From: an uncultured SAR86 cluster bacterium
GTDB lineage: Bacteria; Pseudomonadota; Gammaproteobacteria; Magnimaribacterales; D2472
Direction: 5' to 3'
Assembly (NCBI GenBank): GCA_902602185.1
Contig: CACKPV010000003.1
Coordinates: 1 to 64,000, forward strand
DNA length: 64,000 nucleotides
Below are positions 1 through 64,000 of the stretch, one piece after another. A program made the position numbers and the translations under genes. Within the stretch, counting starts at the first letter, position 1. Each line of letters opens with the position of its first letter. The notes beneath the pieces are model-generated. The model saw only the letters and a program-made list of their open reading frames with translations. It was not told the origin of the DNA and did not search any database.

Positions 1-1
1 T

Positions 2-469
2 GTTGGAATGGGTGAGGCATTCAGGATTGCTAAATTAGAAATGCAAAAAGATAAAGAAAAAATTATCGATATTCACGAATATTTCCTCAATGAAGTAACC
101 AAGATAGAAGAAATTTATATTAATGGAGATTTATCTAATAAAGTTCCTCATATTTTAAATGTAAGTTTTAATTTTATTGAGGGAGAGTCCCTTATCATGG
201 GGCTTAAAGATGTTGCGGTATCATCAGGTTCAGCATGCACATCTGCAAGTCTTGAACCTTCTTATGTTTTAAGAGCGCTTGGAAGAAAAGATGAATTAGC
301 ACATAGTTCAATTCGGTTTTCTTTTGGTAGATTTACAACCCACAAAGATGCAGATGATACTGTTCAATTATTGTTAAAAGTGGTTGACAGACTGAGAGAG
401 TTATCACCATTATGGGAAATGCATCTTGATGGTGTTGATTTAGATACAGTTGAGTGGCAAGCTCACTAA
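2..469 (+). CDS. iscS: Cysteine desulfurase IscS, C-terminal part (truncated by window edge)
   Basis: Open from window edge; contains [21 protein letters not shown] active-site Cys loop; followed by iscU/iscA. Confidence 0.95.
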
Positions 470-486
470 ATATTTGGAGTTAGCAG

Positions 487-891
487 ATGGCTTATAGTAA
501 AAAAGTAGTAGATAAATTTGAAGGAACATTGAATGATCCTAAAAAGTTCAATGTCGGTAGATTTAATCCAGATGATACTGATGTTGGGACTGGAATGGTT
601 GGTGCTCCTGCTTGTGGAGATGTCATGAAACTGCAAATTAAGTGCAGAAAAGAGGGTAATAAGCATATTATTAATGATGTTAAATTTAAGACTTATGGTT
701 GTGGATCAGCAATAGCATCGTCTGCTGAGTTAGTTCAAATGTTGATTGGTAAAACACTGGATGAGGCCAAAGCAATTCGTAACAAAGATTTAGCCGAAGT
801 TCTCGAATTACCTCCGATTAAAATTCATTGCTCTGTTTTAGCTGAAGATTCAATTAAACAAGCAATTGAAGATTATGAAGCAAAGCAGTAA
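487..891 (+). CDS. iscU: Fe-S cluster scaffold IscU
   Basis: VGAPACGDVMKLQIK, TYGCGSAIASS, LPPIKIHCSVLAEDSI motifs. Confidence 0.96.
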   Translation: MAYSKKVVDKFEGTLNDPKKFNVGRFNPDDTDVGTGMVGAPACGDVMKLQIKCRKEGNKHIINDVKFKTYGCGSAIASSAELVQMLIGKTLDEAKAIRNKDLAEVLELPPIKIHCSVLAEDSIKQAIEDYEAKQ

Positions 892-1232
892 TGCAAGCAT
901 TCAATCCTAATACCATCAATTTTACTGATCAGGCTATCCTTCATTTCACCAATGCCTTAAGTGGTAAGCCTGATGAATTTGCTATAAGAATAGGTGTAAG
1001 AGAAGCTGGTTGTTCAGGGTACGAATATTTCTTTGAATACACTAATAAAGAAAATGATAATGACATTTTATTTCAGCATAACTCTTGCAAGATACTTATT
1101 GATAAAGAAAGTCACAAATTTATGCAAGGTAGTGAAATTGATTTTCAGGAATCTGGTCTCAATCAGGGGATAGTCTTCAAAAATCCGAATGCCAAAGTAA
1201 CTTGTGGTTGTGGAGAAAGTTTTAGTGTTTAG
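891..1232 (+). CDS. iscA: Iron-sulfur assembly protein IscA (A-type carrier)
   Basis: C-terminal CGCGESF motif and position after iscU. Confidence 0.92.
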   Translation: MQAFNPNTINFTDQAILHFTNALSGKPDEFAIRIGVREAGCSGYEYFFEYTNKENDNDILFQHNSCKILIDKESHKFMQGSEIDFQESGLNQGIVFKNPNAKVTCGCGESFSV

Positions 1233-1240
1233 AATTTCTT

Positions 1241-1579
1241 ATGCCAAAAATTACTATCCTTCCTCACCCTGAAATCTGCCCTAAAGGAGCAGAGTTTGAA
1301 ATTCAGGAAGATGAATCTCTTTGCGAGGCTGCTTTAAGAAATGGAATAAAAATTGAACATGCATGTGAGCTTTCTTGTGCGTGTACCACATGTCATTGCA
1401 TTGTAAGAGAAGGTTTTGAATCACTTGATGAAGCATCTGAAATTGAGGAAGATATGCTTGATAAGGCATGGGGTTTAGAGTCCACATCCAGATTGAGTTG
1501 TCAGGTATTTACTAATTCTAAAGATCTTACTGTTGAGTTACCAAAATATACTATAAATCAAGTATCGGAGGAGGGATGA
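1241..1579 (+). CDS. fdx: ISC-type 2Fe-2S ferredoxin
   Basis: CELSCACTTCHCIV...SRLSCQV 2Fe-2S ligands, isc context. Confidence 0.95.
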   Translation: MPKITILPHPEICPKGAEFEIQEDESLCEAALRNGIKIEHACELSCACTTCHCIVREGFESLDEASEIEEDMLDKAWGLESTSRLSCQVFTNSKDLTVELPKYTINQVSEEG

Positions 1580-1779
1580 TTAAATTTTTATGGACTGATA
1601 TAAATGATATTGCTATTGAGTTAACTGATCTCTACCCAGACATAGATCCTCAATGGATTAGTTTTCCTGATTTGTACAAAAAAATAATATCCCTTGATGG
1701 GTTCGATGATGATCCCAATAAATCAAATGAAAAGATTTTAGAAGCCATCCAAATGGCGTGGATAGAAGAATCCTCTTAA
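1576..1779 (+). CDS. iscX: IscX/YfhJ family protein
   Basis: Small acidic protein, W.D..DIA.EL....PD.DP pattern, directly after fdx. Confidence 0.9.
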   Translation: MIKFLWTDINDIAIELTDLYPDIDPQWISFPDLYKKIISLDGFDDDPNKSNEKILEAIQMAWIEESS

Positions 1780-1812
1780 TTTCCCTATAATAACTTTTTT
1801 TGGAGTATCAAA

Positions 1813-2226
1813 ATGACCATTCAAAGAACATTGTCAATTATTAAACCAGATGCAGTTGCAAAAAATGTGATTGGACAGATTATTTCAAGATTTGAATCTA
1901 ATGGATTAAAAATAATTGAAGGACAGCTTTTACAATTATCAAGATCTCAAGCAGAAGATTTTTATAAAGAGCATATAGGAAAACCATTTTTTGAAAAATT
2001 ACTTGATTTTATGACTTCTGGTAAAGTTTTTATTCAAGTTCTTGAGGGTGAGGATGCAATTGAAAAAAATAGAGCATTAATGGGAGCTACTAATCCCCAA
2101 TTAGCAGAAAAAGGAACTATAAGAGCTGATTTTGCAGAAACAATCGATGCAAATGCTGTACATGGATCAGATTCTCCTGAAAGTGCTTTGAGAGAAATTG
2201 AATGGTTCCTTTCAAATAAAGGTTAA
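1813..2226 (+). CDS. ndk: Nucleoside diphosphate kinase
   Basis: [12 protein letters not shown]-like start ([15 protein letters not shown]) and [12 protein letters not shown] active-site motif. Confidence 0.97.
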
Positions 2227-2256
2227 ACCTGAATTAAAGAATTTTTAATTTATCAC

Positions 2257-3348
2257 ATGAAACCAAAGCAAAATTTAATTGGATTATCATTAGTAGAGCT
2301 AGAAAAATTCTTTATCAGTATGGATGAAAAAAAATTTCGTGCTCATCAAGTTTTTAATTGGATTCATTCAAAGGGAGTTATTGATTTTTCCAAAATGACT
2401 AATTTGAGCAAAAATTTAGTGCATAAATTAGAAGAAAATTCCTACATCAAAACCCCCAAAGTAGTAAATACCATAAAATCTAATGATGGGACCGTGAAAT
2501 ATTTACTGAAATTGGATGAGGAAGCTTTTATAGAAATGGTAACAATACCTGAAAAAAAAAGAATTACTTTATGCGTATCATCACAGGCAGGTTGTGCTCT
2601 TCAGTGCTCTTTTTGTGCAACCGGATATCACGGGTTCAAAAGAAACCTAGATTCTAGTGAGATAATTAGTCAACTTTGGATTGCAAATTTTTCAAATCCG
2701 AAAGGAAGGTTAATTTCAAATGTTGTTTTCATGGGGATGGGTGAACCATTACTTAATACCAACAATGTTTTAAATTCAATTTCTGTAATGCAAGATCAAA
2801 AAGGTTATGCATTGTCACGAAAAAGGATTACTCTAAGTACGTCCGGTGTTGTTCCAGCATTAAAAACCATTGCAAAAAAAACTAATGTCGCACTAGCAAT
2901 TTCTCTACATGCACCCTCAGATGACTTACGAGATGAGCTAGTGCCTATAAACCAAAAATATCCAATTGAGAGTTTGATAAATGCAGCAAAGTATTATTTA
3001 TCTAAACAAAACAAAAAAGATACAGTAACGATAGAATATATTCTTATTAAAAATAAAAATGATTCATTAATTCATGCAAAGAAGCTTGCAAAAATATTAT
3101 CAGAATTAAAGTGTAAAATTAATTTAATTCCCTTTAATAGCTTCACCGGATCAAATTTAGAACAATCTTCCCAAAAAAGCATAGATGATTTTAAAAATTT
3201 CTTAATTTCAAAAAGTTTCATCACTACGGTTAGAAGAACACGAGGTGATGAAGTTGATGGTGCTTGTGGTCAATTAGTGGGTGCATTACTCAATCCTAAA
3301 AAAGGTAAAAGACGTCACAAAAATTCCATAAATTTGCAGACTATCTGA
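2257..3348 (+). CDS. rlmN: 23S rRNA/tRNA A2503 methyltransferase RlmN (radical SAM)
   Basis: CVSSQAGCALQCSFCATG radical SAM motif; VFMGMGEPLLN. Confidence 0.96.
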   Translation: MKPKQNLIGLSLVELEKFFISMDEKKFRAHQVFNWIHSKGVIDFSKMTNLSKNLVHKLEENSYIKTPKVVNTIKSNDGTVKYLLKLDEEAFIEMVTIPEKKRITLCVSSQAGCALQCSFCATGYHGFKRNLDSSEIISQLWIANFSNPKGRLISNVVFMGMGEPLLNTNNVLNSISVMQDQKGYALSRKRITLSTSGVVPALKTIAKKTNVALAISLHAPSDDLRDELVPINQKYPIESLINAAKYYLSKQNKKDTVTIEYILIKNKNDSLIHAKKLAKILSELKCKINLIPFNSFTGSNLEQSSQKSIDDFKNFLISKSFITTVRRTRGDEVDGACGQLVGALLNPKKGKRRHKNSINLQTI

Positions 3349-3407
3349 GGCTAAAAAAATATTCAGAAGTACTCTAACTAACTTATACTTATATCTGAGA
3401 ATTAAAG

Positions 3408-4505
3408 ATGTCTGATTGGATAAGGAGAAAACCTACTAACCTAGTTACTGTAGGGAATGTGAAAGTTGGTGATTTCAATCCAATCTCTGTTCAATCAATG
3501 ACGAACACAAACACAGAAGATATTGATTCAACAATTAATCAAATTAATAATTTAGCTATTGCTGGTGCTGATATTGTAAGAGTTTCAGTCCCAACAGAAA
3601 CTGCTGCTGAAGCATTCAAAAAAATTAAGAAAGTTGTATCTGTTCCTCTTGTTGCTGATATTCATTTTGATTATAAACTTGCTCTCGCAGTAGCAGATTC
3701 TGCAGACTGTTTGAGAATTAATCCTGGTAATATTGGCAAAGAAGATAGAGTACAAGAAATTATCAGTGCTGCTAAGCATAATAATATTCCCATAAGAGTT
3801 GGTGTAAATGCGGGATCCCTTGAAAAAGATTTACAAAAAAAATATGGAGAACCTAATGCAGATGCGTTAGTTGAATCTGCTCATCGTCATATTGAAATTT
3901 TGGAAAGACATAACTTTAGTAAATATAAAATGAGCCTAAAAGCATCTAATATTGAGATGACCGTTGATGCTTACCGAAAGATTTCCAAACAGATGAATCA
4001 ACCACTTCATCTGGGCATTACCGAGGCAGGTAGTCTTAGAAGTGGGACTGTAAAATCTTCTATTGGAGTTGGAATGCTTCTTTCGGAAGGTATAGGAGAT
4101 ACTATAAGGATTTCTCTTGCATCAGATCCGGTTGATGAGATTAAAGTTGGTTGGGATATCCTAAAAAGTTTAAATCTAAGGAGCAGAGGTATTAAAATTA
4201 TTGCATGTCCTAGTTGTTCAAGACAAAATTTTAATGTAATTGAAGTTGTAAATGAATTGGAAGCTAGGTTCGAAGATATTTCTGAGGACTTAGAAGTTGC
4301 AATAATTGGATGTTATGTGAATGGACCTGGAGAATCAAAAGCTGCAGATATTGGTCTTACCGGAGCAAGCCCAAATAATTTGATGTACATAGATGGACTT
4401 CCTGCTAAAAAATTATCTAATAATCAATTGGTTGATGAGATCGAACATAGAGTTAGGGAAAAAATTCAGTCTAATGAATCTAAAAAAATAATAGCAAGAG
4501 GATAA
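3408..4505 (+). CDS. ispG: 4-hydroxy-3-methylbut-2-enyl diphosphate synthase
   Basis: [10 protein letters not shown]...[13 protein letters not shown]...GCYVNGPGE motifs. Confidence 0.96.
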
Positions 4506-4506
4506 T

Positions 4507-5757
4507 TTGGATAGAATTCAGTCAATAAAAGGGATGTTAGATGTCTGGGAGTATGACAAGAATGATATTGCTGATGTTGTAGATATCCTCGTTAATATTT
4601 TTAAATCACATAATCTCAATCAAATTAATACACCAATTTTAGAAAAAACTGAATTATTCATAAGGTCTGTAGGTAATGTCTCAGATATTGTTAACAAAGA
4701 AATTTACTCTTTTGATGATAAAAATGGTGTCAATTTATCTTTGAGGCCTGAGGGTACCGCAGGAGTTGTTCGTTCAATAATTGAGAAGAAATCAGAGGAC
4801 CAAAAACATAAGCTTTGGTACGTAGGTCCAATGTTCAGATATGAACGGCCACAAAAAGGGCGTTTCCGGCAATTTAATCAAGCAGGTGTTGAAATCTTAA
4901 ACTGTGAAGAAAACTTTTCTGATATGGAAATTATTTCGATTATAGTTGATATTTTTAAGCAATTTAATTTAGTTGAATCAGAACTGAAAATTAATCATCT
5001 TGGTAACAAGGAAGTAAAAGATCAGTTTTGCTCAGCATTGTTAAATCATATGAGTGAATATCCAGGTGCTTTGTCAGAAACAGATAAACAGAGGCTAGAT
5101 TCAAACCCATTAAGGTTATTGGATTCAAAAGATAAGGAATTAGGAGATTTTCTCAGTGATGGACCAGTTTTAAATGATTTTTTAGAAGAGGAACATAAAC
5201 ATACCTTAAACAAAATAAAAGATTTTTTTGGGAAGAGTATCAAAATTAATATTGATAATAGTTTAGTTAGAGGTTTAGATTACTATACTGGACTTGTTTT
5301 TGAAGCAACTTCAAAAGACTTAGGGTCTCAAGATTCTTTCCTTGCAGGAGGAAGATATGATAATTTGTTTAGTGACCTTGGAGGAAAAGAGACCAATGCA
5401 ATAGGATTAGCAATTGGGCTTGAGCGACTCAGACTAATTGCAAAAAGAGATTTGGTTAGAAAAAGCCCTATGGTGACTTTTGTGACAACATCAGGCAAAA
5501 TGCAAGCGTTTGCATTTGAGGTTGCAGAGGAGTTAAGAGAAATAAATAGAACAGTTAGGCTTTCGTTAGATTTCTCAGACTCTAGAAGTCTTAAATCAAA
5601 AATGAGAAAGGCTAATAAGCAAAATTCTAAATATATTTTAATAATGGGTGATGAAGAATTTTCTCAACAAAAAATTTTAGTAAAATCTCTTACAGATGAT
5701 AAAAAAGAAGAGTTGATGAATAAAGATGAGTTAAAGAAGTTTTATCAAAAGATTTAG
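4507..5757 (+). CDS. hisS: Histidyl-tRNA synthetase (TTG start)
   Basis: IKGMLDV, RPEGTAGVVR, FRYERPQKGRFRQFNQ, LVRGLDYYTG motifs. Confidence 0.96.
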   Translation: MDRIQSIKGMLDVWEYDKNDIADVVDILVNIFKSHNLNQINTPILEKTELFIRSVGNVSDIVNKEIYSFDDKNGVNLSLRPEGTAGVVRSIIEKKSEDQKHKLWYVGPMFRYERPQKGRFRQFNQAGVEILNCEENFSDMEIISIIVDIFKQFNLVESELKINHLGNKEVKDQFCSALLNHMSEYPGALSETDKQRLDSNPLRLLDSKDKELGDFLSDGPVLNDFLEEEHKHTLNKIKDFFGKSIKINIDNSLVRGLDYYTGLVFEATSKDLGSQDSFLAGGRYDNLFSDLGGKETNAIGLAIGLERLRLIAKRDLVRKSPMVTFVTTSGKMQAFAFEVAEELREINRTVRLSLDFSDSRSLKSKMRKANKQNSKYILIMGDEEFSQQKILVKSLTDDKKEELMNKDELKKFYQKI

Positions 5758-5766
5758 GAGTATGTA

Positions 5767-6378
5767 ATGGTAACTTATAAGACTGAAGAGGAAAGGGTAA
5801 AGCAAATCCAAGATTTTTTTAGTGATTACAAATATTCGATTTTAATTACTCTATTTATTTTTGGAGTCTCCCTAGGCAGTTATTTTTTCTTACAAAACTT
5901 TTTTGAACAAAAAACCATCGAAGCTAGCGCAGTTTATAATTCATACCTTGAAGGTTCATCTGAGAATTTGGATAAACTCAAAAATGATTTCCCTAGATCA
6001 GGTTACACTCATCTAGCATTATTGAAAGAATCTACCGAATTACTCAGGGAAAATAAAAAGGATAAGGCTCTGCAAGTATTGAATAATCTTAAGATTAGTA
6101 CAGATGGAATTTTTGGCAACTCAATCATGAATAAACTTGCAAGAATCAATATTGCAAGGATTCATTTGTCTACAAAAAATTATTCTCAAGCAGTAGAAAT
6201 TTTAGAGAAGTACTCTAATGATTCAGATCCTTTTATGCACGAATTAAAAGCAGATGCATTAAAAGGAATGGGGAATATAGAGCTAGCGAAAGAACAATAT
6301 CAAGCAGCTATATCAGGATATTCTGATGAATCATTGAAACGAATAGTAATGCTGAAATTAAGTAATGTTGAGATTTGA
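5767..6378 (+). CDS. yfgM: YfgM-like TPR periplasmic chaperone/ancillary translocon protein
   Basis: N-terminal TM anchor plus TPR-like C-terminal part, between hisS and bamB as in E. coli. Confidence 0.8.
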   Translation: MVTYKTEEERVKQIQDFFSDYKYSILITLFIFGVSLGSYFFLQNFFEQKTIEASAVYNSYLEGSSENLDKLKNDFPRSGYTHLALLKESTELLRENKKDKALQVLNNLKISTDGIFGNSIMNKLARINIARIHLSTKNYSQAVEILEKYSNDSDPFMHELKADALKGMGNIELAKEQYQAAISGYSDESLKRIVMLKLSNVEI

Positions 6379-6379
6379 T

Positions 6380-7519
6380 ATGAAGATTTTTTTAAATATA
6401 TTTTTCTTTATTTTTGTATCTTCTTGCTCATCATTGGCATTTTGGAAAAATGAAGAAATTGATCCAACCGAACCTAGAGAGCTATTAGATTTTGATCAAC
6501 AGGTTGAAATAAATATAAAGTGGAAAAAGAAATTTAAAGGTTCTTCCATGCTTAATAATCTAACTCCAGATTTTTCAGGAAATAATCTTTATTTTGCCGA
6601 CTCAGAGGGAACTATTTCTGCACTCAATATTGATACAGGTGATGAAATTTGGAACGTAAATATCGATACTGAAATTGTTTCTGGGATAACAGCAGGTTTT
6701 GGTAAATTAATAGTTGGTGATAATGATGGGAATATAATTTGTCTTGATCAACAGTCAGGAGAGATGTTATGGAGATCTTTTGCTGGAGGAGAAGTTTTAT
6801 CTAAGGTTTCAATTGATGCTAGTTTGATTGTTGTAAAGACTGCAAGTGGTTTTTTGAATGCTTTTAATATCAATAATGGAAATCCTGATTGGAGTTATAG
6901 GTCTCAAACTCCAATTCTAACAGTAAGGGGTAGTAGTGCGCCTATAATAGATGATGCTTTTGTTTATGCTACCTTTGATAATGGCAGGCTGGGTGCTTTT
7001 TCATTAAAAACAGGCTTACCGATATGGGATGGTGCAATTTCATATACTGAAGGAGTATCAGAATTAGAGAATTTAATTGATGCTGACTCAACCCCAGTGA
7101 TTGAAGGTAATAGGATTTTTACAGTTAATTTCCAGGGGAACCTTGCTGTTTTTGATATTGCTCAAAGGAGAGCAGTATGGAATACATCATCATCATCATT
7201 TTATCCACCATTTTTTTCGAGAGGAATTTTTGGGATTATTACACCTGAATCAAAAATTTCTACTTTTTCTTCAAGAAGTTTTGTTCCGAGCTGGGAGAAT
7301 AATGATTATTCTATGAGAAATATCTCTAATCCAGAGGTATTCAAAGGAAATGTTATTTTTGGTGACTTTGAAGGATATATTCACATACTGGATCCTTTAA
7401 CAGGTCTGACAATAGGCAGAGAAAAGATTTCTAGAAATAGGATTGTGTCTATTGTTGCCAGAACAGATGCTTTTTATGCAGTCGATGAAAAATTAAACCT
7501 TTTCAGTTTAGATTTTTGA
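6380..7519 (+). CDS. bamB: Outer-membrane assembly lipoprotein BamB (PQQ beta-propeller)
   Basis: Lipobox-like SSCSS, repeated beta-propeller motifs (LNIDTGDEIWN, LDQQSGEMLW); start moved to internal Met after the yfgM stop. Confidence 0.88.
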   Translation: MKIFLNIFFFIFVSSCSSLAFWKNEEIDPTEPRELLDFDQQVEINIKWKKKFKGSSMLNNLTPDFSGNNLYFADSEGTISALNIDTGDEIWNVNIDTEIVSGITAGFGKLIVGDNDGNIICLDQQSGEMLWRSFAGGEVLSKVSIDASLIVVKTASGFLNAFNINNGNPDWSYRSQTPILTVRGSSAPIIDDAFVYATFDNGRLGAFSLKTGLPIWDGAISYTEGVSELENLIDADSTPVIEGNRIFTVNFQGNLAVFDIAQRRAVWNTSSSSFYPPFFSRGIFGIITPESKISTFSSRSFVPSWENNDYSMRNISNPEVFKGNVIFGDFEGYIHILDPLTGLTIGREKISRNRIVSIVARTDAFYAVDEKLNLFSLDF

Positions 7520-7531
7520 TGATTACGTATC

Positions 7532-8926
7532 ATGCTTACTTCTATAGCAATATTAGGCAAACCTAACGTCGGAAAATCAACACTTTTTAACAAACTTACA
7601 AAAAGCAGAGGGGCAATTGTTTCAAACTTTTCAGGGTTAACCAAAGATAGAAACTATGGGATTGTTAACCTAAATAATAAAAATTTTCTTTTAATTGATA
7701 CTGGAGGCATTGAATCAGAGGTTAAAAATGATGAAATTAATTCAAAGATTTCTGATCAAGCCTGGATTGCTGCCGAAGAAGCAAATTCAGTTATTTTATT
7801 GTTAGATAAAACACAAAATTTATCTACTTCTGAAGAAGCTATCATTAAAAAATTAAGAAAACTTAATAAAAATTTTCTCGTTGTTATTAATAAAAATGAT
7901 ATAAAAAGATCAGGTCAAATTGAAGAGGATATTACCAGAAAAGGTATCAAAGAATACATCTCCATTAGTGCCGAGCATAGCCTTGGCTTGCAGCAATTAA
8001 AAAAATATTTTGATGATTTGAATCTAATAAATTCAAATTATCAAAATGAGGAAACCATCCAAAAAATCTCCATTATTGGAAGACCAAATGCTGGAAAATC
8101 AACATTAATTAATAAAGTTTCAGACACTCAAAGAGTGATTGTTTCATCGATTCCGGGCACAACTATTGATGCATTGAGTGTCCCAATTACAATTAATAAA
8201 AAAAAATATGTAATTACAGACACTGCAGGAATTCGAAAAGGCTACAGAAATAAATCTCAAATAGAATATTTCTCTTTCGTTAAAGCAATGCATGCCGTTG
8301 ATAATTCTGATTTATCAATTATTTTAGTTGATGCCAATCAAGGTATTGTTGATCAAGATTTGAAAATATTGAACATGGCTAAAAAATTTAAGAAGCCCAT
8401 CATTTTCGCATTGAATAAAATTGATCTTCTTTCAAAGTCAGATCTTAACAACCTTCAGAGCAGTAGAAATGCACAAAAAAAAGTTTTTAAAGAGCACGAC
8501 ATCTTTAAAATTTCTGCAAAGGATGGAACAGGTGTAAAAAAAATGTTGTCAGCAACTGTGAAAATAATGTTTAAAGCTCGAAAAAAATTTAGTACTGCAA
8601 AACTTAATAAAGTCCTAACAAAAATTACTGAGAAGAAACCACCTCCATCGGTTAAAGGAAGAATTTTAAAATTGAAATATATAAATTTTGCGGGTGTGAA
8701 TCCAATTAGGTTAGTAATCCATGCTTCGCAAGATAAAAAAATACCCGCAAACTATAAAAAGTATCTTCTTAATCAATTAAAAGATGAATTGGACTTGAAA
8801 AATATTCCACTTGAATTAATTTTTAGGAAAGCTGATAACCCATATAAAAAAATTAATAAACTTTCACAAAGACAAATTAAAAAAAGAAAACGTCTAATTT
8901 CTTTCACGAAAAAAAGAAAAAAATAA
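7532..8926 (+). CDS. der: GTPase Der
   Basis: Two tandem G domains: GKPNVGKSTLFN and GRPNAGKSTLIN; DTGG, DTAG, NKID. Confidence 0.96.
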   Translation: MLTSIAILGKPNVGKSTLFNKLTKSRGAIVSNFSGLTKDRNYGIVNLNNKNFLLIDTGGIESEVKNDEINSKISDQAWIAAEEANSVILLLDKTQNLSTSEEAIIKKLRKLNKNFLVVINKNDIKRSGQIEEDITRKGIKEYISISAEHSLGLQQLKKYFDDLNLINSNYQNEETIQKISIIGRPNAGKSTLINKVSDTQRVIVSSIPGTTIDALSVPITINKKKYVITDTAGIRKGYRNKSQIEYFSFVKAMHAVDNSDLSIILVDANQGIVDQDLKILNMAKKFKKPIIFALNKIDLLSKSDLNNLQSSRNAQKKVFKEHDIFKISAKDGTGVKKMLSATVKIMFKARKKFSTAKLNKVLTKITEKKPPPSVKGRILKLKYINFAGVNPIRLVIHASQDKKIPANYKKYLLNQLKDELDLKNIPLELIFRKADNPYKKINKLSQRQIKKRKRLISFTKKRKK

Positions 8927-8992
8927 CTTATTTAATTTACTTGAGTATATAATTGTCACCTAAAGGAAAGTATCAACATTTTTGTCGAATAA

Positions 8993-9379
8993 ATGTCACC
9001 AGATCATCGACCTGTATATATAGATTTAAGGAAGATCAATCTCCCGATTTCTGCATGGATTTCCATAACTCATAGAATTACTGGAATTCTTGTTTTTTTT
9101 ATTACGACCCCAATTTTTCTGATCCTATTTGCTTATCTAACAAACGATTTGTCCTCTTTTACAAATACTGTAGATTTTTTTAAAAATAATCTGATTTATG
9201 CTTTTTTAGTTGTTTTAAGTTTTTTAATACTATGGCTTCATTTATTAACTGGATTGAGACATTTGTTGATGGATTTTAAAATTGGTGAGTCTTTGATTGC
9301 AGCAAAATATTCTGCAATTTTTGTTTATATTTTTTGGATAATTACCTCTCTTTCAATGTGTTTAATAGTTTTTCTATGA
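8993..9379 (+). CDS. sdhC: Succinate dehydrogenase cytochrome b556 subunit
   Basis: RPVYIDL..I.LPISAWISITHRITG motif, upstream of sdhDAB. Confidence 0.92.
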   Translation: MSPDHRPVYIDLRKINLPISAWISITHRITGILVFFITTPIFLILFAYLTNDLSSFTNTVDFFKNNLIYAFLVVLSFLILWLHLLTGLRHLLMDFKIGESLIAAKYSAIFVYIFWIITSLSMCLIVFL

Positions 9380-9738
9380 GTGGTTCAATTTTATGGTATC
9401 TGCAAAGAGCATCTGCAGTAATTAACTTGATTTTTATTCTCTATTTATTCATTGGCCTCATGAGTTTGCAAGAATTTAACTTTGACGATGTTCATTCTTT
9501 CCTTCTTGCAAAACCAACTATTTCTCTCTTGATTTTTTACATTTTTTCAGTGGTAATTCATTCTTTTATTGGTCTTTGGACAGTTAGCACTGATTATTTA
9601 ATTCCTAGAACTTTAGGATTTCTGAATTATCGATTAGCTTTATTAGCAAATGCATTAAAACTCAGTTTTAATATTGTTTTTTTGATTTTGGGGCTTATCT
9701 ATTTACTAGTTACATTTTTTATTCTTTTTCTTAGATGA
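9376..9738 (+). CDS. sdhD: Succinate dehydrogenase membrane anchor subunit
   Basis: ATGA overlap with sdhC and with sdhA; three TM segments. Start taken at 9376 rather than 9334. Confidence 0.85.
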
Positions 9739-11525
9739 ACTCAAAAATCAGCAAACTAAATAAACAAGACATGATGGAGTTTGACGCTCTAATTGTTGGT
9801 GGTGGAGGTTCTGGTATGAGAGCATCACTTGAGTTAGCAAAGTCCGGATTAAATACTGCTGTAATTTCAAAAGTATTTCCAACCAGATCACATACTGTTT
9901 CTGCACAAGGGGGAATAACTTGTTCCATTAAGAGTGCCGACCCAAATGATGATTGGAGATGGCATATGTATGATACTGTCAAAGGATCTGATTATATCGG
10001 TGATCAAGATGCGATTGAATATATGTGCTCTGAGGGTCCTAAAGCTGTATACGAACTTGAACACATGGGACTGCCTTTTTCACGATTTGAAAATGGAAGG
10101 ATTTACCAAAGACCTTTTGGAGGACAATCAAAAGATTATGGTAAAGGTGGGCAAGCCGCTAGAACTTGTGCTGCAGCAGATAGGACTGGACACGCCCTTC
10201 TTCATACCCTTTATCAAAATAATATTAAAGAAGGTACACAATTCCTTAATGAGTGGTTTGCAGTTGATCTAGTCTTAAATGGAAAGGATGAAATAACTGG
10301 AGTTATTGCATTCTCAATTGAATCTGGAAAAGTGTGTTATTTAAAAGCCCAAGCTACAGTTCTTGCTACAGGAGGTGCAGGGAGAATATATGCCTCTACA
10401 ACAAATGCTCTCATTAATACAGGTGATGGTTTAGGAATGACTCTGAGAGCAGGATTCCCTGCTCAGGATATGGAAATGTGGCAATTCCACCCTACAGGAA
10501 TTTATGGTGCCGGCTCTTTGGTAACTGAAGGCTGCAGAGGTGAGGGAGGCTACTTAATTAATGCTGATGGGGAAAGGTTTATGGAAAGGTATGCTCCAAA
10601 CGCAAAAGACCTTGCTGGAAGAGATGTTGTTGCTAGGTCTATGGTGCTTGAAATTCTTGAGGGAAGAGGTTGCGGTGAGAAAAAGGATCATGTTTTCCTT
10701 AAGTTAGATCATCTAGGAGCAGATGTTCTGAATTCAAAGTTACCAGGCATATGTGAATTATCAAAAACTTTTGCACATGTTGATCCTATTTTTGACCCAA
10801 TTCCTGTTGTGCCAACTTGTCATTATATGATGGGAGGAACTCCAACAAATATTCACGGACAAGCATTTGGAAGAGATAATGACATAGATTACCTAATTCC
10901 TGGATTGTTTTCTGTTGGAGAGGCAGCATGTGTCTCAGTACATGGAGCAAATAGACTGGGAGGTAACTCTCTTCTAGATCTTATTGTTTTTGGAAGAGCT
11001 GCAGGAAAATACATTAACGATGAGCTCAAGTCAGGAGGTGGTGTTGCTGAAGCAACCAATGATGACATTGATAAAGCAATGAAAAGACTGAATAAACTTA
11101 ATGAATCATCAACTGGTTATGCTGTCGCGGATGTTAAAAAAGAATTACAAACATGCATGCAAAACTATTTTGGTGTGTTCCGAAGAGGAGAGTTTATGGA
11201 AAAAGGAGTTTCGGAACTTCAAGACATAGGAGAAAAAATAAATTCTCTTCATCTCACAGACAAAAGTATAGCTTTTAATACAAGTCGTGTTGAGGCACTG
11301 GAACTTCAAAATCTTTTTGAAGTTGCAGAAGCTACTGCCATATCAGCTTTACTTAGAACAGAGAGTAGGGGAGCTCATGCAAGAGACGACTTTCCTGATA
11401 GAGATGATGAAAATTGGTTATGCCATTCAGTATATGAGCCAAAAACAAAAAAACTTTCTAAAAGAGAAGTCAACTTTGGCCCAAAAAAAGTAGATGCTTT
11501 TCCACCTAAAATGAGGGCTTATTGA
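9735..11525 (+). CDS. sdhA: Succinate dehydrogenase flavoprotein subunit
   Basis: [54 protein letters not shown]. Confidence 0.97.
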
Positions 11526-11530
11526 TCACA

Positions 11531-12271
11531 ATGAATCTTAAAGTAAGTTTATACAGATATAATCCGGAAAAAGATAAATTCCCATACATGCAAAATTTTT
11601 CCATAGAGAAACCCGCAAAGGATGTCATGGTCTTGGATTTACTTCACCTGCTAAAAGAAAATGATTCATCAATATCGTTTCGGAGATCATGCAGAGAGGG
11701 TGTCTGTGGCTCAGATGGTATGAATATAAATGGGAAAAATGGTCTTGCATGTATTACTCCACTCTCTGATGCATTAAAAGGAAATAAATTGGAATTACGA
11801 CCATTGCCTGGTCTGCCAGTAATTCGTGATCTTATTGTTGATATGACTCAGTTCTATGATCAATATGAAAAAATTAAACCCTTCTTGCAATCAGATTTAG
11901 AAGAACCAAACGACCAAGAGAGATTACAGTCTCCTGAAGAAAGAAACAAATTAGATGGTCTTTATGAATGCATATTATGTGCATGTTGTTCTACGAGTTG
12001 CCCTTCCTTTTGGTGGAATCCTGATAAATTTGTTGGCCCTGCAGCCTTATTGCAGGCATACCGCTTTCTTGCTGATTCAAGAGATACAAAAAAGCAAGAA
12101 AGACTTGCTGAATTAGGCGACCCTTTTAGTGTTTACAGGTGTCATGGCATCATGAATTGTGTTAATGTGTGCCCTAAGGGGCTCAATCCAAACAAAGCAA
12201 TTGGAGAAATTAAATCGATGTTGCTTGATGTTACAGGAAGAGAAAAAATAAAAGTTGTTTCAATGGAATAA
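11531..12271 (+). CDS. sdhB: Succinate dehydrogenase iron-sulfur subunit
   Basis: SCREGVCGSDGMNING, ECILCACCSTSCPS, CHGIMNCVNVCPKGLNP. Confidence 0.96.
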   Translation: MNLKVSLYRYNPEKDKFPYMQNFSIEKPAKDVMVLDLLHLLKENDSSISFRRSCREGVCGSDGMNINGKNGLACITPLSDALKGNKLELRPLPGLPVIRDLIVDMTQFYDQYEKIKPFLQSDLEEPNDQERLQSPEERNKLDGLYECILCACCSTSCPSFWWNPDKFVGPAALLQAYRFLADSRDTKKQERLAELGDPFSVYRCHGIMNCVNVCPKGLNPNKAIGEIKSMLLDVTGREKIKVVSME

Positions 12272-12274
12272 TTC

Positions 12275-15085
12275 ATGAAAAAAACGATGTTTGAGTTACT
12301 TAATGACTCTCACACTTCTGGAGGACATCTTACCTATCTTGAAAATTTATATGAGCAGTTTCTTGCTAGCCCGGATAGTGTTGCTGATGATTGGAAAAAT
12401 TTCTTTTCAGAACTAAGAGAGGGCTCTACAGAAGTTAATCACTCAAAGATAATCGAATCGTTTCGAGAAAAAAAGAGAGCAAGACACTCAGAAAAGACTT
12501 CGCCTGCTTCCAAGGTTAAAGATTTACAATTTGACATTGCAAACCTTGCAATAAAAACTTTTAGAGACTTTGGGCACACAGAAGCCAATCTTGACCCACT
12601 TGGGATTGCAGAAAAAGTTCCTCATAGTTCAATTTATAGATTGCAACAACTGTTAGATGAATGCGATCTCAAAAAAGAGATGCAATTCGAGTATCCAGCA
12701 GGAAGAAAATCATCTCAATCATTAGGAAACCTGATCAAAAATCTTGAAAAAAAATACTCAAATAAAATTGGTATAGATGTATCCCATATAACTAATTCTC
12801 GAGAGAAAAACTGGATTTATGACTCTTTTGAAAATACTGACTCAACCATTGAAAGCAAAGAGCAACAAAAGTTTATTCTGGAAAGACTCGTCTCTGCAAG
12901 AGGGCTTGCTCAGTTTCTTTCTTCAAAATATCCTGGCATGAAAAGGTTTGGTATTGATGGATGTGAAAGTTTAATTCCTCTTATTGATACTCTTATTGAA
13001 AATACAAGTAAGCATGGTGCAGAGCAGATTTGTTTCGGAATGGCACACAGGGGCAGACTAAATATTTTGGTAAATGTTCTTGGAAAAGTTTCTAAAGATT
13101 TATTTGCAGCTTTTGAAGAGGATATTGATTTGCAAGGAATGAATACAGGAGATGTAAAGTATCATCTTGGTTTTTCATCCAACCTTTCTACAAAATATGG
13201 CGACGTGCATGTTTCTTTGACCAATAATCCATCTCATCTTGAAATTGTCAATCCAGTAGTAACAGGTTCTGTAAGAGCTAGACAAGATAGACTAGGAGAC
13301 TCATTTAGGAATAGGGTTGTCCCTATTTTAATTCATGGTGATGCTGCTTTTGCTGGCCAAGGAGTAGTAATGGAAACCTTGCAAATGTCACAAACCAGGG
13401 CATATGGTGTGGGAGGGACTATTCATGTCATTGTTAACAACCAGATAGGCTTTACTACAAGTAACTCTGCTGATTCAAGATCAACAAGATATGCAACAGA
13501 TATATCGAAGTTTATTGAGACACCCATTTTTCATGTTAATGCTGATGATCCTGAAGCCGTTATTCAAGTCTCGAAGTTAGCAGCTGATTATAGGGACAAT
13601 TTCAAAAAAGATGTTGTCATTGATTTGGTCTGCTATAGAAGAAGTGGGCACAATGAAGCAGATGATCCATCATCAACACAACCAGTAATGTACAAAGCAA
13701 TAAAGAGACATCCAACTGTTCTTCAGCTTTATGAAGAAAAACTTATAAATTCTGGAATTATCTCTAATGAAGATGTTAGGACTTTTAAGAAAACTTACCG
13801 TTCAGCAATTGAAAAGGGTAAGAGCGTAACTTTCAATCTTGCTCCAAGATCTAATGAGGACCAATGGTTTGATTGGAATCCATATCTAGATAAAAAATGG
13901 TATGAGCATGTAGAGACAAAGTTATCTCACAAAACTATTCTTTCACTGACTAAGCAAATCACATCAGTGCCTGAAAACTTTCAGTTGCAGAAAAAAGTAA
14001 AAAAGATTTTTAGTGATAGACAACAAATGGCAAAAGGTGATCTTCCCATTAATTGGGGGTTTGGAGAAATGATTGCCTATGCAAGTTTACTTAAAGAAAA
14101 TTTTCCCATTAGATTTACAGGTCAAGATATAAGAAGAGGAACTTTTGATCATCGCCACGCAGTGATTTTTGATCAAAATGATGGAGAAGGTTACTTATCA
14201 CTCAATTCAATTGCTGACAAAAGTAATACTAGAGTAGAAATTTATGATTCATTACTTTCTGAAGAAGCAGTCTTAGGATTTGAGTATGGATATTCAGCCA
14301 CTTGGCCTTCTGGATTAGTCATCTGGGAAGCACAATTTGGTGACTTTGCAAATGGAGCTCAAGTTGTTATTGATCAATTTATTGTAAGTGGAGAGCACAA
14401 ATGGGAAAGATTGTCTGGACTGGTAATGCTTTTGCCTCATGGATTTGAAGGTATGGGACCTGAACACAGCAGTGCACGTCTAGAAAGATTTCTTCAATTA
14501 TGTGCTGCTAATAACATTCAAGTTTGTATGCCAAGCACTCCCTCTCAAATTTTTCACCTTATGAGAAGACAGGCATTGCGAAAGATGAGAAGACCTCTTG
14601 TTGTTATAACACCCAAGAGTTTGTTACGCCTTCCTGAAGCTAGTTCAACATTAAATGAATTTACAGATGGAAAGTTTCATTGTGTCATTGATGATGATTT
14701 AGATAAAACTAAGATCAAAAGATTAGTCTTATGCAGTGGAAAAATTTTTTATGATATAAAAAAAGAGAGAGATGCAAGAGGTATTGAGGATATTGCACTT
14801 TTGAGATTGGAACAATTGTATCCATTTCCTTACCACGAAGTAAGAGATATGTTAAAGGAATATTCACATGTTAGTGAGTTTATATGGTGTCAAGAGGAAC
14901 CAAAAAATCAAGGGGCATGGTTTAGTCAAAGACATCGTTTGGAAAGAGTCTTGGAATTATCAGGCATTAATCACAAATTTGAATTAATCAGTAGGCCCCC
15001 AGCATCTGCCCCAGCTGTTGGCTTGATGAAATTACATCTTCAACAACAGAAAGAATTAGTTGATAATGTACTATCTAGAAAATAA
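12275..15085 (+). CDS. sucA: 2-oxoglutarate dehydrogenase E1
   Basis: MAHRGRLNILVNVLGK, HGDAAFAGQGVVMET, GHNEADDPSSTQP. Confidence 0.97.
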   Translation: MKKTMFELLNDSHTSGGHLTYLENLYEQFLASPDSVADDWKNFFSELREGSTEVNHSKIIESFREKKRARHSEKTSPASKVKDLQFDIANLAIKTFRDFGHTEANLDPLGIAEKVPHSSIYRLQQLLDECDLKKEMQFEYPAGRKSSQSLGNLIKNLEKKYSNKIGIDVSHITNSREKNWIYDSFENTDSTIESKEQQKFILERLVSARGLAQFLSSKYPGMKRFGIDGCESLIPLIDTLIENTSKHGAEQICFGMAHRGRLNILVNVLGKVSKDLFAAFEEDIDLQGMNTGDVKYHLGFSSNLSTKYGDVHVSLTNNPSHLEIVNPVVTGSVRARQDRLGDSFRNRVVPILIHGDAAFAGQGVVMETLQMSQTRAYGVGGTIHVIVNNQIGFTTSNSADSRSTRYATDISKFIETPIFHVNADDPEAVIQVSKLAADYRDNFKKDVVIDLVCYRRSGHNEADDPSSTQPVMYKAIKRHPTVLQLYEEKLINSGIISNEDVRTFKKTYRSAIEKGKSVTFNLAPRSNEDQWFDWNPYLDKKWYEHVETKLSHKTILSLTKQITSVPENFQLQKKVKKIFSDRQQMAKGDLPINWGFGEMIAYASLLKENFPIRFTGQDIRRGTFDHRHAVIFDQNDGEGYLSLNSIADKSNTRVEIYDSLLSEEAVLGFEYGYSATWPSGLVIWEAQFGDFANGAQVVIDQFIVSGEHKWERLSGLVMLLPHGFEGMGPEHSSARLERFLQLCAANNIQVCMPSTPSQIFHLMRRQALRKMRRPLVVITPKSLLRLPEASSTLNEFTDGKFHCVIDDDLDKTKIKRLVLCSGKIFYDIKKERDARGIEDIALLRLEQLYPFPYHEVRDMLKEYSHVSEFIWCQEEPKNQGAWFSQRHRLERVLELSGINHKFELISRPPASAPAVGLMKLHLQQQKELVDNVLSRK

Positions 15086-15088
15086 CAA

Positions 15089-18894
<3,806 letters not shown>

Positions 18895-18898
<4 letters not shown>

Positions 18899-19767
18899 GT
18901 ATTTTACTTGATCATTCAACTCGCATTATTGTTCAGGGAATCACTGGTTCTCAGGGTAGTATGCATACTGAACAAGCATTATCTTACGGAACAAAAATAG
19001 TTGGTGGTGTCACACCTGGAAAAGGTGGATCATCACACATTAATCTACCTGTTTTTGATAAAGTTGAAGAGGCTGTTGATGCTCTTGATGCTAATGCCAG
19101 CTTAATTTTTGTACCTGCACCTTTTTGTAAAGAAGCTATTCTTGAGGCAGTTAATGCTGATATTAAACTTATAGTATGCATCACAGAGGGAGTACCTACT
19201 CTGGATATGCTTGAAGTCAAGCAAATCATTGATGATAAAGATATTTTTTTAATTGGGCCTAATTGTCCTGGTGTTATCTCTCCAGGTATAGGAAAGATGG
19301 GAATTATGCCTGCTGACATTCATATGCCTGGAAGAGTAGGAGTAATTTCTCGATCAGGAACCCTAACTTATGAGGCTGTGAAACAAACCTCTGATTTTGG
19401 ATTAGGTCAATCCAGTTGTGTTGGAATTGGGGGAGATCCTATCCCAGGTTCATCATTTATAGATATTTTAAAATTATTTGAGTCTGACACTAATACAGAT
19501 GCAATTGTCATGGTTGGGGAAATTGGAGGAAGTTCTGAAGAGGAAGCAGCAGAATTCATTAAAGATTCAGTAAGTAAACCAGTTATATCATATATTGCAG
19601 GTCAAACCGCGCCTCCCGGTAAACGGATGGGTCATGCCGGTGCAATTATTTCAGGTGGAAAAGGAGCTGCCAGTGATAAGATTTTAGTTCTTGAGGAGTG
19701 CGGGGTTTTAGTGACAAGAAATCTTCTTGAAATTGGAAAAACTACCTATGATGCTTTAAACAGCTGA
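18895..19767 (+). CDS. sucD: Succinyl-CoA synthetase alpha subunit
   Basis: [36 protein letters not shown]. Confidence 0.97.
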
Positions 19768-21111
19768 TATCAAGTATTTTTTTATAACATAATTCAACCG
19801 AAGAATTCCTAATAAGCAAAACACACTCAGTCCTATTATCATTCCAATCCACATACCTTGAGCACCTTGTGGGTCTCCAATAAGCCCAAAAGTCATTGCG
19901 TAACCAAGAGGTAATGCAATAATCCAATACGATATTAGAATTAAAATCATTGGGGCAAAAGTATCTTTAAAACCCCTTAAACTACCAACTGCCGAGATTT
20001 GAACAGCGTCTGGTAATTGGAAGATTGCAGCAAAAATTAAAAGACTTGCACCCAAAGAAATAACCACAGCATCAGTTGTAAATAGAGCAACTAAATCATT
20101 TCTAAAATTAAAAATTACAAAGGTTGTTAGTAAAGCTATTATCGAGCAAAGTAACATTGAGGCTTTTGATGAGAACTTTGCCTGAGAGAGATCTTTTTCA
20201 CCAATAAGGTTTCCAACTCTAGTCGCAGTTGCTAGTCCGAATGCTAACGGAAGCATAAAAAATAAACTTGTTATATTAATAGCTACGGTATGGCTGGCTA
20301 GAATATCTTTTCCTAAGGCACTAATTATTATGGCAGCACCAGAAAACATACTAAGTTCGATAAAAATTCCAAAACCGATTGGTGTACCTAATTTAAAAAA
20401 TTCAAAAAATGTTTTTGCGGTTGTAAATGTAAATTTATTAAATAGCTTAACTTTCTTATAATGTTTTGAAAATATAATGAGAGTAATCATAGATATGGTC
20501 ATAAATAATGAGACTATTGAAGTTGCAATGCCGCACCCAACACCACCAAGTTTTGGAAAACCATAAAGACCATTCACTAAAATAATATCTAAAGGTATAT
20601 TTAAAAGCATACCTGAAAATGCAATAAAAAATACTGGCATTGTTAAAGTCATCCCTTCACTAAAACATCGGAGACAGGTAAATATTGACATTGATAGTGC
20701 CCCAATAGAAATTGCTTTTAAATAATTTATTGTTATATTTGAGACTTCTGATTCAATGGGCATTATTTGAAAGATTGGTCCAATATTCAATAAAATTATC
20801 ATCAACAAAACACCAATACCGCATGATAGCCACAGTATTTGCCTAATTTTATTGCCTATCTCATAAAAGTCTCTTGCACCATATAATTGAGCAACAATTG
20901 GAGTAACTGCAAATAAAATCCCACTCAATGCAAACCAAAGTGGACTATAAATTGCATTTCCAACTGCAAGCGCAGCAAGGTCAGTGGTATTTGCTCTTCC
21001 TGCAACAATGGTATCTGTAACACCCATTAGCATATACGAACTCTGTGAACCCAGAATTGGCAGCCCAATAATTAATATTTTTCTAATTTCTTGAAAGTAT
21101 TTTTTAATCAA
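19756..21111 (-). CDS. MATE family efflux transporter
   Basis: About 450 aa, 12 TM, internal two-fold pattern with [24 protein letters not shown] typical of NorM/MATE. Confidence 0.9.
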
Positions 21112-21173
21112 AATATCAACACAATTTTTTTGGGTACTTTATCATATTAGTGAATCATTTATAGGAGAATAAA

Positions 21174-21893
21174 ATCAGAAAAGATAACAGACCATACTGG
21201 CTGAAACAATTAGCTAGGAAGTTTACAAATTTTTATGTAAAAACCTATTTAAGGCCCCAATTTGAACATTTAGGCAAAGGGGGTGCATTTTTTAAACCGC
21301 AATTTATAAAATTATTTGGTTCAAATATTACAATCGATGATTTTCCAACAATAATTGGATCTAAAGATGCATGTGTGCAATTAACAAGTTGGAACATCGG
21401 GGAATGGAATGCGCAATTAAGCATTGGAAAGTATTGTTTAATTACACCTGGTGTAAGAATTATGGCTGCTGAATCAATAATCATAGGTGATGCTTGTATG
21501 TTTGCTCATGGTGTATATATTTCTGATGCAGATTGGCATGGCATTTATGATAGAAGTGAACCAGTAGGGCAAACAAAGCCGGTAATTCTTGAAGAGAACG
21601 TTTGGATTGGAGATAGTGCAATTGTATGTAAAGGAGTGCGTATTGGTAAAAATTCAATTATTGGAGCAGGCTCTGTTGTTACAAAAGATATTCCACCGAA
21701 TGTTGTTGCAGCAGGTAATCCTGCAAAAATCGTTAAAAATTTAACTGATCAAGACTTTATTTCCAGAAAAGACTTTTATGCAGATCCTAAAAAACTTGCT
21801 TATGACTTTGATATGTTAGATAGGTTTAATTTAAAAGATAATTCATTTTTTGGTTGGATTGTAAGTAAATTTAAACCCTCAAAAAAAAATTAA
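21174..21893 (+). CDS. Hexapeptide-repeat acyltransferase (LbH); ORF extends upstream of the first Met to a non-canonical start
   Basis: Left-handed beta-helix hexapeptides and VVAAGNPAKIVKNL end. Open frame continues upstream of 21375: IRKDNRPYWLKQLARKFTNFYVKTYLRPQFEHLGKGGAFFKPQFIKLFGSNITID. Confidence 0.75.
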   Translation: MRKDNRPYWLKQLARKFTNFYVKTYLRPQFEHLGKGGAFFKPQFIKLFGSNITIDDFPTIIGSKDACVQLTSWNIGEWNAQLSIGKYCLITPGVRIMAAESIIIGDACMFAHGVYISDADWHGIYDRSEPVGQTKPVILEENVWIGDSAIVCKGVRIGKNSIIGAGSVVTKDIPPNVVAAGNPAKIVKNLTDQDFISRKDFYADPKKLAYDFDMLDRFNLKDNSFFGWIVSKFKPSKKN

Positions 21894-23026
21894 TGAAATT
21901 AGTAGTTGATAAAGATATTCCTTACTTCGACACTTTCATCAAAGATATAGATTATTATCCGTCATTTGAAATCCTAAAATATAAAGATTCTGAATTTTCC
22001 TCAACAATTTTAAAAGATGCTGATGCTCTTTTCATAAGATCAACCACCACCATTAAGGATGACTCTTTAGAAGATTCAAATATAAGATTTATTGCCTCAG
22101 CAACATCCGGATATAATCATATCTGTAAATCTGTTCTAGAATGGAACTGTAATGAAAAAAAATGTTTTATTGCCAGTGGATGTAATTCTTTTGCAGTAGT
22201 GAATTATATTTTATCTTGTGTTGGATATTTGATTGCTCAAAATAAGTTTTCGAAAAGCAATTCAGTGGGGATTATTGGTTTTGGAAGTATTGGAACACTT
22301 CTAGCTGAAACTCTTGATAATTTAGCAATAAAAAATTTTTTCTTTGACCCCTATGTGCTTAATTCTTTGAATCCTAAAAAAAAGAAATCTTTAGAAGATA
22401 TTCTTGATTGTGATCTTGTAACAATTCATGCATCCTATTCAAGAGACGGAGATTATCCCTCTCATAGACTTCTGGGCAAGCATAATCTTTTAAATGCCTC
22501 TCTAAAAACACTTATCAACTCTTCAAGGGGAGAAATAATTGATGAGAAATTTATCTCAGAACAGAATTATTTTGATTATATTGCAGACGTTTGGATAGAT
22601 GAACCTGATTGTGATGAGAAACTTGTGGAGAAAGCACTTTTGTCAACTCCTCACATTGCAGGATATAGCAATCAAGCAAAACACCAAGGAACTAAATCTG
22701 TAATTTGTGAATTTGCAAAATTTTTTGGCTTTAAGAACAATTTATTAGAAAGAGAAAAAAATATTAAATTTGTTAAAAATGAGAAATTATTCGAAGAAGA
22801 TTTTAAAGTGAATAATTTTCCATGCAAATTTATGAAGTCTTTGTTTGATATTGAAACTTGTTCAAATGAATTCAAAAATTCTTTTTTAATGAGAAAAATG
22901 AGTTTTGACATGTTAAGAGAATCTTTTAATTTTGTTGATGATTTTTCTTGTTATAAACTTAATAAATCAAGCAAAAATGATAATAATTTGCTTAAAAAAT
23001 TTTTACCAATGGAGAAAATTAATTGA
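21893..23026 (+). CDS. pdxB: Erythronate-4-phosphate dehydrogenase
   Basis: VGIIGFGSIGTLLAETL NAD site, ATSGYNHI, TPHIAGYS, PdxB-type length. Confidence 0.88.
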   Translation: MKLVVDKDIPYFDTFIKDIDYYPSFEILKYKDSEFSSTILKDADALFIRSTTTIKDDSLEDSNIRFIASATSGYNHICKSVLEWNCNEKKCFIASGCNSFAVVNYILSCVGYLIAQNKFSKSNSVGIIGFGSIGTLLAETLDNLAIKNFFFDPYVLNSLNPKKKKSLEDILDCDLVTIHASYSRDGDYPSHRLLGKHNLLNASLKTLINSSRGEIIDEKFISEQNYFDYIADVWIDEPDCDEKLVEKALLSTPHIAGYSNQAKHQGTKSVICEFAKFFGFKNNLLEREKNIKFVKNEKLFEEDFKVNNFPCKFMKSLFDIETCSNEFKNSFLMRKMSFDMLRESFNFVDDFSCYKLNKSSKNDNNLLKKFLPMEKIN

Positions 23027-23415
23027 CAAAAGATAAAGCTGATCAGGACTGGAAATCAATTTTAGATGCAGATACATACCAGGTCACAAGATGTTTTGCA
23101 ACGGAAGCACCTTTTTCAGGAAAATTTCTGAACCATAAAAAAAAAGGTAGTTACATCTGTATTTGTTGTAAGCAAGAACTATTTTCCTCTGATTCAAAAT
23201 ATAACTCTGGATGTGGTTGGCCAAGTTTTTTTAAACCAAAAACTGATAAAGCTATTACCGAATTTGAAGATCTCAGTCATGGTATGGCAAGAACAGAAGT
23301 GAGGTGTTCGGCATGCGACTCACATTTAGGTCATGTCTTTAACGATGGTCCACCACCAACATACCTTCGATACTGTATTAATTCTTTATCTCTAGATTTT
23401 AATGAACAAGATTAG
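23023..23415 (+). CDS. msrB: Peptide-methionine (R)-S-oxide reductase MsrB (TTG start)
   Basis: CICCKQELF, SGCGWPSFFKP, RCSACDSHLGHVFNDGPPPTYLRYCINS. Confidence 0.95.
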   Translation: MTKDKADQDWKSILDADTYQVTRCFATEAPFSGKFLNHKKKGSYICICCKQELFSSDSKYNSGCGWPSFFKPKTDKAITEFEDLSHGMARTEVRCSACDSHLGHVFNDGPPPTYLRYCINSLSLDFNEQD

Positions 23416-24970
23416 TTCATTCAAATTCTCTAACCTTTTTTCAGCTATAAAAGTAAGTTTCTGGACTGGTAGTTCAAGAGTTTTTGGGCTGTTAAGGGAT
23501 ATTTCTACAACAAATCTTTTTGGGGCATCAATCTATCATGACATTTTCGTTGTGGTCTTGAGGATTCCAAACCTTTTTAGAAGATTTTTTGCTGAGGGAG
23601 CTTTTAATCAAGCCTTCGTCCCAATTTTATCTGATTTCGAAAGCAACAAACCTCTGGATGAAATCAAAGACTTTATTGACAGCATGGCCGGCTTGCTTAT
23701 TTTGACTTTGTTTCTTTTTACGGTCTTTGCATTAGCTTTTGCTCCATTTCTAATATTTATTTTTGCACCTGGATTTTATTTTGATCCTGATAAACAAATG
23801 CTTTCGGTAACAGTATTAAAGATCATGTTTCCATATCTTGCTTTAATCTCTCTAGTTGCTTTTGCTGGAGGTATCCAAAATACTCATTCAAAATTTTCAT
23901 TGCCTGCTGCGACACCCTTAATTTTTAATTTAACATTAATTATTTTTGCTCTGATTATAGCTCCAAAAACCGAGACACCACTTTTTACATTAGCATGGGG
24001 TGTATTTGCTGCTGGTATTTTGCAATTGATCATTCAATTAGCACCCCTAGCAGCAATCAATAGACTACCAATACCAAGATTAAATTTTTCCAATAAAGGA
24101 ATTAAAAAATTTTTTAGAATTGTTTTTCCTGCCATCCTTGCAGGAGGAATAACACAGATTAATTTGTTAATTGATACAATTTTTGCTTCTTTACTCCAAA
24201 CCGGCAGTCCAACTTGGCTATATATATCAGATCGTTTAATTCAATTTCCATTGGGTATATTCGCAATTGCTGTCGGTACAGTATTGTTGCCATCCTTATC
24301 AAAATCCGTGATGAATCAGAACTTTGTGGAGTATAAAAAAAACTTGCATAACAGTTTTCGATTAGTAACTTTTATTGCTCTCCCGTCAATGGTAGGCTTA
24401 ATCTGCTTGGCTGAACCAATCATATCAACTTTATTTTACAGAGGTGATTTCCTTAAAATTGATGTCATTCAATCAGCATATAGCTTGGTATTTTTTTGTT
24501 ATGGACTCCCTTTTTTTATGATGATGAAAGTCTTAACACCAGCTTTTTTTTCAAGGCAGGATACAAAAACACCTTTCTATATTGCTGTTTTTAGTCTCCT
24601 TATTAATGGATTTTTAAATTATTTTTTAGCTTTTAAAATTGGTTTGGGGCATGGTGGTCTTGCTTTAGGGAGCTCTATAGCAGTCTTTTTAAGTGTGACA
24701 ATAATGCTAATAATTTTATCTAGATCAAATTTTATTTCCTTTTCAATTTTGTGGCACAGGACTAATTTAACATCTATTGTGAGCTCGCTAATTTTATTAG
24801 TAATCTTTATCTTGCTTCAAAAGATGGATTTAAATCTTACAAACTATTTTTATGACTTTAATGAAGTTCAACGAATTGCCAGCATTATTTTCATAATTAT
24901 GATTTCAATTTTTATATACTTTGCAATAAATAAATTTATTTTTAATGTTAATTTAAAGGATTTTTATTGA
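23402..24970 (+). CDS. murJ: Lipid II flippase MurJ
   Basis: Long polytopic protein with FRRFFAEGAFNQAFVPI motif, upstream of ribF. Confidence 0.95.
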   Translation: MNKISSFKFSNLFSAIKVSFWTGSSRVFGLLRDISTTNLFGASIYHDIFVVVLRIPNLFRRFFAEGAFNQAFVPILSDFESNKPLDEIKDFIDSMAGLLILTLFLFTVFALAFAPFLIFIFAPGFYFDPDKQMLSVTVLKIMFPYLALISLVAFAGGIQNTHSKFSLPAATPLIFNLTLIIFALIIAPKTETPLFTLAWGVFAAGILQLIIQLAPLAAINRLPIPRLNFSNKGIKKFFRIVFPAILAGGITQINLLIDTIFASLLQTGSPTWLYISDRLIQFPLGIFAIAVGTVLLPSLSKSVMNQNFVEYKKNLHNSFRLVTFIALPSMVGLICLAEPIISTLFYRGDFLKIDVIQSAYSLVFFCYGLPFFMMMKVLTPAFFSRQDTKTPFYIAVFSLLINGFLNYFLAFKIGLGHGGLALGSSIAVFLSVTIMLIILSRSNFISFSILWHRTNLTSIVSSLILLVIFILLQKMDLNLTNYFYDFNEVQRIASIIFIIMISIFIYFAINKFIFNVNLKDFY

Positions 24971-25917
24971 TGTATTTAATTCGTGGACAGTCAAATCTGG
25001 AGCTTTTCAAAAAGAAATTTCCATCTACCTTTGTTAGTGCAACCATTGGAAATTTTGATGGCATACACCTTGGTCATCAATCAATAATTGAGCAAGTAAA
25101 AAGACGGGCAAAAGAGAATAATTTATTATCCTTAGTTTTTATAACTGAGCCTCATGCTGAAGAATATTTTTTGAGAGCTGGTACTGTGAGCTCAGCCCCA
25201 CCAAGAATTATGCCTTGGAGAGCAAAATTTGAGCATTTTAAATTAAATGGTATAGATTTTTGTATGCTCTTAAAATTCGATCGTAAATTTAAGTCCATGA
25301 GTCCCAATAATTTCCTTTCACACATCCTTGAAAAGATGCAAGTAAAGTCACTAATTGTTGGGGATGATTTTAAATTTGGGAAGAACAGAGCAGGCAATTT
25401 TGAAATGCTCAAGGAATGGGGTAAAGCAAAAGATGTTTATATATCAAATATAGAAACTTTTTCAGTGGACGGAGAAAGAGTGAGTAGTACTATGATCAGA
25501 AATGCAATAAGTGAAGGAAATTTCAATCTTGCAAAAAAGTTATTGGGAAGGGCATATGCTTTCAGTGGGAAAGTAGTTTATGGAAATCAATTGGGAAGGA
25601 AGATTGGTGTTCCTACAGCTAATATATGGGTACCTAACCAAAAATTACCTATTTCTGGAGTTTATGCAGTTAAATGTTTTGTTGGTAATCAATGCCATGG
25701 AGGTATTGCCAATATGGGGATAAGACCAACAGTTGGAGGAGATAGACCAATCTTAGAGGTTCATATCTTCAATTTTCAAAAAGATATTTATGGACAGCGT
25801 ATTACTGTACAATTTCAAGAAAAAATTAGAGAAGAAAAAAAATTTGAAGATATTGATAAATTAAAGAGTCAAATTTTTACTGATATTAAAACTGCAAAAA
25901 ACATTCTGGATGCCTAA
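24967..25917 (+). CDS. ribF: Bifunctional riboflavin kinase/FAD synthetase
   Basis: ATIGNFDGIHLGHQ, VGDDFKFGKNRAG, GVPTANIW. Confidence 0.95.
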   Translation: MMYLIRGQSNLELFKKKFPSTFVSATIGNFDGIHLGHQSIIEQVKRRAKENNLLSLVFITEPHAEEYFLRAGTVSSAPPRIMPWRAKFEHFKLNGIDFCMLLKFDRKFKSMSPNNFLSHILEKMQVKSLIVGDDFKFGKNRAGNFEMLKEWGKAKDVYISNIETFSVDGERVSSTMIRNAISEGNFNLAKKLLGRAYAFSGKVVYGNQLGRKIGVPTANIWVPNQKLPISGVYAVKCFVGNQCHGGIANMGIRPTVGGDRPILEVHIFNFQKDIYGQRITVQFQEKIREEKKFEDIDKLKSQIFTDIKTAKNILDA

Positions 25918-28706
25918 TGTCAAAAGATTATAAAGAAACCTTAAATTTACCTCAGGGTGGAATCTCTATGAAGGCAAATCTTTCAAATAAGGAGCCAGAG
26001 TTACTTCAATTTTGGAATGATATTGATTTATATAACAATTTGAGATTAAGCAATAAAGATAAGCAACTCTTCATCTTGCATGATGGGCCACCCTATGCAA
26101 ATGGCAACATCCACCTCGGTCATGCTGTTAATAAGATTTTGAAAGATGTAGTCAATAAATCAATGACATTAGAGGGATTTAATACACCTTTCGTGCCAGG
26201 ATGGGACTGTCATGGACTGCCAATCGAGTTAAATGTTGAAAAAAAATTTGGTAAAAGGAGTGATACTGTTCAGGATAAAGTGAAATTTTTAGAAGCTTGT
26301 AAGAATTACGCATTAAATCAAATTGAAAATCAAAAAAAAGATTTTGTTAGACTTGGTGTATTAGCAGATTGGGATGACTCTTATAAATCTTTAGATAGTA
26401 CTTTTGAAGCTGACATTGTTAGATCTTTAGGAAGGATTGTAACAAATGGTCATTTACAAAAAGGAGAAAAGCCAGTTCATTGGTGTTATGACTGCAAATC
26501 TGCTCTTGCTGAAGCTGAAGTAGATTATAAAGATAAAATTTCAAAATCCATTGATGTAAAGTTTTCAGTTGAGAGTGAGTCCCTTAAACTCCTGAGTGAT
26601 TTATTTAATATGCAATTAGAACAATGTTCATTTGTAATCTGGACCACAACCCCTTGGACACTGCCGGCAAATGTTGCAGTATGTGTTGGGCCTAAAATTG
26701 AATATTCTCTTGTAAAGTCAAAGAATCAATTTTTGATAGTGGCATCTGAATTGGTGGAAAGCTGTTCAGAGAGATGGAATCTTGACCTTGAGGTAATTTC
26801 AACTACAACTGGTGACAGATTCAAAAATATCACCTTAAATCATCCATATCTTGAGAGAGATTCACTTCTCATTCATGGCAACCATGTAACTACTGAATCT
26901 GGAACAGGTTGTGTGCATACTGCGCCTGCTCATGGTATTGATGATCATCTTGTTTGCAAAAAATATAACATAGATACTCATCATGCAATCAATACAGACG
27001 GATTATTTCTTGAGAATCAATTAGATTTATCCGGATTGCCTGTCATGAAAGCAGATCCACTTGTAATAGAGCACTTAAGAAGTGCAGGAACTCTCCTTAA
27101 TGTCAGTGATTTTGAGCACTCTTATCCTCATTGTTGGAGACATAAATCACCTTTGATTTTTGCTTCTACACCTCAATGGTTTATATCCATGAATCAATCT
27201 GGATTGCTTGATGGAGCCTTGGAAGCCATACAATCAGTAAAATGGGAACCAAGATGGGGTCTTGAAAGGATTAGAGGAATGCTAGAGGACAGGCCTGATT
27301 GGTGTATTTCTCGTCAAAGAAATTGGGGTGTTCCCATTACTTTATTAATACATAAGAAGACTGGTGATTTACATCCTAGGCAAAATATTCTTTTTAATGA
27401 GTTTGCTGATCTGATCGAAAAAGACGGTATTGGAGCATGGGAAAAGATTGACATTTCCAATTTTATTGATGATGCGGAAGATTATGTAAAAGTTGATGAT
27501 ACTCTTGATGTATGGTTTGATTCAGGGTCAACCCATTTTTGCGTTCTTGACAAGTTGTATGGAAAGGATCTCATTGCCGATCTATATCTTGAGGGTTCGG
27601 ATCAGCACAGAGGCTGGTTCCAATCATCACTTCTTACAGGAATTGCAATAAATGGCAAAGCACCTTATAAGTCTGTTCTCACGCATGGATTCGTTGTTGA
27701 CGAAAACGGAAGAAAACAATCAAAATCTCTTGGAAATGTTGTTTCACCTCAAAAGGTTTGTAATGTTCTCGGTGCAGATATACTTAGATTGTGGGTGGCT
27801 TCAACAGATTTTAGAAGTGAAATGGTGGCGACAGATGAGATTCTAAAACAGGTATCTGATCAATATAGGAGAATAAGAAATACTTTTAAATTTCTTCTTG
27901 GAAATATGTTTGATTACGATTCCAGAAATGCAGCTAATCTCACTTCTGACCAATTAACCGAAATAGATAAATGGATAATTAATCAAACTATCAAATTGCA
28001 ACAAGAAATCAAACAACTCAGTAATGAATTTGCATATCATATGGTTGTTCAAAAAATTCATAATTTTTGCGTAAATGAATTGGGTGGCATTTATTTAGAT
28101 ATTATTAAAGACAGGATGTATGTTAGTAAAAATGATTCCCAAGCAAGAAAATCTGCTCAAATTGCCATGGAAAGAATCCTGAACATCTTGGTGCGAGTTG
28201 TTAGCCCAATTTTATCTTTCACATCAGAAGAAATTTGGCAAAGCTCAGAAATCTTTACCTCACAACATAAATCTGTTTTTTTAGCATCTTATGAATCAGA
28301 AATATTTATAAATCAAAAAATTTCTGACCAAAAATGGGAACATATTTTTGCCATTAAAGATTCAGTAAATTTAGCAATCGAACAAGCAAGATCAGAAGAT
28401 AGAGTAAAGGGCTCACTTGATTGCAAAATCACACTTGAATTATCTACCGAATTATTCAATTTACTCAAAATATTTGATAAGGAACTACAATTTATCTTTA
28501 TAGTTTCCAGTGTCGAAATTACTTTAAACAAAACATTGAAAGATAATGAATTCCATGTTGCCAAAGTAGAAAACTTTGATGCCCCAAAGTGTATTAGGTG
28601 CTGGAATAAATCCTTCACTGTTGGCGATTCAGGAAGCGATCCTGAGATTTGTGATAGGTGCATCTTAAATATTAAAGGTGATGGTGAAGATAGAGTATTT
28701 GCTTGA
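25917..28706 (+). CDS. ileS: Isoleucyl-tRNA synthetase
   Basis: DGPPYANGNIHLGHAVNK, KQSKSLGNVV, C-terminal CXXC zinc motifs. Confidence 0.97.
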   Translation: MSKDYKETLNLPQGGISMKANLSNKEPELLQFWNDIDLYNNLRLSNKDKQLFILHDGPPYANGNIHLGHAVNKILKDVVNKSMTLEGFNTPFVPGWDCHGLPIELNVEKKFGKRSDTVQDKVKFLEACKNYALNQIENQKKDFVRLGVLADWDDSYKSLDSTFEADIVRSLGRIVTNGHLQKGEKPVHWCYDCKSALAEAEVDYKDKISKSIDVKFSVESESLKLLSDLFNMQLEQCSFVIWTTTPWTLPANVAVCVGPKIEYSLVKSKNQFLIVASELVESCSERWNLDLEVISTTTGDRFKNITLNHPYLERDSLLIHGNHVTTESGTGCVHTAPAHGIDDHLVCKKYNIDTHHAINTDGLFLENQLDLSGLPVMKADPLVIEHLRSAGTLLNVSDFEHSYPHCWRHKSPLIFASTPQWFISMNQSGLLDGALEAIQSVKWEPRWGLERIRGMLEDRPDWCISRQRNWGVPITLLIHKKTGDLHPRQNILFNEFADLIEKDGIGAWEKIDISNFIDDAEDYVKVDDTLDVWFDSGSTHFCVLDKLYGKDLIADLYLEGSDQHRGWFQSSLLTGIAINGKAPYKSVLTHGFVVDENGRKQSKSLGNVVSPQKVCNVLGADILRLWVASTDFRSEMVATDEILKQVSDQYRRIRNTFKFLLGNMFDYDSRNAANLTSDQLTEIDKWIINQTIKLQQEIKQLSNEFAYHMVVQKIHNFCVNELGGIYLDIIKDRMYVSKNDSQARKSAQIAMERILNILVRVVSPILSFTSEEIWQSSEIFTSQHKSVFLASYESEIFINQKISDQKWEHIFAIKDSVNLAIEQARSEDRVKGSLDCKITLELSTELFNLLKIFDKELQFIFIVSSVEITLNKTLKDNEFHVAKVENFDAPKCIRCWNKSFTVGDSGSDPEICDRCILNIKGDGEDRVFA

Positions 28707-28712
28707 TTTAAA

Positions 28713-29228
28713 ATGAGTCAAGAAAGTCATCCAATTAAAAAAAATCCAAATTTCTTCCAACTGCTAGTTTTAATTTTTATTGTTGGGATATTTGTTGGCC
28801 TTGATTTGCTGACCAAATATATTTTAAGTTCATCATCTTTTTTAAATGGAGAAAGATTAAATCTTCTCCCATTCTTAGATATTTATGTAACACAGAATTC
28901 AGGAATTGCTTTTAGTATTTTTGATTATGATCAATACTGGCTTAGCTTAACTATTTCAATTATAGGTTTTGGTATTGTGATTTATTTTGCCTCTCTAGCT
29001 TTAAGAGAAAAACATCTTATAAAGAGGGTGTCACTTTTTTTTATCATTGGGGGAGCAATGGGAAATATTATAGATAGGATGTTGGATGGGCAAGTCATTG
29101 ATTTCCTCCTCTTTTACCCTTTTAATTATCCAATTTTTATTTTTAATGTTGCTGATGCATTGATAACTATTGGTGCAATAACCTTTATTGTCTGTGAAAT
29201 TATTTTGTTAAAATCTAGTAGTGAGTAG
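28713..29228 (+). CDS. lspA: Lipoprotein signal peptidase
   Basis: QNSGIAFSIF, GNIIDRMLDGQVIDF, FNVADALI catalytic motifs. Confidence 0.95.
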   Translation: MSQESHPIKKNPNFFQLLVLIFIVGIFVGLDLLTKYILSSSSFLNGERLNLLPFLDIYVTQNSGIAFSIFDYDQYWLSLTISIIGFGIVIYFASLALREKHLIKRVSLFFIIGGAMGNIIDRMLDGQVIDFLLFYPFNYPIFIFNVADALITIGAITFIVCEIILLKSSSE

Positions 29229-30168
29229 AAAAGTAAAAATTAATCTAGCCAATCCCAGAGGTTTTTGTGCCGGTGTTGACAGGGCAATTGATATTGTTGA
29301 CAGAGCAATTGATTTTTTTAAAGAGCCTATTTATGTAAAGCATGAAGTTGTGCACAATAAAACGGTTGTAAATAATTTGAAATCAAAGGGAGCAATTTTC
29401 ATAGAAGAAATTTCTGATGTCCCCGATGATTCGATTGTAATCTTTAGTGCTCACGGAGTATCGAAGAGTATTGAAGATGATGTAAAAAAAAGGAATTTAA
29501 AATATTTTGATGCTACTTGTCCATTGGTGACTAAAGTACATATGGAGGTGATGAGACATGGAAGAGCAGATAAAGATGTTATTTTAATTGGTCATGCAGG
29601 TCACCCTGAAGTAGAGGGAACACTTGGTAGATACTTTAGTAAAAAGGGAACTATCTATTTAGTTGAAAACATTCAAGATGCAGAAAATATTCATGTACAT
29701 CAGACATCGAATATTGCTTTTGTTACTCAAACTACTCTCAGTTTGGATGAAACTGCTCAAATTATAGATACTCTAAAATCACGATTCCCTGAGATTTCAG
29801 GACCAAAAAATGATGATATATGTTACGCAACTCAAAACCGTCAAGATGCAGTGAAGCAATTAGCACTCGAAAATGAAATAATTGTTGTAGTTGGTTCCAA
29901 AAATAGTTCCAACTCTAATCGTCTAAAAGAATTGGCAGAATCTTGTGGAACTAAAGCTTATTTAATTGATGAGTTCAAAGATTTAGACTTAAACGAATTT
30001 TCTTCAATGAGATCAATCGGGCTTACAGCTGGGGCTTCGGCACCTGAATCAAAAGTTCAAGAAATTGCTTTTAAATTAAAAAATGAACTTGATGCAGATA
30101 TTGAAGAGAATTCTGGTATTGAAGAGACTATATCTTTTAAATTGCCACCTGAATTAAGAGCAATTTGA
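29221..30168 (+). CDS. ispH: 4-hydroxy-3-methylbut-2-enyl diphosphate reductase (GTG start)
   Basis: ANPRGFCAGVDRAI, FSAHGVSK, DATCPLVTKVH, TAGASAPE. Confidence 0.96.
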   Translation: MSRKVKINLANPRGFCAGVDRAIDIVDRAIDFFKEPIYVKHEVVHNKTVVNNLKSKGAIFIEEISDVPDDSIVIFSAHGVSKSIEDDVKKRNLKYFDATCPLVTKVHMEVMRHGRADKDVILIGHAGHPEVEGTLGRYFSKKGTIYLVENIQDAENIHVHQTSNIAFVTQTTLSLDETAQIIDTLKSRFPEISGPKNDDICYATQNRQDAVKQLALENEIIVVVGSKNSSNSNRLKELAESCGTKAYLIDEFKDLDLNEFSSMRSIGLTAGASAPESKVQEIAFKLKNELDADIEENSGIEETISFKLPPELRAI

Positions 30169-30707
30169 TGCTCATAGAAGATCATTTACTAAAATCTGCA
30201 AAACAAATTCAAAGCCCTAATTATTCTGAAAGACTAAATGAGGATGATATAAATCTTATTGTCATTCATTCAATCAGTCTTCCTCCAGGAAAATATAATA
30301 ATTCTTATATAGAAGAATTTTTTTGTAACAAGCTATCAGTAAATGAGAATAAATATTTCGAATCAATATCTGATTTAAAAGTTTCCAGCCATATCTTGAT
30401 TAAGAGGGATGGCAAGATTATTCAATTTGTTCCGTTTAATAAAAAAGCATGGCATGCAGGAGAATCTGTATTTAAGGGTAGGTTAAATTGTAATGAGTTC
30501 TCAATAGGAATTGAGTTAGAGGGTTGTGAAGAGGATGATTTTACTCAAAATCAATATAAAAATTTAGTAAATATTTGCTTAACTTTATTTAAGTATTATC
30601 CTGAAATTACAAGACAAAATGTAGTAGGGCATAGTGAGATCGCACCTGGAAGGAAAACTGATCCTGGAAAAAATTTTAACTGGGAGTATTTAAGAGAAAA
30701 TTTATGA
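30168..30707 (+). CDS. ampD: 1,6-anhydro-N-acetylmuramyl-L-alanine amidase AmpD
   Basis: Amidase_2 fold: SHILIKRDGKIIQFVPFNKKAWHAG, IGIELEG, GHSEIAPGRKTDPG. Confidence 0.92.
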   Translation: MLIEDHLLKSAKQIQSPNYSERLNEDDINLIVIHSISLPPGKYNNSYIEEFFCNKLSVNENKYFESISDLKVSSHILIKRDGKIIQFVPFNKKAWHAGESVFKGRLNCNEFSIGIELEGCEEDDFTQNQYKNLVNICLTLFKYYPEITRQNVVGHSEIAPGRKTDPGKNFNWEYLRENL

Positions 30708-31942
30708 AGAAGATATTTTCAATGATTTGCCTTGGTTTTTCATCTGGTCTGCCTTACATGTTAATTTTTTCGACATTATCAATTTGGCTTCGCGACAGTG
30801 GCATTGAACTTGTCGCAATTGGTTTTTTTGCATGGATTAGCCTGACTTATTCTCTTAAATTCCTTTGGTCTCCACTAATTGATAAGTATTCAATTCCAAT
30901 TCTAAGTATATTTGGCAAAAGGAAAAGTTGGATCATTCTGATGCAACTTCTAATAATTGCCCAGTTATTGCTTATTTCATTTCTGAATCCCAGTAATCAA
31001 CTTTATGTGATTGCCATTATCGCAACATTAATAGCATTGGCTGGTTCTTTTCAAGATATTGCAATTGATGCTTTCAGGATAGAACTTTCTGAACTTCGAA
31101 ATCAAGGAAACTTAGCTGCTGGATATCAATTTGGATACAGGGCAGCAATTTTAGTTGCTACATCTCTCGCACTTATTTTAGCAGATGAATTTTCATGGAA
31201 TGTAAGTTATCAATTAATGGCTATTTTGATGACTATTGGAATCATTGGCTCTCTAATTGTTCCTGAGGGCCCATCTAATAAACTTGTTTTGAATTCTGGG
31301 ATAGTAAATAATCTTGCTGAACCTATTAAGGATTTCTTTCAAAGAACTTCTTTATTCATTGCATGTTTATTATTGTTAATCATAGCAACTTATAGATTGA
31401 CCGATATTGTAATGGGGCCAATGGCAAATCCTTTTTATTTAGACATGGGCTTTTCACTAACTGAGATAGGATCAGTTGTAAAAATCGTGGCATTGTTTGC
31501 CTCAATAATCGGTTTGTTTTTTGGTGGCATTCTTATAAAAAAAATCGGAATAATGCATTCTCTTATTGTTGGAGCTTTTGCTGTGATGATTTCAAACCTT
31601 TTATTTGCGTTAGTAGCTGTTAGTGATAAAAATTTAGTAATGCTTTCAATGATTGTTTTCTCTGATAGTTTTTCTGCGGGTATGGTAGGAACTGTGAATA
31701 TTGCTTTCTTAACAAGTTTAGTTTCAAAAAAATATACTGCAACTCAGTATGCATTACTAACTTCTTTTATGATGCTACCTGGAAAATTATTAAGTGGATT
31801 TTCTGGAGTCATTGCAAGTTTTTTTCAAGATTTAACTAATACTTTTATGGGCTGGATGTGGTTCTTTGTTTTTACCTCATTACTTACATTACCGGCAATA
31901 GTTTTAATAATATTTTTTAAAAAAAATATCAGATTAGATTAA
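30704..31942 (+). CDS. ampG: AmpG-like muropeptide MFS permease
   Basis: MFS with GFSSGLPYMLIFSTLSIWLRDSGI signature, adjacent to ampD. Confidence 0.88.
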   Translation: MKKIFSMICLGFSSGLPYMLIFSTLSIWLRDSGIELVAIGFFAWISLTYSLKFLWSPLIDKYSIPILSIFGKRKSWIILMQLLIIAQLLLISFLNPSNQLYVIAIIATLIALAGSFQDIAIDAFRIELSELRNQGNLAAGYQFGYRAAILVATSLALILADEFSWNVSYQLMAILMTIGIIGSLIVPEGPSNKLVLNSGIVNNLAEPIKDFFQRTSLFIACLLLLIIATYRLTDIVMGPMANPFYLDMGFSLTEIGSVVKIVALFASIIGLFFGGILIKKIGIMHSLIVGAFAVMISNLLFALVAVSDKNLVMLSMIVFSDSFSAGMVGTVNIAFLTSLVSKKYTATQYALLTSFMMLPGKLLSGFSGVIASFFQDLTNTFMGWMWFFVFTSLLTLPAIVLIIFFKKNIRLD

Positions 31943-31947
31943 TCACA

Positions 31948-32292
31948 ATGCCTATCTTTTTTTTTCGATTTAGTTTTTTTAGCTTAAGTATCTTGTTTAT
32001 CTTTTTAAGCATTCTATCAGTTGACACTTTTAATAATTCAATATTTACTTCAGGTCTCATAGATAAGTTTTTACACTTTTTTGCTTTCTTTGCTTTAACA
32101 ACACTAGGGTTATTATCAAAATTTAAGATAAAAACTCTTTTGATGATTGCACTTTTGTTTATTTTAGGTATTTTCTTAGAAATAATTCATTTTTTTCATC
32201 CATACAGAGTCTTTGAATTATTGGATATTGTTGCAAATACGTTAGGCATACTTGCAGGTCTTGGGTTGAACTTTTTTACTAAAAAATATTGA
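31948..32292 (+). CDS. VanZ-like small membrane protein
   Basis: DKFLHFFAFFALTTLGLL...EIIHFFHPYRVFELLDIVANTLGILAG. Confidence 0.7.
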   Translation: MPIFFFRFSFFSLSILFIFLSILSVDTFNNSIFTSGLIDKFLHFFAFFALTTLGLLSKFKIKTLLMIALLFILGIFLEIIHFFHPYRVFELLDIVANTLGILAGLGLNFFTKKY

Positions 32293-32357
32293 ATTTAAAG
32301 TTTTTATCCCTAAATAGTTTTTTAGTTTATAATTGCTTTTTTTTTGGGAGAAATTAA

Positions 32358-32645
32358 ATGAAATTTAAACCATTACATGACAAAGTCCTTGTTAGAAGAA
32401 CTGAAGAGGAAGAAGTCTCTGCAGGGGGAATAGTTCTTCCTGGAAGTGCTACTGAAAAGCCTTCTCAAGGTGAAGTTGTTGCTGTAGGACCTGGTAAAAG
32501 ACAAGAAAATGGAGACTTATTGCCAATTGGAGTTTCTGTTGGAGATATTGTTGTTTTTGGGCAATATGGTGGAAATGAAATCAAAATTGATGGTGAAGAC
32601 TATCTGATCTTAAGTGAGAATGATATCTTTGGGATCGCAAGTTAA
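32358..32645 (+). CDS. groES: Co-chaperonin GroES
   Basis: KPLHDKVLVRR...GGIVLPGSATEKPSQGEVVAVGPG. Confidence 0.97.
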   Translation: MKFKPLHDKVLVRRTEEEEVSAGGIVLPGSATEKPSQGEVVAVGPGKRQENGDLLPIGVSVGDIVVFGQYGGNEIKIDGEDYLILSENDIFGIAS

Positions 32646-32649
32646 ATAA

Positions 32650-34305
<1,656 letters not shown>

Positions 34306-34328
34306 ATGTCGTTCAAATAACATCATAC

Positions 34329-34353
34329 AAGGCAGGTTTATCCTGCCTTTTTT
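34329..34353 (+). terminator. Rho-independent terminator after groEL
   Basis: AAGGCAGG-TTTAT-CCTGCCTT followed by T-tract. Confidence 0.88.
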
Positions 34354-34461
34354 AATCATTTTCCCTTTCAATATTTTCTAATGTTATTGTATCCAAATCT
34401 CAGAAGTAATTAGATTTCCGAAAAGTTTTCATTTAATATATATAAAGTTTTAGGAGTAATA

Positions 34462-34929
34462 ATGATTAATTTTAAGAAAGTTCAAGCCCATTGTGACATT
34501 CCTTGTGCAGTATATGACCCTTGGCCAGCTCAATATGCTACTTTATCTATTATTAGATTTTTTGATCTTATTAATGAACTTAAATCTGATTTAGAAAACC
34601 CTGAAAACCTTGCAAAATTTGTTCGAATTGTTAATCAAAAAGAAGAGCATGCAATTATTGTAAAAGATGAAATATCAACAATTTGGGGAGACTACTTCAA
34701 AGCACCTCAGATCGAAAAATATCCTAGTATTCATGATTTGGTTCATTCCATTATGATGGATGCTTCGAAATGTAAACAAAGCCTTGATCGTCAAAGTGGA
34801 GTTGATCTACTGGAAAAAGTAAATAATTTTGCTGAAATTTATTGGGAGACTAAAGGAGTAAGTACAGAAATGAAAACTGAACACTATGAGCCCAAATTGC
34901 CGATCATTCTACCAGTTCATTCTGACTAA
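34462..34929 (+). CDS. sodN: Nickel superoxide dismutase
   Basis: Ni-hook-like HCDIPCAVYDP after short presequence MINFKKVQA; C-terminal four-helix sequence. Confidence 0.93.
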   Translation: MINFKKVQAHCDIPCAVYDPWPAQYATLSIIRFFDLINELKSDLENPENLAKFVRIVNQKEEHAIIVKDEISTIWGDYFKAPQIEKYPSIHDLVHSIMMDASKCKQSLDRQSGVDLLEKVNNFAEIYWETKGVSTEMKTEHYEPKLPIILPVHSD

Positions 34930-34942
34930 CCTATATTAAAAT

Positions 34943-35242
34943 TTGTTTAAAATATTCAGAGTACAAGGTAACAGCATGCTACCTAGTTTTAGACCAAATG
35001 ACCTTGTTCTATGCTTAAAACTCAAAAAATATAGGATGGGCTCTGTTGTCATAGTAAAAAATAGTGATCATGGACCAATACTTAAAAGAATCAAGGGTAT
35101 AACAGATAGTAGGTTAGAAATATCATCGGAAAATAAAGAATATTCCTCAGAAACAACAAAAATAACTTATGATTTAGATGATGTTATTGGAAAAGTTTTA
35201 TTCAACATATCAAAATTAAACTTTTTTAATTTTAAGCTTTGA
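34943..35242 (+). CDS. sodX: Nickel-type SOD maturation protease, S26 family (TTG start)
   Basis: GNSMLPSFRPNDLVL and ILKRIKG signal-peptidase motifs, directly after sodN. Confidence 0.87.
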   Translation: MFKIFRVQGNSMLPSFRPNDLVLCLKLKKYRMGSVVIVKNSDHGPILKRIKGITDSRLEISSENKEYSSETTKITYDLDDVIGKVLFNISKLNFFNFKL

Positions 35243-36481
35243 AATTGAATTATTATCTATTTGCATTATTTCAAATTGATAGTTGCTAATTTCAATACAT
35301 AATTTTGATGAAGGAATATCATCAATTTCATTTGAAATTAAACCATTTAAAGTTTTTGAATCTTCCTCAGGTAAGTTCCAACTCATGAAATTATTTAAAT
35401 CTCTAATTTTGGAGTTCCCATCTGAAATTACTGACCCATCATTCTGAATCTCAAATTCTTTATTTAATTCATCAATGTCATGACTAAACTTTCCAGCTAT
35501 TTCTAAGAAAATATCCTCCACACTTATCAATCCTTCAATTTCACCATACTCATCCACAACTAGAGCTAAATTTTCATCATCATTTTGAAATTCCCGAAGT
35601 TGTTGTGTAAGACTGGTTGTGACTGCAGCAAAATATACCTCCTGTAAGCATTTCTCAAAGTCTGGACTAGATGAAAAATCTTCTTCTAAGATATCAATGA
35701 AATTATGGGCATTTTTGATATCAAGCATCCCAAAACAATTTTCAAGATTGTCCTCATATACAGGAAGCATTGAATAGGATGATTTTTCAATGATTTGCTT
35801 AATCTCATCAATTGAGTCTTTTGTATTGATTCCAACTATATCTGAGAGAGGAACCATCATATCCTCAACAGTTAATTGATCCATATCTAAGATTGAACTG
35901 AGCATAGATTTAAAATCCGAGGATATTTGAGTATTTTTGTCTTCTAAAAGTGTTTTAAGCTCATCAACATTTAAGTTATCTGATTCTTTAGATTTTTTTA
36001 TGTCTACTTTAAGAAGATTTAGTATTCGAGAACTAAATTGGTTAATTATATAAATGAACGGATTGAGAATTCTTGAAAATTTGTCCAATAGCCAAGAAGA
36101 TTTTGATGCAAATTCTTCCGGATAAGCAGATGCAGTAGTTTTTGGTGTAATTTCTGAAAAAATTAAAATAATTATTGTTAGCAGTACTGATCCAAGCAAA
36201 ACTCTACCCTCGAAGAAATTTATCATGATTATAGTCACAATGGCAGACGCAAGAATATTTGCAAAATTATTTCCAACAAGAATCACTGACAATAAGTTAT
36301 CTGGCCTAGATAGCAATTCAAGAGCGCGTTTCGAACTATTACTTCCTTTTTTAACTTTATTTCTAAGTTTTATCTTATTTGAAGCCATCATTCCAGTTTC
36401 TGATCCTGAAAAAAATGCAGAAAGAATCAAAAGAAATATCAAAGAAATAGCTAATAGTATAAGAGAGGGTTCTTCTGGCAT
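35216..36481 (-). CDS. CNNM/CBS-pair/CorC domain membrane protein (HlyC/CorC family, YfjD/CorB-like)
   Basis: DUF21 TM region (SAFFSGSETGMMASNKIKLRN), CBS pair, CorC_HlyC C-terminus. Confidence 0.92.
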   Translation of the reverse strand: MPEEPSLILLAISLIFLLILSAFFSGSETGMMASNKIKLRNKVKKGSNSSKRALELLSRPDNLLSVILVGNNFANILASAIVTIIMINFFEGRVLLGSVLLTIIILIFSEITPKTTASAYPEEFASKSSWLLDKFSRILNPFIYIINQFSSRILNLLKVDIKKSKESDNLNVDELKTLLEDKNTQISSDFKSMLSSILDMDQLTVEDMMVPLSDIVGINTKDSIDEIKQIIEKSSYSMLPVYEDNLENCFGMLDIKNAHNFIDILEEDFSSSPDFEKCLQEVYFAAVTTSLTQQLREFQNDDENLALVVDEYGEIEGLISVEDIFLEIAGKFSHDIDELNKEFEIQNDGSVISDGNSKIRDLNNFMSWNLPEEDSKTLNGLISNEIDDIPSSKLCIEISNYQFEIMQIDNNSISKLKIKKV

Positions 36482-36490
36482 TAAATGAGA

Positions 36491-37090
36491 CTAAACGTTA
36501 ACTGCAAAGGCAATAAGAATAAAGATTATAGATACCAAACTATACCTAACTATATATTTTGTTTTGAGATTGTAAAAGCGCATACCAATAAAGGCTGCAG
36601 TATAAGTCACCCAAGCAAGTATTGTAAATATTATTTTTATTATTAAGTAATCAGCATTCTTTAGATCTAAGAAAAATCCCGATGCTAATCCAACTGAAAG
36701 CATAAAAAGGCTAAGGCCAATAAGCCAAAAAACAGTTTTATACCTTGTCTCAATTGGTATTTGATCATTTTTAGGAGGACTAAGAGATTTAGTCATTCTA
36801 ATTTTTCTTGTTAAAAGCAATATTTCCAAAAAAGACATAACTAAAACAAGAATAGCAAGACTTGAAAAGAATACATGAAGCCTTAATGCATCTTGACTAG
36901 TGAAATTTTCATCAGGCAGAATACCCCAATATTTATTACTTGTTGAGGCTACATCAGGAATTAAAATAGAAAAAAGAATAATTGAAATAGTTGAAGCAAT
37001 TAGAGCTGAAGACTTATTACGAATGAAAAATCTTAAAACTATAAATAAACTTATACTTAAACCAAGTGAAATAGGAAAGGAAGAAATCAT
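36491..37090 (-). CDS. YpjD/CcsA-like membrane protein (truncated or small version)
   Basis: Polytopic ~200 aa; position next to the CorB-like gene and the rpsP operon as for ypjD. Confidence 0.6.
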   Translation of the reverse strand: MISSFPISLGLSISLFIVLRFFIRNKSSALIASTISIILFSILIPDVASTSNKYWGILPDENFTSQDALRLHVFFSSLAILVLVMSFLEILLLTRKIRMTKSLSPPKNDQIPIETRYKTVFWLIGLSLFMLSVGLASGFFLDLKNADYLIIKIIFTILAWVTYTAAFIGMRFYNLKTKYIVRYSLVSIIFILIAFAVNV

Positions 37091-37171
37091 TTAAAGAAAT
37101 TATACTTTTTTACTACCAAAATCTTCAAGGTTAACCTAAAATACACCAACTAAATTTACAAGTTATTACTT

Positions 37172-37837
37172 ATGGTTATTATTAGACTTTCAAGAAGTGG
37201 TGCAAAAAAGAACCCTTACTATTTTATTACTGTGGCTGATTCAAGAAAACCAAGAGATGGTGCTTTTATTGAAAGACTAGGCTTTTACAATCCTCTGGCT
37301 CAAGGTCAAGAAGAAGTTCTTAGGATTGATCATAAAAAAATTGATGAATGGATCGCAAAGGGAGCACAACTGAGTGATAGGGTAAAAAAACTTTTAAAAG
37401 ATTCAAAGCTTTCCCCTGAAGACTTAGAAAAAAGAAAGGCTAAGAAAAAAGAGAAAGCAGATGCAAAAAAAGCAGCAATTTTAGCTAAACAGCAAGAAGA
37501 GCTTAAAGCAGAAGCAGAGGAAGAAACTCCAGCAGAGGAAGAACCTGCAGCAGAAGCAGCAGAAGAATCTCCAGCAGAGGAAGAAACTCCAGCAGAGGAA
37601 CCTCCAGCAGAGGAAGAACCTGCAGCAGAAGCAGCAGAAGAACCTGCAGCAGAAGCAGCAGAAGAACCTCCAGCAGAGGAAGAAACTCCAGCAGAGGAAG
37701 AACCTGCAGCAGAAGCAGCAGAAGAACCTCCAGCAGAGGAAGAAACTCCTGCAGAGGAAGAAGAGGTTAATGAAATTTCTTCAGAAGAAGATTCAAAATC
37801 AGGTACGGATACTGAATCATCACCAAGTGATAAATAA
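37172..37837 (+). CDS. rpsP: 30S ribosomal protein S16 with ~130-aa acidic C-terminal extension
   Basis: [43 protein letters not shown], followed by [17 protein letters not shown] repeats. Confidence 0.97.
37508..37764 (+). repeat. In-frame tandem repeat, about 60-bp unit, encoding [20 protein letters not shown]
   Basis: gaagaacctccagcagagga recurs with exact 60-bp spacing (ends of the 37621 and 37681 lines), with partial copies on both sides. Confidence 0.9.
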
Positions 37838-38363
37838 AATTATTAAAGAATCCGATCTTATCTGTATAGCATCAATTGGAAAACCAAAAGGTTTAAATGG
37901 AGAGTTTTTTATAAACTCCTTTTGTTTTCCTCAAGAAAACATTCAAAAATATAATATTTTTTACATGGAAAATAATGTTGCATCATATTTCCAAATGGAT
38001 TACATAAAGCAACAAAATTCAAAATTTGTTGCTAAATTTAAAGGTATAAATAATAAGGATGAAATTAAAATTCATACTAATACTAAACTTTTTATAGTCA
38101 AAGATTTACTTCCATCTCTTTCTTCCAAAGAAATTTATTGGCATGAACTTAAAGGCATGACTGTCATAAATAAAAAAAATGAAATTTTGGGAAAAGTATC
38201 TGAAATTAAAAATTTTTCAGCTGATAAAGCTGGAGACATTCTAATAATCAAACCATCCTTGGATTCTATTGATAAGAATTTGAGAAATATTCCTTTTTCA
38301 TCAAAATTTAAGATCAATAAAGTAAATAAAGAAATTTTTGTTGATTGGGATAAAGATTGGTAG
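37827..38363 (+). CDS. rimM: 16S rRNA processing protein RimM (probable GTG start overlapping the rpsP stop)
   Basis: [16 protein letters not shown] and [12 protein letters not shown]; position between rpsP and trmD. Confidence 0.9.
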
Positions 38364-39094
38364 CTCCAATGAGATTTAATGTAATTACAATATTTCCCGA
38401 AATTTTTGATTCTCTAAAATATGGAGTTATTAGCAATGGATTTAAAAAAAATATTACTTCAATCAATTTATTTAATCCAAGAGAGCATGTGGAGACTGAA
38501 TATGGATCTATTGATGATTCACCATATGGTGGTGGAGAGGGCATGGTAATGATGCCTGAGCCTCTAAGTAAAACAATTGAGTCTATTCCAAATGTAGGTT
38601 TTAGGATCTTATTATCTCCTCAAGGAAAAATAATTGATAACAACCTTATTAAAAACCTTGCTAAAAAATCAACTTTAACTTTAATTTGTGGAAGATATGA
38701 AGGGATAGATGAGAGATTTATAGATTCTTACGTAGATTTAGAAGTTTCAGTTGGTGATTATATTTTAAGTGGTGGAGAATTTGGGGCACTATGCATTATT
38801 GATGCAATTTCAAGAATTATTCCAGGTGTTTTAGGGAATCCTGACTCTATTAAAAATGATTCCTTTGAATCAAAGTTATTGAAAGGACCTATCTATACAA
38901 GACCTAAAAAATTTCATGATAAAAATGTACCAGAAGTTCTTTTGAGTGGAAATCACAAAGAAATTGAAGACTGGAGACTCTATCAATCTTTAAAAAGAAC
39001 CTTACAAAGGAGACCTGATCTGCTTGATGATGTAAAATTATCAAAAAAAGCAAAAAAAGTCTTGGAAGATTTGCGTTCTAAGCTTATCCTATAG
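38357..39094 (+). CDS. trmD: tRNA (guanine-N1)-methyltransferase
   Basis: [37 protein letters not shown]. Confidence 0.97.
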
Positions 39095-39111
39095 CACTTT
39101 TAGAGACTAAA

Positions 39112-40086
39112 ATGATAGATGACAATAAAAAAAATAAACCAAGTTTTTTTTCAAGGCTGTTTGGTACATCAGACAAAAAGAATGAAAGTATAGATGTTAA
39201 GGCAGAGGAGTCTAAAAAGGAATCTTCTTTAACCAAAGATATACCTACAAAATCAACAGTTTCTAAGATGAAAAAGGCTGATATAGTTGAATTAGCCAAA
39301 TCACATGGTCTTGAATTAGACATTAAATTAACAAAAGCACTCCTTTTAGAGGCATGGGTGAAACATTTTGAGGAGATTGACTCCACTCCATCAAAGAAAT
39401 CTCCTGAAGAAGAGTCATTATTAAATGAAACTCCAGTAGAAGGCGAAGCAGAAGAAGCAGTTGAAGAAACTACCATAGAAGCAGTTAAGGAAACTCCAAC
39501 AGAGGAAGAACCTCCAACAGAAGGAGTAGAGGTAGCAGCTGAAGAAGAGACACCAATAGAAGAAGAATCAGCAGCAGAAGTAGTAGATGAAGCAGCAGCT
39601 GAAGAAGATATCTCCTCAGAGCAAGAACTAGCTTCTGAAGAAGATACTGTTATAGAAGAATCTGCAGATAGTTCAAATGTTGATAATCAAACAGATACAG
39701 AATTGCAAAATGAACCTCCTTCTGATGTTGAGCACTCAGGATCTACAATTGTTGAAAATTTTGAAAAAAAGCAACTAAACAATTCTGTTCCTAGTTTTAG
39801 ACCTGGAGATACACTTGTGGTATCTGTCAAAGTAAAAGATGGTCAAAGAACAAGACTCCAAAACTTTGAGGGTGTTGTTATGTCTATTAAAAAAAGAGGT
39901 CTTAATTCTTCATTTATTGTTAGAAAAATTTCCAGTGGTATTGGAGTGGAAAGAACGTTTCAATTACATAGCCCTCTGATTGACTCAATAACTGTTAAAA
40001 GAAAAGGCGATGTTAGAAAAGCTAAACTTTTCTACTTAAGAGATAGATCTGGAAAATCTGCAAGAATTAAAGAAAGACTCGACTAA
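39112..40086 (+). CDS. rplS: 50S ribosomal protein L19 with ~212-aa N-terminal extension
   Basis: C-terminal L19 domain ([35 protein letters not shown]...[12 protein letters not shown]) from about 39748; upstream acidic E/P/T/A-rich region in the same frame. Confidence 0.95.
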
Positions 40087-40087
40087 G

Positions 40088-40990
40088 ATGAAAAATAATC
40101 TTAAGAAGGATAAAAATGTTATTTCCTTCTTAAACTCATTGCTCTTTGAAAAAAATTTGTCGAGACATACAATTTCTGCTTATGAGTCTGACCTTTATCA
40201 GTTTCTAAATTGGTCAATAAAGAATCATGGTGTTTCTTATAAAACAATTAAGAAAGTTCATCTAAATAATTTTATTAAATACTTATCATTTTTGAATTTA
40301 AAAAGTTCAACTATCAATAGAAAGATTTCCTCTTTAAAAGCGTTTTTTTTATTTTTAGTAAAGAAAAAAATAATTATTCAAAATCCACTTACTGATCAGG
40401 TATTGCCAAAAATGGAAGCATCACTTCCAAAATCTATTTCCGAACAAGAAGTCGATCAACTTCTCAATAGCCCTGACTTATCAAGTTTTACAGGTTTAAG
40501 AGATAAGGCAATGCTTGAATTATTATATGCAACAGGAATTAGAATTTCTGAACTGGTTAATATTGAATTCCCAGATATTGATATGGATCGGATGGTAATA
40601 AAAGTATTTGGGAAAGGATCCAAAGAAAGGCTTGTACCTTTCAATGAGACTGCACATTCCTCTTTAGTTTTTTATCTTCAGGAAAGACAAAAGAACAAAA
40701 AGTTTTCTGCAATTAAAAAATTTTTTGTTAATGGAAGAGATGCGGGCATAACAAGACAAGGACTTTGGCATAGAATTAAATTTTATCTTAAAAAGATAGA
40801 TTTAAGTTATGATGTATCCCCTCATACTCTGAGACATGCTTTTGCCACTCATTTACTTAACAGAGGTGCAGATTTGCGATCTGTTCAGATTTTGCTTGGG
40901 CACAGTGACTTATCAACCACCCAAATATATACTCATATTGCTAAACAAAGATTGGGTGAGTTGATTAAAAAACATCATCCTAGGGGTTAA
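40088..40990 (+). CDS. xerD: Tyrosine recombinase XerD
   Basis: GIRISELVN, SPHTLRHAFATHLLNRGADLRSVQILLGHSDLSTTQIYTH; upstream of dsbC. Confidence 0.92.
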   Translation: MKNNLKKDKNVISFLNSLLFEKNLSRHTISAYESDLYQFLNWSIKNHGVSYKTIKKVHLNNFIKYLSFLNLKSSTINRKISSLKAFFLFLVKKKIIIQNPLTDQVLPKMEASLPKSISEQEVDQLLNSPDLSSFTGLRDKAMLELLYATGIRISELVNIEFPDIDMDRMVIKVFGKGSKERLVPFNETAHSSLVFYLQERQKNKKFSAIKKFFVNGRDAGITRQGLWHRIKFYLKKIDLSYDVSPHTLRHAFATHLLNRGADLRSVQILLGHSDLSTTQIYTHIAKQRLGELIKKHHPRG

Positions 40991-40992
40991 TT

Positions 40993-41703
40993 ATGAAAAA
41001 TTTATTTCTTGTGTTTGCTTTCATTACTTTCGACATATTTGCTGAAAAAGATGATATGCAAGACCTTACAAATAAGATAAATCTAATCTTACCTGATGGA
41101 ATTAAAGTCCAGGACATCTCTTTTTCAGATGAGAGGAATTTATATGTTATAAATGTTGGAGATATTCAACCTATTTATATGCTTCCAGATGGAGAACATG
41201 TCATATTGGGTGATATTTTTAATATTTCTGAGGGTGAAGCTCAAAGCACAACTGAAAAAGACAAAGATATTTTTCGAAAGAATAAATTAATTACATCAAA
41301 TTTAGAAACTATTGATTTTTTGGCAAAAAAAGAAAAATACTCTTTGACTGTTTTCACTGATGTTGACTGTGGTTTCTGTCGAAAGTTTCATAATGAAATT
41401 GATCAATATAATAATCTAGGTATTTCTATAAAATATCTTGCATTTCCAAGGGCAGGAATTGATTCTGAATCATATACAAAAATGGTTTCTGCCTGGTGCT
41501 CTGATCAAGCTGATTTATCGATTACATTACTTAAAGATAATAAGTCAATCCCCTCAAACTCTTGCGAAAACTCAGTCGCTGAACAGTTTGAATTAGGAAG
41601 AACATTAGGGATTACTGGTACACCAGCATTAATTACTCAATCAGGAAAATTACTTCCTGGATATGTACCTGCCCAAGAATTATTGATGCTACTACAAAAG
41701 TAA
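40993..41703 (+). CDS. dsbC: Thiol:disulfide interchange protein DsbC
   Basis: FTDVDCGFCRKFHNEI and GITGTPALITQSGKLLPGY. Confidence 0.9.
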   Translation: MKNLFLVFAFITFDIFAEKDDMQDLTNKINLILPDGIKVQDISFSDERNLYVINVGDIQPIYMLPDGEHVILGDIFNISEGEAQSTTEKDKDIFRKNKLITSNLETIDFLAKKEKYSLTVFTDVDCGFCRKFHNEIDQYNNLGISIKYLAFPRAGIDSESYTKMVSAWCSDQADLSITLLKDNKSIPSNSCENSVAEQFELGRTLGITGTPALITQSGKLLPGYVPAQELLMLLQK

Positions 41704-41704
41704 A

Positions 41705-42952
41705 ATGAAGAAATTAAAGATTGGAATTTGTGGTTGGGGAACCGTAGCAACTGCTCTATATAAATGTATAGAAACTAATTCTGAATATATACAACAAAAA
41801 GAGAATTTAGATATTGAAGTGGTGGTCATTGGAGCAAGAAGAGATAATCCAGATTGCGATCCAAAAGGTACAAATGTTGAAAGAGATATTTACAATGTTT
41901 TAAATCATGATATTGATGTTCTAATTGAATTAATTGGTGGCATATCCGATGCGAAAAAATTAATTTCTGCTGCTATGGAAAAAGGTATTCATGTTGTAAC
42001 TGCTAACAAAGCAGTTATTTTTAGTCACGGTGATGAGCTAAGATCTATTGCAGCAAATAAAAAAGTTCATCTATTATTTGAGGCATCGGTCTGTGCTGGA
42101 ACACCAATTATTGATTTACTTGAGAATCATCTTTCTGGTAATAAAATCTCATCAGTTAAAGGAATGCTGAATGGCACCACAAACTTCATTTTATCCGAGA
42201 TGGAGGAAGGAAAGAGTTTTGATTCCAGTTTGGATTTTGCCAAACGAAGTGGTTATGCTGAAGCTGACCCATCATTTGATATTGACGGGATTGATGCAGC
42301 TCATAAAATAGCTATACTCTCAAGTCTAGTTTTTAATACTCCTTTACCACCATCAGATTTTTTTATTGAAGGAATAACAAATATCAATTCCGAGGTTGTT
42401 CATGCTGCTGAGTCAATTGGATTCTCTATCAAGCATATCGCATCTGCTTCCAAGGAAAATGGAAATGTATTTATCAGGTCTAATCCAGCTTTGGTTAAAA
42501 AAGACTCATATTTTTCAAATCTAAAAAATGTAAGAAATGGATTGGAGGTTGAAACTGAGATGATTGGATCTCTGAATTTATCTGGTTCAGGTGCAGGTGG
42601 TAATGCTACAGCAGCTGGAGTGATTGCAGATTTATTAAGAATTTCGCGAGAAAAACCTCGGCACTTCTTCTCTAATAAATTACCAAAATTAAAAGAAAAA
42701 TCTATTCAAGATATGGATTTTTGTTTTTTCTTTCTTTTGTCCTGCAAAAAACATTCAGATACAACCAAGCTACTCTCAAAGATTCAGGAGTTAGATTTCG
42801 ATCTTGAAAATCTTACACTAAGAAATTTTGATTCAAAACATCAGATTTACTTTACAACATCCAAAATCAACATGATTAAGCAAATTGAATTAGAGTCAAC
42901 CTTAAAAAATCTTGGATTTCAGATCACAAATATTATGAGAATAGAAACTTAA
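41705..42952 (+). CDS. hom: Homoserine dehydrogenase
   Basis: GICGWGTVATALYK, VTANKAVI, GMLNGTTNFILSEME, AEADPSFDIDGIDAAHK. Confidence 0.95.
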   Translation: MKKLKIGICGWGTVATALYKCIETNSEYIQQKENLDIEVVVIGARRDNPDCDPKGTNVERDIYNVLNHDIDVLIELIGGISDAKKLISAAMEKGIHVVTANKAVIFSHGDELRSIAANKKVHLLFEASVCAGTPIIDLLENHLSGNKISSVKGMLNGTTNFILSEMEEGKSFDSSLDFAKRSGYAEADPSFDIDGIDAAHKIAILSSLVFNTPLPPSDFFIEGITNINSEVVHAAESIGFSIKHIASASKENGNVFIRSNPALVKKDSYFSNLKNVRNGLEVETEMIGSLNLSGSGAGGNATAAGVIADLLRISREKPRHFFSNKLPKLKEKSIQDMDFCFFFLLSCKKHSDTTKLLSKIQELDFDLENLTLRNFDSKHQIYFTTSKINMIKQIELESTLKNLGFQITNIMRIET

Positions 42953-42953
42953 T

Positions 42954-44342
42954 ATGCTTTTCAGAAGCACAAGAGGGCAGGATTGTCATAAAACATTTGA
43001 AGAAGTTTTACTTGCTGGTCTAGCATCCGATGGCGGACTTTTTATTCCGGAGAAGTGGCCACAAGTAGATTTGAAAGCAATTAAAAAATGCAAAAGTTTT
43101 GTTGAAATTGCCCATCACATAGTCCCTTTATTTACCGATTCTTCATACACACAAGAAGAAGTTAAAGAAATACTGGAATCCACCTGGCACGATTTTAAAA
43201 GTAAAAATCTAATTGAAATACATAATTTTGATAACAATGTCTTTGTTGCTGAATTATTTCATGGTCCAACTGCAGCTTTTAAAGATTTTGGTTTACAACT
43301 ATGTGCAGCATTTTTTAATACTGCCCTTAAAAAAAAGAAAAAGACAGCAATTATTTTAGGAGCAACATCTGGTGATACGGGCTCAGCTGCAATTGATGCA
43401 TGTAAACATTATGACTCCATAAAAACCTTCATTTTATTGCCAAAAGGAAATATGACAGAAATTCAACGAAGACAAATGACAACGGTTGATCAAAGTAATG
43501 TTTGTGTAATTGATATAGACGGTACTTTTGATGAGTGTCAAGATATTGTCAAGTATGCTTTTCAATCAAAACAATTCTTACGACCAAATCAGGAGTTATT
43601 AGCAGTAAATTCAATAAATTGGGTTCGAATTATTGGTCAAATTTGTTATTACTTTTTTATTGCAATGAAGATCAATCAATTTTCAAAACCATTAAATTTT
43701 TCTATCCCAACCGGTAATTTTGGAAATGTTTTTGCATGTTATTCAGCTTATAAAATGGGCTTGCCAATTAATAAAATTCTCATTTCCGTTAATAAGAATG
43801 ATATTCTCCATAAGTTCTTTGATAAAAATGATTACTCTAAGACTAGTGTTCATGAAACTCTTTCTCCGAGCATGGACATTACAGTTGCAAGTAATTTTGA
43901 AAGACTAATTTTTGATTTTTTCCTGAATTCAAATCCAATCAAATGCAAGGAGTTATTTGATAATTTTCCAAATTCAAGCATTAGTTTTTCACACAATGCC
44001 TGGCAAAATGCAAAGCAACTTTTTCATAGCGTCAGCATTTCTGATGATAGGACGATATCAATCATTAGTAAAATTTATAAAGATTTTGATTATCTGGTTG
44101 ATCCGCATACTGCAGTGGGTATGGCAGCTACGTCTCTCTTCACAGATGTGAACCTTGGAACTACTGTTGTTCTTGCAACTGCTCATCCAGGAAAATTCCC
44201 AGATACGATGAAACTTTCTGGCATTAGCAATATTCCAACTCATCATAAACTTTCAGGCCTTTTAGAAAAAAAGGAAAAATCTGTCTCATTGGAAGCCAAC
44301 AAAGACAAGGTCTTAAGATTTATTGCAGACAATAATTTATGA
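42954..44342 (+). CDS. thrC: Threonine synthase
   Basis: GGLFIPEKWP, HGPTAAFKDFGLQL PLP lysine, GATSGDTGSAAI. Confidence 0.96.
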   Translation: MLFRSTRGQDCHKTFEEVLLAGLASDGGLFIPEKWPQVDLKAIKKCKSFVEIAHHIVPLFTDSSYTQEEVKEILESTWHDFKSKNLIEIHNFDNNVFVAELFHGPTAAFKDFGLQLCAAFFNTALKKKKKTAIILGATSGDTGSAAIDACKHYDSIKTFILLPKGNMTEIQRRQMTTVDQSNVCVIDIDGTFDECQDIVKYAFQSKQFLRPNQELLAVNSINWVRIIGQICYYFFIAMKINQFSKPLNFSIPTGNFGNVFACYSAYKMGLPINKILISVNKNDILHKFFDKNDYSKTSVHETLSPSMDITVASNFERLIFDFFLNSNPIKCKELFDNFPNSSISFSHNAWQNAKQLFHSVSISDDRTISIISKIYKDFDYLVDPHTAVGMAATSLFTDVNLGTTVVLATAHPGKFPDTMKLSGISNIPTHHKLSGLLEKKEKSVSLEANKDKVLRFIADNNL

Positions 44343-45124
44343 AATTAGATATTTTTGAATATCATTCTTTTTGTTCCACTGATTATCTCGGTAATCCTGC
44401 AGGTGTATGTTTTGTTGAGAAACTCAATGACATTCAAATGCAAATAATTGCAACTAAAAATAATTTTTCTGAGACTGCTTTTATTTCAAGACTGCCAAAA
44501 AGTAATGAATTTCGTATAAGATTTTTTACACCAAATATTGAAATTGATTTGTGTGGACATGCAACAGTGGCTGCAGCAAGATTTCTTTTTGAAAATTATG
44601 AAATAAATAAAGTTACTTTTCATGCAAATAAGACTCAGTTACTTTGTAATATTCAAGAGAATGAAGTCTCCTTACTGCTTCCCAAACAATCAATAAGAAA
44701 ATCTAATCCAACAACTGAAATCCAAAATGTACTTGGTTCAGAGTGTATAGATTTTTACGAAACAGAAATTCATTACATTGGTGTGATGAAGTCGTTTAAG
44801 TCTCTCATCAATTGGAAAAATGATTTTTACAACTCTGGTCCTTATGAAAAAGATCAGTTAATTCTAACTTCAGAAAATAAAGATTATGATTATGCATTAA
44901 GAATGTTTGGATCAAAAAAACTTGGTGTTATAGAGGACCCAGTTACTGGCAGTGCTCAACCTCCACTTTTTGAGTATTGGTCACAAATTAAAAATAAGAG
45001 TAAATACTTGACGGCTTACCAAGCATCGCATGAAGGAGGTATTTTAAAGGTTTCAAACAATATTAAAGGTATTCATATTAAAGGTGAGGTAAAATTAATA
45101 AAAAACTTTATACAAAACATATAA
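44339..45124 (+). CDS. PhzF family isomerase/epimerase
   Basis: GNPAGVCFVE, NFSETAFI, DLCGHATVAAA, DPVTGSA. Confidence 0.92.
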   Translation: MKLDIFEYHSFCSTDYLGNPAGVCFVEKLNDIQMQIIATKNNFSETAFISRLPKSNEFRIRFFTPNIEIDLCGHATVAAARFLFENYEINKVTFHANKTQLLCNIQENEVSLLLPKQSIRKSNPTTEIQNVLGSECIDFYETEIHYIGVMKSFKSLINWKNDFYNSGPYEKDQLILTSENKDYDYALRMFGSKKLGVIEDPVTGSAQPPLFEYWSQIKNKSKYLTAYQASHEGGILKVSNNIKGIHIKGEVKLIKNFIQNI

Positions 45125-46220
45125 ATGGATTCTTCAGAACTTAAACTAAAACTTCAAGAACTAATGTCCACTCTTGAGGACATCAGGGGGTATCTTTGAC
45201 GTTGAAAGTAAGGCAGATGAATTAAAAAATATTGAATTATCTCTCACCCAAGAAGAAGTCTGGTCCAATCTAGAAAAATCTACTGAATTAAATAAAAGGA
45301 AGTCTCAGATAGAGAGATCATTAGAACCTTTTTACCAATCTGAGTCACAAATTGAAGATTCTAAAATGCTTTTAGATATTGCAGAAGAAGAAAACGATAT
45401 ACAAACCATAAGTGATATAGCAAATGATATTTCTAAACTTGAAAACACAATCAAAGATTTAGAATTTACCAAGTTGTTCCGCAATAAAATGGATGCCTCA
45501 AATGCTTATATTGATATCCAATCAGGATCTGGAGGTACTGAAGCACAAGATTGGGCTGAAATGTTGAGTAGAATGTATTCAAAATGGGCTGATAGTAGGG
45601 ATTTTAAGGTCTCAGTTGCAGAGACATCTCCCGGAGATGTTGCCGGTTTAAAATCATGTTCCATGCTGATTGAAGGTGACTATGCTTATGGGTGGCTTAG
45701 ATCTGAAACTGGAGTCCATCGCCTTGTTCGCAAATCTCCATTTGATTCAGGCAATAGGAGGCATACTTCTTTTGCATCCGTATTTATTTCTCCTGAAATC
45801 GATGATCAGATTGAGATTGAACTGAATAATAGCGATATTAGGGTTGATACTTATAGAGCTTCTGGAGCTGGTGGACAGCATGTAAACAAAACAGACTCTG
45901 CTGTCCGTCTTACTCATATACCAACTGGCCTAGTTGCACAGTGTCAAAGTGATAGATCTCAACATAAAAATAAAGAAAATGCATTGAAACAGCTCAAATC
46001 TAAGCTTTACGAGTTAGAATTACTAAAACAAAAAGAAGAGCAACAAAAATTAGAAGAGAGTAAATCAGATATTGGTTGGGGCAGTCAAATTCGTTCTTAT
46101 GTTCTTGATCAATCTAGAATAAAAGATTTAAGAACTAATTATGAAACAGGCAATACTTCTGCTGTTCTCAATGGTGAACTTGATGAATTTATGAAAGCTT
46201 CTTTAAAAAAAGGTTTTTAA
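45125..46220 (+). CDS. prfB: Peptide chain release factor 2 (programmed +1 frameshift)
   Basis: First 24 codons from 45125 read to an in-frame TGA at 45197; downstream frame contains GGQHVNKTDSAVRLTHIPTG and SPF. Confidence 0.95.
45185..45200 (+). promoter_or_regulatory. prfB autoregulatory +1 frameshift site
   Basis: AGG GGG TAT CTT TGA C: SD-like AGGGGG, slippery CTT, UGA stop followed by C. Confidence 0.95.
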
Positions 46221-46487
46221 ATGACTGATGACAAAAAAAATATCGAAAATACAATCTTAGAGGAAAGAAGACAAAAACTGGAACAGCTTCGTGATAAAGG
46301 TGATGCCTATAGCAACTCTTTCAAACCTAAAAATACTGCAAAAGCAATAATTGAAGCTTTTGGAGAGAAGACAAAGGATGAGCTTGTATCAGAGAAAGTA
46401 AAAAATATTTCAATTGCGGGAAGGATCGTTCTCAAAAGAGTTATGGTGGATTCGGGTTTTGGAATCTGTTATTTGCTAATGCTGTAG
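46221..46487 (+). pseudogene. lysS: 5' fragment of lysyl-tRNA synthetase (N-terminal ~75 aa only)
   Basis: LEERRQKLEQLRDKGDAYSNSFKPKNTA...ISIAGRIVLKRVM, then homology ends; prfB-lysS adjacency. Confidence 0.85.
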
Positions 46488-47896
46488 GCGGTTTACAAGC
46501 TGGAATGCCAACGAGTGTCCTTGTCCCCTTCATCATTGGTGAAGTAACTGGTGCAAATGCTGCTTTAGGTGGTGCTCTTCAGAATACATTGCCCCCCGAA
46601 CTTAGTGGTTTAAGAAATGATTCTGGTGGAAGACAAAAATCAAAAGCATTGTTTGGTGAGTTATATTACGAAATTGATGATGTAACAACACTTACAGTCG
46701 GTGCAAGATACGACGAGTACTCAGCAGAATCAACTGAATTCAATTCACTTGCTGATGCGCAGATTGATGGTCAAGTTGCAATGGCTTTCCTTAAAGCTGC
46801 TCAAGGAACAACAGCTCCGGTATTTGACAGAAATACTCCTGCACTTGAAAGAGCATTTGCAGATGGTTCTGATACCTCAGTGAAACTTGCTATTGAAAGA
46901 GAATTTGGTGAGGATGCCATGGCATATCTTTTATATTCAACTGCTGTGAAGCCTGGTGGTAATGCACCTAATGCTTCAGGTTCAGTTGTTTCATATGATG
47001 AATCCACAGTCGATAACATTGAGTTAGGTCTTAGAAGTATCCTTGCTGGTGGTAGATTATTATTTAATACTACTCTGTATCAGCTTGAGACAACAGACGG
47101 ACACTATTCATTTATTATCGATTCAAGTACAACTACTCAGTTGATTGATCACACAACTACTGGTTTTGAGATGCAAATGAAAGCACTTCTTTCAGAGAAT
47201 TCATCTTTGGAGTTCAATTTGCTTTCGACTGATTCTGAAATCGGAGCTGGTGAAGCACTTTTTGATCCATTAAATATTAACGGAGCAACTACTACTATTG
47301 GTGCTCCAGTTGGTGCTGCTGGTCTTGGTAATATGCTTTTATCAAATTGTCTTGCAGCTGGTGGAGATATTGCTACCTGTTCTGCTCAAGTTAATGCTGC
47401 AGTAACTGGTATTGCTGCAAACTTTGGTCCATTGTTTGGACTTGCAAATTTCCAAACAACTGATACAGGTGTTGTAGCTAAATTACTAGGTTCACTTTAT
47501 ACATTGCCTGGTCTTTCGGCTCCTGCTCTTCAAGATCTTGAAGGAAACAGAATGCCTGGTGCTATCGAGACTGATCTAACTATTGCTTATAATCACTCCT
47601 TTGCCCTAAGTGCAGGTGCTTTAGATGTGAGAGCAACTTATGTTAATAAGTCTGGTACATATGCAGATATCTTTAACACTGATAGATACAAAGTACCACC
47701 ATCACAAGTCTTTGACTTGCTAACAACTTATACTCCAAATGACGGAGACTGGTATGTTGGTGGATATGTTAAGAATATTGGTAACAAACGTCATCTCACC
47801 AGTATTCAACAAGGTAGTGTTCTTCAAGGTGGTGTATTACATGCAACCTTCACACAACCAAGAACTTACGGTGTTAGATTTGGTATAAATTTCTAA
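46442..47896 (+). pseudogene. C-terminal fragment of a TonB-dependent receptor (no signal peptide or plug domain)
   Basis: Beta-barrel sequence with terminal TYGVRFGINF; frame remains open upstream of 46505 (YGGFGFWNLLFANAVGGLQAG) into the lysS junction. Confidence 0.85.
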
Positions 47897-47910
47897 AACG
47901 CATGTTTTTA

Positions 47911-47943
47911 AAAAAACCCAGCTTTATGCTGGGTTTTTTTTTA
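47911..47943 (+). terminator. Rho-independent terminator after the TonB receptor fragment
   Basis: AAAACCCAGC-TTTAT-GCTGGGTTTTTTTTT. Confidence 0.92.
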
Positions 47944-47955
47944 TATAATGAATTG

Positions 47956-48315
47956 ATGTTTTTCAAGTTGTTAATTCTCATTTTATTCATGTCAAATGCA
48001 TATACTGAGATAATTGAGATCAAGGATACTAATGCTATCAATAACCTTGGTGAACTTAGAAAAGTCTGTGGCAAAGTAAGATCTACACACATGAGTAGCT
48101 CACCCTCTAAACAAGTCTATTTAAATTTTGGAAGAAAATATCCTAATCATGTCTTCACAGGATTAATTTGGTATGGTTCAAATAAAGGAAATTTTACTCA
48201 TAGACCTGATCGATTTTATCTCAATAAACAAATCTGTGTTTCAGGTGTCATAACCCAATATCGAGGTATTCCTCAAATCCAAATAGATTTTGAAGAGCAA
48301 ATTGAAATTCAATAG
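47956..48315 (+). CDS. Small exported protein with OB-fold-like C-terminus
   Basis: Signal-peptide-like MFFKLLILILFMSNAYT, then VCGKVRSTHMSSSPSKQVYLNFGRKYPNHVFTGLIW...ICVSGVITQYRGIPQIQI. Start moved downstream of the terminator. Confidence 0.65.
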   Translation: MFFKLLILILFMSNAYTEIIEIKDTNAINNLGELRKVCGKVRSTHMSSSPSKQVYLNFGRKYPNHVFTGLIWYGSNKGNFTHRPDRFYLNKQICVSGVITQYRGIPQIQIDFEEQIEIQ

Positions 48316-48317
48316 TT

Positions 48318-49013
48318 CTAGATACTGATTACTGGAAATTCAGTGTGAGAGATTTCATTATCGTGTAATTTGATATGAAAGGTATTTTTATCATCCCCAA
48401 AGTTTATAGCATGCATAATTTGATCATTTTTAATATGCAATGCGCAGTTTCCCTCAATTCCAATACAGTCCTTTATTAGATGCTGTTCAAGTATTTTTTT
48501 TACATAAGGTATTCTATTTGGCTCTTCATCATAATGTGGACAGCAAACTCCTTCGACAAAACCTAAACAATCAATAATTGCTAGATCATGCGCCCATGAA
48601 TCAGAAATACCCTTTTCAAACCAACAGATTGCTCCAGCACTCACTCCACACATTATTACACCATTGAGATATGCTTCTTTTAAGATGACATCTAGTCCCC
48701 AATCTTTCCAAACAGCCAACATACTCTTGGTATTTCCTCCACCAACAAAAATTATGTCCTGATTGGCAATGTGACTTTCAAGATCAATAGTTCTTTTAAA
48801 AAAATCTACGTGTGTCGCATTACAACCTAATTGTGTGAAGACTGAATAAAAATTAACTTTATAGGCATCATTGTCTCCAGTTGCTGTAGGTATAAAGCAT
48901 ACATTTGGATTATCATTCCTAGCTAGGGAAATAATATGTTTTTCTATTTTAAGGTTGCCAAGTGAGCGACCAAAACCTCCTCCTCCAATTGCAATAATAT
49001 TTCTATCCACCAT
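48318..49013 (-). CDS. Peptidase E / S51 family peptidase
   Basis: IAIGGGGFG, FVGGGNTKSML, MCGVSAGAICWFE nucleophile elbow. Confidence 0.9.
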   Translation of the reverse strand: MVDRNIIAIGGGGFGRSLGNLKIEKHIISLARNDNPNVCFIPTATGDNDAYKVNFYSVFTQLGCNATHVDFFKRTIDLESHIANQDIIFVGGGNTKSMLAVWKDWGLDVILKEAYLNGVIMCGVSAGAICWFEKGISDSWAHDLAIIDCLGFVEGVCCPHYDEEPNRIPYVKKILEQHLIKDCIGIEGNCALHIKNDQIMHAINFGDDKNTFHIKLHDNEISHTEFPVISI

Positions 49014-49710
49014 TTTTTTCCTTAAATTTCATATTTAAATAATTAGAGAGTCTGATTCTCCATTTTTGAGTATATAACTCAAATTCATCCTCGGGGATAA
49101 CAAAAACCTTATGCAAATAAAGTCTATCAACCATTAATACGACAAGTTGTTTTATATTGGTATTAAATGCTTTGTTATGAGCGTTTGCATAGGCTACACA
49201 TTGTAAAAAATAATCTTCAATCCACTCCTTTTTTTTCATTTTTCTAGAGGTTTTAAAATCAATAATAGATTCTTTATTATTATATATACCTATGCAGTCA
49301 GCAGTTCCTGCATAAAAGTCATCCATGACTAAGCTAACTTCGAGACCCCACACTTCGTTAATCTTAGGCAAGCAGTGATCCATCATAGTTTGGGTCATTT
49401 TTCTTGCAACACGACCATCATCTGTATCAGGAAAAGTATCCCATTCATGGCCATGATAAAAAGCTTCTACAGCTTCATGAACCATAGTCCCAATATCAGT
49501 ACTTTGCTTTGTAATTCTGTTAGCCTCTTCATGCCCTACTCGTCTCTTCCAGTTTTCTAGTTGCTCTTTAGATTCAGGAGGTTTAGTTTCTGCAAGAATT
49601 GTTGTCACTGATGCAACTGGGTTACCGTTTGAATCTAAATAAAAACGATTGCCATCTATCTCCTTTCTTTGATGTTGAACATATGAATATTTATCTTTAA
49701 TTAGGGTCAT
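49003..49710 (-). CDS. PD-(D/E)XK exonuclease (RecB/MGME1-like, phage-type)
   Basis: GTMVHEAVEAF, YAGTADCIG...SIIDFKTSRK, QCVAYANAHN core motifs. Confidence 0.75.
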   Translation of the reverse strand: MTLIKDKYSYVQHQRKEIDGNRFYLDSNGNPVASVTTILAETKPPESKEQLENWKRRVGHEEANRITKQSTDIGTMVHEAVEAFYHGHEWDTFPDTDDGRVARKMTQTMMDHCLPKINEVWGLEVSLVMDDFYAGTADCIGIYNNKESIIDFKTSRKMKKKEWIEDYFLQCVAYANAHNKAFNTNIKQLVVLMVDRLYLHKVFVIPEDEFELYTQKWRIRLSNYLNMKFKEKNGG

Positions 49711-51658
49711 TTAAAAGCTCTTGTAATGGTGAAAGATATTCTGCATAGTTTTCCCAATAATTCATTCCTGATTTATAGATTGGTTGTCTAACCTGTTGGG
49801 CACTTGGTGTTTTAACCGGTCTTGATGAATTGTAAAACTCAAGACAGTCTTGTTCAAATGGAAGTCCACAATAATCAATTATTTGCCGAATGGTTGTTTC
49901 AGTATTTCCAATAACATTTTTATATTCAACAGTAAGAATTTCTCCTGGATAAATCTTGTGCCAGTGATCCATAGCATTGATGTAATCATTATAATAATGT
50001 GCTAAATCACTCAGACTATATGTGAATAATTGCCCTCTCGCAAAGAATTGTTTAAAGCAACTAAAGCATGTATCCATTGAACTTCTTCGTGTATCAATTA
50101 TTTTTGCATTGGGTAATATTGTTTTTATTAATCCGATATGAATAAAATTATTAGGCATTTTATCAATAAAGAAAGGAGCTTTTTGTCGCGACCATCTAGT
50201 AGAGTCGATATACTTTTTCCCTAAATTCTTAATGTCATTTTTTGGGAGTTGGAGAAGAGTTTCTGGATACCCTTTTTCATCCATTGCATTAAGATCTGCA
50301 GCAGCTTTGATAATATTAGGAAGTTCTTGAGTTCCATCAACTAGGGAATGCGCAGAAATAATTTGATCAACTAAAGTAGATCCTGACCTTGGCATTCCTA
50401 AAACAAATATGGGATCAATTGAATCAAATCCACTTTCTTTTAACTCTTGAGCAAGTTCTTTTTGAAAAAAATTAAGGGTCTTTTTAGTTTTTTCACTGTT
50501 ATCCTTTGCAGAATACTTTACTGTGTCATGCTTTAACTTATTTCCTTTATCATAATAATGAAATGATTGTCTGAAATCTTTTTTTGATTCAAATGCTTTA
50601 CCCAAAGCAAAATACATTTGGATTTTTTCAAGATCTGCAATCTCATCATTCAATGTCTTTTGCATATTTGAGATTTCATGATCAGAAAATCTATAAGTTT
50701 TTAGATTTGCTAGGCTCCAATATGATTCTCCAGAAAGGCTGTTTTGTTCAATCGTCTTATGATAAGACTTAATAGATTTATCTATTTCTCCTAATGTTTT
50801 GTAGACATGGCCCAAACTCAAATGTACTCGAGGACTGTCGGGTTTAAAATCAATTGCTTTTAGATAAGCTGACACAGCCGCATCATAGTCTGCAAGTTTT
50901 GTTAAAACAGTGCCATATTCTGCCCAAATTAGTGCATTTTCAGGATTTAATGCCAAAATATTAGCAAATGATTGTTTTGCTTTATCTAACTGCCCAGTAA
51001 CACTATAAACCTGTGCAAGATTTGCCCATAATAAATTATAAGTTGGAGCCATTTTAAGAGCTTTTGTTAAAACTGCTTCGGCAATATCATGGTTACCCGA
51101 TTTGAAAGCAAGAATTCCCATAAACCTCAAGGCATCAATATTATTTGGATCTTTTTGAAGAATCTCTTTAAAGACATCCTCGGCTTTTCGGAATCTTTTA
51201 GCATGTAAATGTCTCAATCCTTTGTATAGTTGTTGATATTCTTTATTCTGCTCAAAGAATTTTTGAATTTCGATATCTGCATCCTCCATTCGATTCTCCT
51301 GAACTAAAAGGTTAGACAGATATTTAACATCTTTGATATCTGGATTTTTTTTTATTAATAATCTTAAAAGATCGATTGCTTCTAAATTTCTTCCAAGAAA
51401 CTCCAAAGTTTTTATCTTTAATCTTATTAAAACAAGGTTATCTTGATTTACACCCAAACCATCGTTAATATAAATGAGAGCTTTTTTTGGATTATTTAGT
51501 TTTATATAACACTGAATTATCAAAAAAATAGAATTTAATTCATTGGGAAATATCTTAATTATTTCTTCCAATTGATTAATTGAAGACTGATAGTCTTTTT
51601 TTTCAAAAAAAACATTTGCGTTCTGATATGCTATCTGTAGATTATTTTTTTCACTCAT
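49697..51658 (-). CDS. TPR-repeat protein with C-terminal sulfotransferase domain
   Basis: N-terminal TPR array; C-terminal PAPS-like FVLGMPRSGSTLVDQIISAH and IDTRRSSMDTCFSCFKQ. Confidence 0.9.
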   Translation of the reverse strand: MSEKNNLQIAYQNANVFFEKKDYQSSINQLEEIIKIFPNELNSIFLIIQCYIKLNNPKKALIYINDGLGVNQDNLVLIRLKIKTLEFLGRNLEAIDLLRLLIKKNPDIKDVKYLSNLLVQENRMEDADIEIQKFFEQNKEYQQLYKGLRHLHAKRFRKAEDVFKEILQKDPNNIDALRFMGILAFKSGNHDIAEAVLTKALKMAPTYNLLWANLAQVYSVTGQLDKAKQSFANILALNPENALIWAEYGTVLTKLADYDAAVSAYLKAIDFKPDSPRVHLSLGHVYKTLGEIDKSIKSYHKTIEQNSLSGESYWSLANLKTYRFSDHEISNMQKTLNDEIADLEKIQMYFALGKAFESKKDFRQSFHYYDKGNKLKHDTVKYSAKDNSEKTKKTLNFFQKELAQELKESGFDSIDPIFVLGMPRSGSTLVDQIISAHSLVDGTQELPNIIKAAADLNAMDEKGYPETLLQLPKNDIKNLGKKYIDSTRWSRQKAPFFIDKMPNNFIHIGLIKTILPNAKIIDTRRSSMDTCFSCFKQFFARGQLFTYSLSDLAHYYNDYINAMDHWHKIYPGEILTVEYKNVIGNTETTIRQIIDYCGLPFEQDCLEFYNSSRPVKTPSAQQVRQPIYKSGMNYWENYAEYLSPLQELLNDPN

Positions 51659-51661
51659 GTA

Positions 51662-53155
51662 ATGAACAATCTTTTTAATAACAAAGACATAAACTTATCT
51701 TTGATAGGTATTCCCATTTTACTCTCAATTTCAATTTGTTTATATGTATTTTCAGATGTTACACAATCAATTAAGGTTTTAAAGTCAATCTATGAGAATG
51801 CTGCTTTACAACTTGAAAATGTCTTTGAAATTGGAGGATTTTTAATTTTTGTGTTCTTAGTTTTAATTTCTTTAATGCCAACTGCTAGCAAAAAAATTAA
51901 TATTGCAGATCGTCCTAAATTCAATAATATTGCCTGGTGTGGAATGATGTTTGCTGCTGGAATGGGAGCATCAATTTTATTTTTGTCACCTTTAGAATGG
52001 GCACATACTTACAATGCTTCTCCCTTTTTATTAGAATCTTCTGATCCACTATTATCGAAATATAGTCAATCATATCCTTTGTTTCATTGGGGGTTCATTG
52101 GTTGGGCTATATTTGCTTTACCAGCAGCTGCTTTTGCGTTTGGTTTATTAAATAAATCAGATATGCCTTTAACAATAAGTGCTTTATTGATTAAAGAATC
52201 AACTCCAATAAAAAAAATCATAAAAGTTTTAATTGATATGACCTGTATTCTTGCAATCCTTGCCGGAGCAGGAGTTGGGATGGGAGTAGCCTTCCCAATG
52301 ATTGCGGAATTGCTGTCATATCTCTTTGGATTTTCAAATAATTATTTATTCGAATTGTTTATCCTTCTAATATGCCTGTCTATTTTTGGTACTAGTGTTT
52401 ATCTTGGTTTATCTCAGGGAATAAAAAGGTTGAGTAATATCAATATTTTTTTAGTATCTGCTCTTCTTTTAACCGTTTTTATTGTTGGCCCTACAGCCTT
52501 CATAATAAAAAATGCTTTATCCTCATCAACTTTTATGATGACTCAATTCATTGAAATGAGTTTTCAATCAACCAGTAAATTTGCTCAATCATGGACTGTA
52601 TTTTATTGGGCTTGGTGGATGGCCCTTGCTCCTTTTATTGGAACTTTCTTAATTCAAATATCGAATGGAAAAACTATTAGACAACTTATTCTGGGGACAA
52701 TATTTATTGGCTCATTTGCTTCATTTATGCATTTTTATGTATTAGGCGGTTTGACTTCATTTTTTTTTGAAGAAGGAATTATGGATGTACCTTCACTAGT
52801 CAAGAATAATCCTAATGAAGTAATAATTTTGCAAATGCTTAAAGAACTCCCACTAAGCTCTATATTAATAGGAATGTATGCATTAATAGCTATCATATTT
52901 GTGTGTACCACTTACGATTCATGCTCTTATGTATTGGCATCAATTGCAACAAATAAAAGTAGCAAACAACCACCAAAGGTTTTAAGGTTAATTTTTGCCG
53001 GAATTTTAGTTATCCAACCTGGGATAATCATGTTTCTTGAAGGAATTGATAGCATAAAATATATTTTAGTGATTTCATCGATTCCCTTACTTTTTGTTTT
53101 TATAGTGTTAATTTTAAATATGATTATCAATGTTTATAGAAACCAAATCAGCTGA
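51662..53155 (+). CDS. BCCT family transporter
   Basis: AAGMGASILFLSPLEWA, SWTVFYWAWWMALAPFIGTFLIQISNGKTIRQ. Confidence 0.9.
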   Translation: MNNLFNNKDINLSLIGIPILLSISICLYVFSDVTQSIKVLKSIYENAALQLENVFEIGGFLIFVFLVLISLMPTASKKINIADRPKFNNIAWCGMMFAAGMGASILFLSPLEWAHTYNASPFLLESSDPLLSKYSQSYPLFHWGFIGWAIFALPAAAFAFGLLNKSDMPLTISALLIKESTPIKKIIKVLIDMTCILAILAGAGVGMGVAFPMIAELLSYLFGFSNNYLFELFILLICLSIFGTSVYLGLSQGIKRLSNINIFLVSALLLTVFIVGPTAFIIKNALSSSTFMMTQFIEMSFQSTSKFAQSWTVFYWAWWMALAPFIGTFLIQISNGKTIRQLILGTIFIGSFASFMHFYVLGGLTSFFFEEGIMDVPSLVKNNPNEVIILQMLKELPLSSILIGMYALIAIIFVCTTYDSCSYVLASIATNKSSKQPPKVLRLIFAGILVIQPGIIMFLEGIDSIKYILVISSIPLLFVFIVLILNMIINVYRNQIS

Positions 53156-54011
53156 AGCCTTTTGTTTCAATCTTAATTCAATTGATATGTCAAAGGACAC
53201 AGTATTGTTTATTGCTGGTGCTGGTATGGATCATAGAATTGTAAGAAATATTGAAATAGATAAAGAAATATTCAACCCTATCATCAGTATTGATCTTCCA
53301 GGGCATGGTAATTCACCACCCAAAGAGATTTCTAGTATTGAATCATATGGAGATTTCATCTGTGAAGTAGTTAGTGAGTTGAATCTTAAAAACTTTCATA
53401 TTTGTGGACATAGCATGGGTGGTTTGATTGCTCTAAATATTGCATCCAATAATTTATCAGGACAAAAATCTACTTCTTTAATAAATTGTTTATATCCATT
53501 ATTTGTTGGATCAGCTTTGTTAGATGACTCGATTAGAAATCTTGATGCAGCAACAGAGTTTATGACTAAGTATGGTGTTCATAAAATACCATCAAAAAGT
53601 AGTAGTACTAAGAGTTTTGGGGTTTTAGGGAGTAGTTTTTATAAGAAAAATGATGGTTTAGTAAATTCACCATATGGTTCCAAGAAGATAAAAAATAATC
53701 CTGATGAAGAAGTAAATCTTTTTCCATTGAAGAAATTATTTAATCAAGTCACCAAAAAGATTATGTTTGTTGATTTGAATGCATGTAAAAAATATAGAAT
53801 GGATACAAAAGAGTTGAAAAAGATAGATAACTTAGTCCTCCTAGCTGGTGAACATGATAAGTTAGCTCCTTTAGAAAAAATTATGGAAATGGAATCTTTA
53901 TTTAAAGAATGCAAGATAAAAAAAATGGAAAATGTAGGACATTTTCCATTTTTTGAAGATCCAAAAGGATTTAGTAAAAGTTTAAATACTATACTTAAAA
54001 CTTATATCTAA
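53130..54011 (+). CDS. Alpha/beta hydrolase
   Basis: DLPGHGNSPP, CGHSMGGLIAL nucleophile elbow, GEHDKLAP, VGHFPFFEDP. Confidence 0.9.
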   Translation: MFIETKSAEAFCFNLNSIDMSKDTVLFIAGAGMDHRIVRNIEIDKEIFNPIISIDLPGHGNSPPKEISSIESYGDFICEVVSELNLKNFHICGHSMGGLIALNIASNNLSGQKSTSLINCLYPLFVGSALLDDSIRNLDAATEFMTKYGVHKIPSKSSSTKSFGVLGSSFYKKNDGLVNSPYGSKKIKNNPDEEVNLFPLKKLFNQVTKKIMFVDLNACKKYRMDTKELKKIDNLVLLAGEHDKLAPLEKIMEMESLFKECKIKKMENVGHFPFFEDPKGFSKSLNTILKTYI

Positions 54012-56346
54012 CTCTTACTCCAATAACTCTTGGTTGACCACTAGTTTTTCTATACTCACTAAAGTCATCGTAAAGACCTAAAACAGGATCAGTGTCGTTA
54101 ACATTTCTTATAAACAACTCTGCAGTTGTTCCTGACTGAAAATCAACTCCAAGTCTTGTATTCATTAAAGAATAAGAAGGCATGGACAAAGAGTTGCCAT
54201 CATCTGCCCATCGATCACCTGTGTAGTTATAGTCCAAACCAAAGTAAGCAGGAAGACCGGCAATTACAAAATCCTTATCCAGAGTTATAACTAATCTTTT
54301 CTCAGGAACATAAGCCAACCTATTTCCCTTTGAAGCTACTAAGTCTCCGCCTATATCAAAGGTATCATTATCCACAGTAGGGTCATTGAAATTTGCAAGT
54401 ATTGACATACTCATTGAGTCAGATAAATTGAAATAAGATTCAATTTCAGCACCTTGAATAGTTGCCTCACCCACATTATCAACATAAGCAACAGTTAGAT
54501 AATCATAAACATATCGTGTTGCTTGATAATCTTCCCAATTCATTGAATAGAAAAGTCCATTTAAGACAACATCACCATCAGCTAGGGTTGATTTAAAACC
54601 TACTTCCATATTTTTTAATAAATCAGATGTATAGGTATCTGGAACCAACTCAGCAGTGTTGCCAGTTGTTCTATTAATCCCACTGGGTCTAAAACCCTCA
54701 GAGTAGGTTGCATAGAGCATAAGATTATCACTTGGTCGATGAGCAATGTTAAATCTTGGAGCAACACCCTCATCACCAAAATTATAAGATTCCGTCCTAC
54801 CAACAAATCCTAAGTTTGGATCAGTCTGTGCATACCCAAAATAGCCGTCAGTAGCATGAAAATTATTTTTAGTATCATATTTTCTAAAGCCGACTGTTAG
54901 GTCAGTTTTATCACTTGCAGGAATTGTAACTTCACCAAATATAGCTTTCTGTTCATCTTCTCTGACATTATCTTGTCCCCACCAACGGTTATCGACAACG
55001 GTTAAAGAAGGTGATAATTGACCAAGAAAATCATAGAAAGTCTGATATTCATGATCATTTGTTTCAAAGAATGCACCTAAAATCCATTGATATCCTGAAT
55101 CAGTGGTTGATTGGATTCTAAACTCATTACTATTTCTTTTGAAATCATCAAATTGTGTATAGAAAACTCTAGGATCTGTTGAAGCATAATAATCATAGTC
55201 ATAATAATATGCAGCATAGTAATCGTACCCAAAATAATAAACATATTGTGTGTAGTCATAAGTGTAAGCAATATCTCTGTCAAACATTGAACTAGTAAAA
55301 GTAAAATCAATACTTTCAGTTAATGATCCAGACATTGTCAGTGATGCCTGAGAAAATTCATCATCAAAAGTCTCAGGCGTATATCTTGAAACTTTTCTTG
55401 CTCCCTCATTGATGTCAGCTTCCCAAGAACCATCGGAATGATAATCTTGCTCAAGGAATGACAAATCAAAAGTAATACCATTTTCTGTTTCAGTAGCAAA
55501 ACGTACTCTATATCCTGACTTGTCACTAGAGTTGTAGTCTTCTCTCAGATCAATATAGTCAGCATTTGAATGAGTGCCTAAATAGGTGAAGTTTTGAGTT
55601 GTTGCCACATTGTCTAACCATCCTCCAGTATGCAGGTCATATGCACTTATTCTCACAGCAGATCTATCACCTAAAGGAAGATTGACAAATGATTCAAAAG
55701 ATCTATCCGAATCACCATCATGGATATCACCATATTCAACATCCACACCAAATTCTGTTCCATCCACACTTGGTTTTTTGGTAATGATCTTAACAGTACC
55801 TGCTTGAGAGGAAGATCCATAAAGTGTGCCTTGAGGCCCTGTAAGAATTTCTACTCTTTCAATATCATAAATATGGAGGTCGGGGTTACCACCAATTGTA
55901 GATAGAGGTTGATCATCTATATATAGAGCAGTTGAAGCTTGTGCTCCTGCCCTATTCCCAAATCCACCATCGGAAACACCTCTGGCATAGAAATAAGAAT
56001 TTCCACTTCCACTGTCATCAACAATCAGAGAAGGTGATAAATTAGCAATATCACGAAAATCCTTAACATTCTTTGCTTCAAGTTGTTCTGAAGTAATAGC
56101 TTGGACACTTAAAGGTAAGTCTTGAGCATTAGATTCTCTTTTAGTGGCAGTGACTACAACCTCCTCAACACCCTCATCTTCTTGCGCAATGAGTTTTGTG
56201 GGTTGGGAAAAACCAAGACCAATTGCTAATGCACCTAAATATGACATCGCAAAGCGGTTTTCAGCAAAAATTTCCTGAAGAAGCTTGGTTAAAGGATCAA
56301 CCTTTTTATGAAACAGTGGTTTTAATACGATTTTTTTATTTTTCAA
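53995..56346 (-). CDS. TonB-dependent receptor (likely TTG start at 56346; alternative 56361)
   Basis: EEVVVTATKRESNAQDLPLSVQAIT TonB box/plug, IERVEILTGPQGTLYGSSSQAGTVKIITKKP, terminal VRVRYKF. Confidence 0.93.
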   Translation of the reverse strand: MKNKKIVLKPLFHKKVDPLTKLLQEIFAENRFAMSYLGALAIGLGFSQPTKLIAQEDEGVEEVVVTATKRESNAQDLPLSVQAITSEQLEAKNVKDFRDIANLSPSLIVDDSGSGNSYFYARGVSDGGFGNRAGAQASTALYIDDQPLSTIGGNPDLHIYDIERVEILTGPQGTLYGSSSQAGTVKIITKKPSVDGTEFGVDVEYGDIHDGDSDRSFESFVNLPLGDRSAVRISAYDLHTGGWLDNVATTQNFTYLGTHSNADYIDLREDYNSSDKSGYRVRFATETENGITFDLSFLEQDYHSDGSWEADINEGARKVSRYTPETFDDEFSQASLTMSGSLTESIDFTFTSSMFDRDIAYTYDYTQYVYYFGYDYYAAYYYDYDYYASTDPRVFYTQFDDFKRNSNEFRIQSTTDSGYQWILGAFFETNDHEYQTFYDFLGQLSPSLTVVDNRWWGQDNVREDEQKAIFGEVTIPASDKTDLTVGFRKYDTKNNFHATDGYFGYAQTDPNLGFVGRTESYNFGDEGVAPRFNIAHRPSDNLMLYATYSEGFRPSGINRTTGNTAELVPDTYTSDLLKNMEVGFKSTLADGDVVLNGLFYSMNWEDYQATRYVYDYLTVAYVDNVGEATIQGAEIESYFNLSDSMSMSILANFNDPTVDNDTFDIGGDLVASKGNRLAYVPEKRLVITLDKDFVIAGLPAYFGLDYNYTGDRWADDGNSLSMPSYSLMNTRLGVDFQSGTTAELFIRNVNDTDPVLGLYDDFSEYRKTSGQPRVIGVRVRYKF

Positions 56347-56377
56347 TTTAATTCCCCTCAATAATTAGAACATACTT

Positions 56378-56399
56378 AATCATGCAAAAATGCATGATT
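56378..56399. promoter_or_regulatory. Perfect inverted repeat upstream of the TonB receptor gene
   Basis: AATCATGCA-AAAA-TGCATGATT. Confidence 0.6.
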
Positions 56400-56456
56400 T
56401 AGTCATAATTTAGTATATCACCATGCGGAAATAAGTAAAAATCTAGAAAAATAAAT

Positions 56457-57506
56457 TTAAAGGGAAAATAATCTTTCTAAAAGAAAAAATGTGCCCCATA
56501 CTTCAGACTCCTGTTCACAATTGGGATATATAATTTCGGGCTGAGCGTCAGTTTTACAGTATCCTATTTGGAAATATGAACTTTCTCCAGTTGCAGGATT
56601 ATATCCAGTTTCAGGCCACATATGATCTGCATCTAGATTCAAAATAGAAAGGATTTGTTTACCTCCTTTGCATCCCGAATACCTGGTTACAACAAATCTT
56701 TCTAAATTTGAATATTCATTGGAACTCGATAAATCACATTCGAATTTTGTTGACCACTCATCAATAGTATTTTGCATCGGCTCATAAAAGTAGCCGTCTT
56801 GAGATCTAATATTTATTGGGGGAACGGTCTTGTCATGGAACGAACCATACATTAAGAAACTAACTGGTTTTGCAGGAATACAACTATTTCCAAGCATTTG
56901 CATTCCATTTACACTCATTACCCCTGTGACTACATCTGGATATTCGCACCCAAAAGCTTGAGCAAACATTCCTCCGTTGCTGTTACCAACAACATACACA
57001 TCTTCTACTATGAATTCTTCTTGCATATTTTGAATAACCTTTGCAACAAAACCAAGATCGTTACTACAAGAAGCCCAAGCACATCTGGATGGATTCTCGC
57101 AGTTTTTAAAATAGGGATAAGGAAATCTTTTTGTATCAACATCGCAAGTTTCTCCAGTTGATGATGATTTTGAAAATGATTGTGAACCTGCATTGTCATT
57201 AAAAGATGAAAAGAAAAAATCATTGTCATAAAAATAACTACCTTGTGGATAAACTGCCAGAAAATTGAATTTATCTGCAGCTTTATTAAAACCCCCTGTT
57301 ACCTCATCCTCAAATGCCGATGCAGTTCCACTATAACCATGAACCCCAACAACAAGATTAATTGGTTTACTTGCATCAAAATTTTTTGGTTTATATAAAA
57401 GATAGCTTCTATCACTACCCTCAAATTGAAGATTGATTTGCTGCATTCCTGCAGCAAGATTCACGCAGAGAACATAAGCTAAAAAATGAAATAATTGTTT
57501 ATACAT
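56457..57506 (-). CDS. Secreted PHB-depolymerase/feruloyl-esterase-like alpha/beta hydrolase
   Basis: Signal peptide, VVGVHGYSGTASAFE, VGNSNGGMFAQAFGCEYPDVV. Confidence 0.8.
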   Translation of the reverse strand: MYKQLFHFLAYVLCVNLAAGMQQINLQFEGSDRSYLLYKPKNFDASKPINLVVGVHGYSGTASAFEDEVTGGFNKAADKFNFLAVYPQGSYFYDNDFFFSSFNDNAGSQSFSKSSSTGETCDVDTKRFPYPYFKNCENPSRCAWASCSNDLGFVAKVIQNMQEEFIVEDVYVVGNSNGGMFAQAFGCEYPDVVTGVMSVNGMQMLGNSCIPAKPVSFLMYGSFHDKTVPPINIRSQDGYFYEPMQNTIDEWSTKFECDLSSSNEYSNLERFVVTRYSGCKGGKQILSILNLDADHMWPETGYNPATGESSYFQIGYCKTDAQPEIIYPNCEQESEVWGTFFLLERLFSL

Positions 57507-58368
57507 GTTTTAAAATAAACCTAGTGATTATAGAGTAAGCTTCTTCTTTTTTTACTCCACTTAAAACCTCATGCCTTTCATTTTCGATTATATAACATTC
57601 GGTTTTTTTGTAGAATTTCTGTAAAAAAATATTTAATTGATGGACACCCTCACCGAAGCCTCCGACTGGGTCATTATTTCCTGAAATCAACATCAATGGT
57701 ATTTGTGAAGAAAAATTAGTGTAGTTCCCCTCATCGAAAATTTCAATCATCCCATATGCAAAGTCGTTCCATAATCCCAGAGTTTTTTTAAATCCACATA
57801 AAGGATCGTCAACATAATCATCAACATTCAATGGGTCTGAGGAAATCCAATCACTTGGGGTTCTATTAGGTGCAAATTTTTTGTTATATGCTCCAATCGT
57901 TAGTCTCTCCAGTAAATTACTTTCAGATTGATTACCATAGAAAAAAATTAAAAAACTTGTCAGAGTTTTAATAAATTTTGCAAGAAATGTGTTTAATTTA
58001 TTTGAGCCACTAAGAATTACTCCATCAACTTCAAGACCTTTAAGCATAGCTGAAATTGCAATCCAGGAACCCATACTGTGAGCAAATAAAATGTGCTTAG
58101 AATTTGGGAATTCAGTTTTTCCATTAATAATTACTTCTTGAAGATCATTTACTACTTTTACCCAACCATTTTTATTAGCAAAATGACCCTGTAATTTTCC
58201 TTTTTTTATCTGTTCACCATGGCCTCTATGATCGTAAGCAATTACATGGAAATTATCTTGATTTAACTTTTGAATAAACCATTTATATCTTCCCATATGC
58301 TCAGCCATACCATGAGTAATATAAATAATAGCTCTTGGAGTTTCATTGATTGATAAGAATTTTTTCAC
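57499..58368 (-). CDS. Alpha/beta hydrolase, monoacylglycerol lipase/lysophospholipase-like
   Basis: ITHGMAEHMGRYKWF, AYDHRGHGE, FAHSMGSWIAI. Confidence 0.88.
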   Translation of the reverse strand: MKKFLSINETPRAIIYITHGMAEHMGRYKWFIQKLNQDNFHVIAYDHRGHGEQIKKGKLQGHFANKNGWVKVVNDLQEVIINGKTEFPNSKHILFAHSMGSWIAISAMLKGLEVDGVILSGSNKLNTFLAKFIKTLTSFLIFFYGNQSESNLLERLTIGAYNKKFAPNRTPSDWISSDPLNVDDYVDDPLCGFKKTLGLWNDFAYGMIEIFDEGNYTNFSSQIPLMLISGNNDPVGGFGEGVHQLNIFLQKFYKKTECYIIENERHEVLSGVKKEEAYSIITRFILKHV

Positions 58369-58371
58369 AAA

Positions 58372-58400
58372 TTGATATTAGTTTTATAAAAATTCATAAT
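58372..58400 (+). promoter_or_regulatory. Candidate sigma70-type promoter for the KAS III-like gene
   Basis: TTGATA - 17 bp - CATAAT in the divergent intergenic region. Confidence 0.4.
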
Positions 58401-58442
58401 TTATAATAGTGATGTTCATAACACATTAACATTAAAAAAAGA

Positions 58443-59558
58443 ATGAAAGAAATTTTTATCACTGGAACAGGATTTTGGAAACCAGATGAGATTGTAACGA
58501 ATGATGAGATAGTCAATTCATACAATGCATATGTTGATAAATTTAATGAAGAATTTAAGGCTGAAATTGCTTCTGGACAAAAAAGTGAATTATCTTACTC
58601 AAGTTCTGAATTTATTGAAAAAGCATCTGGTATCAAAACACGGTATATTTTAGATAAAAAAAATGTGTTAGATCCCAATGTGATGAAACCAACTACACCT
58701 GCCGAACTTGCTTCTAATCAATCTCTGTTGGCAGAAATATCAATAATTGCTGCCAAAAAAGCTATGGAGGCTGCAAAAATTAATGCATCAGAGATCGATG
58801 CGGTCATAATGGGTACTTCTCATTCGGCAAGAAACTATCCAGCCATTGCAATTGAAGTCCAAGAGGAGTTGGGTATAGCTGGATATGGTTATGACATGCT
58901 CGTTGGGTGTTCATCTACAACATTTGCAATTAGTAATGCTTTCAGTGATATATCCTCAGGGTTAGCAAACAATGTTTTGGTAATTAATCCGGAACTTACC
59001 TCACCAGCTAATGATTTCACTCTACGAGACAGTCATTTTATTTTTGGGGATGCCTGTGTTGCAACAATTGTTCAATCACAAGCAATAAATGACCAAAGCT
59101 TTAAAATTTTGAACCGAAAATTGGTAACTCAGTTTTCAAATAACATACGCAGTGACTTTAGCTATATGAATAGAACTGATCAACTCGACCGTGATGATGA
59201 TGAACTATTATTTCGTCAAAATGGAAGAAGTGTATTTAAAGAAGTGTGTCCGATGGTTGTAACAATAATTAATCAACAACTTAGTGATATGAATATAGAT
59301 ATTTGTGATATTAAAAGATTATGGTTACATCAAGCTAATGGAAATATGATTAGTTATGTAGCAAAAAAACTATATGGTGATAATTACGATGAAAAATTAG
59401 CGCCCATGATATTGGCAGAATATGGAAATGTTGCATCTGCTGGTTCTGTTATAGCTTTTAATCAAACAAGTGATGATTTTATTTCTGGTGATAAAGGTGT
59501 GATATGCTCTTTCGGAGCTGGCTATTCAATATGCTCACTTGTAGTTGAAAAGGTTTAA
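58443..59558 (+). CDS. Beta-ketoacyl-ACP synthase III family protein (FabH-like)
   Basis: SEFIEKASGIKTRYILDK, DMLVGCSSTTFAISNAF active Cys, LWLHQANGNMI, GNVASAGS. Confidence 0.9.
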   Translation: MKEIFITGTGFWKPDEIVTNDEIVNSYNAYVDKFNEEFKAEIASGQKSELSYSSSEFIEKASGIKTRYILDKKNVLDPNVMKPTTPAELASNQSLLAEISIIAAKKAMEAAKINASEIDAVIMGTSHSARNYPAIAIEVQEELGIAGYGYDMLVGCSSTTFAISNAFSDISSGLANNVLVINPELTSPANDFTLRDSHFIFGDACVATIVQSQAINDQSFKILNRKLVTQFSNNIRSDFSYMNRTDQLDRDDDELLFRQNGRSVFKEVCPMVVTIINQQLSDMNIDICDIKRLWLHQANGNMISYVAKKLYGDNYDEKLAPMILAEYGNVASAGSVIAFNQTSDDFISGDKGVICSFGAGYSICSLVVEKV

Positions 59559-59560
59559 TA

Positions 59561-59707
59561 ATGTTAGGTTTGGATTTATCAATAACAATTTTTATAGTTA
59601 CTTTTGCATTAATGGCTCTCTACATTTTTAACGAAGCACAGCCGAAGGGTTCTAAATTCTCCTCAAACATATCCGAAATATTGAGAAGATTCTTCCGCAG
59701 AAGATGA
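59561..59707 (+). CDS. 48-aa single-TM small protein (not in the provided ORF track)
   Basis: MLGLDLSITIFIVTFALMALYIFNEAQPKGSKFSSNISEILRRFFRRR*; begins 2 bp after the KAS III stop and overlaps tspO start as ATGA. Confidence 0.65.
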   Translation: MLGLDLSITIFIVTFALMALYIFNEAQPKGSKFSSNISEILRRFFRRR

Positions 59708-60159
59708 TAAATAAATTATTGTTATGTATAGCGGTAGTTATTGCTGCCGCAATTGGTGCATTTGGTTCAATTGATTCAGGGTCTGATACCTGGTACCAGT
59801 CATTACAAAGAAGTATTCTTACTCCACCTGACTTTATTTTTGGAATTATTTGGCCAATTCTTTACGCTTTTATGATTGTGTTTGTCATAATTGGAGCTTC
59901 TTATAATTCTTTTTCTAATATCTATAAAACTTTTGTTGCTCAGTTACTTCTTAATGCAGCTTGGCCTTGGTTATTTTTTACTTATCACCTTCCAAAAGTT
60001 GCATTAATCAACATAGTCATCCTTGTTGTCCTAAATGCAAGAATTGTTAAGATCATTTGCCATGATTTTAGAGATATATATGGGTACCTGCATGTACCCT
60101 ATTTGCTCTGGCTGATGTTTGCTGCTTATTTAAATTTAATTATAGTTATATCAAATTAA
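59704..60159 (+). CDS. tspO: TspO/MBR family protein
   Basis: WYQSLQRSILTPPDFIFGIIWPILYAFMIV, AWPWLFF, PYLLWLMFAAYLN. Confidence 0.9.
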   Translation: MINKLLLCIAVVIAAAIGAFGSIDSGSDTWYQSLQRSILTPPDFIFGIIWPILYAFMIVFVIIGASYNSFSNIYKTFVAQLLLNAAWPWLFFTYHLPKVALINIVILVVLNARIVKIICHDFRDIYGYLHVPYLLWLMFAAYLNLIIVISN

Positions 60160-61408
60160 CGCATGCAACAACGAGTCCTGTCATACAAGATGCTAAAGTT
60201 GCACCAATTAGTGCTTTAAAAGATACACTCACAATATCACTTCTTCTATCAGGAGCCATTGCACCAACACCTGCAATCAAAATCCCAACTGATGAAAAGT
60301 TAGCAAATCCACATAATGCATAAAGGGTAATCAATTTTGATTGCTCTGATAATAATCCTGGTTCAAGAGAAGCTAGACCATTATAGGCAACAAATTCATT
60401 GAGGGCAGTTTTCACTCCAAGTAATTGTCCAGCAATGATAGCTTCTTCCCAAGGAATACCCATAAGCCAGCAAATAGGAGCAAAAATATAACCTAAAATA
60501 ACTTGCAAAGACAAATCGTCATGGATCAATCCCAGCAAGGAATCAAACAAAGCAACAAATGTAATAAATACAATCAAAATAGCACCTACACTCAGAGCAA
60601 TTTCAAGGCCATCTCTGGTCCCACGAGTGACTGCATCCATTTGACTGTTATATAACTTGGGAAGTTCAGAGTCATCAAATTGTGTTATTTCATTTGATGG
60701 CATGAGTATATTGGCATAAATGATAGCTGCAGGCACTGAAATGATAGATGCTGTTATCAAGTGCTGGATTAAAACAATATCTGGAAATTGATTATTTAAC
60801 ATACTTACTAAAGCAACCATAATTGAGCCAGCTACAGTAGACATCCCTGCAGTCAGTAAAATTAGGATTTCTTTCTTTGACAACTTAGATAAGTATGGCC
60901 GGATTACTAATGGCGCTTCAACTTGACCAACAAAAACATTGGCAGCAGCTCCAAGTCCTATGGGTCCACCTATATTAAATAATCTTTGACAAATCTTAGA
61001 AAATCCGTCGACAATAATCTTCAATACCTTGATGTGCCATAACCAAGCTGTTAATGCAGACATCACCAAAATAAAAGGAAGAATCCCAAATGCAAAATAG
61101 GCTGACTGAACCTGCACAGATGGGTCTTCTAAGGAAAATGGAAGAGCTGGACTCGATAAAAATCCAAAGAGAAACGAAGTACCTTTAGCAGTTGCATTTT
61201 GTAAAGCAATTACACCATCTCCAAGGAATTTAAAGGCATCGACAATTAACGGAACTTTCAATAAAAGAATTGCTAAAACAATCTGAAAAATTATTCCTAT
61301 CCCAATACTCTTATAGTTTACATTTTTAAGGTTCTGGGAGAATGGAAGTGCAATTAATACTAACCCAAAAAAACCCACCAAAAGTTGAAGTAAATATAAC
61401 AGAGACAT
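60146..61408 (-). CDS. Concentrative nucleoside transporter (NupC/CNT family)
   Basis: VFVGQVEAPLVIRPYL, GMSTVAGSIMVALVSML, GVKTALNEFVAY, ALCGFANFSSVGI. Confidence 0.94.
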   Translation of the reverse strand: MSLLYLLQLLVGFFGLVLIALPFSQNLKNVNYKSIGIGIIFQIVLAILLLKVPLIVDAFKFLGDGVIALQNATAKGTSFLFGFLSSPALPFSLEDPSVQVQSAYFAFGILPFILVMSALTAWLWHIKVLKIIVDGFSKICQRLFNIGGPIGLGAAANVFVGQVEAPLVIRPYLSKLSKKEILILLTAGMSTVAGSIMVALVSMLNNQFPDIVLIQHLITASIISVPAAIIYANILMPSNEITQFDDSELPKLYNSQMDAVTRGTRDGLEIALSVGAILIVFITFVALFDSLLGLIHDDLSLQVILGYIFAPICWLMGIPWEEAIIAGQLLGVKTALNEFVAYNGLASLEPGLLSEQSKLITLYALCGFANFSSVGILIAGVGAMAPDRRSDIVSVSFKALIGATLASCMTGLVVACVNLI

Positions 61409-61414
61409 TATTTG

Positions 61415-62317
61415 TTAATAAAGCTTAATTGCTTTAACTCTTTCCTCCAGAAAATCATGAGCTAATACCCCTTCATCATCATCTCGAAATATTGATTTAA
61501 GAACTACTCCGGGAGCAGGATGTAAAAAGAATGGCATGCTAAATCTTGATTTTGACTTACCCTTATTATATTCAATGACTCTATGAGGTGTGCTTTTTAG
61601 ATGGCCATCAGTTATGAGCTGCATCATATCTCCAATATTGCAAACTATTGCATTCGAATTAGCAGATACTGGAATCCAATTATTATCTTTACTCTGAACT
61701 TCTAAACCAGCTTCCTCAGCACCCACAAGCAAAGTAATTAAATTTATATCAGCATGTGCCCTTGCCCTCAAAAGATTTGATGATCCCTCAACTGGAGGAT
61801 AATGAATTAATCTCAAAATTGAATTACCTTTTTCCACTTTGTCAGTGAAGAAATCCTGAGGTTGTTTAAGAATTATGGCAATTGATTCAAGTACACAGAT
61901 TCCTAGTTTATTTAACTGATTAAATAGTTGATTAAAATGGATGTTAAACTGTTCTAGTTCAACAACGGAAACATTTTTGTTAATTCTGGAATCATAGGAT
62001 TCATTTATTTCTGGACCTAAATGCCAAAACTCTTTCATGTCAGCAACCTTTTCACCTAAAGCTGTTTCTTTACCAAAAGGTGTGTAACCCCTCGCACCTC
62101 CTAACTCTGGTCGGGCATATTGATTTTTAGTTTCTTCAGGCAAATCAAAAAATATTTTAGCTTGCTTATAACTTTCCTTTAGTAAATCTGTTTCAATGTC
62201 ATGGTCGACAATTGAGAAAAAACCATGAGAGTGCAGTGCATCATTGAGAAGTAATAGATCACTTTCCTTTTGTTCAAGTAAAGATTGCAATGAGATTGCA
62301 GGAATTGAAGAACTCAT
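61415..62317 (-). CDS. 2OG-Fe(II) oxygenase, isopenicillin N synthase-like family
   Basis: HADINLITLL (HxD), GHLKSTPHRV (H), SRFSMPFFLHP (RxS). Confidence 0.93.
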   Translation of the reverse strand: MSSSIPAISLQSLLEQKESDLLLLNDALHSHGFFSIVDHDIETDLLKESYKQAKIFFDLPEETKNQYARPELGGARGYTPFGKETALGEKVADMKEFWHLGPEINESYDSRINKNVSVVELEQFNIHFNQLFNQLNKLGICVLESIAIILKQPQDFFTDKVEKGNSILRLIHYPPVEGSSNLLRARAHADINLITLLVGAEEAGLEVQSKDNNWIPVSANSNAIVCNIGDMMQLITDGHLKSTPHRVIEYNKGKSKSRFSMPFFLHPAPGVVLKSIFRDDDEGVLAHDFLEERVKAIKLY

Positions 62318-62332
62318 AAGTTTAGTTTAACA

Positions 62333-62363
62333 AAAAAAAAGGGCAGTATAACTGCCCTTTTTT
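62333..62363 (-). terminator. Rho-independent (bidirectional-looking) terminator after the right-end TonB receptor
   Basis: AAAAAAAA-GGGCAGT-ATA-ACTGCCC-TTTTTT. Confidence 0.88.
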
Positions 62364-62376
62364 AATCAATTCAAAC

Positions 62377-64000
62377 TTAGAATTCGTAAGAAAAACCAAG
62401 TTGCCATCTGTAAGATGAATCATCATAATCAATAAATGATCTATCATCATTTATACCGGTGATAATATATCTTCCTTGATCATCCCAACCATCAATCTCA
62501 AGAACTCCTTGATCAGAATATTTAAATCTTCTAATGCCTCTATCTTCTTCGAAAAGATTAAGAACATTCATTACATCCAGATAAAGAATAAATTTATCAT
62601 TTTCCATGAATCCAGGAAAATCTTGAGAAAGTCTTAAATCAAGATTTCTGTAATATGGTGCTCTTCCTTGTCTTTTTGGAACAGTGCTTCCAGCAAAACC
62701 ACTTAAACCAAGATCAGCTATGTGATTAAGAACCTCGATTTCAGAAATTCCGTCATAAACAACATTTGGATCATTTGGTCCAGGAACATAAATTAGAACA
62801 TTGTAATCTCTATCAAATAACTCAGGACCATCATTGTAAGTATGGCTGTAAGGTCTGCCTGAGTAAGCACTATAAAATAAGGATAGTGTTGTATCATAAC
62901 CACTTCCTTCATTCCAAGTATAATCAGCTCCAGCTATCAATCTGTGCTCTTGAGCCCATTTGCTTGGACCCATAACTGGTTCAAGAGCACTTGGTCTTGA
63001 CTCTCCTCTATAATTAGATCTCATTTGTGATGATGTACTATCATATAAGGATTCTGCAGTTAAATTTGTGTAAGAAATAAATGCATTTATGCCGTTATCA
63101 AAATCTTTATCGGCTGATAATGTTATTGAAGTCGAGCCTCCTTTAGAGGTATTTCTTGTATATAAATTATCAGAAAACCCATTATTATAAATTGGTCGGC
63201 CATCGGCAGCATAAAAATCAACTCCAGCTTGAGCAGTTCCAGCATCATAGTAATCAAATGCGTCAATATTATTGGTTTTTGTTAAACCTGCTTTTAATCT
63301 AGCACCATTCGATGTGTAGATGGTTAAATCCATAGCAAATCTTAGGTCATTTGGAACTGTTAAACCCGGAGCAAAGGCATTAGCTGCACCACCACGCATT
63401 GTTGATAGGTCTAGCAATGTATGTAATTGGGTACCGTCATAATAATCTCTCCAATCGAAACCATTTTCACCGGTAACATAATCACCTAACATCCAATGAC
63501 CCACAAAAACAGTTGACATTCCATTAGCAGATCCAAAAGGAGCAAGATACCAAACTTGAGGAACTCTTCCTTGGAAAACTCCAACTCCACCAGAAAGTTC
63601 AGCACCATCAATCCAAGAGGCTTCACTGAAAATTTTAGCTCCACTCATGTCAAGCTGATATCCAAAACGTGGTTGAATTACTTCTGAATCAATTCCTAAA
63701 TTATTATCAAAACCTGCAATAGCAGCATAATTTGGGTTTAGAGGAATTTCACTATTTGTAACCATTGTGTCAACTCTGACACCAAAATTAATTGTAAGAA
63801 TGTCACTAACATCCACTACATCTTCAACATAAAATGATTCAATTTCAATTTCAGCACCTGCAGCAGCAGTGGCAAGATTGTTATCCCAAGGTTTGATAAA
63901 TCTCATATATGTCATATTTCCAGTAAGAAAATCGTCAACACTATTCCATCTCCATCTTCCATTCTCATATGGTATGAATAAATTATAGGCAAATCTGTCG
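62377..64000 (-). CDS. TonB-dependent/Oar-like outer membrane receptor, C-terminal part (truncated by window edge)
   Basis: Beta-barrel C-terminus ending WQLGFSYEF; frame stays open to 64000 (DRFAYNLFIPYENGRWRWNSVDDFLTGN...). Confidence 0.88.
   Translation of the reverse strand, partial: DRFAYNLFIPYENGRWRWNSVDDFLTGNMTYMRFIKPWDNNLATAAAGAEIEIESFYVEDVVDVSDILTINFGVRVDTMVTNSEIPLNPNYAAIAGFDNNLGIDSEVIQPRFGYQLDMSGAKIFSEASWIDGAELSGGVGVFQGRVPQVWYLAPFGSANGMSTVFVGHWMLGDYVTGENGFDWRDYYDGTQLHTLLDLSTMRGGAANAFAPGLTVPNDLRFAMDLTIYTSNGARLKAGLTKTNNIDAFDYYDAGTAQAGVDFYAADGRPIYNNGFSDNLYTRNTSKGGSTSITLSADKDFDNGINAFISYTNLTAESLYDSTSSQMRSNYRGESRPSALEPVMGPSKWAQEHRLIAGADYTWNEGSGYDTTLSLFYSAYSGRPYSHTYNDGPELFDRDYNVLIYVPGPNDPNVVYDGISEIEVLNHIADLGLSGFAGSTVPKRQGRAPYYRNLDLRLSQDFPGFMENDKFILYLDVMNVLNLFEEDRGIRRFKYSDQGVLEIDGWDDQGRYIITGINDDRSFIDYDDSSYRWQLGFSYEF

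Follow-up and report, generated by a model that had tools for sequence, protein, structure and literature searches.

The window, a stretch of 64,000 nt, corresponds to positions 1-64000 of contig C3 (129,291 bp) of the assembly G000 and forms the left half of this contig. The assembly comprises 12 contigs and 1.09 Mb and has a completeness of 82%. The features around the locus are listed in Table 1. The prfB gene is intact and is followed directly by the start of lysS at 46221, as stated in the preliminary description; the two genes adjoin each other in the relatives too. The prfB start codon is ATG at 45125, and an in-frame TGA is found at 45197 inside AGGGGGTATCTTTGAC (45185-45200). This is the well-known +1 frameshift site of RF2. 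It is due to this in-frame TGA that the list of open reading frames places the start of prfB at TTG 45174.

Table 1 Features at the prfB-lysS-receptor locus (positions within the window unless a contig is given)
Feature	Position	Strand	Remarks
Block A	C3:1-46446		Upstream of the join; ends in prfB and the 5' part of lysS
prfB (RF2), intact	45125..46220	+	PCRF and RF-1 domains; borders the join on the left, at the end of block A
lysS, 5' part (about residues 1-75)	46221..46446	+	Remainder at C3:128075-129291 (-), outside the window
Probable false join	46440..46446	.	GTTATGG, ~7 nt probably common to lysS and the receptor gene, as judged from congeners
TonB-dependent receptor, 3' part	46440..47896	+	5' part at G000:C4:2-1027 (-); ~400 bp absent between the parts
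Block B, left part in the window	46447..64000		Whole block C3:46447-129291; orientation probably wrong relative to 1-46446, judged by the relatives' gene order and the change in GC skew

The reading frame that begins with the lysS start (46221-46487) encodes only 88 aa, and lysine--tRNA ligase models match it over residues 10-80 only (TIGR00499 profile positions 3-73, E 3e-8). A search of the genome with TIGR00499 placed these profile positions at C3:46248-46460 (plus strand). At the DNA level, lysS is collinear with its homologues in eight congeners as far as ...AAAAGAGTTATGG (46446) and diverges beyond this point. From about 46440 onwards, a frame other than that of lysS encodes the barrel of a TonB-dependent receptor (PF00593 profile positions 159-436 of 436, E 2e-15). 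The first residues of the barrel, YGGFGFW, are homologous to DGYGGFQFW, which lies in the middle of the receptors of the congeners (951-973 aa). Neither the plug nor the signal peptide is present at this locus. The preliminary description, which had placed the end of LysRS homology at about 46446 and the start of a headless receptor barrel at the same point, was thus correct to within ~7 nt, and the lack of the signal peptide and plug which it noted was borne out.

The contig contains no N at the join. The overlap of ~7 nt between the lysS and receptor sequences is deduced from the congeners, the corresponding native sequence being absent from the assembly. No repeat longer than ~26 nt was found at the junction in G000, in a comparison that lay outside the missing 45 and 400 bp described below, and no inverted repeats able to drive an inversion were found in this assembly. 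The exact junction sequence had no match in a collection of genome contigs, which may leave out the genome of the window itself. The GC skew was +0.118 over positions 1-46446 and -0.064 over 46447-129291, and its cumulative maximum was at 48,382. The skew also changes sign inside C4, and the skew evidence is therefore soft.

The missing halves of both genes were found in the same assembly. The TIGR00499 positions 85-494 are encoded at C3:128075-129289 on the minus strand, in a frame open at the right end of the contig (129291), and this second piece alone passes the curated cut-off of the model. The two LysRS pieces detected in G000 with this model are complementary and each occurs once; according to the alignment to the congeners, the gap between them is 45 bp. 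The N-terminus of the receptor, which the earlier reader had proposed to look for, was located at the end of another contig: the signal peptide and plug are encoded at C4:2-1027 (minus strand), in a frame open at the left end of C4. Both receptor parts match one gene in seven congeners, in order and ~400 bp apart. A search with the congener sequence as the query, run without a control, found no match to the missing middle of the receptor elsewhere in the assembly. Each of the two joined pieces thus has its true continuation at a contig end of this assembly (C3:129289 of 129291 and C4:2).

The gene order in the relatives links these pieces. In five congeners (G001, G002, G003, G008 and G009), the homologues of C3:40-46 kb lead through prfB to an intact lysS and then to the homologues of the genes from C3:128 to ~119 kb in reversed order. 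In the same five genomes, the homologues of the C4 genes from 5.8 kb down to 1 lead to an intact receptor gene and then to the genes from C3:47.9 kb onward. The order on the lysS side is also kept in G010, G014 and G016, which represent different genera within the family or order. Mapping of the entire contigs C3 and C4 onto the relatives placed block A next to block B (46440-129291) in reversed orientation, and the relatives' order requires that the left end of block B be joined to C4. Judged by the gene order of the five congeners, the pieces that meet at the join accordingly lie on opposite strands of a single genome. The relatives' prfB-lysS pair includes a class II LysRS; in G000 the gene has the same neighbours and is otherwise complete, but, unlike in the relatives, its lysS lies in two pieces of one contig which lack 45 bp between them.

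LysRS is an essential enzyme, and the search for another lysS of class I or class II, which the preliminary description had suggested, yielded none in the assembly. Model searches of the 82%-complete G000 assembly gave no second class II LysRS, whereas a complete LysRS above the cut-off of the same model was found in 19 of the 20 relatives; the exception, G004, gave only weak matches to the LysRS model, in a 610-aa frame. The sole PF00152 match in G000 is a LysRS piece, which means that AspRS is also absent from the assembly; the absence of AspRS is in keeping with the completeness of 82%. No class I LysRS was detected in G000 either. The PF01921 model gave two short weak stretches, in frames of 938 and 804 aa, which most likely encode other class I synthetases.

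Taken together, the positions of the gene halves, the gene order of the relatives, the skew, the single LysRS and the lack of a junction repeat suggest that the contig is chimeric. With high confidence, we consider the join at 46446 to be an artefact, which arose in amplification, in library preparation or in assembly, and not a feature of the chromosome. The truncation of lysS is real in the contig, but the organism itself very probably does not have it; the earlier statement that lysS is severed would thus most likely hold for the contig, its remainder lying at the far end of C3, and not for the organism. In the organism, lysS would run from C3:46446 through ~45 missing bp to C3:129291 and would then be read leftward, and the receptor gene would run from C4 position 1027 leftward to 1 and through ~400 missing bp to C3:46440. 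A single false link, from about codon 75 of lysS into the central part of the receptor gene at a distance of 83 kb and on the opposite strand, would make the assembler traverse block B backwards, from the receptor to lysS. C3 would then stop in lysS, as block A, which comes next, had already been placed at the other end, and the N-terminal part of the receptor would be left stranded at the end of C4. One false link would in this way produce the two interrupted genes as well as the C3 end inside lysS and the C4 end inside the receptor gene.

The link may stem from a chimeric molecule or read, which would most resemble the inverted chimeras with short homology that form during multiple displacement amplification (MDA). 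The chimeras usual in MDA are inverted joins in which sequence has been lost and 2-21 nt are shared (PMC1855051); in one set of single-cell genomes, 1.72% of the reads were chimeric on average (PMC6162917). Like the inverted chimeras formed by phi29 MDA (PMC1855051), the join in C3 connects oppositely oriented segments of one genome, with lost sequence and, probably, a few shared nucleotides. In contrast to these, of which 337 of 406 spanned less than 10 kb (Lasken and Stockwell 2007, PMC1855051), the joined points lie 83 kb apart. Since this span exceeds that of most reported MDA cases, the false link may also have been of some other kind. An inversion or relocation misassembly of a draft genome likewise joins the wrong end of a block and leaves the true neighbours at contig ends; unlike in such cases, no explanatory repeat was found at the G000 junction. 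Repeat-mediated recombination and repeat collapse were rejected as candidates for the same lack of a repeat, the missing 45 and 400 bp being unseen. On its own, a simple branch in the assembly graph would not account for the loss of these 45 and 400 bp.

The preliminary description had offered two options, a chimeric contig or a real deletion or recombination which destroyed lysS. The lost halves at the contig ends speak for the former, and the failure to find another LysRS speaks against the latter. In its plainest form, the second option would be a recent chromosomal inversion of 83 kb with breakpoints in lysS and the receptor gene, which would deprive this cell or strain of an intact lysS. 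The join without N agrees with this, and the relatives' gene order, which shows the ancestral state either way, would look identical and alone cannot separate an artefact from a real inversion. We nevertheless regard such an inversion as very unlikely: it would destroy the only LysRS found, no inverted repeats to drive it were found, and it needs a chance contig break within ~450 bp of the second breakpoint (~0.5% by our own estimate for 12 contigs and 1.09 Mb). A genuine inversion in a cell that survives on a split LysRS, or on another LysRS in the unassembled part of the genome, is extremely improbable.

A real inversion might also have been carried by a minority of the sampled cells and chosen by the assembler despite a majority with intact lysS. 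Apart from the existence of the linked sequence without N, nothing favours this reading, which we consider extremely unlikely, as such cells, lacking LysRS, should not persist and the breakpoints show no repeats. The meeting of unrelated genes at a single point would also be expected of a contig composed of two different organisms. The chance of this is practically negligible: the sequences on either side of the join match the same congeners, with similar identity, and the candidate was rejected because all four gene halves fit one congener gene order.

Unless the contig is split at 46440-46446 and the right part inverted, annotation will report a lysS pseudogene and a headless receptor gene. 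Left uncorrected, the join would constitute a false record of the loss of an essential gene, and the value of the finding lies in quality control. It demonstrates a cheap test, which is to check contig ends for the missing halves before gene loss is claimed.

A second false join was suspected at C3:75.5-75.9 kb from the differing gene order in G002, G003, G008 and G009. This candidate was rejected: the order in G005:C13 is the same as in G000 (amtB, a conserved RNA stretch and the gene C3:75911-78067), so the junction looks natural. An IMES-1 RNA (RF02034) lies at C3:75647-75837, in a conserved region of ~330 bp that separates amtB from the gene C3:75911-78067. The amtB contigs of G009 and G006 end within this conserved region, and congener gene order varies there. 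Two tandem glutamine riboswitch aptamers (RF01739) are located at C3:73054-73189 and precede an outer-membrane-like gene, glnK and amtB. Contig C6 ends at G000:C6:43343 in codon 7 of the pyruvate kinase gene, which in G009 adjoins the homologue of C3:75911-78067; the end of C6 in this gene thus marks another point where the order in G000 departs from that of some congeners. Elsewhere in the assembly, a 5.8-kb region with two genes, at least one of which encodes a TonB receptor (G000:C1:347689-353488, L101-L102 region), is 98% identical at the DNA level to G002 and 95% to G009, whereas most proteins of G000, G002 and G009 share ~50-85%. This region may represent either a recent interspecies transfer or contamination.
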